Source of the DNA: [Chlorobium] sp. 445
GTDB taxonomy: Bacteria; Bacteroidota; Chlorobiia; Chlorobiales; Thermochlorobacteraceae
DNA: 42,225 bases
Assembly: GCA_002763895.1 (NCBI GenBank)
Contig: NSLH01000081.1
Span: 40,001-82,225 of the forward strand
Reading direction: 5' to 3'
In this document: positions 1 to 42,225 of the stretch, one piece after another
Layout: each line of letters begins with the position of its first letter
Position numbering within the stretch: position 1 is the first letter of the stretch
Position numbers and translations under genes: made by a program
The notes under the pieces: model-generated
The model's database searches: none
Seen by the model: only the letters and a program-made list of their open reading frames with translations
What the model was told of the DNA's origin: nothing

Positions 1-1
1 C

Positions 2-1075
2 TTACTCCTTGATGAAAACGGTCGCCTACTTGCAGCTCGCAATAAAGACCTACCCTTTTGGCAGCGTGTCGGTGAACAAAAATACTGGCTTCACCTTGCG
101 CTCTTTCTCATCACTTTCACGACCACGACGCTTGCTGGCGCACAGTGGGTCGGCAAAAACATTGACATCACAAACTTTGAGATTCTCAAAAAGAACTTTG
201 CATACGGTCTACCTTTCTCCGCTACGTTTCTTTTGTTTCTCACCTGTCATGAGTTTGGGCATTTCTTTGCTGCCATGTATCACTGCGTCAGAGCCTCGCT
301 GCCTTACTACATTCCCATGCCGCCCATTCCGATACTGCTTAACATCGGTACATTTGGTGCCCTTATTCGCACCCGTGAACGCATCCCTGACTCAACAAGC
401 CTTTTTGACATCGGCGTCTATGGTCCTATCTCTGGTTTTGTGATTGCGTTTTTTGTTTTGCTCTACGGCTTTGCTACGCTACCACCGATTGAATACATCT
501 ATCAAATTCACCCTGAGTATCAAACTCTTGGCTACATCCCTGAAGTGCGCGGCGCACTCTTCACGGGCAAAAACTTGCTCTACTGGCTTCTGGAACGTGC
601 TTTTGATAGTCCTCGCATTCCACCTATGACTGAAATGTATCACTACCCATTCCTCTTTGCTGGTTGGCTGGGCTGCTTTGTTACGGCGCTTAATCTTTTG
701 CCTATTGGACAGTTAGATGGTGGACATATCATTTACGCCATGTTTGGACGAAAAAAACATCGGCTCATTGCACGCGTTTTCTTAGGCATTATCATTGTGC
801 TTGGCTTGCCGACTTTTGCAGAGTGGATAGTTGGTGTTGCAAGTCTCTTCGGCAACATTCACTTTGAGGGCTTTGGTTTTCCAAAGTGGGTTTATGAAGT
901 CTCGTGGGCAAGTTGGATTATCTGGGCAATCATTTTGGCGCGCTTCGTCAAGATTGATCATCCACCTGTCTATGATGAACATCCACTTGACAGCAAACGT
1001 ATGATTATCGGCTGGATTAGCATCGTTATCTTTATTCTTTGCTTTACACCTGTTCCATTTTCACAGTTGCCATAG
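2..1075 (+). CDS. Site-2 protease family (M50) membrane zinc metalloprotease, 5' partial
   Basis: The reading frame is open from the first bases of the window, so the N-terminus lies upstream. The HEXXH zinc motif (HEFGH) is at nt 248-262. The second M50 signature, NLLPIGQLDGG, follows at about nt 692-724 and supplies the third zinc ligand, Asp, at nt 716-718. Several hydrophobic segments surround both motifs, as expected for a protease that cuts inside the membrane. The spacing and the sequence around LDGGH resemble the EGY1/cyanobacterial branch of site-2 proteases rather than RseP, and no PDZ domain is visible in the part present. The substrate cannot be told from sequence. The MORN-repeat gene starts 8 nt after the stop, which suggests co-transcription with the downstream row. 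Confidence 0.85.
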   Translation, partial: LLLDENGRLLAARNKDLPFWQRVGEQKYWLHLALFLITFTTTTLAGAQWVGKNIDITNFEILKKNFAYGLPFSATFLLFLTCHEFGHFFAAMYHCVRASLPYYIPMPPIPILLNIGTFGALIRTRERIPDSTSLFDIGVYGPISGFVIAFFVLLYGFATLPPIEYIYQIHPEYQTLGYIPEVRGALFTGKNLLYWLLERAFDSPRIPPMTEMYHYPFLFAGWLGCFVTALNLLPIGQLDGGHIIYAMFGRKKHRLIARVFLGIIIVLGLPTFAEWIVGVASLFGNIHFEGFGFPKWVYEVSWASWIIWAIILARFVKIDHPPVYDEHPLDSKRMIIGWISIVIFILCFTPVPFSQLP

Positions 1076-1083
1076 GTTAGACA

Positions 1084-1509
1084 ATGCACAAATACAGCGT
1101 TGCATTTTTTGCTTTCTCGCTTCTTTTGCTTGCTGCGCTCGGCGCATTCACATTCTATGAACTCAATCGGCATCACGGAGAGATAAAGGAATACTACGCC
1201 AACGGGACATTGCGCTCTGCTGTGATATTCAAGCACGGTAAGCCTGACGGTGTTGCACGCACTTACTATCCCAATGGGAACTTGCGACGCGAAGCCTATT
1301 TTCAAAATGGGGTGCAACAGGGAGTTACCAGAAGTTACTATGAAAACGGTCAGCTCAAATCCGAGGAATACTATGAGAACAGCAAACTTGAGGGTGTTGC
1401 GAAGTTTTATGAGCCTGATGGACGTCTGCAATGGGAAGCTGTGTTTCATCAGGGACGCATTATAGATAGCACACTGAAAAACTATACGCGTTCCACTACA
1501 CAAGATTGA
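1084..1509 (+). CDS. MORN-type (YwqK-like) repeat protein with N-terminal membrane anchor
   Basis: A 141-residue protein. Residues about 4-26 form one hydrophobic segment (a signal anchor or uncleaved signal peptide). The rest is about four degenerate 23-residue repeats of the pattern YYxNGxLxxExxFxxGxxxG, for example EYYANGTLRS, TYYPNGNLRRE and SYYENGQLKSE. This matches the MORN_2/YwqK repeat family, which is common in Bacteroidota as small cell-envelope proteins. The biochemical role of these repeats is not established, although the name antitoxin YwqK is often copied onto them; no toxin partner is visible here. The gene lies 8 nt after the site-2 protease and 4 nt before folP, so it is probably part of the same transcript. 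Confidence 0.75.
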   Translation: MHKYSVAFFAFSLLLLAALGAFTFYELNRHHGEIKEYYANGTLRSAVIFKHGKPDGVARTYYPNGNLRREAYFQNGVQQGVTRSYYENGQLKSEEYYENSKLEGVAKFYEPDGRLQWEAVFHQGRIIDSTLKNYTRSTTQD

Positions 1510-1513
1510 TTCA

Positions 1514-2416
1514 ATGCAGCCTGTATATTCTGACAAGCTAATTTTTCGCTGTCGTGACCATGTGCTTGATCTTCATGAGCGTCCACGCATCATGTCGGTT
1601 CTCAACCTTACGCCCGACTCTTTTTCTGACGGTGGTAAATTTTACCACGACGAACAGATTGACCTTGATCGAGTCGTTGAAGCGGCTTTGCAGATGGTGC
1701 ATGAAGGCGCAGACATTTTGGATATCGGTGGTGAGTCCACGCGCCCTGGGGCATTGCCTGTCAGCGCGCAAGAGGAAATGCGCCGTGTGATTCCAGCAAT
1801 TGAACGGCTCTCGAAAGAGGTGAGTATTCCGCTCTCAATTGATACGACCAAAGCCTGCGTTGCTGAAGCTGCGCTCAAGGCTGGCGCCAGTATTGTGAAC
1901 GATATTTCAGGATTTTGCTTCGACAAGGATATGCCAGCTGTTTGCGCAAAGTTTGGCGCCGCTGCTGTCGTTATGCACTTGCGCCATAAGCCGCAAGAGA
2001 TGGTGTGGAGTTATCACGACAAGACGGTCTATCAAGACCTCATTGGCGAAGTGAAAGGTGCACTTTTGCAGTCACTCTCTCTTGCCGAGCAAGCGGGTAT
2101 CGATAACGTTGCGATTGATGTTGGGTTTGGCTTCGGCAAAACAATTGCAGGCAATTTCGAGTTACTGCGTCGCTTAGGCGAATTTAAGTCGCTGGGTCGA
2201 CCGATTCTTGCTGGACTTTCGCGCAAGTCGTTCATCGGCAAAGTTATTTCTCGGACTGCTGACGGCGTTGCGCCACCATCGGAGCGACTTTTTGGCACAG
2301 TCGCTGCTAATGTGATTGCCCTCATGAATGGTGCAAATATTTTGCGTGTTCACGACACCAAAGCAGCATTTGATGCAATTCAAGTTTTTTTGGCAACCGA
2401 GCGCGCTACATCATAA
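1514..2416 (+). CDS. folP: Dihydropteroate synthase
   Basis: Condenses 6-hydroxymethyl-dihydropterin diphosphate with p-aminobenzoate to dihydropteroate, a cytoplasmic step of folate synthesis and the target of sulfonamides. The 300-residue length is normal for the family. The TIM-barrel signatures are all present: NLTPDSFSDGG (residues 31-41), DIGGESTRPGA (about 70-80), the IDTTK strand near 113, VNDISGF, DVGFGFGKT near 200 and the SRKSFIG phosphate-binding motif near 236-242. No unusual insertions were seen. cdaA begins 11 nt after the stop; this folP-cdaA neighbourhood is recurrent in Bacteroidota. Confidence 0.97.
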   Translation: MQPVYSDKLIFRCRDHVLDLHERPRIMSVLNLTPDSFSDGGKFYHDEQIDLDRVVEAALQMVHEGADILDIGGESTRPGALPVSAQEEMRRVIPAIERLSKEVSIPLSIDTTKACVAEAALKAGASIVNDISGFCFDKDMPAVCAKFGAAAVVMHLRHKPQEMVWSYHDKTVYQDLIGEVKGALLQSLSLAEQAGIDNVAIDVGFGFGKTIAGNFELLRRLGEFKSLGRPILAGLSRKSFIGKVISRTADGVAPPSERLFGTVAANVIALMNGANILRVHDTKAAFDAIQVFLATERATS

Positions 2417-2427
2417 TGTTTGGCTAA

Positions 2428-3258
2428 ATGTTTCCGATTGAATTTCAAAATCCAGAGCTGCTTAAAGTCGGTTTTCTTAGTTTCACAGTGCTCGATGCGA
2501 TTGATGTTGCACTTGTTACGATTGTCTTCTACAAAGTCTATCAATACATCAAAGGCACAGTTGCAGCGCAAATTTTCATTGGGCTACTTGTGATTTTAGC
2601 AGGTTCAGGCGTGGTCAGTTTTTTCAACCTCATGTCGCTGAACTGGATATTCAGCCGTCTTACCAGCGTCTGGATTATTATTGTGGTTATTCTTTTTCAG
2701 CCTGAAATTCGCCGGTTGCTGCTTTTTCTTGGTCAGAGTCGGATTTTTGGACAGCTGTTCCGCCAATCCAGCAATGATGTGGTCAATGAAACAGTGGCTG
2801 CGGTTGAAGATCTTCTTTCACGACGCATTGGCGCTCTGATTGTCTTTGCGCGTAGCGTTGGGCTTCGGCTTTACATTGAAACCGGTGAAGAACTCAACGC
2901 ACGGCTTTCACGCCGACTCTTGGCTTCGCTATTTTATCCTAATACCCCACTGCATGATGGCGCCGTGATTATTGACAATCAACGCATTGAAGCCGCACGC
3001 TGCATTTTGCCGCTCACACAAAATGAAACACTCAGTGGCAACTATGGCATGCGTCATCGCGCTGCGATTGGACTGACAGAAGTTACAGATGCTTTTGTCA
3101 TTGTGCTCTCCGAAGAAACTGGTCGCATCTCGCTTGCAGAAAATGGCAAACTTCTGCAAGTAAAAAATCTTGAAGACCTTCGGGCCAAACTTTTGGAACG
3201 GCTCTCACCAAAGAGCATTCGTCCTAAAACTGTGCAGGAACATGTGCTTGCTCAATAA
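2428..3258 (+). CDS. cdaA: Membrane diadenylate cyclase CdaA (c-di-AMP synthase)
   Basis: Makes cyclic di-AMP from two ATP. The 276-residue protein has three N-terminal hydrophobic segments (about residues 20-40, 45-65 and 78-92) followed by a DisA_N cyclase domain. The two catalytic signatures are intact: DGA at 177-179 and RHR at 209-211, with the preceding core GALIVFARSVGL near 135-145. Domain order and length match CdaA rather than DisA or CdaS. In Firmicutes CdaA is controlled by CdaR (YbbR domains) and GlmM; no ybbR gene is visible next to it here. The next gene is a Na+/H+ antiporter 48 nt downstream, which fits the known role of c-di-AMP in controlling ion transport. Confidence 0.95.
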   Translation: MFPIEFQNPELLKVGFLSFTVLDAIDVALVTIVFYKVYQYIKGTVAAQIFIGLLVILAGSGVVSFFNLMSLNWIFSRLTSVWIIIVVILFQPEIRRLLLFLGQSRIFGQLFRQSSNDVVNETVAAVEDLLSRRIGALIVFARSVGLRLYIETGEELNARLSRRLLASLFYPNTPLHDGAVIIDNQRIEAARCILPLTQNETLSGNYGMRHRAAIGLTEVTDAFVIVLSEETGRISLAENGKLLQVKNLEDLRAKLLERLSPKSIRPKTVQEHVLAQ

Positions 3259-3306
3259 TGCACACTAACACCTAAATTACTCTTTAATCTTACTAGACGA
3301 TACGAT

Positions 3307-4564
3307 ATGACCTTCTTTTATGTATTCAGTATTCTGATTGTACTTGCCGCCATTTTTGGGTACTTCAATTACCGCTACCTCAAACTTCCCAATACGATTG
3401 GGCTGATGATCATTGCGCTTGCAATGTCACTTACCTTGATTGTAGCCGGTCTGTTCAACCCTGATATTATTGACAGCGCTACACAACTCATCGCCAGTGT
3501 GGATTTTCCAAAGGCAGTCTTAGATGTGATGCTGAGTTTCTTGCTTTTTGCTGGTGCCTTACATGCCGATGTCAAGACACTCTCAGCTGAGCGTGTACCG
3601 ATCTTTGTGTTTGCTAGCCTTGGTGTACTGATTTCCACGTTTTTTCGTCGCTACAGCGCTCTGGCTACTTTTACCGCTGCTGGGGCTGGGAATTGACTAT
3701 ATCTACTGCCTTATCTTTGGCGCACTGATTTCACCGACCGACCCTATTGCTGTACTGGCAATTTTGAAGACCGCTAAAGTTCCTAAGGCACTTGAGACCA
3801 AAATTGCAGGTGAATCGCTCTTCAACGATGGTGTTGGCGTCGTGATATTTTTAAGTCTCTTTGAAATTGCGCGTAGAGGCAGCGATGCATTTGGGCTAAG
3901 TGATGTTGCTCTTCTCTTCTTAGTTGAAGTCGGGGGCGGTCTGCTCTGGGGCGCTCTGATTGGCTATGGCTCATACTACCTATTGCGTCAGGTTGATTCG
4001 CATCTTTTGGAAGTAACTATTACACTGGCTACTGTGATGGGTGGCTACAGCCTTGCCACAGCGCTGCATCTTTCTGGTCCATTAGCCGTTGTAATCGCTG
4101 GACTGCTTATTGGCTCTAAAGGCCGTGAGAGTGCAATGTCGGAGACCACAGAAACGTATGTGAATATCTTCTGGGAAGTGCTCGATGAAATTCTTAACGC
4201 GGTGCTCTTTATTCTGATTGGCTTGGAAGCATTAGTGGTTTCACTTACACCAAGCTATGCAATGGCTGGTGCACTTGCTATTGTGATTACCCTGCTGGCA
4301 AGGCTCATTGCAGTTGGTCTTCCTATCACCTTGATGCGACTACGCAGGGAGTTTGTACCCCGCACAATTCGTGTGATGACTTGGGGCGGTTTGCGTGGCG
4401 GTATTTCTGTTGCACTTGCCTTGTCGCTGCCTGTGGAACTTCAGCGCGAGTTAATTTTGTCTATTACTTATATCGTTGTGGTCTTCTCGATTATTGTGCA
4501 AGGGCTCACAGTGAAGTGGCTCGTCAAAGAGATGTCAGACCTACGCACAGAAGTGGCCACATGA
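3307..4564 (+). CDS. Na+/H+ antiporter, CPA1/NhaP-like, with a one-base frameshift
   Basis: A cation/proton antiporter of the CPA1 (NhaP/NHE) family with about 11-13 hydrophobic segments. The two halves lie in different frames (3307-3696 and onward). Removing one T from the six-T run at 3640-3645 joins them into one protein of about 418 residues, in which TFF is followed by VATALWLLLPLLGLG and the family signature GALISPTDPIAVL. The downstream ion-binding core GESLFNDGVGVVIF is intact, as is the late signature MTWGGLRGGISVALALSLP. The position of the break in a T run and the intact downstream half argue for a sequencing error rather than a pseudogene. It sits between cdaA and porX on the same strand. 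Confidence 0.88.
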
Positions 4565-4595
4565 TTTTCATGAACACCAAACCTACAGCTAAGCT

Positions 4596-6149
4596 ATGAA
4601 ATATCACATTCTCTGGGCTGATGATGAAATTGAATACCTCAAGCCGCATGTGTTTTTTCTCAACGAAAAAGGCTATGAAGTAACCACTGTTACCAATGGT
4701 GAAGACGCTGTGCAACTTTCGCGCACACGCAAGTACGACATCATCTTCCTCGATGAGCAAATGCCAGGGATAGGCGGACTTCATGCACTTTTGGAAATCA
4801 AAGCCAATACACCTGCGACACCTATCGTGATGATTACGAAGAACGAGACGGAATCGATTATGGATGAAGCGATTGGCAAAAATATTTCGGAGTATCTTAT
4901 CAAGCCAGTCAATCCAAATCAAATTCTGATAGCATGCAAAAAATTGCTTGATGCAGAGAAAATCAAGAGCTATTCGATTACGCAAAGCTACATTCAGGAG
5001 TTTAACCGCATTTCACGCATACTTGTGGAACCGCTTGATGCTTCAGGGTGGATTGACATCTATCAACGCCTTGCGCAGTGGGAGGTAGAACTCGATAACT
5101 ATCCACAAGTTGAACTACGCCAGACGCTTTTAGACCAAAAACGCGAATGCAATTTGGAGTTTGGTAAGTTCGTTGAGCGCAACTACCGTGAGTGGATTTT
5201 CTCTGACCGCGCCACACGTCCGATGCTCTCAGTTGATGTCTTGGAACGCAAGGTTGTCCCTGCCATTCAGGATGGTGAGACCGTATTTTTCTTTGTTGTA
5301 GATTGCTTGCGCTATGATCAGTGGCTTGTGATAGAAAACATTTTGCAGCCTTATTTCAACATTGAGCGTGAGGCTTATTTCAGCATTCTGCCAACGGCTA
5401 CAGCCTATGCGCGCAATGCTATCTTCAGCGGACTTTTCCCCGTTGAGATGGAAAAACGCTACACCACACTTTGGCAAGCCAGTCAAGACAACGAAAACAG
5501 TAAAAACATCCACGAGCCTGATTTTCTTGAGGACTTTTTCAAACGTCGCCGCTTGCCAATCAAGGACTTCAAGTACACGAAACTGATTGGTGCAGAAGAC
5601 AGCAAAAACTTAGAGCAAAACCTCTTGGGGTATTTGAAGTACCCGCTTAACGCTGTGGTCGTAAACTTCGTTGATATTTTGGCGCATAGCCGCTCTGACT
5701 CGCAAGTCATCAAAGAACTTTCGCCTGATGAAGTTGCTTTCCGTAGCCTGACACAAACGTGGTTTGAGCACTCTGCTTTTCTTAGAATGCTTAAAGCCCT
5801 CGCTAAGCAAAAGGTTACGATTTTTATCACAACCGACCATGGGAGCATTCGCTGCTTGCGCAGCACCAAAGTTATCGGTGACCGTGAGGCTTCAACCAAT
5901 CTACGCTACAAATACGGACGCAATCTGCAATGCGAACAAAAACATGCTGTCTATATCAAAAACCCAAACGATTGGAAATTGCCACAGCACGGGCTCAATG
6001 TCAATTACATTATTGCAAAAGAAGATTATTACTTCGTCTATCCGACGAACTACCACAAGTTTATCAACTACTACAAAGATTCTTTCCAGCATGGTGGCAT
6101 TTCACTCGAGGAAGTTATTGTACCGATGATTACGCTGCGCACAAACTAA
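4596..6149 (+). CDS. porX: PorX: response regulator with PglZ (alkaline phosphatase-like) domain
   Basis: Residues 1-120 form a receiver domain: acidic pocket D9-D10, phospho-acceptor D53, T81 and K103. A helical linker follows (about 125-225), then a PglZ domain of the alkaline-phosphatase superfamily with VVDCLRYDQW (D236), the conserved Thr in PTATAYAR (269), D360 with H364 in NFVDILAHS, and TTDHGS (D414, H415). This is the architecture of PorX, which with the histidine kinase PorY controls type IX secretion genes in Bacteroidota; its PglZ domain has been reported to act as a phosphodiesterase on oligonucleotides. All expected metal ligands appear present. porY and other T9SS genes are not in the window. 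The stop faces the cmk stop across 40 nt. Confidence 0.92.
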   Translation: MKYHILWADDEIEYLKPHVFFLNEKGYEVTTVTNGEDAVQLSRTRKYDIIFLDEQMPGIGGLHALLEIKANTPATPIVMITKNETESIMDEAIGKNISEYLIKPVNPNQILIACKKLLDAEKIKSYSITQSYIQEFNRISRILVEPLDASGWIDIYQRLAQWEVELDNYPQVELRQTLLDQKRECNLEFGKFVERNYREWIFSDRATRPMLSVDVLERKVVPAIQDGETVFFFVVDCLRYDQWLVIENILQPYFNIEREAYFSILPTATAYARNAIFSGLFPVEMEKRYTTLWQASQDNENSKNIHEPDFLEDFFKRRRLPIKDFKYTKLIGAEDSKNLEQNLLGYLKYPLNAVVVNFVDILAHSRSDSQVIKELSPDEVAFRSLTQTWFEHSAFLRMLKALAKQKVTIFITTDHGSIRCLRSTKVIGDREASTNLRYKYGRNLQCEQKHAVYIKNPNDWKLPQHGLNVNYIIAKEDYYFVYPTNYHKFINYYKDSFQHGGISLEEVIVPMITLRTN

Positions 6150-6189
6150 ATTCTTGTGTTAGGCAAAGTTTTTCAGCGCAGTCTGCCCC

Positions 6190-6873
6190 TTAGGCTTCAA
6201 TAAGCCGCTTTGCTCGTTCGTAGATAAACTGCACCTGTTCATCAATTGAAAGATGTGAGGTGTCGAGCGTAATAGCGTCAGGGGCTTTACGCATGGGCGC
6301 AATACTTCGCTCAGTGTCGGCTTTGTCGCGCTGGGCAATTTCTTCTTCAAGCTCCGCGATGGTAATATCCACAGTACCCGTCTTACTTTTTTCCAACAGT
6401 TCTTCATAGCGGCGCTTGGCACGCTCTTTAACGCTGGCGGTCATAAAAATTTTGAGCTCAGCGTCTGGGAAAATTACAGTACCGATATCGCGCCCATCCA
6501 TTACGACACCGCGCGCCTCACCAATTTTGCGCTGACACACCGCGAGCTTTTCTCGAACAAGTTTTAACGCACTGACCTTGCTTACCAGACGCGAAACCTC
6601 ATTGCTACGAATGAGATGCGAGACGTTTTCACAGTCCAAAAAAACATTCTCACCTTCAAGGTGCACATCGGTCTGGTCTAAGAATTCTTTCAAGCGTGAT
6701 TCGTCTGAAAAGAGTTCATCGCAAAATGGTGAGCGCAGAAATTTAAGCGTGATAGCACGATACATCGCGCCTGTATCAATGTAAGTGTAACCAAGCCGCT
6801 TTGCTAAGGCTTTGGCAGTTGTGCTTTTACCTGAAGCTGCTGGTCCGTCTATTGCAATGATGATCTTTTTCAA
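6190..6873 (-). CDS. cmk: Cytidylate kinase, probable TTG start
   Basis: Phosphorylates CMP and dCMP to the diphosphates. The P-loop GPAASGKST follows the first strand KKIIIAID. The CMP-site motifs DTGAMYRA and MDGRDIGTVIFPDA and the lid region AKRRYEEL are present. The open frame runs well upstream into the alpha-amylase gene, but homology to the family begins at KKIIIAID. I therefore place the start at the TTG at 6871-6873, giving 227 residues, a normal length; no ATG lies near this position in frame. The ribosome-binding site is weak (an AAGGTG only 2 nt upstream). It lies 52 nt after the amylase gene and is probably co-transcribed with it. Confidence 0.9.
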   Translation of the reverse strand: MKKIIIAIDGPAASGKSTTAKALAKRLGYTYIDTGAMYRAITLKFLRSPFCDELFSDESRLKEFLDQTDVHLEGENVFLDCENVSHLIRSNEVSRLVSKVSALKLVREKLAVCQRKIGEARGVVMDGRDIGTVIFPDAELKIFMTASVKERAKRRYEELLEKSKTGTVDITIAELEEEIAQRDKADTERSIAPMRKAPDAITLDTSHLSIDEQVQFIYERAKRLIEA

Positions 6874-6925
6874 AGCACCTTGAATTCTTGGTTTGAAAGT
6901 CGTTTGCCTTGCCTTTCTTGAATTA

Positions 6926-9391
6926 TCATTCAATTGCAAACACTCTATAGCCAAAGGCTGGTAGTGTAAGCCTGAGTTTGCTCTCAGTAATGTCCACTTC
7001 ATCGGCATTCAACAAATTTACGGCTTTTGAGGCTTTGTAGAGACTCGGCAGACTGACTTCTACTGCCTGAGCTACATTTGACTTATTGAGCACGACTAGT
7101 ACACGTTCGTTGAAGTCACAGCGCAAATATGCAAAGCACGATTCGTTTGCTAGAAGTGTCTGAAAGTCGCCGTAGCGCAAAGCAGAATGCGACGAGCGCA
7201 GTTTAATCAGACGCTGCACATCAGTGAGCATCTTTTTTTCTAAGTTACTTAGGTCATTGCCGAAGCGCATTGGTCGGCGGTTGTCTGGGTCAGCGGCGCC
7301 TGTTAGTCCAATTTCATCACCGTAGTAGATGGTTGGAATCCCCGGAATCGTGAGCAAATAAGCAAGGTAAAGTTTGGTTTTATCATAACTTGTTGGTGAG
7401 TCCACTTTTGGTGGTGCAAGCCAGGCCGCATCTTGCGCAGACAGTCCCTTTGGTGTGCGTTCATTGAGGTCAAGATCGCCATCCGCCAGCGCAATGTAGC
7501 GCACTTGATCGTGGCTATCCATCAAGTTACCTGTCAGATTCTGCGTGCCATAGACTTCGAAGGTTTTGCGCAGTTCTGCCTCTAACGAGGCAAAGGATTC
7601 ATTTGGCGACAGAAACACGCGCCGCGCCGTATAGAACAGATTGAAATTAAACTGTGCATCAAGTTGACCGTTGTTGATGTAGGACTTCACCAGATCGTAA
7701 CTTCCGAATGTCTCACCAATTTGATAAATGCGTCGCTTTTCTGGGATTTGGATAGCTTGCTTGATTTTGCGCGTGGTCTCTCGCCAGAACTCATTTGGCA
7801 CATGCTTGACCGCATCGTGACGGAAACCATCAGCATCAGTTTGCTGCAGCCACCACACGGCATTGCTTGACATGGTGTCTAGTGCCAGTTTTGAGGTATA
7901 ATCAAATGAAGGCAAGTAAGGTTCAAACCAAGTGGTTAGGCGATATTCATCCCACAGCCGAAGATTTTTTCTGCCATCAGGCAAGTCGAGTGTGCCGAAC
8001 CATTCGGGGTGGTTTTGGTAAAACGGGTGATCGATATGCACATGATGCGCAATAAAATCCAAAATCACTTTTATTCCGCGTCGGTGTGCTTTTGCAATGA
8101 GTCGCCGCAGGAGTTCCATATCGCCGAAGCGTGGTTCTACTTCTGTTGCACTCACGGGCCAATAGCCATGATAGCCAGAGTAGTATCGATGTGGCGGCGG
8201 GTATTCACGGTGTGGGCGCTCAGGGTGTTTATTGACAGGTGAGAGCCAAAGCACATTGACGCCCAGCGAGTCAAAGTAGCCTTCATCGAGTTTTTGCATA
8301 ATGCCACGCAAATCACCGCCGAAGTAATTTGCAGGCGCAAAAAGACTATCATGCACCAGTGGCTTATCGTTCGTAGAGTCGCCATTTGCAAAGCGATCCG
8401 TAATAATAGAGTAAATGATGGCGTCATGCCAGTTAAAAGGTTGCTGTGCCGTTTCGCGTGCGAGATTCGATGTTCTGATGCGGCTCGATTCTGGCGCGCC
8501 CATTGGCAAACCGTTGAACAGAAAAACCGTTTGCATGGGTGTTGTAACGTTCTCTTGTGAGACCACAAGACGCAGGACTTTTTCACCTATCATATCATTG
8601 CCTCTAAGACGCACGACGATACGATTTTCTACAATTGTGAGTTGTCTTGCACCCAAAAGTTGATTGCCAATGAGCGCAATGACATGTTGCGAGTGCAGTT
8701 TGCTTGCAGTGCTATCGCACTCGAAGACGAAAGCAAGTTCGGTTTCATCACCTTTGCGTTTCATAGAGGCAATGTGCAGGTAGGCGTTGTTTGTGCGGCG
8801 TGGCTTAATCGTCAGTACAGAGTTGTAACCTCCGAAACCATTTGGCACTTTGCGCAGATTGCTTTCATCGATGACTTCTTTGCCATCGACCACAAATTTG
8901 TATTGATATTCTCCTTCGTCAAAAGTGTGTGTGAGTGTGAAACTGCCATCTGGCTCTTGCTGCATAGGCAGTGATGTGCGATTCCAATCATTAAAATTTC
9001 CCATGACACACACCTGCTTTACCTCACCTTTCGGCACGTAACGAAAAGTGTGTTTGGTCAAGCGTTTGACTTTGACGGGAAAGCGGTAAATCGCTGTGCC
9101 ATGCCGAAAGGCAAGGAGCGTGTAGCCTTCAAAGTCTGCGCGTGGTGTCAGCACCAGCCATTTTGTGGCTGTATCATAACGCACTTGAATATGTGGATTT
9201 GTCTCAAACTCTGCGTCGTAGCGCTCTGCGTAGAAAAGATCGCTAATCAGCACAGAATCGGTTTTGCCAGCTACGAGCGACAGTTCAGGCAAGAGGTCGC
9301 GTAGGTATGACATTTGTGGTGGTGGCGGTGCACAAGAAAAGAGCATCAAGGTAACCGCACAAGTAAAAAGATATGGTAAAATGTATCGCAT
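6926..9391 (-). CDS. GH13 alpha-amylase family lipoprotein with CBM48-like module
   Basis: An 821-residue exported glycoside hydrolase. Residues 1-20 are a lipoprotein signal with lipobox LFSC (Cys20). Residues about 112-178 resemble the CBM48/isoamylase N-terminal fold (VCVMGNFNDWNRTSLP, YQYKFVVDGKEV). A further beta domain leads into the GH13 barrel starting near 320. Barrel motifs are DFIAHH (445-450), DGFRHDAVKH with nucleophile D526, general acid E560 in QIGETFGS, and the third carboxylate D628 in MDSHDQ. The C-terminal beta domain ends at AFGYRVFAIE. It should act on alpha-glucans such as starch or glycogen at the cell surface or periplasm; the linkage preference (amylase, neopullulanase or maltogenic) cannot be told from sequence alone. 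The region I motif has His where many members have Asn before the conserved His. Confidence 0.9.
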   Translation of the reverse strand: MRYILPYLFTCAVTLMLFSCAPPPPQMSYLRDLLPELSLVAGKTDSVLISDLFYAERYDAEFETNPHIQVRYDTATKWLVLTPRADFEGYTLLAFRHGTAIYRFPVKVKRLTKHTFRYVPKGEVKQVCVMGNFNDWNRTSLPMQQEPDGSFTLTHTFDEGEYQYKFVVDGKEVIDESNLRKVPNGFGGYNSVLTIKPRRTNNAYLHIASMKRKGDETELAFVFECDSTASKLHSQHVIALIGNQLLGARQLTIVENRIVVRLRGNDMIGEKVLRLVVSQENVTTPMQTVFLFNGLPMGAPESSRIRTSNLARETAQQPFNWHDAIIYSIITDRFANGDSTNDKPLVHDSLFAPANYFGGDLRGIMQKLDEGYFDSLGVNVLWLSPVNKHPERPHREYPPPHRYYSGYHGYWPVSATEVEPRFGDMELLRRLIAKAHRRGIKVILDFIAHHVHIDHPFYQNHPEWFGTLDLPDGRKNLRLWDEYRLTTWFEPYLPSFDYTSKLALDTMSSNAVWWLQQTDADGFRHDAVKHVPNEFWRETTRKIKQAIQIPEKRRIYQIGETFGSYDLVKSYINNGQLDAQFNFNLFYTARRVFLSPNESFASLEAELRKTFEVYGTQNLTGNLMDSHDQVRYIALADGDLDLNERTPKGLSAQDAAWLAPPKVDSPTSYDKTKLYLAYLLTIPGIPTIYYGDEIGLTGAADPDNRRPMRFGNDLSNLEKKMLTDVQRLIKLRSSHSALRYGDFQTLLANESCFAYLRCDFNERVLVVLNKSNVAQAVEVSLPSLYKASKAVNLLNADEVDITESKLRLTLPAFGYRVFAIE

Positions 9392-9654
9392 TGTCTAAAG
9401 CGTAGTGTAACAGGTTGGTTGTATGAGTCACTTGAGCAGCAATGGCTATTACTTGCAAGTGACTTTTCGCTTGGTATAGGCTGATTGCATTCAAACTCAC
9501 CTTGCAACAGCATTGAAGTAGATAGGTTAGCGTTTGCAAAGATAAACACAATTTTGCACTCTGACGATGCAAGGTATCAAGATTGTGCTCCTGAATCGCC
9601 CAAAGAGTTGTAATTTTTTGCAAGGCTATCAAAACTGAAAGGCAGCAAACATCC
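9392..9654. promoter_or_regulatory. Divergent intergenic region with inverted repeat
   Basis: A 263-nt spacer between the start codons of the amylase (-) and the TPR gene (+). It holds an 8-bp perfect inverted repeat, GTCACTTG at 9427-9434 and CAAGTGAC at 9456-9463, whose right arm overlaps a 10-bp palindrome ACTTGCAAGT (9451-9460). A TAnnTTTG-like element (TATCTTTG, minus strand) is also present, but without a TTTG at the right distance. The repeat could be an operator for either gene; no complete promoter is convincing. Confidence 0.4.
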
Positions 9655-10521
9655 ATGAACATACGCATTGTGATTGCCGCAATTGGCATTTTGCTTTTAG
9701 GACGTCAAATCGCAATATGGGCGCAAGAGCGACCGCATGATCCTGAAAAGCCTAAACGCATTCCCCTTCAGACAGAGCCAGCAGAGAGTGAATGGCTAAG
9801 ACCTAAGCGGCTCCAGCCCTCGCAACTTCAAAGTGATGCACCAGAGCTTAGAAAAGCCAAGCCGTTTTATCCGCCGCCAAAAGATTGGTGGATTTTGGAA
9901 CTTGTCAAAGTGCCTCTTCCCCTTTTGCCGACAAAGGAGCAGACCATTGCTGAAAATCTGAACCGCATTCGTGAAGAAGCCATACGAACAGCGCGTGAAG
10001 CACAGCTCCCGCTCGGCTACATGCCGCCTAATCCTGCCTTGCAAACGATGCCCATGACAACGGCAACACTCGGCGTTCCCATTCCTGATCTCAGTCAAAG
10101 TGCCCGTCAAATCCAGCCATCAGATGAACTGCCTCGCGCTGTTCCGCCCGCAAAGATGCCAAGCAATGCTGAAGAGTACTATGCATGGGCGCAATTTTTT
10201 ATTGCAGACTTGCGGCTTATCGGTGCTCTGCACGATCTTAATGAAGCGATTCGCTTGAAGCCTGATTTTCTTGCTGCGATTTTTTTGCGTGCTGAAATCT
10301 ATTTCAGGTTAGAAAATTTTGATCTTGCTGTGGAGGATTACACGCGTGCGCTCTCGCTCAAGCCGCACGATGAAATTTATTTCCGACGCGCCGAAGCCTT
10401 CCGCGCACTTGCACGCTATAAAGACGCAGAAGCAGACTATCAAAAAGCGCTCTCGCTCAATCCGAAAAATAATGCTGCTCGCGTTGCACTTGAGTTGCTG
10501 CAACAAGAGATCGTGCGTTAA
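9655..10521 (+). CDS. Secreted TPR-repeat protein
   Basis: A 288-residue protein with an N-terminal signal peptide (residues 1-24, ending near AIWAQ). A long proline- and charge-rich region of low similarity to known folds follows (about 25-165). The last 110 residues contain about three tetratricopeptide repeats, recognisable by the pattern A-x-x-x-R-A-E-x-Y-F and by the ends LKPDF, LKPHD and LNPKN. TPR domains bind other proteins, so it is probably a periplasmic scaffold or assembly factor; the partner is unknown. It is separated by 106 nt from the downstream transporter and may or may not be co-transcribed. Confidence 0.8.
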   Translation: MNIRIVIAAIGILLLGRQIAIWAQERPHDPEKPKRIPLQTEPAESEWLRPKRLQPSQLQSDAPELRKAKPFYPPPKDWWILELVKVPLPLLPTKEQTIAENLNRIREEAIRTAREAQLPLGYMPPNPALQTMPMTTATLGVPIPDLSQSARQIQPSDELPRAVPPAKMPSNAEEYYAWAQFFIADLRLIGALHDLNEAIRLKPDFLAAIFLRAEIYFRLENFDLAVEDYTRALSLKPHDEIYFRRAEAFRALARYKDAEADYQKALSLNPKNNAARVALELLQQEIVR

Positions 10522-10627
10522 GTTCATCAGACGGCTCATGCTTATCTTTTTCGATAACACAATCGTGCACAGTTTGAACGCTAAAATTTATTCAACAGAG
10601 CAGCGCAATATCATTTCACACCGCTAA

Positions 10628-12135
10628 ATGAAGATTACTATGCAAGAGGTTCTAGAGCAATACGGTCTGCGCCAGCGCTTTGGCTTTGTTGCTGGCATCG
10701 TCGTTTTTGTATTAATCCTGCTTCTGCCTACGCCCTCTGGCATGAATGATGCTGCATGGAAAACTGCGGCGCTTATCGCATTGATGGCAACATGGTGGAT
10801 TAGTGAAGCAATTCCGATTTTTGCTACGGCGCTCTTACCTATTGCACTTTTGCCAGCACTTGGCATCGCTGACATCAAGGAGCTACCGCCCCCTACGCTA
10901 ATCCCGTCATTTTTTTGTTTATGGGTGGCTTTTTTATCGCACTAGCTATCGAAGAACGTGGCTTGCACCGGCGTGTTGCATTGTGGCTGTTGTCCAAAGT
11001 CTCACCCGAACCCATCTACATCATTGGCGGCTTTATGCTTGTTACTGCGCTGATTTCAATGTGGGTAAGCAACTCTGCCACCACATTGATGATGTTGCCG
11101 ATAGGACAATCCGTTGTTGAGCTTGCCTTAAACGAAGAAGAAAATGAAACCATACGGCGCAACTTCGCCACCGCTATGATGCTTGGTATTGCCTATTCAG
11201 CCAGCATCGGCGGCTTAGGCACGCTTGTCGGCACGCCGCCTAACGCTCTCTTTGCAGGCTTTATGAGCGAGACCTACAAAGTTCAAGTGAGTTTTGCGCA
11301 GTGGACCATCATTGGCGTTCCATTAGTTCTTCTCTCTTTACCGCTTTCATGGCTTTTGATGACAAAGTTTATTTTTATCCTTCCCACATCACGCATGCGT
11401 TCAAGCCAAAGCGCAATTGCATCGCAACTGCAATCGCTCGGTCCAATGACAACAGGTGAAAAAGTTGTGGGGAGCATCTTTGCTATCACGGCTACACTTT
11501 GGATCTTAGAGCCGCTGCTTTCTTCGGCATTTCCAAACATGAAGCTCTCAGATGCCGGTATTGCAATTTTTGGTGCCCTGCTCTGTTTTCTTCTGCCGAT
11601 TGATTTTAAGCACGGGGAGTTTGCACTGAGCTTGAAGCAAGCTCGCAAGTTGCCCTTTGACGTCTTGATTCTCTTTGGCGGCGGGATTAGTCTTGCGCAA
11701 GCTATTCAAAAGTCAGGCTTAGCCAAGTTCGTGAGTGAATCGCTGGCTGGATTTAGCGGGTTTCCTATCGTGCTCATTGTCTTGCTTGTTGCACTGGCTG
11801 CAATTTTTGCGACGGAACTTATTGGCAATACTGCCCTTGCTGCAACCATGCTTCCTATTCTTGCGCCTGTTGCTATCGCCATGGGAGAAAGTCCCTATCT
11901 GCTTCTTTTACCTGCGACACTCGGCGTAAGTTGTGCATTTATGTTACCAGTCGGCACGCCTCCGAATGCAATTGTCTATGCCAGTGGATACATTACCACT
12001 CCTGCAATGGCAAAAGCGGGGCTTTGGCTTAATGTGCTCTTTACAACTTTGATTGTGATGTTGGTCTTTGCGTTAGCGCCGATTGCCTTTGGTGTAGAGT
12101 TCGGTGCTTTGCCTGACTGGGCAAAGGGAAAATAG
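10628..12135 (+). CDS. DASS/SLC13 family sodium:carboxylate (or sulfate) symporter, with a one-base frameshift
   Basis: A member of the divalent anion:Na+ symporter family, which imports dicarboxylates such as succinate, or sulfate. About 11-12 hydrophobic segments are present. The two SNT-type sodium and substrate motifs are SNSATTLMMLPI in the first half and ELIGNTALAATMLPI in the second. They are followed by GTLVGTPPNALFAGF and LPVGTPPNAIVYASG. The frame changes near 10880-10883: restoring one G (GAG-GCT instead of GAGCT) gives KEATAPYANPVIFLFMGG, the expected family sequence, and a full protein of about 502 residues. A sequencing error is the simplest explanation. The substrate cannot be fixed from sequence. 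Confidence 0.88.
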
Positions 12136-12225
12136 CGGCTTGATGGATGACGGTCAAACTAGCTTCACTGCGCTTCACTCTGACAGCGGATGCAAGCTCT
12201 GTGCGGATTTAGTTCTTGTGTGGGT

Positions 12226-13077
12226 TTATTTCTTTAGGTTAGCAGCTTTGAGCAGGCGCAGCGATTCTAAAATTTTCAGGCATTCAGCGGGCGCGATGTC
12301 TGTAGCACTAAATCGCCATTGTGCAAACGGTGCATTTCTTGGTACTTGTTTGAGACCTGTCCATCCCACTTCGGTTTGATGTTGCTTGCCAATTGAGATA
12401 TACTCCATTCTAAGTTCGCTGAAGAGTGGATTCTGCGCTTTGAGTGTACCAGCTTTGCCTTTTTTGTTATCACTTGCATTGTATTCCTCGAGCAGCGAAG
12501 GCCCACCGCCTAAGCCTTCCGTACCCAGTGCGAAGATGAAATTTGCGCCGCCTTCTTTGGCTGTCTCATAGAAAAATGTGTAATCGCCGTCCAGTTCAGT
12601 AGCTCGTTTGAGTTGCAAACCATCGGGGATATAAGTTGGTACAATCACATAATTTTTGTGTGAGAGCAGCCGTTGCAGTTGCGTATTATTAAGTCCAGCT
12701 TTCTGTGTAAGTTGGAATGTGCTCTCAAGTTCGACAGACAAGCATTGTCTGTCATCCAATTTTTTCCACTCACCCTTAAGGCTTTGAAAGTTTTCAACTT
12801 CTAAGATAAACTCGGCTGTTTCTTTGCCTGTGGGGTCTTTTTCACAGAGTCGGAGTTCACCTCCTGTGCCCGATTTGACTTTGTATGTGCCTGATATTTT
12901 GATTGGTGTGCCGACACGCAGATAGAAATACGAGCCAGTGATGGTGCTGTCGCTGTTGAGTGCATCAAGTTGCATGACGATGGGGAAGCGGCGAGCGATA
13001 TCGCCTGTGAAGTTCATTTGCGCCAAAAGAGCTTGGCACCACATCACCATTCCAAGCAGCAAGATAATCTGTTGCAT
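12226..13077 (-). CDS. Exported protein of unknown function
   Basis: A 283-residue protein that I do not recognise. It starts with a signal peptide (residues about 1-20, ending ALLAQ), so it is probably periplasmic or outer-membrane associated. Residues 20-120 look like a beta-rich domain (GSYFYLRVGTPIKISGTYK, with alternating hydrophobic residues). A second part (about 140-270) contains YVIVPTYIPDGLQLKRA and a Gly-rich FALGTEGLGGG. There are no transmembrane helices after the signal and no catalytic motif that I can name. It lies downstream of rplQ on the same strand but is separated by 161 nt, so it probably has its own promoter; none is obvious. Confidence 0.7.
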   Translation of the reverse strand: MQQIILLLGMVMWCQALLAQMNFTGDIARRFPIVMQLDALNSDSTITGSYFYLRVGTPIKISGTYKVKSGTGGELRLCEKDPTGKETAEFILEVENFQSLKGEWKKLDDRQCLSVELESTFQLTQKAGLNNTQLQRLLSHKNYVIVPTYIPDGLQLKRATELDGDYTFFYETAKEGGANFIFALGTEGLGGGPSLLEEYNASDNKKGKAGTLKAQNPLFSELRMEYISIGKQHQTEVGWTGLKQVPRNAPFAQWRFSATDIAPAECLKILESLRLLKAANLKK

Positions 13078-13238
13078 CGCCCATAGGTTATTGTTTCAGG
13101 ACATCTCAGTTATGCCATACTGGATGTGCAAAGAATTGCTTAGCTTGGCATAGCTATGATACTTCCATCCTGTACTCACTCAGGTGCATTGAAAACGTGG
13201 GACAGGGCAAGTGGGGGCACTCAATCCAGTTTATTTTA

Positions 13239-13721
13239 CTAGCTTGCCGCTGCGGTCTTGTCTTGGGCTTCTTTACTTTGCGCTTCTTTGCTTCGCGCTT
13301 CTTTTGAGCCTCTCACGCGCTTCTCACGATCTTGACGCTGACGGCGTTTTTCGGTTGGCGCTTCACTGTAATCGACCAGTTCAATCATTGCCATTTTTGC
13401 CGCATCGCCGTAGCGGGGCACCATCTTAATGACGCGTGTGTATCCGCCTGGGCGGTCTGCCACTTTATTAGCAATTTCTCCAAAGAGTTCCTTGATGGCT
13501 TTTTTATCGCGAATGAACTTAAAGACTTCACGCTGTGCATGCGTTGTACTTTCTTTTGCTCGCGTAATCAGCGGTTCAATGTAGCGACGCATTTCTTTTG
13601 CTTTAGCTTCTGTGGTTTGAATGCGCTTGTGCAAAATGAGTTGGGTACAGAGGTTTGCCATCAATGCGCGGCGATGACTTGCCGTGCGTCCGAGCTTACG
13701 CAGTGAAATTTGTTTTCGCAT
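13239..13721 (-). CDS. rplQ: 50S ribosomal protein L17 with charged C-terminal tail
   Basis: Last gene of the alpha operon. The conserved L17 core is at residues 1-122 ([55 protein letters not shown]). A tail of about 38 residues follows, rich in Lys, Arg, Glu and Ala, with the short repeated unit [10 protein letters not shown]; tails like this vary widely within the family and are probably disordered. The gene starts 12 nt after the rpoA stop. No strong intrinsic terminator is visible downstream. Confidence 0.97.
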
Positions 13722-13733
13722 GGCTTCAAGATT

Positions 13734-14726
13734 TTACTTTTCGTTCAAGCGATACTTAGAGACATCCATTCCGAAGTGCAATCCTTTTGATTCTACAAGC
13801 TCTTTAAGTTCAGCCAGTGATTTCTTGCCAAAGTTCTTGAACTTCAGAAGTTCCTCTTCATGCTTGCTTACCAATTGCCCGAGTGTTTCAATTTCCGCCG
13901 AACGCAAGCAGTTGTGAGAGCGCACGGAAAGCTCAATGTCTTCCATTCGTGTCATGAGCAGCGTTCTGATGCGCTCAAACTCTGCATCATCTTGCTGTAC
14001 ATCTTGCTCCATGGTCTCTTCTTCGGTGATGGGCGCAAACTTCGTGAAAAGACTTACATGGTCGGCAATGATTTTTCCTGCTACACTAAGTGCTTCATCG
14101 GGTTGGATTGACCCATCGGTTTGAACCTCTAAAATAAGTTTCTCGTAGTCTGTACGCTGACCGACGCGCGTATTTTCAACGCTGTATCTTACATTGCGAA
14201 TCGGTGTAAAAATTGAATCCATAGCAATAAAACCTAGTGGCATGCCCTCGGTATTATTTTCTTCTGCAGGCACATAGCCACGCCCTCGCCCAATGTAGAG
14301 ATCAATTTTCAGCGTGATATTTTTCGTAATCGTTGCAATGTGTAAATCTGGATTCAAGACCTCAAAGTCCGCTTCTGGGCTTACAATATCGCCAGCAACG
14401 AAATCTTTTGGACCTTTGAGCGTTAAAGACACCATTGCGTTACGCTTACTAATTGAGCGGAAGCGTACTTGTTTGAGATTGAGAACAATATCGGGCACAT
14501 CTTCTTTAACCCCTTCTATGGTAGAAAATTCGTGCAAGACACCGTCGATTTTGATACCTGTGATAGCGGTGCCCGGCAGCGACGACAGCAGGACGCGACG
14601 CATCATATTGCCAATCGTAACGCCATAGCCGCGCTCAAGCGGTTGCGCAATAAAGCGTCCATACTGGTTAGTAAAAGTTGATTCGTCTAACTCGAGCCGC
14701 TCGGGCATTTGCATCTGTTGAATCAT
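13734..14726 (-). CDS. rpoA: DNA-directed RNA polymerase subunit alpha
   Basis: The 330-residue subunit dimerises to start RNA polymerase assembly. The N-terminal domain has [28 protein letters not shown] (assembly core) and the insert with NPDLHIATI. The C-terminal domain has the helix-hairpin-helix part [21 protein letters not shown], which contacts promoter UP elements and activators. Length and motifs are normal. Gene order rpsD-rpoA-rplQ is the standard alpha operon end. The 63-nt spacer before it holds a small 5-bp hairpin (TTGGC/GCCAA). Confidence 0.98.
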
Positions 14727-14789
14727 ATCTCGATTTGTCGCGTTATGGGTTTGGCAATAGCCAATGATTTCGTTACAAGTTTTACAGGC

Positions 14790-15401
14790 TTACTTAGAGT
14801 AGAGTTCTACCACCAGCTGCTCGTTAAAGGGTTCTTGCACCTCACTGCGTTCAGGCGCATTCAGAAAGGTTACTTTCAGGTTTGCCTTATCGACTTGAAT
14901 CCATTGTGGAATCTGCGAGTCCGGCTTTTTGTTTAGCGCGCTGCGCACCACTTCCATGTTTTTGCTTTTTGCTCGAAACTCTACCACATCTCCCGGACGC
15001 AGTTGATACGATGGGATATTGACTTTCTTGCCATTGACGAGCAAATGACAATGCGAGACCAACTGTCGTGCTGCCGGGCGGCTTACAGCAAAACCAGCGC
15101 GATAGACCACGTTATCCAAGCGTGATTCCAGCATCTTGACAAGGTTATCACCTGTAACGCCCTTCATGCGCGAGGCTTTCGCAAAGTAAAGCCGAAATTG
15201 ACGCTCCAGCACGCCATAGATGTACTTCATCTTTTGCTTTTCTCGAAGCTGAACGGCGTATTCTGAAATTTTACCTTTTTTGTTCTGTCCATGTTGTCCC
15301 GGTGGATACGGTCTACGGTCTAAATACTTCTCATCTTTCGGCACGATAGCAACACCGAGCCGTCTTGAGACTTTTGCCGTTGAACCTAAATACCTTGCCA
15401 T
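14790..15401 (-). CDS. rpsD: 30S ribosomal protein S4
   Basis: Primary 16S rRNA-binding protein of the small subunit body. The 203 residues include [26 protein letters not shown] and an S4 RNA-binding domain ([37 protein letters not shown]). The N-terminal zinc-binding cysteines of the C+ form are absent, so it is the zinc-independent type. In E. coli S4 represses the alpha operon; no pseudoknot target was identified here. Confidence 0.98.
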
Positions 15402-15446
15402 AGTTAAAGTGATAGCGTTCTAAGTTTGAACTAAGTTTGCGTGACG

Positions 15447-15842
15447 TTAGACTCTTCTGCGTTTTGGCGGACGGCAACCGTTGTGCGGCAGCGGGGTAAT
15501 ATCACGGATAGAGCGCACTTCCAAGCCGGCGACTTGTAGCGACCGAATCGCTGCATCACGCCCTGACCCCGGACCCTTGATGAGCACATCGACCTTACGC
15601 ACACCGTGGTCTATGGCTTCTTTGGCAGCGGCTTCAACCGTAACCTGTGCCGCATAAGGCGTATTTTTCTTTGAACCCTTGAACCCATTTCTTCCCGCTG
15701 TCGACCACGAAATCGTGTTACCAGCCATATCGGTGATGGTTACAAGGATGTTGTTAAACGTCGCTTTGATGTGCGCAATGCCTTCTGTTGTTGCAGCGAC
15801 TTTCTTTTTGCGTTTAGTTGTTGCTGTCTTTTCGGTTGCCAT
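15447..15842 (-). CDS. rpsK: 30S ribosomal protein S11
   Basis: Part of the small-subunit platform near the E site and the mRNA exit. At 131 residues it has normal length, with [26 protein letters not shown], the [14 protein letters not shown] core and the C-terminal [12 protein letters not shown]. The N-terminus has a short Lys/Thr-rich extension. It lies 21 nt after rpsM within the alpha operon. Confidence 0.98.
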
Positions 15843-15863
15843 TGTTGCATATCGTTAAGAAAA

Positions 15864-16244
15864 TTACTTCTTTGCAGCAGCTTTCTTCTTACCTGCCACA
15901 GTCTTGCGCTTGCCTTTACGCGTTCTGGCGTTGGTTCGCGTGCGTTGCCCTCTTACAGGCAAGCCACGACGATGCCGCAAGCCACGATAGCAGCCAATAT
16001 CCATTAGCCGCTTGATCGCAAGCTGTTGTTCACTGCGTGCTTGTCCTTCGACTTTGTACTCGGACGCAATGATATTGCGAATTGCATTTGCTTCATCGTC
16101 TGTGAGTTCCCCAATGCGCTTATCTTCGCTAATACCTGCTTTCGCTAAAATTTTACTCGCGGAAGTTCTACCAATACCGTAGATGTAAGTCAGCCCAATG
16201 ACCGCCCGCTTGTTTCTTGGAAGGTCTACACCTGCAACTCTCAT
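15864..16244 (-). CDS. rpsM: 30S ribosomal protein S13
   Basis: Small-subunit head protein that contacts the P-site tRNA and bridges to the large subunit. The 126 residues contain [24 protein letters not shown], the helix [10 protein letters not shown] and [28 protein letters not shown], followed by a Lys/Ala-rich basic tail. It begins 3 nt after the rpmJ stop. Confidence 0.98.
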
Positions 16245-16247
16245 GGT

Positions 16248-16364
16248 TTATCCTTGACGCTGTTTGTGATTGGGATTTTTCTTGCAAATTACCAGAATTT
16301 TGCCCTTCCTACGAATAATTTTGCAGGACTCACAGCGTTTTTTGACTGCTGAATAGACTTTCAT
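16248..16364 (-). CDS. rpmJ: 50S ribosomal protein L36
   Basis: A 38-residue protein starting [15 protein letters not shown] and ending NPNHKQRQG. The zinc ligands C11, C14, C27 and H33 are all present, so this is the zinc-binding (C+) form. It is the first gene after the internal promoter described at 16409-16439 and is followed after 3 nt by rpsM. The order infA-rpmJ-rpsM is standard. Confidence 0.97.
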
Positions 16365-16408
16365 AACCGTTTCCTTGCGTTCGTTTGTATTCTAAAACGG
16401 AAAGGGCG

Positions 16409-16439
16409 CAAAGATACAAAACTTGCGCCAAAAAACAAA
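16409..16439 (-). promoter_or_regulatory. Bacteroidota-type promoter for the alpha operon, overlaid by an inverted repeat
   Basis: Read on the minus strand, TTTG (16436-16439), 19 nt, then TATCTTTG (16409-16416) fits the Bacteroidota consensus TTTG-N19-TAnnTTTG exactly. Transcription would start near 16402, about 38 nt before rpmJ. A 7-bp inverted repeat, GGCGCAA/TTGCGCC (16405-16411 and 16423-16429), covers the -7 element and part of the spacer, so it could be an operator or a 5' RNA structure. It is a sequence match only. Confidence 0.65.
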
Positions 16440-16457
16440 ATATCTAACAGTTTTTTG

Positions 16458-16676
16458 CTACTTAAACCGATAAGTAATGCGACCTTTACTAAAGTCGTAC
16501 GGTGAGACTTGCACACGCACGCGGTCGCCCGGCAAAATCTTGATAAAATTCATTCTCATCTTGCCAGAAACATGCGCTAAAATTTCAAGGTTGTTCTCTA
16601 GCCTGACCTTGAAACTTGCATTCGGCAAGGCCTCAAGAATTACGCCGTCAATTTCAATCGCTTCTTCCTTCGCCAT
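16458..16676 (-). CDS. infA: Translation initiation factor IF-1
   Basis: The 72-residue OB-fold protein occupies the ribosomal A site during initiation. The sequence [20 protein letters not shown] and the [24 protein letters not shown] core, ending GRITYRFK, match the family over its full length. It lies 90 nt after map and 93 nt before rpmJ. The latter gap holds the alpha promoter. Confidence 0.98.
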
Positions 16677-16766
16677 ACTTCTCTCTGTTCTCTTTGTGAG
16701 CTATTTAGGTGATAACTTGCGTTAGTTTAAGACTGAAGTAAATCCCGTGTGTCGTTATACCAGTGT

Positions 16767-17594
16767 CTAAACTGCCTCGATTTTCTTCATTTCTTTTTCT
16801 AGCGCAGGCTTTTGCTTGCGCGAATATGTTAAAATTTCAGCTTTACCTTTACGCACGACCACTGTGTGCTCAAAATGTGCTGCGGGCTTTTTATCAGCAG
16901 TAATTGCCGTCCAAGTATCTGATGCAATGATTGACTTACGTGATTTACCTAAGTTAATCATGGGTTCAATTGCCAGACACATGCCTTCTCGCAGGAAAAC
17001 GCCCGTATTGCGCTTGCCGATGTTTGGCACTGGCGGCTCTTCATGCAGGCGTGTGCCGATGCCATGTCCTACCATGTTTTCAATGACACCATAGCCGAAG
17101 CTCTCTGCATACTCTTGAATGGCGGCTGAAATGTCATACAGACGCTTTCCGACCACCGCCTCTTTAATGCCGCGCTCCAAGCACTCTTCTGTCACTTTCA
17201 CCAGTTTTACTACTTCGGGTTTGACATTACCAACAAGAAACGTGCGTGCTGCATCGGCATGATAACCGTTCTTGTAGGCGCCGCAGTCCACGGAAATCAC
17301 ATCACCATCTTTCAATACGCGCTTTGGACTTGGAATTCCATGCACAACTTCTTCATTGATGGAGGTGCAGAGTGTTGCAGGGTAGGGCTTTACGCCACGG
17401 GCACCTTTTGGTACATAGCCTAAAAAACTTGGGATGGCGTCCTGAGAGCGAATGTACTCTTCAGCCAGTTCATCGAGCCGTTTGGTTGTTATGCCTTCTC
17501 GGATTTCATCGGCTAGCATATCTAATGTTTCTGCCACAATGCGTCCGCTTTCTCTCATGAATTCAATTTCGCGCTCACTTCTTGCCGTTACCAT
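16767..17594 (-). CDS. map: Methionine aminopeptidase, type I
   Basis: Removes the initiator methionine from new proteins. The five metal ligands lie in the expected motifs: GAYKNGYHADAARTF (two Asp), GHGIGTRLHEEP (His), AIEPMI (Glu) and FEHTVVV (Glu), with the substrate His in VVHGIPS. I chose the ATG at 17592-17594 (275 residues). The longer frame overlaps the end of secY, whereas this ATG has a GAGAGA sequence about 8 nt upstream and the family begins near the SEREIEFMRESG helix. A C-terminal extension of about 20 Lys/Glu-rich residues is present. map follows secY directly; adk is absent from its common position here. Confidence 0.95.
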   Translation of the reverse strand: MVTARSEREIEFMRESGRIVAETLDMLADEIREGITTKRLDELAEEYIRSQDAIPSFLGYVPKGARGVKPYPATLCTSINEEVVHGIPSPKRVLKDGDVISVDCGAYKNGYHADAARTFLVGNVKPEVVKLVKVTEECLERGIKEAVVGKRLYDISAAIQEYAESFGYGVIENMVGHGIGTRLHEEPPVPNIGKRNTGVFLREGMCLAIEPMINLGKSRKSIIASDTWTAITADKKPAAHFEHTVVVRKGKAEILTYSRKQKPALEKEMKKIEAV

Positions 17595-17625
17595 CGTTGC
17601 TGTTCTCTCTTTTTGTGGATCTTTT

Positions 17626-18960
17626 TTATGCAGGAACACTACGACCTTTGAGCTTACCTGATTTCATAAAGCCGTCGTAATGGCGCATCAAAAGATGGCT
17701 CTCGATTTGTTGTAAGGTATCGAGTGCAACCCCAACAATAATCAGCAAACTTGTGCCTCCGAAGAACTGTGCAAAACCGGGTGTTACATTGCCAAACTTT
17801 GTGAGCAAAGTCGGCAGAATAGCAATGATAGCTAGTGCAATTGCCCCAGGCAGTGTGATTCGTGTAAGAATGTTGTCAATGAATTCAGATGTTGGTTTTC
17901 CCGGACGTACGCCCGGAATAAAGCCACCTTGTTTCTGCATTGTATCCGCCACATCTTTTGGATTAAACGCAATGGCAGTGTAGAAATAGGTAAAGAAGAC
18001 AATCAAGATACCAAAGATGATAGCATAGCCCCATGAGTCGTAGGAAATAAACGCACTCACACTTTGCATAGTTTCGCTTTCTGGGAAGAATGAGACGATT
18101 GTACTTGGAATAAACATAATGGACTGTGCAAAGATGATTGGCATCACGCCTGCAGTGATGACACGCATTGGAATGTATTGTGTCGTTCCACCATAGACCT
18201 TTCGTCCTACCACTCGTCGTGCGTACTGCACTGGAATTCGGCGAGTGCCGACGGTCAAAAACACTACGCCTGCCACGATGAGCAGCATGAAGCCAAGCAC
18301 AATGATTTCTACAATCAAATTCTTGCTGCCTGATGCCACCAACTGCCACTCACCCACTAACGCTTGCGGGAAGCGTGCTAAGATACCAATCATGATGATG
18401 AGCGAAATACCGTTGCCAATCCCACGCTCTGTGATTCGTTCACCGAGCCACATTGTGAAAATGGTTGCCGCTGTAAGGGTGATAATCGTGGACAGTGTGA
18501 AGAAGAAGCCGGGGTCTGGCACAATAGGCTGCCCGAATGACGATGGACTTGAAAGACTTACACTGACTCCCCATGCTTGTAGCATAGCTACCAAGACCGT
18601 TCCGTAACGCGTAAGCTGCGTGATTTTCTTTCGTCCTTCTTCGCCTTCTTTCTGTAACTTTTGGAAGTATGGCGTTACGGCGCCGAGCAACTGAATGATA
18701 ATAGAGGCTGAAATGTAGGGCATAATTCCCAACGCAAACACCGACGCACGCTTGAAGGCACCTCCTACGAAGAGATCAAACAGCCCGAAGAGGTCATTGG
18801 TTGGTCCTTGTCCAGCGTCAGCGACGGCGGAGGCATCCACACCTGGGATAGTGATATGTGAGCCAATGCGATAGACCACTAACAACCCTACTGTGTAGAG
18901 AATTCTATCTCTGAGCTCAGGAATTTTGCTGATATTTCTGATGCTGTCAATGAGTTTCAT
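17626..18960 (-). CDS. secY: Protein translocase subunit SecY
   Basis: Channel subunit of the Sec translocon. The 444 residues have ten hydrophobic segments, an early VYRIGSHITIPGVD, the plug region following it, GIMPYISASIIIQLL (TM2), the cytoplasmic loop YFQKLQKEGEEGRKK, and FNPKDVADTMQKQGGFIPGVRPG before TM9. Length and motifs are normal. It sits at the end of the spc group, 21 nt after rplO, and its stop lies within the longer upstream frame of map. Confidence 0.98.
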   Translation of the reverse strand: MKLIDSIRNISKIPELRDRILYTVGLLVVYRIGSHITIPGVDASAVADAGQGPTNDLFGLFDLFVGGAFKRASVFALGIMPYISASIIIQLLGAVTPYFQKLQKEGEEGRKKITQLTRYGTVLVAMLQAWGVSVSLSSPSSFGQPIVPDPGFFFTLSTIITLTAATIFTMWLGERITERGIGNGISLIIMIGILARFPQALVGEWQLVASGSKNLIVEIIVLGFMLLIVAGVVFLTVGTRRIPVQYARRVVGRKVYGGTTQYIPMRVITAGVMPIIFAQSIMFIPSTIVSFFPESETMQSVSAFISYDSWGYAIIFGILIVFFTYFYTAIAFNPKDVADTMQKQGGFIPGVRPGKPTSEFIDNILTRITLPGAIALAIIAILPTLLTKFGNVTPGFAQFFGGTSLLIIVGVALDTLQQIESHLLMRHYDGFMKSGKLKGRSVPA

Positions 18961-18981
18961 CGTTCTCTTTGGTTAGCGCAT

Positions 18982-19569
18982 TTACTTCGTTGCGGTCGCT
19001 TTTGCCGCTTTGCGTGCGGCTTTAGCAGCTTTCTTAATTTCTTCAACAGGCTTCTTTGGCATGAGCAGTGCCTCTTGCAGCGGTTTTGTTTTTTCCATCA
19101 TCTTGGCTTCCTCAAGCGTTCGTGCTGCCACAATGACTTTGCCACCTGCCTTTTCGATCTTTTCTTTTGCACTGGCGCTGAACGCGTGTGCTGTAACGGT
19201 CAGTGCAACACTTAATTCGCCATCGCCTAAGATTTTCACACGTCGACGCTTTGCTGAAACTCCTACTTTTGCTAAGGCTTCAAGCGTTACCTCAGATTGC
19301 AACTTGCCCTTCTTCACCCATGTATCCAGCTGACCGACACTTACGGTCTCAAATTCTTCACGGCTTGGGTTATTGAACCCGTACTTTGGTAGCCTACGGA
19401 AAAGTGGCATCTGTCCGCCTTCTTTGAACGAACTGGTATAACCACTTCGTGCTTTATGTCCTTTGTTGCCTCTGCCTGCAGTGGTTCCATTTCCTGACCC
19501 TGGTCCTCGACCTACACGCTTACGCGATTTTCTTGACCCTACGGCAGGGCGAAGTGTGCTTAAATTCAT
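18982..19569 (-). CDS. rplO: 50S ribosomal protein L15 with Ala/Lys-rich tail
   Basis: Large-subunit protein that binds 23S rRNA late in assembly. The N-terminal loop [19 protein letters not shown] and [12 protein letters not shown], then [14 protein letters not shown]-like sequence (here [18 protein letters not shown]), identify L15. At 195 residues it is about 45 longer than E. coli L15: after residue 150 it continues with [15 protein letters not shown] and a tail of Lys and Ala that is probably disordered. Confidence 0.97.
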
Positions 19570-19617
19570 ACGTGTTACCCTTGTGATTTCGGCGGTTCTT
19601 TGAATTTACAAAATTTA

Positions 19618-19815
19618 TTATTGGACTTCCTCGACCTTGACAAGATGCTCCACCACACGAATCTGACCACGTAAGTGCGGGCTGTCGTTCAGCACTACTG
19701 AGTAGCTTGGTCTACCTAACTTCAGCGCTTTGATTGTCGCTTTCTGTTTTTTGGTTGAGCCAATCACGCTACGCACCTGCGTGATTTTGAGTTTCTTTGC
19801 CGTTGATTCCGACAT
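19618..19815 (-). CDS. rpmD: 50S ribosomal protein L30
   Basis: A 65-residue protein with the L30 core KITQVRSVIGSTKKQKATI and ALKLGRPSYSVVLNDSP, ending LVKVEEV. It has a short polar N-terminal extension. It lies between rpsE (13 nt) and rplO (48 nt), the standard place in the spc operon. Confidence 0.96.
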   Translation of the reverse strand: MSESTAKKLKITQVRSVIGSTKKQKATIKALKLGRPSYSVVLNDSPHLRGQIRVVEHLVKVEEVQ

Positions 19816-19828
19816 TGCTTTGACAAGT

Positions 19829-20347
19829 TTAGGATTGATAGACTTCGGTTAAGGATTTTCCGCGTCGTTCTGCAACATCACGTGCATCACTAAGGCTTTG
19901 CAAGCCTTTGACGGTCGCCTTAACAACATTGTGTGGATTTGAGGAGCCAAGCGATTTTGTCAGCACGTCTTTAACCCCTGCGCTTTCCAAGACAGCGCGC
20001 ACAGCGCCGCCAGCAATAATGCCTGTGCCTGGCGTTGCAGGTTTGAGCAACACCTTTGCTGCGCCAAACTTGGAAAAAACCTCATGTGGAATTGTTCCTT
20101 TGACAATTGGTACTTCCACCACATTCTTTTTAGCATCTTCAATCCCTTTGGCGATGGCATCTTGCACTTCATTAGCTTTGCCCAAGCCGTAGCCGACATG
20201 TCCTTCACCATCTCCAACGACCACGATAGCATTGAAGCCAAAGCGTTTACCACCCTTGACTACCTTTGCTGTGCGATTCACTTGAACTAACTTTTCCTTG
20301 AGGTTCAATTCGCCTGGTCTAATTTTTTTCTGCGATTGTCTTGCCAT
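19829..20347 (-). CDS. rpsE: 30S ribosomal protein S5
   Basis: Small-subunit protein at the mRNA entry site, important for decoding accuracy. The double-stranded-RNA-binding fold part is [20 protein letters not shown], followed by [18 protein letters not shown]. The C-terminal domain includes [19 protein letters not shown] and [16 protein letters not shown]. The 172-residue length is normal. It is followed after 13 nt by rpmD. Confidence 0.98.
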
Positions 20348-20366
20348 TTTGTAACTCTGTTTTCAT

Positions 20367-20732
20367 TTAGAATTCTAAACCGCCTTCGCGCGCACCTTCA
20401 GCAAGTGCGCGGACGCGTCCGTGATAGCGGTATCCATTTCTATCAAATGCCACTTTCGTGATACCAATGGCTTTTGCTTTTTCTGCAATGGCTTTACCAA
20501 TTTCTTTGCTTACTTCGGTTTTTTTCTTGCCTTTTAGCAACGGGATCATCGCTTTTGAATTGCTCGTTACCGCAGCTAACGTCCTTCCGTTTTCGTCATC
20601 AATAAGCTGTGCGTAGATATGATTCAGACTGCGATAGACTGAAAGACGCGGCTTTTGTGCCGTGCCTGAGACCTTGCTGCGCACTCGCGCTTTGATTCTT
20701 TTTCTGCGTCGTGTTTTAAGAAACGGATTCAT
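20367..20732 (-). CDS. rplR: 50S ribosomal protein L18
   Basis: 5S rRNA-binding protein of the central protuberance. The 121 residues include [23 protein letters not shown] (split by the family's basic N-terminus), [19 protein letters not shown] and [26 protein letters not shown]. It is preceded by a 65-nt spacer that carries an 8-bp hairpin. Confidence 0.97.
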
Positions 20733-20749
20733 AGCTCAATTTTGCTTTA

Positions 20750-20773
20750 TGAAAGCGATAGTTGCCGCTTTCA
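20750..20773 (-). promoter_or_regulatory. Hairpin in the leader before rplR
   Basis: In the mRNA sense, TGAAAGCG pairs perfectly with CGCTTTCA across an 8-nt loop. The stem ends 17 nt before the rplR start codon, in the rplF-rplR spacer. No U-tract follows, so it does not look like a terminator. It could be a protein-binding or RNA-processing site. Confidence 0.45.
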
Positions 20774-20797
20774 GAAATGGTTGAAGTTACTTAGAAA

Positions 20798-21337
20798 TTA
20801 CTTACCTGCTGTTTTGCCTTCCTTGCGGCGAATAACTTCGTTTTCATACTTAATCCCTTTGCCTTTGTAAGGCTCCGGTTTCTTGAATGAACGAATTTTT
20901 GCTGCCACACTCCCTACAAGTTCTTTGTCAATACCGCTTACAATCACGTTGGTTGGCTGTGGCACTTCTACTTTGACACCTTCTGGCGGCTTGAAATAAA
21001 TTGGATGCGAATAGCCGAGTGAAAAGACGATGTAATTGCTTTTTGCTTCCGCTTTGAAGCCCACACCTACAAGCTCCAACTTGCGCGAATAGCCTTGTGA
21101 GACACCTACAACCATGTTATTGATAAGTGCCCGATACAGTCCGTGCATGGCTTTAGTTTGTTTCTCATCGTTGTGCCGCTCCACCTTCACGCTTTCGGGT
21201 TCTACTTTGACCGTGAGTGCGCCACGCAGCGGTTGCTCCAACTTCCCCTTTGGTCCTTCGACTTTAATGATGCCGTCTTTGACTTCCACTTTTACGCCTT
21301 TTGCCAGTGGAATGGCTTTCTTTCCAATTCTTGACAT
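20798..21337 (-). CDS. rplF: 50S ribosomal protein L6
   Basis: Binds 23S rRNA near the factor-binding centre. The 179-residue protein has two related halves, with SRIGKKAIPLAKGVKVEV, IKVEGPKGKLEQPL and the C-terminal signature EPYKGKGIKYENEVIRRKEGK. Length and motifs are normal. It lies 17 nt after rpsH. Confidence 0.98.
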   Translation of the reverse strand: MSRIGKKAIPLAKGVKVEVKDGIIKVEGPKGKLEQPLRGALTVKVEPESVKVERHNDEKQTKAMHGLYRALINNMVVGVSQGYSRKLELVGVGFKAEAKSNYIVFSLGYSHPIYFKPPEGVKVEVPQPTNVIVSGIDKELVGSVAAKIRSFKKPEPYKGKGIKYENEVIRRKEGKTAGK

Positions 21338-21354
21338 GCTTTTCTCCTCCGTGT

Positions 21355-21750
21355 TTAGCTGATACGGAACAAGACTTCGCCGCCAACGCCGGCTGCACGG
21401 GCTTCCTTATCCGTCATCAATCCTTTGGATGTAGTCAGCACGAAGAGCCCCAGCCCACCCAAGTATTTTTTGATGTCTCTACCTTCATAGACACGGCGTC
21501 CGGGCGTGCTCACGCGCTGTAGACTTTTGATAGCGTGCTGTCCGTATGCATCGTATTTGAGTTGCACGCGCAACACAGGAAATTTCCCTGTTTCAATAAC
21601 TGTGAAGTCTTTGATGTACCCTTTGTCTTTAAGCAATGCAGAGATACCCACTTTTAGTTTTGAGCTGGGTATATCCACCGTTTTATGTTTCGCTTTCGCA
21701 GCATTGCGAATGCGCGTCAAGTAGTCAGCGATTGGATCGGTAACTGGCAT
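21355..21750 (-). CDS. rpsH: 30S ribosomal protein S8
   Basis: Binds 16S rRNA helix 21 and, in E. coli, represses the spc operon by binding its own mRNA. The 131 residues include [26 protein letters not shown] (split family N-terminus), [10 protein letters not shown] and the C-terminal [26 protein letters not shown]. The start codon lies 15 nt after a large hairpin (21766-21812), without an obvious Shine-Dalgarno sequence. Confidence 0.98.
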
Positions 21751-21765
21751 TTGCGGTTTAGGTTT

Positions 21766-21812
21766 CTTCGCGCGTCCTGCAAAATCTGCCTCACTTTGCA
21801 GCAGCCGCGAAG
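21766..21812 (-). promoter_or_regulatory. Two-part hairpin in the leader before rpsH
   Basis: In the mRNA sense the 47 nt fold as CTTCGCG / CGCGAAG (outer 7 bp), a 4x4 internal loop (GCTG opposite GACG), CTGCAAA / TTTGCAG (inner 7 bp) and an 11-nt loop. It fills most of the 78-nt rpsN-rpsH spacer and ends 15 nt before the rpsH ATG. No U-tract follows. S8 binds a helix with an asymmetric internal loop in 16S rRNA and in the E. coli spc mRNA, so a regulatory role is plausible, but I could not match the specific S8 core bases. Confidence 0.55.
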
Positions 21813-21828
21813 GTTGAAGAAATTAGGT

Positions 21829-22099
21829 CTACCAACTTGCTTTTTTCATTCCTGGAATTTTGCCCTCGAGCGCAAACTTGCGCAAGATGTGGCGACAGAC
21901 GCCATATTTTCTATAGACCCCGCGCCCTCTGCCTGTGATAGAGCAGCGGTTGCGAAAACGCGTCGGTGAGCTATCGCGCGGTAATGCCCGCAAGGCTTCC
22001 ATGTTGCCTTCTTCTTTTAATTTCTGGCGACGCTCAGCGTAAAATTCAATTTTTTCTCCTGCGCTTTTCATTTCGCGCAATCACACTTTTTTTTGCCAT
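21829..22099 (-). CDS. rpsN: 30S ribosomal protein S14 (zinc-independent type), with a one-base frameshift near its start
   Basis: Small-subunit head protein. The ATG at 22097-22099 begins [16 protein letters not shown], the usual S14 N-terminus. The frame then breaks in an A run (plus-strand T run 22050-22055, six where five are needed). After removing one base it continues [16 protein letters not shown] to [17 protein letters not shown] and ends IPGMKKASW, 89 residues in all, which is exactly the length of the long, zinc-free S14. The alternative TTG start at 22080 gives an N-terminus unlike S14, so I reject it. Confidence 0.93.
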
Positions 22100-22116
22100 A
22101 GCAAATTTTAGTCAAG

Positions 22117-22759
22117 TTAATTTTTCTTTCTGAATGGCATACCCAGTTCTTTGAGCAATGCGTAGGCTTCCTCATCGGTCTTAGCCGTTGTTACAAACGT
22201 GATATCCATTCCGTTGATTTTTGAGACCTTATCAATATCAATCTCTGGGAAAATAATTTGCTCTTTGACACCGAGCGTATAATTGCCTCGACCATCGAAA
22301 CTGCTATCGCTGACACCTCTGAAGTCTCTAATGCGTGGAATTGCAAGCGAGATGAGCCTATCCATAAACTCGTACATTCGGTGTCGGCGCAGCGTAACGC
22401 GGCAACCAATCGGTTGATTTTCTCTTAGTTTGAAGTTCGAGATCGCTTTCTTTGACTTTCGAATCTCTGGCTTTTGCCCCGTGATTTGTGCAAGTTCTTT
22501 GACTGCCATTTCCAAGAGCTTTGGATCTTGCGCTGCTTCACCGATGCCGATATTGATAGCAATTTTTTCAAGGCGCGGCACCATCATCACATTTTTTATA
22601 CTTGAATTGTTCCATCAGCCGCTTTACCACTTCCTGACGATATTTCACAAATAGTCGTGGCGGTGGCGCTGGTTCGTTTGAGAGCGGCGCAGCAGCTTTA
22701 GCTGGTTCTTCGCCTTTCTTTTTTTGCTGCTTTTGTTTTTTTTGCTCTTTTTCTGCCAT
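22117..22759 (-). CDS. rplE: 50S ribosomal protein L5 with Lys/Pro/Ala-rich N-terminal extension, one-base frameshift
   Basis: 5S rRNA-binding protein at the central protuberance. The conserved part is [23 protein letters not shown] joined to [18 protein letters not shown], then [21 protein letters not shown] and DMDI-like end ([22 protein letters not shown]). The join needs removal of one A from the six-A run (plus-strand T run 22592-22597). Upstream of the conserved start lies an extension of about 34 residues, [18 protein letters not shown] onward, not found in E. coli L5. Total about 213 residues. Confidence 0.93.
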
Positions 22760-22828
22760 AGTTCAGTGAAAAATTATGAAGATGGTCTTTGTCATCTCCG
22801 ATTTAATTCTCGTGCTTGTCTTTGTGTG

Positions 22829-23104
22829 TTAGGAGACTTTTTTTACATTAGACGCATGAATCGGCATCTCACGCTCAATGATTGCACCTTGTGGCTGATT
22901 TTTATTCGGGCGTGTGTGTCTCTTGCGGATATTGACCCCTTCGACAATCACGCGATTTGTCTCTGGAAAGACGCGTAACACTTTGCCTTGATAGCCTTTT
23001 TCACGGTCTGCACCAAGACCCTGTGCGGACGTGATGGTTTTGAGTAGCATCACGGTATCGCCTTTTTTGACATGTATTTTCTGTCTCTTAATGCCCGTCT
23101 TCAT
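22829..23104 (-). CDS. rplX: 50S ribosomal protein L24
   Basis: Assembly-initiator protein that binds the 5' end of 23S rRNA. The 91 residues show the KOW motif [19 protein letters not shown] and [22 protein letters not shown] (contiguous family signature), then [24 protein letters not shown]. Its ATG overlaps the stop codon of a 19-codon frame (23101-23160) as ATGA. It is separated from rplN by a tRNA gene, which is unusual. Confidence 0.97.
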
Positions 23105-23207
23105 TTCTTTTGTGCTATGTCGTTAATTTTTCCTTTTCTAAAGTGCTGCATCGTCTCCATTTTGTTGTTAGACCTTGTTAGAGCGGCACGATGCGGCAGT
23201 TTTCTTG

Positions 23208-23280
23208 AGCGGGAGACGGGACTCGAACCCGCGACCAACAGCTTGGAAGGCTGTGACTCTACCAACTGAGTTACTCCCGC
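23208..23280 (-). tRNA. tRNA-Gly (anticodon UCC)
   Basis: On the minus strand a complete 73-nt cloverleaf is seen. The acceptor stem is GCGGGAG/CTCCCGC with discriminator U, as is usual for glycine. The D-arm includes ACTCAGTTGGTAGAGT, the anticodon stem is ACAGC/GCTGT with loop CTTCCAA (anticodon TCC), and the T-arm is GCGGG-TTCGAGT-CCCGT. CCA is not encoded. It lies between rplN and rplX in the same orientation, so it must be cut out of the ribosomal-protein transcript and/or transcribed from the promoter-like site at 23311-23341. Confidence 0.97.
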
Positions 23281-23310
23281 ATTAGAAAGAACTTTGAAAT
23301 GCTGAAGCTT

Positions 23311-23341
23311 CAAATTTACAACACTTCAGGCGCAAGCGAAA
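23311..23341 (-). promoter_or_regulatory. Promoter-like site for the tRNA-Gly gene, overlapping the rplN 3' end
   Basis: On the minus strand TTTC (23338-23341), 19 nt, TAAATTTG (23311-23318) matches the Bacteroidota consensus TTTG-N19-TAnnTTTG at all positions but one. The -7 element overlaps the rplN stop codon. A transcript would begin near 23304, about 24 nt before the mature tRNA. It is a sequence match only. Confidence 0.5.
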
Positions 23342-23684
23342 TAATTTTTGTGTATTGCTTGTCACGCAATTCTCTTGCGATTGGTCCGAAGATGCGAGTG
23401 CCCCGTGGTTCGCCTTGTGCATTGATGAGCACGACGGCATTTTCATCGAATCGAATATAGGAGCCATCTTTTCGGCGGTATTCTTTTTTTGTTCTCACTA
23501 CGACTGCACGTGAGACTTCCTTTTTCTTAACGGTCCCACCGGGGATTGCAGCCTTGACGGATACAATCACCACATCGCCAATGCTTGCATACCGGCGTCT
23601 TGTACCACCGAGCACATGAATCACTCGAACTTTTTTAGCACCGCTATTATCGGCGACGACCAAATTGGTTTCATTCTGAATCAT
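23316..23684 (-). CDS. rplN: 50S ribosomal protein L14
   Basis: Large-subunit protein that contacts 16S rRNA in a subunit bridge. The 122 residues give a full-length match: [62 protein letters not shown] and [14 protein letters not shown]. First gene of the spc group, 42 nt after rpsQ. Confidence 0.98.
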
Positions 23685-23726
23685 AGAAAAATATCCTTTC
23701 TGATTTTTATGGCTTTCTTGTCAGGA

Positions 23727-24105
23727 TTACTTTGCGCGCTCCACAATTTCAGCTAATGTCCATGCTTTGCGTTTGCTGAGCGGTCTGGTTTCCACAATGC
23801 GCACCACATCGCCGATTTTTGCATCATTGTGCTCATCATGCGCCATAATTTTCGTTGTCTTTCTAAAGTATTTCTTGTAAATCGGGTGCTGCACGCGCCG
23901 CTCGATAGCAACAACAATGCTCTTTTGCATCTTGTCACTGATGACCTTACCAATTTTTTTCGCGCTTATTTGTCTTTTTTTGAGCAGTACCTGCTTTTTC
24001 TGCAGCAGCTTGCGCATCACCTTCAACAGGCTTTACTTCTTTTTGTGTTGCCTCTTCTTGTGCGGCTTGCGCGTCTTGTGATAGCGTTTGTTCTTCTGAC
24101 ATCAT
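23727..24105 (-). CDS. rpsQ: 30S ribosomal protein S17 with Ala/Glu/Lys-rich N-terminal extension, one-base frameshift
   Basis: Primary 16S rRNA-binding protein. The conserved OB-fold runs [22 protein letters not shown] to [19 protein letters not shown] and [19 protein letters not shown]. The frame breaks in an A run (plus-strand T run 23954-23960, seven where six fit); removing one base joins this core to an upstream frame starting at the ATG 24103-24105. The result is 125 residues with an N-terminal extension of about 45 residues rich in Ala, Gln, Glu and Lys ([19 protein letters not shown] onward). Without the repair, S17 would start with an unrelated sequence, so the extended form is preferred. 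Confidence 0.88.
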
Positions 24106-24124
24106 TCTCGTCTATGTTTAGCGT

Positions 24125-24337
24125 TCAGGCTTTTTTCTCTTTTTCAGCATCAAGCTCTTTTTGTCGCAAGAGCGTTTTCATTCGCGCAATATCTTTTCTC
24201 AAGTTTCGCAAAATCATCGGGTTGGTTGGCGGCTCAATTGCCTTGTTGAACTTGATGTTTGCGATTTGTTCTTTGCACTCTTTGATTCGCTCTTTCATCT
24301 CAGCTTCGGAGAGTGCTGCAATTTCATATTTCTTCAT
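24125..24337 (-). CDS. rpmC: 50S ribosomal protein L29
   Basis: A 70-residue protein at the polypeptide exit tunnel, where trigger factor and SRP dock. The helical pair MKKYEIAALSEAEMKERIKE and NPMILRNLRKDIARMKTLLRQKE identifies L29. A short charged tail follows. It is placed between rplP (17 nt) and rpsQ (19 nt). Confidence 0.96.
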   Translation of the reverse strand: MKKYEIAALSEAEMKERIKECKEQIANIKFNKAIEPPTNPMILRNLRKDIARMKTLLRQKELDAEKEKKA

Positions 24338-24354
24338 CGTTTCTGCTCCTTTAG

Positions 24355-24792
24355 TTACTTCTTTGCAGTTGCAGTTTCCTCATAATCGGGGCGCACCACA
24401 AATTTCGTTTTGATAGGTAGCTTTGCGGCTGCCAGTCGGAATGCTTCTTCGGCGGTCGCTTTTGGCACGCCGTCGATTTCGAACATGATACAGCCTGGCT
24501 TTACTGGCGCTACCCAAAACTCTGGCGCACCTTTTCCTGAACCCATTCGTGTTTCTGCAGGTTTCTTGGTTACAGGCTTATCAGGGAAAATGCGAATCCA
24601 CGATTTACCGTCGCGTTTCATGTAGCGCGTCATGGCTACACGAGCAGCTTCGATTTGTCGGCTTGTAATCCAGCCCATGTCTAAGGCTTTCAAGCCAAAC
24701 GAGCCAAATGCAATTTCTGTACCCCGTGTCGCATTACCTTTCATTCGTCCGCGCTGCATCTTGCGATACTTTACTCGCTTTGGCATCAGCAT
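24355..24792 (-). CDS. rplP: 50S ribosomal protein L16
   Basis: Helps position the A- and P-site tRNAs on the large subunit. The 145 residues include the start [40 protein letters not shown] (family core), the [21 protein letters not shown] signature (contains the conserved Arg region) and KLPIKTKFV. The C-terminus is slightly extended. Normal S10-operon position. Confidence 0.98.
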
Positions 24793-24816
24793 AGTAGAAG
24801 TCCTCCAAACTCAAAT

Positions 24817-25632
24817 TTAATTTTCTGATGTACTGGCTGCACCAGTGTTTTCTGTATTACCGCCGCCTTTACTGCCACCGCGGCGTCTTCTGCGGCGTCT
24901 GCTACCTTGCTTTTCGCCTCGCTCTTGACGTCCGCGTGCCTTTTCGCGTCGGTCGCGCACTTTTTGGCGTTCTTCCTCTTCGAGCGCTTCAATGCGCTGT
25001 CCAAGAATCTCACCTTTGTAAATCCAAACTTTCACGCCCACTGTGCCTGTGATGGTAAAGGCAGTGCTTTGCGCATAATCAATATTTGCGCGCAAGGTAT
25101 GCAATGGGACTTTACCTTCTTTGTATTGTTCCATTCGGGCAATTTCTGCGCCTCCCAGTCGTCCGCTCACCTGTACGCGTACACCTTCTGCCCCAGCGCG
25201 TGAGGCTTGCTGAATCGCTTGCTTCATTGCACGACGAAACGCTACGCGTCCTTCAAGTTGCGCGGCAATGTTATCGGCGACAAGTTGGGCGTCTAACTCT
25301 GGCTTTTTGATTTCGATGACATCAATCTTGACCTCTTTCTTTGTTAATTTGCCCAGTTCTTGACCCAGCGTATTGATTTCTTCGCCGCTTTTTCCGACTA
25401 CTGCTCCGGGACGCGCCGCATAGATATAGAGTTTGATATTTTTTGTTGTGCGCTCAATGACAACTTTCGAGACGCCTGCTTTTTGGCGTTTCAGACGTGC
25501 CATCACATAGTTGCGAATCACATAGTCTTCTTTGAGCTTATCGGCAACTGCTGGAGAATTATCATACCAGCGAGAATCCCAGTCCTTGATAATGCCAAGT
25601 CTGAAGCCGTTTGGATTTACCTTTTGACCCAC
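24817..25632 (-). CDS. rpsC: 30S ribosomal protein S3 with Arg-rich, low-complexity tail
   Basis: Forms part of the mRNA entry channel and helicase activity. Residues 1-220 match the family: [20 protein letters not shown], the KH domain with [17 protein letters not shown], and the C-terminal [20 protein letters not shown] and [13 protein letters not shown]. The 271-residue protein then has a tail of about 45 residues with a run of Arg ([14 protein letters not shown]) followed by Asn/Thr/Ser, probably disordered and RNA-binding. Confidence 0.97.
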
Positions 25633-25662
25633 GAGTGTATCCCTTTCGGTTTGCGTTAATTT

Positions 25663-26103
25663 TTAATTCGTCTCTGCCTTGTCCTCAACTGTGCGGGCTG
25701 ATTTTGGCGCACGCTTATCCACCACAATTGTCAAGTGGTTTGAGCGTTTTCGGACACGATAGGCTCTGCCCATGGGTGCAGGCAAGATACGCTTGAGTGT
25801 CACACCTGCATTGACAAAGGCTTCTACGATGTAAAGGTCGCGCTCGCTGACTGGTTCATTATTACGGGTCATGTAGTTTGAGACCGCAGAACGCAGTGTG
25901 CGCAACACATTACGTGCGGCATGTTTGGTTGAGTTCTGTAGAATTGCTGTTGCAGTTTCTACATCTTTGCCGCGCACCAAATCTACGACCAGTCTCATCT
26001 TGCGTGGCGAAGTTGGCGTATGGTTAAGCGACGCCATGCTTCGTGTCGCTTTTCGCCGCGCTTCTTTGCGCGCTTCTGCTGCTTCACGTTTTCTTGCACC
26101 CAT
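25663..26103 (-). CDS. rplV: 50S ribosomal protein L22
   Basis: Lines the nascent-chain exit tunnel; its beta-hairpin tip is a macrolide-resistance site. The 146 residues begin [18 protein letters not shown], an N-terminal extension typical of Bacteroidota and Chlorobi, followed by [20 protein letters not shown] and the hairpin [17 protein letters not shown]. It starts 11 nt after rpsS. Confidence 0.98.
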
Positions 26104-26114
26104 TTTTTCTCCAA

Positions 26115-26414
26115 TTACTTTTTACCGGGCGCTGAACCCGATTTTTCTTTCTTATCTCCAGATGTATGTCCTCGAAATGTTCTGGTTGGCGCAAACTCTC
26201 CGAGCTTGTGTCCTACCATATTTTCCGTGATATACACAGGCACGTGCGTCTTGCCATTATGCACCGCAATGGTGTGCCCTACAAATTCTGGTGAAATCAT
26301 GGACGCACGTGACCATGTTTTGAGCACCTTTTTCTGGTTCTTTTCATTGAGTTCTTGAATACGCTTCAAGAGCCGCTCTTGAATGAACGGACCTTTTTTC
26401 AGAGAACGAGGCAT
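26115..26414 (-). CDS. rpsS: 30S ribosomal protein S19
   Basis: Head protein forming a complex with S13. The 99 residues run [19 protein letters not shown] to [40 protein letters not shown] (family signature, given here in overlapping parts) and [13 protein letters not shown], with a short Lys/Ser tail. Complete and in the standard position between rplB and rplV. Confidence 0.97.
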
Positions 26415-26429
26415 AGTGAATCGTACTGG

Positions 26430-27269
26430 TTATGCTTTTCTTCTATCGCGCACAATAAGTTTTGATGATGCTTTTTTCTTATGGCGTGTTTTCAAACCTT
26501 TAGCAAGTTGTCCCCACGGTGATTTGGGGTGTTTGCGTCCGCCGCCTGACTTAGAACGCCCTTCACCGCCACCCATTGGATGGTCGACAGGGTTGCGTGC
26601 CATACCTCGTGTGATTGGGCGAATACCCAGCCAGCGCGAGCGGCCTGCTTTGCCTAACGAGATATTTTCGTGCTCCAAATTTCCGACAACACCGATAGTT
26701 GCTCGGCATTCAATTCGTACTTTGCGCAATTCGCCTGAGGGCATTTTCAGTGTTGCGTAGTTACCTTCTTTTGCAAGCAGCGTCGCAAAAGTGCCTGCCC
26801 CGCGCGCAATTTGGCCTCCCTTACCGACTTTCATCTCAATGTTATGCACTTCTGTGCCCACAGGGATATTTTTCAGCGGCAGGGCATTACCAATTTTGAT
26901 ATCGGCATGTTCGCCTGTTTCAATTTTATCGCCTACCTTAATGCCGTTTGGCGCAAGAATGTATCGGCGCTCTTTATCTTCGTACTCTAAAAGCGCAATT
27001 CGTGCCGAGCGATTCGGGTCGTATTCAATTGCAATCACTTGCGCGTTGATACCATCTTTATCGCGCTTGAAATCAATGATGCGGTAGCGTCGTTTTGCGC
27101 CGCCCCCCATGCCACGACAGGTTATTCGCCCTAAGTTGTTGCGTCCACCTGTTTTTTTCAGCGGTACGGTCAAACTTTTCTCAGGCTCTGTCTTTGTGAT
27201 TTCATCAAACGTCGGAAACGACATAAAGCGCGTTCCGGGCGTTCTTGGCTTCATATTGCGTACTGGCAT
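26430..27269 (-). CDS. rplB: 50S ribosomal protein L2
   Basis: Required for subunit joining and peptidyl-transferase activity. The 279 residues include [17 protein letters not shown], the RNA-binding domain with [35 protein letters not shown] and [17 protein letters not shown] with the conserved His needed for activity (HPMGGGEG). It ends [15 protein letters not shown]. Length and motifs are normal. Confidence 0.98.
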
Positions 27270-27293
27270 ATCTCTTAATTTTGTGCGTTATGA

Positions 27294-27602
27294 TTATCCT
27301 TGTTGCGTTCCCGACGTGCCGTAGTAATCAATCTTTGAATCCTTTGAGAGCGTTACATACGCTTTTTTGAGGTCAGGTTTTTTGCCCACCTGAATCCCTT
27401 TGCGTGTAAATCGCATTTTACGTTTTCCCTCAATGAACGCTGTGCGCACAGACTCGACTTTCACGCCAAACTTTTCTTCGACCGCTTTTTTGATATCTTC
27501 TTTTTTTGCTTCATGATGCACTTCAAAAACATACTGATTTTTCTCTTCAGAGAGCTTCAGCGCTTTTTCAGTCAGTATAGGACGAATCAAGATATTTGTC
27601 AT
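27294..27602 (-). CDS. rplW: 50S ribosomal protein L23
   Basis: Exit-tunnel protein and the main docking site for trigger factor. The 102 residues include the N-terminal IRPILTEKALKLSEEKNQYVF and EDIKKAVEEKFGVKVESVRT core, with KMRFTRKGIQVGKKPDLKKA in the loop. It lies 12 nt after rplD, as usual in the S10 operon. Confidence 0.97.
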   Translation of the reverse strand: MTNILIRPILTEKALKLSEEKNQYVFEVHHEAKKEDIKKAVEEKFGVKVESVRTAFIEGKRKMRFTRKGIQVGKKPDLKKAYVTLSKDSKIDYYGTSGTQQG

Positions 27603-27614
27603 CGTGCATTCTCC

Positions 27615-28247
27615 TTAGTTCATACTTAGATTTTCTTCCAACACTTTGACCGCACTTTTTTGCAAGAGCAGCGTTTTGCAATTGAGAATATCGTATGTCG
27701 ACGCTTTCTGCGCTTCCAGCACCGCTAAGTAGGGAATATTTCGTCCCGACTTGTAGAGCGTCTCATCTTTACCTGCTGTTAGGAAGAGTGTCTTTTTGTC
27801 ACTTAGCCCCAAGTTTTTCAATACAGCTGCCATCTCTTTGGTTTTGATTTGCTCCATCTTGAAATCTTCTACCACGACAATTGCAGCAGCTTTCGCTTTG
27901 TAGCTCAAGGCAGATTTGCGGGCAAGTTGCTTTAGCTTTTTATTAATTTTTACCACATAGTCATGTGGTCTTGGTCCAAAGATGGCGCCACCGCCAGTGA
28001 GCAACGGCGATCGCTGTGAGCCGCGTCGTGCCCCGCCAGTCCCTTTTTGGCGATAAGGCTTTCTGCCACCGCCGCGCACTTCTGCGCGCGATTTTACTTT
28101 GTGCGTACCTTGTCGCTGATTAGCCATAATGGAACGCACATCCATGTATATGGCATGATCATTTGGCTCAATTTCGAAAATTGCGGGATTTAGTTCTATG
28201 ACTTCGCCGCTCTCGGCGCCTGTTTTCGTCAGCACTTTAAGTTGCAT
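27615..28247 (-). CDS. rplD: 50S ribosomal protein L4
   Basis: Lines the exit tunnel; in E. coli it also represses the S10 operon. I chose the ATG at 28245-28247 (210 residues, start MQLKVLTKTG), because the longer frame overlaps rplC and is not conserved. Motifs: MANQRQGTHKVKSRAEVRGG, KPYRQKGTGGARRGSQRSPL and GGGAIFGPRPHDYVVKINKK. The extended loop that reaches the tunnel is intact. Confidence 0.97.
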   Translation of the reverse strand: MQLKVLTKTGAESGEVIELNPAIFEIEPNDHAIYMDVRSIMANQRQGTHKVKSRAEVRGGGRKPYRQKGTGGARRGSQRSPLLTGGGAIFGPRPHDYVVKINKKLKQLARKSALSYKAKAAAIVVVEDFKMEQIKTKEMAAVLKNLGLSDKKTLFLTAGKDETLYKSGRNIPYLAVLEAQKASTYDILNCKTLLLQKSAVKVLEENLSMN

Positions 28248-28260
28248 AATTCTTTTTCTC

Positions 28261-28890
28261 TTATCCTTTTGCGGTAACGATTTGCACATAGCCGCCTTTT
28301 TTGCCCGGCACAGCGCCTTTGACGACTATCAAGTTCGACTCTGCAAGTACCTTCATTACTTTAAGATTTTTTGCAGTAACAGTCTCACCGCCCATTCTTC
28401 CTGCCATTCTCAAGCCTTTGAACGAGCGTGACGGGAAGGATGAGCCGCCTAACGAGCCAGGCGCACGCAAGCGGTCAGATTGACCATGCGTTCTGCTGCC
28501 GCCCCCAAAGTGATGGCGTTTTACAACGCCCTGAAATCCTTTTCCTTTTGAGATACCAATAACATCTACAAGGTCACCTTCTTTGAAAATATCAGCCTTG
28601 AAACTGTCGCCTGCTTTAAGCTCAAGTCCAAGGGTTTCTTTGCGAAACTCCTTAACAAAGTACGCTGGCGAAAGATTAGCTTTTTTGAAGTGTCCTTGCT
28701 GCGGCTTCGGTGTGCGCGAGACTTTCTTCTCGTCAAATGCCACTTGATATGCAGCATAACCGTCTTTCTCAACGGTCTTTACTTGTGAAACATAGCAAGG
28801 CCCAGCTTCAATTACTGTGCAAGGAATAACTTTACCTTTTGCATCGTAGATGCTGGTCATTCCGACCTTTTTGCCCAGAATCGCACTCAT
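28261..28890 (-). CDS. rplC: 50S ribosomal protein L3
   Basis: Starts large-subunit assembly by binding the 3' end of 23S rRNA. The 209 residues start [20 protein letters not shown] and contain the loop [20 protein letters not shown] and [20 protein letters not shown] near the peptidyl-transferase centre. The Gln in [10 protein letters not shown], methylated in some bacteria, is present. It follows rpsJ after 86 nt. Confidence 0.98.
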
Positions 28891-28976
28891 ACTTGTTTGA
28901 TTTTGTAACCACGAAATTTTTCGGGTTAATGAATCTTTAGAATGTCTTTTTTTGCAGAGTTTCTCCAGCGTGTGGT

Positions 28977-29288
28977 TCAGCCTTTGATTTCCACATCAAC
29001 GCCGCTGGGGAGTTCCAACTTCATCAGCAAATCTATTGTCTTACCGCTTGGGTTAATGATTTCGATTAACCGTTTGTGCGACGCCACCATAAACTGCTCA
29101 CGCGACTTCTTATCTACGTGTGGCGAGCGGTTAACGGTGTAGACTTGTGACTCCGTCGGGAGTGGAATCGGTCCCGAAATAATCGCATCTGTTTGCTTGA
29201 CCACATCAATGATTTTCTCCGCCCATTTATCCACCAAGCTGTGGTCGTAAGACTTTAACTTGATGCGGATTTTTTGCTGTGCTGCCAC
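28977..29288 (-). CDS. rpsJ: 30S ribosomal protein S10
   Basis: Small-subunit head protein that also pairs with NusB in antitermination. The 103 residues give [41 protein letters not shown] and [18 protein letters not shown]. It is the first gene of the S10 group. Its start lies only 27 nt after a terminator-like hairpin (29316-29348) that follows tuf, so expression must depend on read-through or on very short-leader transcription. Confidence 0.98.
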
Positions 29289-29315
29289 GACCTAGTGCTG
29301 TTGAGTTTTTAGGAC

Positions 29316-29348
29316 AAAAAAGGAGTGAGCGCTTTATGCCCACTCCTT
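29316..29348 (-). terminator. Intrinsic terminator between tuf and rpsJ
   Basis: In the minus-strand RNA an 11-bp stem (AAGGAGTGGGC paired with GCTCACTCCTT, one G-U pair) with a 7-nt loop is followed directly by a T run (TTTTTT counting the last two stem bases). No T run follows on the other strand, so it acts only on the minus strand. It begins 18 nt after the tuf stop codon. It would separate the str group from the S10 group. Confidence 0.8.
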
Positions 29349-29366
29349 AAACCCTGTAATATGTTT

Positions 29367-30548
29367 TTACTCGATAATTTTGGTTACTGCACCTGCGCCG
29401 ACAGTTTTACCTCCTTCACGAATAGCGAAGCGTAAGCCTTCATCCATAGCAATAGGCGCGATCAGTTCAACCTCAATGCTGACGTTATCGCCCGGCATAA
29501 CCATTTCCACACCTTGTGGCAAGGTTACGACGCCTGTTACATCCGTTGTTCTGAAGTAGAACTGTGGACGATAACCTGAAAAGAAGGCTGTATGACGGCC
29601 ACCTTCTTCTTTTTTCAGAACGTAGATTTCCGCTTTGAACTTTGTATGTGGCGTAATTGAGCCGGGCTTTGCAATGACCATACCGCGCTCTAAGTCTTTC
29701 TTTTCAATACCACGCAGCAACAAGCCCGCATTATCGCCAGCTCGACCTTCATCAAGGTTCTTGCGGAACATCTCAATACCTGTAACCACAGACTTCTTAG
29801 TCGGTCCAAGACCGATAATTTCAACTTCTTCGTTGAGTTTGATGATTCCTCTCTCAATACGACCGGTACCGACTGTACCACGTCCCTGAATTGAGAACAC
29901 ATCTTCAACAGGCATCAGGAAGGGCTTATCGATATCGCGCTTTGGTGTTGGGATATATCTATCGACTTCATCCATCAGCTGCATGATGGCAGGCACCCAC
30001 TTCGGGTCACCATTCAGCGCGCCGAGTGCAGAACCGCGAATGATTGGGATCTCATCGCCGGGAAATTGGTAGCTGGAGAGCAACTCACGCAGTTCCATCT
30101 CGACGAGTTCAATCAGTTCAGGGTCAGCAATATCGACTTTGTTGAGGAACACCACAATGGCAGGCACATTTACCTGACGCGCCAAAAGAATGTGCTCGCG
30201 CGTTTGTGGCATTGGACCGTCAGTTGCAGCCACCACGAGAATTGCACCGTCCATCTGCGCTGCGCCTGTAATCATGTTCTTGATGTAGTCAGCGTGTCCA
30301 GGGCAGTCAATGTGCGCATAGTGACGGTTCTTGGTCTCGTACTCCACATGTGAAGTTGAGATCGTAATCCCGCGGGCTTTTTCTTCGGGCGCCTTGTCAA
30401 TTTGGTCATATGCCATCGCTTGTGCCAGCCCCGCTTCTGCCAGAACTTTCGTAATGGCAGCCGTAAGCGTCGTCTTGCCATGGTCAACATGACCAATCGT
30501 ACCGATATTGACGTGGGGTTTATCGCGCTTAAAGCTTTCTTTTGCCAT
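29367..30548 (-). CDS. tuf: Elongation factor Tu
   Basis: GTPase that delivers aminoacyl-tRNA to the ribosome. The 393 residues are complete: P-loop GHVDHGKTT, switch [13 protein letters not shown] with the catalytic His, NKVD guanine specificity motif, then domains 2 and 3 with [13 protein letters not shown] and [20 protein letters not shown] (domain 3). Close in sequence to Chlorobi EF-Tu from memory (start [16 protein letters not shown]). Only one copy is in the window. It lies 43 nt after fusA. Confidence 0.99.
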
Positions 30549-30591
30549 AGTTGGTGATTCCTCCGATAACTGTGATTAGATGCGTTAGAAA

Positions 30592-32710
30592 TTATGCGGT
30601 AACCTTACTTGTGCCGCTTTTTTCGATAATTTCTTCAGCGACATTTCTTGGCACTTCTTCGTAGTGACTAAACTCCATGGAATAGCTCGCACGACCTTGT
30701 GTCATTGAGCGCAGGTCTGTAGAGTAGCCAAACATTTCCGAGAGCGGTACTTTTGCGTTAATCACTTGTGCACCTGCTCGTTCCGTCATTCCTTCAATGC
30801 GTCCACGACGGCTGTTAAGGTCGCCCATAACTGTACCCATGTATTCCTCGGGTGTTGTTACTTCAACAGCCATAATCGGCTCTAAAATGTATGGGTCGGC
30901 CTTACGTGCACCTTCTTTGAAGCCAATTGATCCAGCAAATTCAAATGCCATTTCCGAAGAGTCTACTTCGTGATACTTGCCATCAAACAGTGTAACTTTA
31001 ACATCTTGGACAGGATAGCCAGCCAGCACACCATCTTTGATGGCGCCTTCGACACCTTTTTGTACCGCTGGAATGTATTCTTTCGGAATTGCCCCACCCT
31101 TAATTGCATTGACAAATTCAAAACCCTTACCTCTCTCGAGCGGCTCAAGAATCAGGTTTACCACGCCAAATTGACCTTTTCCACCTGATTGACGCACAAA
31201 CTTCCCTTCCACTTCAACCTTGCGGCGAATGCTTTCGCGGTAGGCTACTTGCGGCTTACCCACATTAGCTTCTACCTTAAATTCACGCTTCAATCTATCT
31301 ACAATGATCTCCAAGTGAAGTTCACCCATTCCCGCAATGATAGTCTGCTGCGTCTCCTCATCTGTACTCACACGGAAGGTTGGGTCTTCTTCAGCAAGTT
31401 TTTGTAGCGAGAGACTGAGTTTGTCAGAATCTGCTTTCGTCTTCGGCTCAATTGCAATTTGAATCACAGGCTCTGGGAAGCTCATCTTCTCGAGCACAAT
31501 CGGCTTGTTTTCGTCGCAGAGCGTATCGCCCGTGCGCGTGTCTTTCAACCCGACCGCTGCTACAATATCACCTGTAAGCGCTTCTTCAATTTCCTCACGG
31601 TGATTGGCATGCATCTGCACAAGTCGACTGATGCGTTCCTTCGTACCCGATACAGAATTCAACACATAGCTACCTTTGGTTAGCTTGCCTGAATACACAC
31701 GGAAGTAAGTCAGTCGCCCAACAAAGGGGTCAGTCATAATTTTGAACGCAAGTGCAGAGAAGGCTTCGTTGTCATCGACCTTGCGCTCAATTTCTTCTCC
31801 AGTTTTTGGATGTGTCCCTTTGATTGCAGGAATATCAAGTGGCGATGGCAAGTAATCAATCACCGCATCAAGCAAGAACTGCACACCTTTGTTTTTGAAG
31901 GCTGACCCGCACAGTACCGGCACAATTTTCGAGCTCAGAGTCGCCTTGCGTAGTGCATCACGCACTTCTTCTTCTGAAATGTCTTCGCCGCCGAGATATT
32001 TTTCCATCAAGTGATCGTTTACTTCGGAGACGGCTTCCAACATATTGACGCGCCACTTCTCTGCTGATTCTTTGTATTCAGCTGGAATCTCAATTTCCTT
32101 GTAGCTTGTCCCATCTTCAGCATCATAGACTACCGTCTTCATTCGAATAAGATCAATCGAACCCTTGTAGCTCTCTCCTTCGCCATAAGGGATCTGAATC
32201 GGGACAGCATTTGCGCCAAGCCGTTCTTTCATCATATCCACACAGCGGAAAAAGTTTGCACCCACTCTATCCATCTTATTCACAAAAGCAATGCGCGGCA
32301 CTTTTATACTTTGTTGCCTGACGCCACACCGTTTCCGACTGCGGTTGCACACCTGCAACAGAGTCGTAGAGCGCAACAGCGCCATCCAAGATGCGCAGCG
32401 AGCGTTCTACTTCAACCGTGAAATCGACATGTCCAGGTGTATCAATAATGTTGACGCGATGCTTTTTGTCTTTGAAGTTGCCATATTTCGGTGTCCAGAA
32501 GCAAGTCGTCGCTGCCGAAGTAATAGTGATACCGCGTTCTTTTTCCTGTTCCATCCAGTCCATTGTAGCCGCACCATCATGGACTTCACCCAAGCGATGC
32601 ACTCTGCCTGTGTAGTAAAGAATGCGCTCTGTCGTCGTCGTTTTACCCGCGTCGATGTGCGCCATGATACCAATGTTTCTAACTTTTTCTAACGAGACTT
32701 GTCTGGGCAT
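30592..32710 (-). CDS. fusA: Elongation factor G, with a one-base frameshift
   Basis: GTPase that drives translocation. The N-terminal part (32276-32710) has [19 protein letters not shown] and DTPGHVDF, and breaks after WRQATKYK. Removing one A (plus-strand T run 32302-32305, four where three are needed) continues [14 protein letters not shown] and joins the rest of domain G and domains II-V to the C-terminus. The repaired protein has about 705 residues, the normal length. The absence of any other defect in this single essential gene argues for a sequencing error. Confidence 0.96.
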
Positions 32711-32758
32711 ATTTTGTCGTGCTTACCTGTTAAGTTTAGTTTGTAAAATCTCTACTGC

Positions 32759-33226
32759 TTAGAACCTGAAATGTGAGAACGCCTTGTTTGCTTCCGCCAT
32801 CTTATGAACTTCTTCTTTTTTCTTTACTGAACCGCCTTGATTATTCGCTGCATCAAGCAATTCTGCAGCTAATTTATCGGACATTGTTTTTCCACTACGC
32901 TTCTTTGCATTTTCCTTAATCCATCGAAGTGCAAGTGCGATTCGGCGGTCGGCGCGCACTTCCATCGGAATTTGGTATGTGGCTCCACCAATGCGCTTAC
33001 CACGCACTTCCACCACCGGCGCAACATTAGACAAGGCTTTCTTGAAAACATCAATACCCTCTTCTTGCGTCTTTCTTGTAATTACATCAAACGCATCATA
33101 GACAATGCGACGAGCTATATTCTTCTTTCCGCCTTGCATGATACAGTTAATCAGCCGCCCAACCATTGGGTCGTTATACCTGGCGTCACCCTGAACCAAT
33201 CGTTTTGTTGCGTGTTTTTTTCTCAT
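32759..33226 (-). CDS. rpsG: 30S ribosomal protein S7
   Basis: Organises the small-subunit head and lies at the E site. The 155 residues include ATKRLVQGDARYNDPMVGRL, the basic GGKKNIARRIVYDAF region, RGKRIGGATYQIPMEVRADRR (family signature) and LAAELLDAANNQGGSVKKKEEVHKMAEANKAF in overlapping form. It lies 17 nt after rpsL. In E. coli S7 represses the str operon. Confidence 0.98.
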   Translation of the reverse strand: MRKKHATKRLVQGDARYNDPMVGRLINCIMQGGKKNIARRIVYDAFDVITRKTQEEGIDVFKKALSNVAPVVEVRGKRIGGATYQIPMEVRADRRIALALRWIKENAKKRSGKTMSDKLAAELLDAANNQGGSVKKKEEVHKMAEANKAFSHFRF

Positions 33227-33243
33227 CTTTCAGACTCACTCAC

Positions 33244-33660
33244 TTACTTTTTCTTTGCCGAGGTTGCAGCGGCACCTTTTGCGCCACTTGCTCCTGATTT
33301 TTTTGCACCATATTTTGAGCGCCCGCGCTTGCGATCTTGAACGCCAGCAGTATCCAAAGAGCCACGAATAATGTGGTAGCGCACACCTGGTAAATCTTTC
33401 ACGCGACCGCCACGAATCAGCACGATAGAGTGCTCCTGCAAGTTATGACCTTCTCCGGGTATGTATGCAATCACTTCTTGCTGATTGGACAAGCGCACTT
33501 TTGCAACTTTTCGCAGTGCAGAGTTCGGCTTTTTCGGCGTTGTCGTATAAACTCTTGTGCATACGCCGCGCTTTTGCGGACAAGCCTCCAGGGCTGGAAC
33601 TTTCGTTTTTGCAAGTTTCGTATATCGCCCTTTTCGAACTAATTGCTGAATCGTTGGCAT
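33244..33660 (-). CDS. rpsL: 30S ribosomal protein S12
   Basis: Decoding-centre protein. The 138 residues begin [12 protein letters not shown] and include [19 protein letters not shown], followed by [10 protein letters not shown]; the Lys of KKPNSALRK is wild type, so no streptomycin-resistance change is seen there. The loop [20 protein letters not shown] is intact. A Lys/Ala/Ser-rich tail of about 14 residues follows. It is the first gene of the str group, behind a leader of about 230 nt. Confidence 0.98.
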
Positions 33661-33896
33661 TTGTTTTTTGCCTAATTTTCCCCTAAACTTTTTCCCGTAG
33701 ATTTTTCTACCCCTTCAAGTTTGCCTCTACCCTTTTCGTTGCTCTTTAGCTGCTCTTCTGTGCTTACCTGCAACATCTCTTAGCATCTGCAGCGCAGGCT
33801 TATTCTCTTGACGATTCGTAAACCTACCCCAAAAGCTCGGGCTTCTTAAGCAGGGCTTCGTTCGTTTTTTGGATAGTGTGCAAACACAAAGGACTG

Positions 33897-33927
33897 CAAA
33901 AGTAAGGTATTGTTTTTAATTTTCAAA
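33897..33927 (-). promoter_or_regulatory. Consensus Bacteroidota promoter for the str and downstream ribosomal operons
   Basis: On the minus strand TTTG (33924-33927), 19 nt, TACTTTTG (33897-33904) matches TTTG-N19-TAnnTTTG exactly. The surrounding sequence is rich in A and T. The start point would be near 33890, leaving a leader of about 230 nt before rpsL. It lies downstream of the rpsA terminator-like hairpin, as expected for a new transcription unit. Confidence 0.75.
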
Positions 33928-33984
33928 ATCCTTTTCTTGTTTTTTTGAATTCTTTTCTTTTCACTCCATTTGTGTCGAAGCAAA

Positions 33985-34010
33985 GAGGCGCCTGATTGCA
34001 GACGCCCCTC
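33985..34010 (-). terminator. Terminator-like hairpin after rpsA
   Basis: In the minus-strand RNA, GAGGGGCGTCTG pairs with CAGGCGCCTC (10 bp, a 2-nt bulge, one G-U pair, loop CAAT), 26 nt after the rpsA stop. The following sequence TTTGCTT is only a weak U-tract, so termination may be incomplete. Confidence 0.55.
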
Positions 34011-34036
34011 TACAGAATTGCGATTTCAATGCCGCG

Positions 34037-35864
34037 CTATGATGCTGATGGTTCAACTTTTTGTGTCTCATTGGTCGGCGGTGGCACATCCAGTGCAGCA
34101 GAAGCCTCTTGAATTTTCTGCTTCTCGTTGGGATGTGCGCGCATATACTCCTCAATTTCTTCTCGGCTCTTGCCTTTGAAATACTCCAGTGCAGAGAGAA
34201 TAATGCGGCGGTTTTCTTTGTCGAACTCAATTACTTTGAGTGGGAGCTCGTCATAGATTTTGAATGACGAGTGAATGTCGCGTACGCCGCCTTGCAAGAG
34301 ATGTGAAGCAGGCACAAATCCATCAACCCCCAGCGGCAATTCCACCACCACACCTTTTTCAATGATTTGAGTAATCTTACCTTTCGTTTCTGTGCCCACT
34401 GTATAGACAGTCTCGAAGTTATTCCATGGGTCATCTGTGATTTGCTTATGTCCAAGCGCAATGCGGCGTGCTTTGACATCAACTTTCAACACTTTGACTT
34501 GCAATTCGTCATTTTTTTTTGACCAATTCACCGGGATGTCGAATCTTCTTTGTCCAAGATAGGTCAGAGATATGCACCAAACCATCTACACCGGGCTCTA
34601 ATTCTACGAAGACACCGAAGTCCGTCAGGTTGCGCACAATACCTTTGTGAATTGTATCCGGCGCATACTTTTCGGCAAGCTTAAGCCATGGGTCGGCTTC
34701 GACTTGCTTCATGGAGAGTGAGAGTTTGGTATTCTCTTTGTCAATGTTGAGAATCACGCACTCTACTTCTTGTCCCATTGACACAAACTGATTTGGGTGT
34801 TTAATGTGCTGTGTCCAACTCATCTCGCTAATGTGCACCAAGCCTTCAATGCCTTTTTCAATTTCAATGAAGACGCCGTAGTCGGTAATCGAGACAACTT
34901 TACCTTTGACCTTATCACCGACTTTATACTTTGCATCAATGTTTTCCCACGGGTGTGGTGTCAGCTGCTTCATGCCGAGTGAGACGCGCTGCTTTTCTTC
35001 ATCGTAGCCAATGACCACGACTTTGATTGGATCATCTAACTTTACGGCTTCGGATGGGTGCGTGATGCGTCCCCAAGTAATATCAGTGATATGAACCAAG
35101 CCGTCGAGTCCGCCCAAGTCCACGAAGATGCCGAAGTCTGTGATGTTTTTGACTGTGCCTTCCAGCACCATACCGACTTTGATATTTGCCAGCATCTCTT
35201 TGCGGCGCGCTTCATACTCGGCTTCAAGAATTACTTTATGGCTAACGACGATATTTTGCGTCAGTGGATTGATCTTGACCACGCGGAACTCCATCGTTTG
35301 TCCGACGAGGGCATCGAAATCGCGCACGGGCTTAACATCAATTTGGGAGCCAGGCAGAAACGCTTCTACGCCGCTGAGCGAGACGGTCATGCCGCCTTTG
35401 ACGCGCGCGACAATTTTTCCCATCAGGGTCGTCCCTTTCTCCAGCGATTCGTAAATCTTCTCCCAGATGCGCATAGCGTCCGCTTTGCGCTTTGAGAGAA
35501 TCAGTTGCCCCATTTTATCTTCAATGCTTTCGAGAAAGACCTCAATTTCATCGCCTACTTTCAACTCAGTTGGGTCACGGAACTCTATAAGCGGAATAAT
35601 CCCTTCTGACTTGAAGCCTACATCTACAGAGACGTCTTTGTCAGAGATATGCACGATACGTCCTTTGACAATTTCGCCTTCTGTCAGTTCATTGAGTGTG
35701 CCCGAGTACATTGATTCAAGTTGCTTCAATTCTTCGTCTTGGTACTCGGCGAAGAATCGAACGCGCGTAGGCTTTTTGGTTTTCACCGTATCGGTTGACA
35801 TGTTAGTGTCGTTTGCATCGCTGCTTTTTTGCGCAGACATTTCGGCGACTTGCATTTCTGCCAT
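34037..35864 (-). CDS. rpsA: 30S ribosomal protein S1, six S1 domains, with a one-base frameshift
   Basis: Binds mRNA upstream of start codons and helps unfold it. Six S1 (OB-fold) repeats are visible, starting near [95 protein letters not shown] and [20 protein letters not shown]. The frame breaks after the fifth, in an A run (plus-strand T run 34512-34520, nine where eight are needed); the repaired [16 protein letters not shown] joins both parts to about 608 residues. The start ATG has an AGAAGG Shine-Dalgarno 9 nt upstream, held in a strong hairpin. It is transcribed separately from the str operon. Confidence 0.95.
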
Positions 35865-35872
35865 TCAGTTTA

Positions 35873-35916
35873 TCCTTCTCTCTTGTTTTTGCCGCTGTCG
35901 TTCCCAGAGAGAAGGA
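35873..35916 (-). promoter_or_regulatory. rpsA leader hairpin covering the ribosome-binding site
   Basis: In the mRNA, TCCTTCTCTCT pairs perfectly (11 bp) with AGAGAGAAGGA across a 22-nt loop. The 3' arm contains the Shine-Dalgarno AGAAGG of rpsA, 9 nt before the ATG. A second hairpin, GTTCC/GGAAC, with a 9-nt loop overlaps the 5' arm and cannot form together with the full long stem, so two states are possible. Confidence 0.65.
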
Positions 35917-35944
35917 ACGGGCGGTTTTTGGTTATTGGAATTTT

Positions 35945-35973
35945 CAAAAATAAATCGAAGAATCGAAGACAAT
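35945..35973 (-). promoter_or_regulatory. Possible rpsA promoter
   Basis: On the minus strand TATTTTTG (35945-35952) fits the Bacteroidota -7 element TAnnTTTG. The upstream partner is only ATTG (35970-35973) at 17 nt, so both sequence and spacing are off the best consensus. The start would leave a leader of about 75 nt containing the hairpin at 35873-35916. Confidence 0.4.
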
Positions 35974-36107
35974 ATCAGCCCCGAAGTGTGTTCAGGGAAT
36001 GAGAAATAAAGATAGGAAAAACTTCTTACTCAAAAAAGTCGAGACGTGTTTTTGTTGCGTAAGCCGCAGTTGCTAATGTATTTTTGTGTTTTTGTTACAC
36101 TACAACG

Positions 36108-36593
36108 ATGATGTTTCAGATTGCACCTCTTCAAAGCGAACATAAAGAGCCGATTCGCACGCTGCTCTTTGAGACAGGTGCATTTCGCCCTGATGAAATC
36201 GAGGTTGCAATGGAACTCATTGATGACACTCTTGCGCGCCATGGTGTGCTCTTGCCAGAGGATTATCATATTTTTGTAGCCCTTGATGAGCCGAATGTCT
36301 TAGGCTATGTTTGTTTTGGCAAAACACCCATGACGCTTTCCACTTTTGATCTGTATTGGATTGCGGTGTCGCCACAGGTGCAAGGCAAAGGCGTTGGGAG
36401 AGCCTTGTTTGACTTTGCCTGCAAAGAGGCGCGTGCCATGGGTGGTGCGCTCTTGGTTATTGAGACTGCCTCGCAGCCAAAGTATGAGCCAACGCGCAAG
36501 TTCTATGAGAAAGTTGGCTGCACACTTGAAGCCAGAATCAAGAATTTTTACAGCATTGGCGATGACAAACTTATCTACACCAAAGCCCTTTGA
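36108..36593 (+). CDS. GNAT family N-acetyltransferase
   Basis: Transfers an acetyl group from acetyl-CoA to an unknown amine. The acetyl-CoA-binding motif A is VSPQVQGKGVGRALFDFACK (Q-x-x-G-x-G pattern), after the strand DLYWIAV, and motif B is the TRKFYEKVGC helix near the end. The start at 36108 (MMFQIAPL) gives 161 residues; the ATG 3 nt later is equally possible, and the longer frame from 36084 adds an unlikely MCFCYTTT. Substrate cannot be inferred. It overlaps murI by 32 nt, so the two are probably co-transcribed. It is divergent from rpsA. Confidence 0.85.
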   Translation: MMFQIAPLQSEHKEPIRTLLFETGAFRPDEIEVAMELIDDTLARHGVLLPEDYHIFVALDEPNVLGYVCFGKTPMTLSTFDLYWIAVSPQVQGKGVGRALFDFACKEARAMGGALLVIETASQPKYEPTRKFYEKVGCTLEARIKNFYSIGDDKLIYTKAL

Positions 36594-37410
36594 AGGACTG
36601 CAGAGCGACGCTCCGATTGGGATTTTCGACTCGGGCGTTGGCGGTCTGACGGTTGTGCGTCGCATTATGGAGCGCTTACCGAATGAGCGCATTGTTTATT
36701 TTGGCGATACGGCGCGAGTACCCTACGGTACCAAGTCTGTTCCCACGATTCGCAAATACGCTGCTGAAGATACTGCGCTTTTACTTAAAGAATCTCCGAA
36801 GGTGATTGTTGCGGCTTGTAATACGGTGTCGGCTTTAGCTTTAGACATTGTAGCGCAGGTTGCTAATGGAATTCCTACGATTGGGGTTGTTGCGGCAGGT
36901 GCGCGCCTTGCTGCAGAGCGCAGTCCGAGAGGGTGCATCGGCGTTATTGGCACGGAAGCTACTATCAGCTCAGGCGCATATTATGACGCCATCAAGCATC
37001 TGAAGCCCACGGCAAAAGTTTTTTCCAAAGCCTGCCCGCTTTTTGTACCGCTGGCTGAAGAAGGACTTCTCTCTCACCTTGCTACGCGACTTATTGCAGA
37101 GGATTATCTTTCCGAGTTAATTACTCAAGAAATTGATACACTGGTTTTAGGCTGTACGCACTACCCGCTCTTGCGCAATGTTATTGCAGATGTGGTGGGC
37201 GAATCGGTCTTAATTATTGACTCTGCGGAAGCTGTCGCGCTTGAAGTTGAGTTGCTGCTTTGCGCCGCACGCTTGCTCAATCCGAATGTGCATCACTTGC
37301 CATCGAAGTTTATCGTAAGCGATTTGCCCACGAAATTCAATCGTATTGCTGAATGTTTCTTAGGCTTTTTGCCCCAACACATTGAAGTTATCTTCCCTGA
37401 TTTGCATTGA
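36562..37410 (+). CDS. murI: Glutamate racemase
   Basis: Converts L-glutamate to the D-glutamate of peptidoglycan. Motifs: GIFDSGVGGLTVVRRI, FGDTARVPYGTKS, the first catalytic Cys in AACNTVSALAL, GVIGTEATI and the second catalytic Cys in LGCTHYPLL. The start is set at the ATG 36562-36564 (MTNLSTPKPF; 282 residues), because the longer open frame upstream is a shadow of the acetyltransferase gene. It overlaps that gene's end by 32 nt. Its stop faces the TonB receptor stop across 36 nt. Confidence 0.95.
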   Translation: MTNLSTPKPFEGLQSDAPIGIFDSGVGGLTVVRRIMERLPNERIVYFGDTARVPYGTKSVPTIRKYAAEDTALLLKESPKVIVAACNTVSALALDIVAQVANGIPTIGVVAAGARLAAERSPRGCIGVIGTEATISSGAYYDAIKHLKPTAKVFSKACPLFVPLAEEGLLSHLATRLIAEDYLSELITQEIDTLVLGCTHYPLLRNVIADVVGESVLIIDSAEAVALEVELLLCAARLLNPNVHHLPSKFIVSDLPTKFNRIAECFLGFLPQHIEVIFPDLH

Positions 37411-37446
37411 GCATGTCAGGCGAACCTTACAGCCAGCTATACTTTT

Positions 37447-40029
37447 TTAGAAGACTGCACTAATACCTAGAGTTGGCACAATTGGCAGCATTCCATTAGC
37501 AAAGCGGATGACATTCGGCACCTGTCCTACAGGCACGTCCCATTCTACATCGTGCTCATACCCAATGACATTGGTGCGGTTATAGAGGTTAATGACATCG
37601 AGGTAGAAATCCCAACGTGCGCCCCAAAACTCCGCATGTGCAGTCAGGCGTACATCCAAGCGATGATATTCAGGCAAGCGAGCGGCGTTGACGTTTTCTT
37701 CGCCTCCAAAATCCAAGGAGAACATCGTGCGTCCAAAGAGCGGGTCTTCTTGCACTGCATAACGTCCATCAGGCATTTGAATGATGCGCGGCTGCAAGCC
37801 GATGGCTAAGGTCACAGGAAAGCCGCTGCCGTAGCGCCAACGAACTGCTAAGTCGAGCCAATCGTTGATTTTGTAGCCGCCCACAATGTTAATCGTGTGC
37901 CGCTGGTCAAAGTTAAATGGAATCGTCAGCCCATCTCGATAGCGATTAGCAAAGGCGAGTGCATAACTTATCCACCCGTTGAAGCGGTCTTGCGATGATG
38001 TCAGTCGCTTTTCCAGTAGCACTTCAAGACCGTAGGCTTCACCACGTCCATCATTGACAGGGATAGCTGAGAGCAATTGTCGGCGTTCTGGCGTTGGGGT
38101 CGACCAATTTCTGACGTTGTAAGCATCGCCACCAAGGAAGCGTGAGGTATACACTGTTTGCTCTTCTTTGCGCTGGACAATCAGGTCGTTGAAGAGTTTG
38201 TAATAGGCTTCAGCTTTGAAGAGCCATTGATCGCTTAGCCATCGGTCAATTCCCAAGACAAAGTGCATGGCGCGTTCAGCACGCAGCGAGCGAATGTAGT
38301 CGGCATCACGCAGATCAATAAACTGCTGCTGGTCGATAAGTTTCTCATAGCCGGGCGATTGCACATACATGCCCCATGCTCCACGCAAGGTTGTATTTTC
38401 ATCGACGGCAAATGAGACATTGAAGCGCGGCGAGAGATAAATCTTCTCAATGATTTGGTAGTAATCGAGCCTCAGACCGGGCTGAATGAAGAGTTTGCCA
38501 TCAATTGCTTCGAAGCGATCTTGAATGTAGAAGTTGCTACGCAGGTAAGACTGCTGTTGTCTGACGGTTGTATCAAGTGGCAGTGCGCCTACTCTGCCAG
38601 AGGCTTGTGCGGCAAGAAACCCTGCTCGCAGTTGTTCATTTGGTCGCAAGTAGAAGAAAATGGATGTTGTCAGCACGTCCAATGCACCGCCCACTTCAAG
38701 GAAATGTTTGTCCCACTTGTGCCAAAAGTCATTTCTAAAATTCCACTTTTCGAAGCCGAAGGCATTTTCAGATTGCAAAGTTGCTGCAGCAAGTTGAATG
38801 ACAGCTTGCGGATTAGCTTGAAGTGCACTATCGACTTTGTCAGGCGGATAGTTCAGGCGATCGACAAAGTTACCCGCAAAGCGCGATGAGCCAGCGTTGT
38901 TATACCACGACACCGTGAATTTGTTAAGTGTATTAGCATCGGGTCGGAAATGCCACGACAGCCCAGCCACATCATTGCTGGTCAGGTTACCGACATTGAT
39001 GCTATCGGGTTGATCTGCATTTCGGGCAGAGCTAATCACATCGATACCATCGCGTCCGATGATGCCTGTAAATTGCAGGCGGTGTTGCGGTGCAAGCTGA
39101 AAGGCAAGTCTCATTTGCACATCCGCAAAGTTTGGGAAAGCCGTGTTACCTTCGACAAGACGGGCACCGCGCAAGATAGGTCCAACAATGAGGTCATAGT
39201 AGGTGCGCCGCGCCGAGATTATCCATGAGCCTTCAATGCCAAAAGGAGCTTTGCCTTCAGCTACGACATTTGCGTCAGTTACATTGGCGTTAATTTGCGC
39301 CGTGAAGTATCGATCGCGCACGCCATCACGGTTGGTTACATCGAGCACCGCCGAGAGCCTATCACCATACTTTGCAGGGAAGCCACCTGTGATGAGGCTA
39401 ATGTCTGCAATCGTTTCGGGATTGAACATGCTGATTGTACCATAGAGCCGATAGGGATTGAAGACTTCGATATCATCGACCAGCATCAAGTTCTGGTCAG
39501 GTCCTGAGCCGCGTATGAACAGTTGCGATGAGAAGTCGTTTGCGGCTAAGACACCCGGAATTGCTTGCAAGCCGCGTAGCACATCCTCGACACCACCTGC
39601 TAAATTTTTCACCTGTTTTGGCTCGAGCTTATAGAGACTTGTGCGCACATCTTCTGCTGGTTGACGATAATTTTCAGCGATGACTTGAATTTCATTTGCC
39701 TCTATAACCGTTTCCTGCATTTCCAGTGTGAGGGTCTGTGTCTTGCCATCTTCAATGGTGATACTACGCACAAGTTGCTTGTAGCCAATCAAATTGGCTC
39801 GCAGCGTATAGGTGCCTGCAGGAATGTTTTCGATCTTGAAGCTACCATCGGCTTTTGTGATGGCGCCAAATTCTGTGTCATCAATGCGAATGACCACACC
39901 TGCCAGTGGTTCTTTGCTTGTGGCATCAACTGCTTTGCCTTTGAGCGTGCCTGTGGCAAAGACTATCTCATTTAATGCGACAGTTAAAACAGCAAGGGCG
40001 ATGAGGGCTTTTACGACTTGCATTTTCAT
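37447..40029 (-). CDS. TonB-dependent outer-membrane receptor with carboxypeptidase-regulatory-like N-terminal domain
   Basis: An 860-residue outer-membrane transporter. Residues 1-27 form a signal peptide. Residues about 28-110 are a carboxypeptidase D regulatory-like domain (GKAVDATSKEPLAGVVIRID, ADGSFKIENIPAGTYTLRA), common in Bacteroidota receptors. A plug domain follows (about 125-240: LRGLQAIPGVLAANDFSSQL, FIRGSGPDQNLMLVDD). The rest is a 22-strand-type barrel that ends in a terminal Phe, as required for barrel assembly. No SusD-like partner lies next to it, so it is not a classical Sus pair. The ligand is unknown. A palindrome lies over its likely promoter. Confidence 0.93.
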   Translation of the reverse strand: MKMQVVKALIALAVLTVALNEIVFATGTLKGKAVDATSKEPLAGVVIRIDDTEFGAITKADGSFKIENIPAGTYTLRANLIGYKQLVRSITIEDGKTQTLTLEMQETVIEANEIQVIAENYRQPAEDVRTSLYKLEPKQVKNLAGGVEDVLRGLQAIPGVLAANDFSSQLFIRGSGPDQNLMLVDDIEVFNPYRLYGTISMFNPETIADISLITGGFPAKYGDRLSAVLDVTNRDGVRDRYFTAQINANVTDANVVAEGKAPFGIEGSWIISARRTYYDLIVGPILRGARLVEGNTAFPNFADVQMRLAFQLAPQHRLQFTGIIGRDGIDVISSARNADQPDSINVGNLTSNDVAGLSWHFRPDANTLNKFTVSWYNNAGSSRFAGNFVDRLNYPPDKVDSALQANPQAVIQLAAATLQSENAFGFEKWNFRNDFWHKWDKHFLEVGGALDVLTTSIFFYLRPNEQLRAGFLAAQASGRVGALPLDTTVRQQQSYLRSNFYIQDRFEAIDGKLFIQPGLRLDYYQIIEKIYLSPRFNVSFAVDENTTLRGAWGMYVQSPGYEKLIDQQQFIDLRDADYIRSLRAERAMHFVLGIDRWLSDQWLFKAEAYYKLFNDLIVQRKEEQTVYTSRFLGGDAYNVRNWSTPTPERRQLLSAIPVNDGRGEAYGLEVLLEKRLTSSQDRFNGWISYALAFANRYRDGLTIPFNFDQRHTINIVGGYKINDWLDLAVRWRYGSGFPVTLAIGLQPRIIQMPDGRYAVQEDPLFGRTMFSLDFGGEENVNAARLPEYHRLDVRLTAHAEFWGARWDFYLDVINLYNRTNVIGYEHDVEWDVPVGQVPNVIRFANGMLPIVPTLGISAVF

Positions 40030-40097
40030 CGTGACCTACAAATAGGTTTAGGTTTTATGCCTTAAATCCTGCTCCAGGAACGCTAGATGTGGCAATG

Positions 40098-40132
40098 AAA
40101 GTTTAGCCAAGCAAAGTTATGATAAACTTTGC
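40098..40132 (-). promoter_or_regulatory. Palindromic operator candidate over a -7 element upstream of the TonB receptor
   Basis: A perfect 8-bp inverted repeat, GCAAAGTT/AACTTTGC (40111-40118 and 40125-40132, 6-nt gap), lies about 82 nt before the receptor start codon. Its 3' arm on the minus strand forms TAACTTTG, a match to the Bacteroidota -7 element, although no TTTG lies at the right distance upstream. A second related 8-bp pair, AAAGTTTA/TAAACTTT (40098-40105 and 40123-40130), overlaps it. No U-tract follows, so it is not an acs terminator. Confidence 0.5.
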
Positions 40133-40203
40133 ATTGTGCCGTGCCGTGAATATGCCCCTAATTCAACTCAATGACAGTTTGATGTAAAGTCGCTACGAGT
40201 TCG

Positions 40204-42092
40204 CTAATCTGCAAGTGTGGACAGATCTCCTGCGTCTTGTCCCAGCGATTCAGCTTTGAGCAATCGGCGCACGATTTTGCCGCTGCGTGTTTTTGGCAAT
40301 GCGTCTCGAAACTCAATTTCACTGGGTGTGGCGATAGGTCCTAATTCGCGCCGCACATGATCGCGCAGCACACTCTTGAGTGTTTCATTGGCTTCATGTC
40401 CTGCTCTCACCACCACAAAGGCTTTGATGCGTTCGCCCTTAATTTCATCAGGCAAGCCTACCACTGCCGCTTCAGCTACGGCACTGTGCGTCAGGAATGC
40501 ACTTTCAACTTCTGCTGTGCCGATGCGATGCCCAGCCACATTCATCACATCATCGGCTCTGCCCAGCACGCAGATGTAGCCTTCTTCATCGTAAAAGGCC
40601 ACATCGCCTGAGGCATAACAGCCTTCAAAATCTTCCCAGTATTTTCTGTAGCGTGCGTCATCGCCCCACACGGTTCGCATCATGTAGGGCAACGGTCGGC
40701 GTAAGATGAGCAATCCACCCTGATTGGGCGCCACAGGTTTTCCCTCGGGCGTTACGATATCCACAACAGCCGTTGGCATAGGCTTGCCTGCTTTGCCAAG
40801 TTTCGCTTTAAATGCCGGCAGTGTGCCAATCACAGGCGAAGCAATTTCTGTTTGCCACCAATTATCGACCACAAAGCCACGATCACCTAAAATTGTCTCT
40901 TGCGCCCACTGATGTGCCTCTGGGTTGAGCGGCTCGCCTGCGCAGGCAATCAAGCGCAGCGAACTGGTGTCAAATTTTTTACATGTTCTGCACCATACTT
41001 CATAAACATTCGAACCGCTGTGGGTGCAGTAAACATCAAATTGACTCCATGTCGCTCGACAGTTTGCCAAACAATTCCCGGATGCGGATAGTCAATAGCA
41101 CCTTCGCGTGCCAGCACGGTTGCACCGTTCAGCAACGGTCCATAGACGATATAACTATGCCCAACAATCCAACCGATATCAGAGGTTGCCCAAAAAATGT
41201 CGGTTTCTTTGATGTCATAGAAAGCACGCGAGAGGTAGTAGGTGCCCACCATATAGCCGCCGTGCACATGCACGACGCCTTTGGGTTTGCCTGTTGTGCC
41301 GCTTGTGTAGAGAATGAAAATTGGATGCTCTGCGTCCACGATTTCAGGCTCGCACCATTGCGGTTGATGCTCAATGAAGTCAAAGAAATCTACTTCGCGC
41401 GATGATGTCAGTTCCTGCTTTGGCTCTTGACGACGCAGCACCACAATTTTTTCAATAAACTCAATGTCGCGCACAGCTTCATCGACAATGCTTTTGAGAT
41501 TGACCGTCTTACCAGCGCGGTATGTGACATCGGCACAAAACACCACTTTGGCGCCGCAATCTTCAATGCGTGTTCTGAGCGCACCGACGCCCATGCCTGC
41601 ATAGACCACAGAGTGAATTGCACCGATGCGCGCACACGCTAGCATGGCATAGATTCCTTCCACAGTGAGCGGCATGTAGATAATCACACGGTCACCTTTC
41701 TTCACCCCTGCAGCTTTGAGTGCATTAGCAACTTGTGAGACACGACGCAACAGCCGATCATAAGTTACCACAACTTCCTTACCACTTTCCGTCGTCCAGA
41801 TTATTGCCACTTTATTTCGGCGATGACTGTTGACGTTTCGGTCGAGAGCATTCACCGTGATGTTTGTCTTCCCACCAATAAACCACTCGTGGTGTGGCGG
41901 CTCAAACTTTAAGACCGTATGCCATTTTTCTTGCCACCAGAGTTCATTAGCAATCCCCTCCCAAAATTTCTCAGGCGCAGAAATGCTGTATCGGTAAAGC
42001 GCATCGTAATCTTGAATCAGTGCATTTCTTCGAAGCGACTCAGGCGGGACGATAACGCGCTGCTCTGCAGTGAGTGTTTCAATAGAAGACAT
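40204..42092 (-). CDS. acs: Acetyl-CoA synthetase (AMP-forming), with a one-base frameshift
   Basis: Activates acetate to acetyl-CoA through acetyl-AMP. The N-terminal part has the Acs start region FWEGIANELWWQEKWHTV and the AMP-binding motif YTSGTTGKPKGVVH. The frame breaks after GAEHVK; adding one A (plus-strand T run 40975-40980, six where seven are needed) gives GAEHVKKFDTSSLRLIACAG and continues to WWQTE, with the Trp that shapes a small acyl pocket, YASGDVAFYDEEGYICVLGR and the catalytic Lys in KTRSGKIVRR. Total about 629 residues, normal. The pocket Trp favours acetate, but propionate use cannot be excluded. A GGAGG ribosome-binding site precedes the ATG. Confidence 0.93.
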
Positions 42093-42138
42093 AGCCTTGT
42101 TACTCCTCCGTCGTTGTTAGTTGGAAAATAATGGTGTG

Positions 42139-42169
42139 GAAAGTTAGATAGGCAAACAGAGAGTTCAAA
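42139..42169 (-). promoter_or_regulatory. Bacteroidota-type promoter for acs
   Basis: On the minus strand TTTG (42166-42169), 19 nt, TAACTTTC (42139-42146) differs from TTTG-N19-TAnnTTTG at one position. Transcription would begin near 42132, leaving a leader of about 40 nt that contains the GGAGG ribosome-binding site. Confidence 0.6.
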
Positions 42170-42225
42170 GCAAAAACACCTTGAAGGTTTTGTAAGAGTG
42201 CAAATTGTATTTAATCTTTAATCAA

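Follow-up and report, generated by a model that had tools for sequence, protein, structure and literature searches.

The spc operon of [Chlorobium] sp. 445 contains, in the spacer between rpsN and rpsH, a structured RNA hairpin of 47 nucleotides (21766-21812, minus strand) whose conservation is well supported and which is probably a brake by which ribosomal protein S8 limits its own production, because the conserved core of the hairpin lends itself to a reading as a modified site for S8 binding. All positions refer to the window, the whole stretch of 42,225 nucleotides that was analysed; as the spc operon is encoded on its minus strand, the RNA of the element is the reverse complement of the window letters. 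That S8 regulates the spc operon is textbook knowledge for E. coli and Vibrio; in E. coli S8 binds at the start of rplE in the spc mRNA and represses the operon (PMC10931766). This 2024 review describes spc regulation in B. subtilis or other species beyond E. coli and Vibrio as unknown and remarks that phylogenetic studies of spc control have not advanced.

The hairpin and its genomic context

The rpsN-rpsH spacer is 78 nucleotides long (21751-21828), of which the hairpin occupies 47. Read 5' to 3' on the minus strand, the RNA consists of the 5' arm of helix 1 (CUUCGCG, 21806-21812), the 5' side of an internal loop (GCUG, 21802-21805), the 5' arm of helix 2 (CUGCAAA, 21795-21801), a variable apical loop, the 3' arm of helix 2 (UUUGCAG, 21777-21783), the 3' side of the internal loop (GACG, 21773-21776) and the 3' arm of helix 1 (CGCGAAG, 21766-21772). 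Helix 2 can be extended toward the apex. The remaining leader of 15 nucleotides up to the rpsH ATG (21751-21765, minus strand) is devoid of a Shine-Dalgarno-like sequence. The initial annotation had described two 7-bp helices around a 4x4 loop that end 15 nucleotides before the S8 start, and the sequence is as described there; the strand is a new addition and the genes are confirmed by Pfam. These are rpsH (S8, 21355-21750, minus strand; PF00410, E 6.1e-43), the proposed regulated gene whose product is also the proposed ligand, the upstream rpsN (S14, 21829-22080, minus strand; PF00253) and the next downstream gene rplF (L6, 20798-21337, minus strand; PF00347), for which co-regulation by translational coupling is likely.

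The 47 nucleotide element has a predicted minimum energy of -23.7 kcal/mol with a z-score of -4.07, and none of 200 shuffled sequences was as stable, a score that is biased because the stretch was picked for its pairing, so that conservation is the stronger evidence. The entire rpsN-rpsH spacer reaches a z-score of -2.78 (2 of 200 shuffles as stable), and the opposite strand, assessed over 75 nucleotides, is unremarkable (z -0.77, 46 of 200).

Several features of the surrounding operon deserve mention in their own right. The open reading frame of rpsN covers only the main part of the gene, and both rpsN (about 22040-22098, minus strand) and rplE (22568-22590, minus strand) show apparent frameshifts in an A run near their starts, as if one A were in surplus. 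As rpsN is intact in two relatives and rplE in one of these two, the frameshifts are probably assembly or sequencing errors, with slippage as the alternative. A tRNA-Gly (UCC) gene is located within the spc operon between rplN and rplX (23207-23280, minus strand), and a tRNA in the same orientation was seen upstream of rpsH in six of the seven related loci scanned, these six belonging to families f1, f2 and f4; in the seventh, L126, none was seen. The single f3 genome (G010, locus L034) carries a second, longer inverted repeat, AACCCCTCT...AGAGGGGTT, followed by a T run, in an 80 nucleotide upstream part of the spacer between the rpsN stop and the element. This stretch, which is also present in L126, resembles a terminator or else a mobile repeat.

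Conservation and covariation

The class was sampled with 98 genomes in four families (f1, n=9; f2, n=2; f3, n=1; f4, n=86), where f4 is the Chlorobiaceae, whose named records include Chlorobium and Chlorobaculum. The hairpin occupies the rpsN-rpsH spacer in all 12 genomes of f1 to f3, that is of the order Chlorobiales outside the Chlorobiaceae, including relatives of the green sulphur bacteria such as Thermochlorobacter, and rpsH follows it directly in every one of them at a distance of 14-24 nucleotides from hairpin to ATG. In the alignment of the 12 sequences 97.6% of the cells pair, compared to 87.1% in shuffled alignments, and the covariation score of 0.441 (0.231 when shuffled) was not reached in any of 500 shuffles. 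Both helices covary, with six of 11 pairs changed on both sides, and in helix 1 such changes affect four of its seven pairs. The element combines a covariation-backed structure with a constant place before ribosomal-protein genes, two of the hallmarks of a ribosomal leader. The apical loop and the length of helix 2 vary among the 12 genomes and the core of the internal loop is the most conserved part. The initial annotation had suggested a covariation analysis of this spacer and named a lack of conserved helices among relatives as one of two grounds for abandoning an S8 site; since the helices are conserved and covary, that ground falls away.

A covariance model was built from the 12 element sequences, and its scores on these carriers are therefore high by construction. 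In whole-genome searches, 11 of the 12 carriers each gave a single match, without exception in the rpsN-rpsH spacer, and the twelfth (L031) was lost by the fast search and scored 29.5 bits with the filters off. A dispersed repeat can be dismissed for the genome studied here, where both the sequence pattern and the covariance search found one copy. Among the 86 Chlorobiaceae genomes there was one weak match (G090, E 0.011), and a search of 394 genomes of the phylum, f1 to f3 included, gave one match outside the carriers (G123, E 0.0068). Both are taken as chance, being located inside open frames and away from spc genes. The phylum search thus yielded no believable copy beyond the 12 carriers, a result that falls short of proving absence because the fast filters miss weak matches. 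The element has no match in Rfam 15, and a search of the open-access literature turned up no comparable leader for S8 or rpsH.

Loss of the Shine-Dalgarno sequence and evolutionary history

In the outgroups, which comprise Ignavibacteria and Melioribacteraceae records and one record titled Bacteroidota, the rpsN-rpsH spacers are only 11-21 nucleotides long and a Shine-Dalgarno-like sequence is present in seven of seven loci. Within the order such a sequence precedes rpsH in one of the 12 element-bearing genomes (L034, where it overlaps the end of helix 1) and in none of 65 Chlorobiaceae loci. The Shine-Dalgarno sequence of rpsH has been lost in the order and retained in the outgroups. A tree of six proteins from 33 loci, 14 of the 65 Chlorobiaceae loci among them, places the Chlorobiaceae beside f2 with a support of 1.0 and nested within the element-bearing families; within f1 the support for branches is lower, at 0.92 and 0.65. 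This nesting suggests that the element was probably ancestral in the Chlorobiales and was replaced in the Chlorobiaceae.

Most of the 65 Chlorobiaceae loci have a different conserved motif in the rpsN-rpsH spacer, approximately UCAUUUUCGAAAGUAACCAAC (for example L062, L063 and L069), which occurs in a reduced form in two loci (L083 and L100). RNAalifold predicts no structure for this motif and a manual attempt to read it as an S8 core failed.

The internal loop as a proposed, modified S8-binding site

According to PMC4176348, the S8-binding core of 16S rRNA helix 21 consists of a base triple 595-(596-644), the pair G597-C643 and the invariant A642; E. coli has A-(A-U) as the triple and T. thermophilus has G-(C-G). 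In its free fold the element has a symmetric internal loop, with GC(Y)G on the 5' strand and RACG on the 3' strand, which is almost invariant. All 12 carriers have on the 5' strand G, C, one variable nucleotide (a pyrimidine in 11 and A in one), G and C, and on the 3' strand G, a variable purine, A, C and G. Two of them (L003 and L005) have one more nucleotide beside the first G, so that the loop is 4x4 in 10 and 5x4 in two of the 12.

If the A of the 3' strand is set on position 642, a shifted register follows in which the neighbouring nucleotides become C643, G644, G597, C596 and G595 and position 598-640 becomes a C-G pair. The 5' side of the loop would then supply G595, C596, an extra pyrimidine and G597, the 3' side R641, A642, C643 and G644, and helix 2 would supply 598 with its first C and 640 with its last G (numbering via PMC4176348). 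Setting the A on 642 makes use of every invariant position and leaves the variable ones to 641 and the extra nucleotide. In this register the loop can be read as the S8 core of helix 21 in a modified version of its T. thermophilus form. The recognition bases of S8, which the initial annotation had been unable to match, can be matched if the register of the 4x4 loop is shifted and one additional nucleotide is allowed on its 5' side. An A occupies the place assigned to 642 in all 12 carriers, the assignment itself being a reading. The G597-C643 pair is likewise possible in all 12, as is 596-644, although covariation cannot test these two pairs because they never vary. The G, C and G assigned to the triple are invariant in all 12 and fit the G-(C-G) form, a triple deduced from the sequence and not seen as such. 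The looped-out nucleotide may alternatively be the invariant C instead of the pyrimidine, which would copy the topology of an S8 aptamer (see below) more exactly; this variant puts an A opposite G644 in L005.

When random loops between helices were read in all registers and both orientations, allowing up to one additional nucleotide on the 5' strand, 0.53% of 200,000 4x4 loops and 0.09% of 100,000 5x4 loops could be read as an S8 core, figures that serve as a yardstick and not as a blind test since the procedure was devised after the reading had been found. A descriptor of the S8 core was also run over 80 named loci, of which eight bear the element and seven are outgroups. It matched the element in four of the eight, the remaining four varying in helix 2 or having extra nucleotides, and it found nothing in the seven outgroup loci and scattered matches in two Chlorobiaceae loci, L127 and L117, the latter lying in the rplE region and having a similar counterpart in the window. 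Within the window the descriptor found the element, 22367-22407 (within rplE, coding) and 35499-35547, the latter two being taken as chance, and the scan led to the rejection of an S8 core at another place in the spc operon.

A number of observations count against S8. Position 641 is A or G in all 12 carriers, so neither U641 nor an isosteric base is found, and selection experiments cited within PMC4176348 required a base combination isosteric with the U form. The native 3x4 core free of extra nucleotides is likewise absent, since all 12 elements have an extra nucleotide and the S8 register needs one to be looped out; a published S8 aptamer (see below) demonstrates that such a nucleotide on the 5' strand is tolerated. 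Forcing this register costs 4.1-5.8 kcal/mol relative to the free fold in the 12 elements (ViennaRNA), compared to 2.7 kcal/mol for both native helices 21, in an energy model that ignores base triples. Finally, the Chlorobiaceae genomes are without the element even though their S8 is closely related.

A comparison with helix 21 of the organism's own 16S rRNA, which the initial annotation had proposed, was carried out with two relatives (G001 and G007), as 16S was complete enough in two of 14 genomes and was not found in the genome studied here. Both have an ordinary AAGU/AUACU core, so the element is no copy of the organism's own helix. The element and the helix 21 of these family members have G597, C643 and A642 in common, and they differ in that G-(C-G) replaces the 595-(596-644) triple, C-G replaces the 598-640 pair and the purine at 641 replaces the U of the two relatives. 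The covariance model did not recognise helix 21 in the 16S rRNA of these two relatives, which also speaks against S8, and yielded only look-alikes of helix 1 among the matches listed.

Alternative explanations

The element could be a ribosomal-protein operator with another ligand (S14, L5, L6, L18, S5 or L15) or a complex as its ligand, the likeness to the S8 site being accidental. The usual assumption for structured RNAs next to ribosomal-protein genes is that an operon product is their ligand, and many such leaders, for example that of S6:S18 in Chlorobi, are described as unlike rRNA (PMC7247131). The core of the element deviates from helix 21 by one nucleotide and at position 641. This explanation is nonetheless unlikely, given how rarely a chance loop can be read as an S8 core (0.53%), that S8 is the regulator known for the spc operon (PMC10931766) and that rpsH lies directly downstream in all 12 genomes.

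It is improbable that the hairpin serves in processing or stability without a dedicated ligand, for example as an RNase site or as a barrier that separates the decay of rplE-rpsN from that of rpsH onward. Its position between two presumably cotranscribed genes in 12 of 12 genomes would suit such a role, but a barrier requires stable pairing and not an invariant loop, and it is the internal-loop core that is most conserved whereas the apical loop and the length of helix 2 vary. For this reason the RNase site that the initial annotation had offered as an alternative has become less likely. Nor is the hairpin an intrinsic terminator, as a U run after it is lacking on both strands (the downstream sequence is AAACCUAAACCGCAA). 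A self-acting device for translation initiation or coupling that replaces the lost Shine-Dalgarno sequence without feedback, such as a standby site or a ribosome-bound hairpin, accords with the lack of a Shine-Dalgarno-like sequence before rpsH in nearly all loci of the order, including the Chlorobiaceae with their other spacer motif, but is very improbable as it gives no reason for the invariance to lie in the loop core instead of the flanking single strand.

The proposed S8 operator

It appears fairly likely that the element serves the spc mRNA as an operator in cis, bound by free S8 and acting on rpsH and the genes behind it. That S8 is known to repress the spc operon in E. coli and that rpsH is the next gene both count in its favour. 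The initial annotation had put forward an S8 control site beside its own gene; position, conservation and core match speak for this suggestion, and the purine at 641 and the extra nucleotide speak against it. The covarying structure, its position, the invariant core and the loss of the Shine-Dalgarno sequence are observations. We infer S8 as the ligand with rather more confidence than doubt; the register shift, the translational repression and the reach into downstream genes are further parts of the proposal. In the proposed mechanism, S8 in surplus over 16S rRNA would bind the hairpin, and the free symmetric loop GCYG/RACG would shift its register upon binding into a core that resembles helix 21. 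The bound core would contain C598-G640, G597-C643, A642 stacked on S8 and C596-G644 together with G595, with one 5' nucleotide looped out. The hairpin clamped in this manner, 14-24 nucleotides before an AUG without a Shine-Dalgarno sequence, would block loading of the 30S subunit or re-initiation. The output of S8 would drop and, by coupling, that of L6, L18, S5, L30 and L15 as well.

If the ligand is right, the element would work like an S8 operator and yet differ from the native S8 site; as U641 is absent and an extra nucleotide is present, the element is not filed in the family of native S8 sites. A more far-reaching possibility, which we hold at slightly less than an even chance, is that the element is the natural counterpart of an S8 SELEX aptamer, an mRNA operator with a symmetric loop that becomes an S8 site only via a register switch on binding. 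Its origin would then lie at the base of the Chlorobiales and coincide with the disappearance of the Shine-Dalgarno sequence of rpsH; it would have evolved separately from the E. coli operator, next to a different start codon, and have given way in the Chlorobiaceae to an unrelated conserved spacer motif. An S8 operator shared across this lineage of the Chlorobiales would mean that S8 had been recruited a second time, with a different RNA and a different start codon, and would allow the permissible divergence of an S8 site from helix 21 to be gauged on a natural example.

Comparison with known systems

Like the S8 operator of the E. coli spc operon, the element resides in the same operon next to a start codon, is proposed to bind the same protein and has a core with equivalents of G597-C643 and A642. 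Unlike the E. coli operator it is located before rpsH and not rplE, belongs to another lineage, and has the triple G-(C-G) instead of A-(A-U), a purine at 641 and an extra 5' nucleotide. As in helix 21 of 16S rRNA, position 595, the pairs 596-644, 597-643 and 598-640 and A642 can all be assigned, with the triple in its T. thermophilus form (PMC4176348), but the loop of the element is 4x4, whereas the native one, bounded by the pairs 594-645 and 598-640, is 3x4, and 641 is a purine and not U.

The Bacillus anthracis S8 SELEX aptamer described in PMC4176348 has a symmetric 4+4 (eight-nucleotide) internal loop whose 5' strand contains an additional nucleotide. Its Kd for S8 is close to that of helix 21, and its pairing register changes on binding. 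The element shares with this aptamer the symmetric loop, the extra 5' nucleotide and, as proposed, an S8 core that would appear only after a register shift. The aptamer in turn is artificial, has G-(G-C) as its triple and A-U at 597-643, and contains an A-A pair that is missing in the element. The element also resembles the 20 leaders described by Eckert and Weinberg (2020; PMC7247131), including S6:S18 of Chlorobi, in being a lineage-restricted covarying mRNA structure next to ribosomal-protein genes, but differs from them in its gene, as Table 1 of that paper has no leader for S8 or rpsH and for Chlorobi has only S6:S18.

Follow-up and report, generated by a model that had tools for sequence, protein, structure and literature searches.

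In E. coli and other gamma-proteobacteria the rpsA gene is preceded by a structured leader, and ribosomal protein S1, which in E. coli represses its own mRNA, has been proposed to act there as feedback repressor, in a competition between free S1 and the S1 that is bound to the 30S subunit (PMC10931766). The E. coli rpsA start region has no canonical Shine-Dalgarno (SD) sequence, the addition of an SD abolishes autogenous repression, and the preference of S1 for the region is ascribed to AU-rich single strands in a specific fold (PMC10931766). The E. coli rpsO operator is a pseudoknot that involves coding sequence and occupies the ribosome-binding site of the gene for an r-protein, S15, which is its ligand; this knot is melted better by 30S-bound S1 than by free S1 (PMC3858243). 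Pseudoknots are listed among the kinds of high-affinity S1 targets (PMC10931766), and S1 has nanomolar affinity for a selected pseudoknot of the H-type and also binds several natural ones (PMC7708055). An analogy in terms of working only is offered by the T4 gene 32 operator, i.e. a single-strand-binding protein that reads a pseudoknot in the leader of its own mRNA, where the knot adjoins unstructured A/U-rich sequence; it differs in that it belongs to a phage gene, lies well upstream of the SD, is bound by gp32 cooperatively and has an unrelated sequence (PMC535899). Finally, the r-protein leaders (r-leaders) described by Eckert and Weinberg in 2020 are lineage-restricted, covarying structures before r-protein genes (e.g. 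that of S6:S18 in Chlorobi), and in all known cases the ligand is encoded by one of the genes under the control of the leader; neither S1 nor rpsA figures in the assignments of their 20 motifs (PMC7247131).

The rpsA leaders of the class Chlorobia, which comprises the green sulfur bacteria and allied lineages, show likenesses to each of these systems and are identical to none. They are structured and, as we propose, respond to the competition between free and 30S-bound S1, as in the gamma-proteobacteria; nevertheless, nearly all of them carry a clear SD, so that the parallel with E. coli rpsA that had been drawn for this locus is a loose one, and the CUCUC/GAGAG pseudoknot described below has not been reported for the E. 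coli region. As in rpsO, the knot would sit at the ribosome-binding site and would be opened by 30S-bound S1, but it ends at the SD without reaching the AUG. We estimate at roughly 0.65 the probability that the element acts in cis as a translational operator of rpsA, namely a Chlorobia-specific r-leader in the form of an S1-responsive pseudoknot at the SD, by which the cell probably adjusts S1 synthesis to the S1 level.

The window, i.e. the whole stretch of 42,225 nucleotides that was analysed, derives from a genome of the Candidatus Thermochlorobacter kind (Chlorobiales); two congeners, L005 and L006 (the latter being Ca. T. aerophilum), have S1 proteins with 94% and 92% identity, respectively, to that of the window. 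The features of the locus are given in Table 1. The second part of rpsA lies in another frame (34037-34585), past a run of 9 A on the minus strand (34512-34520) at which the frame changes after codon 451. The local sequence is GTC-A9-TGAC and the reading frame would need 8 A; the relatives read VKKND or VKKGD in a single frame with interrupted A runs, and their rpsA is one open reading frame of ~600 aa with six S1 domains. The frame change thus points either to a mistake in sequencing or assembly or to a run that is prone to slippage. Upstream of rpsA lies a divergent gene for a GNAT acetyltransferase (36084-36593, plus strand), which resembles RimI weakly, with a score under the RimI cut-off; in many other Chlorobia the gene that closely precedes the rpsA leader is co-directional with it and, by eye, resembles cmk or ispH. 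No sigma-70 consensus site was found upstream of the window's rpsA. The -7 promoter box of Bacteroidota is of the type TAnnTTTG, and use of the possible box of this kind in Table 1 would, as a weak indication, give a leader of ~140 nt.

Table 1. Features of the rpsA leader and its gene (coordinates of the window)
Feature	Position	Strand	Basis or remark
Possible -7 promoter box UAUCUUUA	36007..36014	(-)	weak; similar placement in L005 and L006
Whole conserved element, ending with the rpsA AUG	35862..35947	(-)	covariance model R1, E 1e-5, 48.7 bits
A/C-rich single-stranded box AAUAACCAAAAACC	35923..35936	(-)	conserved in alignments A1 and A3
P1 outer stem, 5' arm CCGC	35921..35924	(-)	
P1 inner stem, 5' arm CGUUCCU	35913..35919	(-)	covariation
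Loop strand UUCUCUCU, putative stem 2 5' strand	35906..35913	(-)	core CUCUCU 35906-35911
P1 inner stem, 3' arm GGGAACG	35899..35905	(-)	
P1 outer stem, 3' arm GCGG	35892..35895	(-)	
A-rich linker CAAAAACA, putative pseudoknot loop 3	35884..35891	(-)	loop lengths
AGAGAG, putative stem 2 3' strand	35878..35883	(-)	
Shine-Dalgarno GAAGGA	35873..35878	(-)	sequence; duplex estimate with assumed 16S tail
rpsA AUG	35862-35864	(-)	
rpsA, first frame	34509..35864	(-)	451 aa, five S1 domains

The RNA upstream of rpsA reads ...AACCAAAAACCGCCCGUUCCUUCUCUCUGGGAACGACAGCGGCAAAAACAAGAGAGAAGGAUAAACUGA-AUG on the minus strand. The perfect 11-bp stem on which an earlier note had based a switch is present: the 5' arm UCCUUCUCUCU (35906-35916) pairs with the 3' arm AGAGAGAAGGA (35873-35883) across a loop of 22 nt, and the 3' arm indeed overlaps the SD, with AGAAGG at 35874-35879, 9 nt 5' of the AUG. 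The mere existence of such a repeat is unremarkable, since the 42-kb window holds one perfect inverted repeat of at least 11 bp (loop 3-40) against 0.3 expected from first-order shuffles of the window. What is unlikely is its position at the SD: in only 6 of 20,000 shuffled leaders did a stem this long have its 3' arm in the SD region. The second hairpin that had been noted, GUUCC (35914-35918) with GGAAC (35900-35904), is part of a larger one, which we call P1 and which combines CCGC/GCGG with CGUUCCU/GGGAACG (-16.1 kcal/mol, the 11-bp stem alone having -16.7). Folding of the single sequence is only modestly better than that of its shuffles (z -1.1 for 101 nt and -2.6 for 276 nt), and the strong evidence for structure in the leader is comparative.

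For the comparison, 57 distinct rpsA leaders of the class Chlorobia were extracted and aligned with MAFFT (A1). As this alignment misregisters stem 2 in the family of the window, a model-fitted alignment (A3) and per-sequence anchoring were added. A single layout is common to all 57 leaders: an A/C-rich box with the consensus UUAACCnUAAAACC, the last CC of which also opens P1; P1 itself, 6-12 pairs long and interrupted by an asymmetric internal loop; the loop strand CUCUC (UCGUC in L014); an A-rich linker; and GAGAG (GACGA in L014), followed in nearly all leaders by GAAGGA or similar, and then by the AUG. On A3, 8 of the 10 pairs of P1 are changed on both sides somewhere, which amounts to 63 such cells, and 81% of the P1 cells are paired as compared to 18-45% when the partners are slid; the covariation score was reached by none of 500 shuffles, and A1 agrees. 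Single pairs are swapped between genomes of one family, e.g. GCAUGCC/GGCAAGC in L137 versus GCAAGCC/GGCAUGC in L147. Since P1 has only a moderate advantage in fold energy over shuffled flanks (median z -1.56), the case for this helix rests on its covariation and not on its stability.

The loop of P1 provides the strand for a second helix (stem 2). In 56 leaders the loop sequence CUCUC is complementary to the GAGAG that precedes the SD, and in the one exception, L014, which represents a different family (G010), three of the five pairs are changed on both sides and the pairing is kept, so that the two strands are complementary in 57 out of 57 leaders. The spacing is 1-5 nt in loop 1, 0-2 nt in loop 2 and 8-12 nt in loop 3 in nearly all leaders. 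At the level of sequence, interleaved complementary strands and loop lengths that fit the geometry are what an H-type pseudoknot would display. The support for stem 2 consists of one set of three compensated pairs and of the spacing, because stem 2 varies in one lineage only, and the conservation of GAGAG could partly reflect an extended SD. L013 has no obvious SD after GAGAG. That these complementarities are fortuitous and without function seems very improbable indeed: tracts of purines and pyrimidines, in which the leader is rich, do pair easily, and the fold scores of single genomes are weak, but compensatory changes occur in many lineages in P1 and in one in stem 2, and the element is present in nearly all Chlorobia.

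The most likely interpretation of these sequence patterns is that the two hairpins noted earlier are the two helices of one H-type pseudoknot. The loop strand UUCUCUCU falls inside the 5' arm of the 11-bp repeat (35906-35916), and since it is the loop of the GUUCC/GGAAC hairpin that supplies the strand pairing beside the SD, both helices can coexist. The hairpin had been taken for a competitor that frees the SD, a role that does not fit a constituent of an element found in all 57 leaders. By our own estimate (not a computed value), P1 together with a stem 2 of 6-8 bp should be more favourable in the window than either hairpin alone.

The stem itself varies in length. In the window, the 3' strand of stem 2 can reach 35876, or 35873 if it forms a nested stem, and this 11-bp extension, which covers AAGGA, is found in this genome only; L005 has 6 bp and L006 has 8 bp, and elsewhere in Chlorobia stem 2 mostly has 5-6 bp and stops before AAGGA. 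Loss of the stem in close relatives had been named as grounds for giving up the hairpin: the full-length stem is not kept, while its core is. A conserved and covarying structure does touch the SD, and complete sequestration by 11 bp is private to this genome. It is rather improbable that the element is a bistable switch between an SD-sequestering 11-bp hairpin (off) and P1 (on), set by free S1. Both folds exist in the window with nearly equal energies, so that a true alternation is possible in this one species, but the 11-bp stem is missing in the closest relatives and in all others, the nested SD helix of 5-6 bp with its long loop is no match for the 6-12 pairs of P1, and the two helices need not be mutually exclusive.

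To delineate its distribution, the element was searched with a covariance model of P1 and its flanks (R1). Exactly one match per genome was found in 87 of 98 Chlorobia genomes and in 71 of the 74 good ones, the match in the rpsA leader of the window being the sole one in its genome, and in 87 of 87 genomes the rpsA start directly follows the match, as judged from the S1 genes themselves for G000-G060 and from the same S1 N-terminal peptide for the other 28. The 57 leaders were used to build R1 and match by construction, and the independent part of this result is the single copy and the 28 further genomes. Across 394 genomes of the phylum, E-values below 1e-3 were obtained in Chlorobia only, and the element was not seen in the inspected rpsA leaders of other Bacteroidota. 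Two marginal hits outside Chlorobia (G309 and G374, both with E 0.03) sit on contigs that do not carry rpsA and were taken as chance. Two Chlorobia genomes rated 96-100% complete (G003 and G052) have neither a real rpsA match (best E ~1e-5) nor a leader match, which probably reflects an assembly gap. No family of Rfam 15 matches the element: neither the window nor 14 relatives gave a match there, with E-values of up to 1 admitted. No earlier description was found in the open literature; supplements and subscription papers were outside that scope, and priority is therefore not certain. The sequence comparison thus gives good support to a conserved RNA element before rpsA in Chlorobia.

What is found for this element, i.e. 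a covarying conserved secondary structure and a consistent position upstream of an r-protein gene (87/87), corresponds to what characterizes an r-leader. No terminator-like site (hairpin plus U-run) was found before rpsA, and a transcription attenuator was rejected on that ground. The position, the lack of a terminator and the fact that the element goes with rpsA only together point to control at the level of rpsA translation. Given that every known r-leader has as its ligand the product of a gene that it regulates, S1, the direct product of rpsA, is the candidate ligand. Control by S1, as surmised before, remains the most economical reading of a conserved, covarying structure at the SD; both the ligand and the direction of control are inferred.

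The proposed operator would work as follows. The leader would fold into an H-type pseudoknot, made up (as the comparison indicates) of P1 and a helix of ~5-8 bp between the loop CUCUC and the SD-abutting GAGAG, and the knot with its flanking A-rich single strands may be a preferred landing site for S1, judging from the published binding of S1 to pseudoknots. At low S1 levels, newly made S1 would join 30S subunits; a 30S subunit would dock on the SD, its own S1 would melt the knot and initiation would follow. When free S1 is in excess, it would occupy the knot and the flanks, or hold the knot closed, such that the 30S subunit could neither pair with the extended SD nor accommodate the AUG, and translation of rpsA would drop. 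Provided that the 16S tail is of the usual kind, as we assume, GAGAG is also the 5' part of the extended SD, and the knot and the extended SD pairing would consequently compete. In the present genome, the extension of the helix into the SD, to 11 bp, may give a tighter off state.

A knot at this position could also serve as a constitutive enhancer or standby site that recruits the 30S subunit via S1 and raises rpsA translation without any feedback. The pseudoknot in tisB mRNA recruits S1 and 30S in this manner as a standby element (PMC7708055), strong expression of rpsA is required and the upstream box is A-rich. Stem 2, however, reaches into the extended SD, where it is expected to hinder rather than to help, and r-protein leaders as a rule give feedback (PMC7247131), which makes the enhancer an unlikely explanation.

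Competition between the knot and the extended SD pairing would matter in Chlorobia, where most mRNAs lack an SD (PMC9976891, PMC4535381). SD use in the window is sparse: of 41 putative starts, 8 (~20%) have a pairing with an assumed anti-SD tail that is better than -7 kcal/mol, as compared to 5% of random sites; all SD energies rest on this assumed tail, no 16S 3' end having been found in the assemblies searched. Against this background the leader might answer to another factor than S1, for instance to the anti-SD state of the 30S subunit (of the bS21/bS18 type), in which case only those ribosomes whose anti-SD is free could read the SD before rpsA. The SD of rpsU (bS21) is the strongest in all Chlorobia (PMC9976891), and a clear SD is kept before rpsA in nearly all leaders. 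This explanation nevertheless leaves the covarying P1 and the knot unaccounted for, and the SD pairing of the window's rpsA is ordinary (-9.5 with the assumed tail), as in several other genes of the window; we consider it quite improbable.

In the gamma-proteobacteria, S1 autoregulation is documented and depends on a weak SD; a conserved S1 operator in the form of a pseudoknot, in a lineage that branches deeply within the Bacteroidota, would solve the task in a second and different way. Such an operator would also link the finding that the S1 ligands selected in vitro are H-type pseudoknots to the retention of an SD at this gene in the largely SD-less Chlorobia. The element is directly testable, since it is short, occurs in a single copy and is found in nearly the whole class.

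A topologically different pseudoknot occurs in rpsA leaders of another class of Bacteroidota (that of G113; leaders L241-L270, e.g. L243 at 1501-1618, plus strand). There, the hairpin that precedes AGGAGG has GAUGGC in its loop, and this strand pairs with a GCCAUC that lies upstream, whereas the Chlorobia loop pairs downstream with the flank of the SD. It is a tentative idea, somewhat short of an even chance, that S1 of Bacteroidota controls its own synthesis by reading at least two different pseudoknots as its operators. The preference of S1 for pseudoknots in vitro would in that event gain a natural autogenous role, in lineages that are mostly SD-less. No Rfam family matches this second leader either, and a generic longest-complement test of the leaders of this class did not separate the signal from shuffles, whereas a motif-specific alignment did. 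The pairing is kept in the variants GUCAUC/GAUGAC, ACCAUC/GAUGGU, GCCGCA/UGCGGC and GCCGG/CCGGC; all six pairs are changed on both sides somewhere (14 cells) and 97% of the cells are paired, counts that lean towards the helix because alignment A5 was fitted to it, while A4, which was not, agrees. A covariance model (R2), which leans the same way in that it was built from 16 of these leaders, gives one match per genome in 37 of the 197 genomes of the class, and the matches that could be compared with known rpsA positions lie immediately upstream of rpsA.
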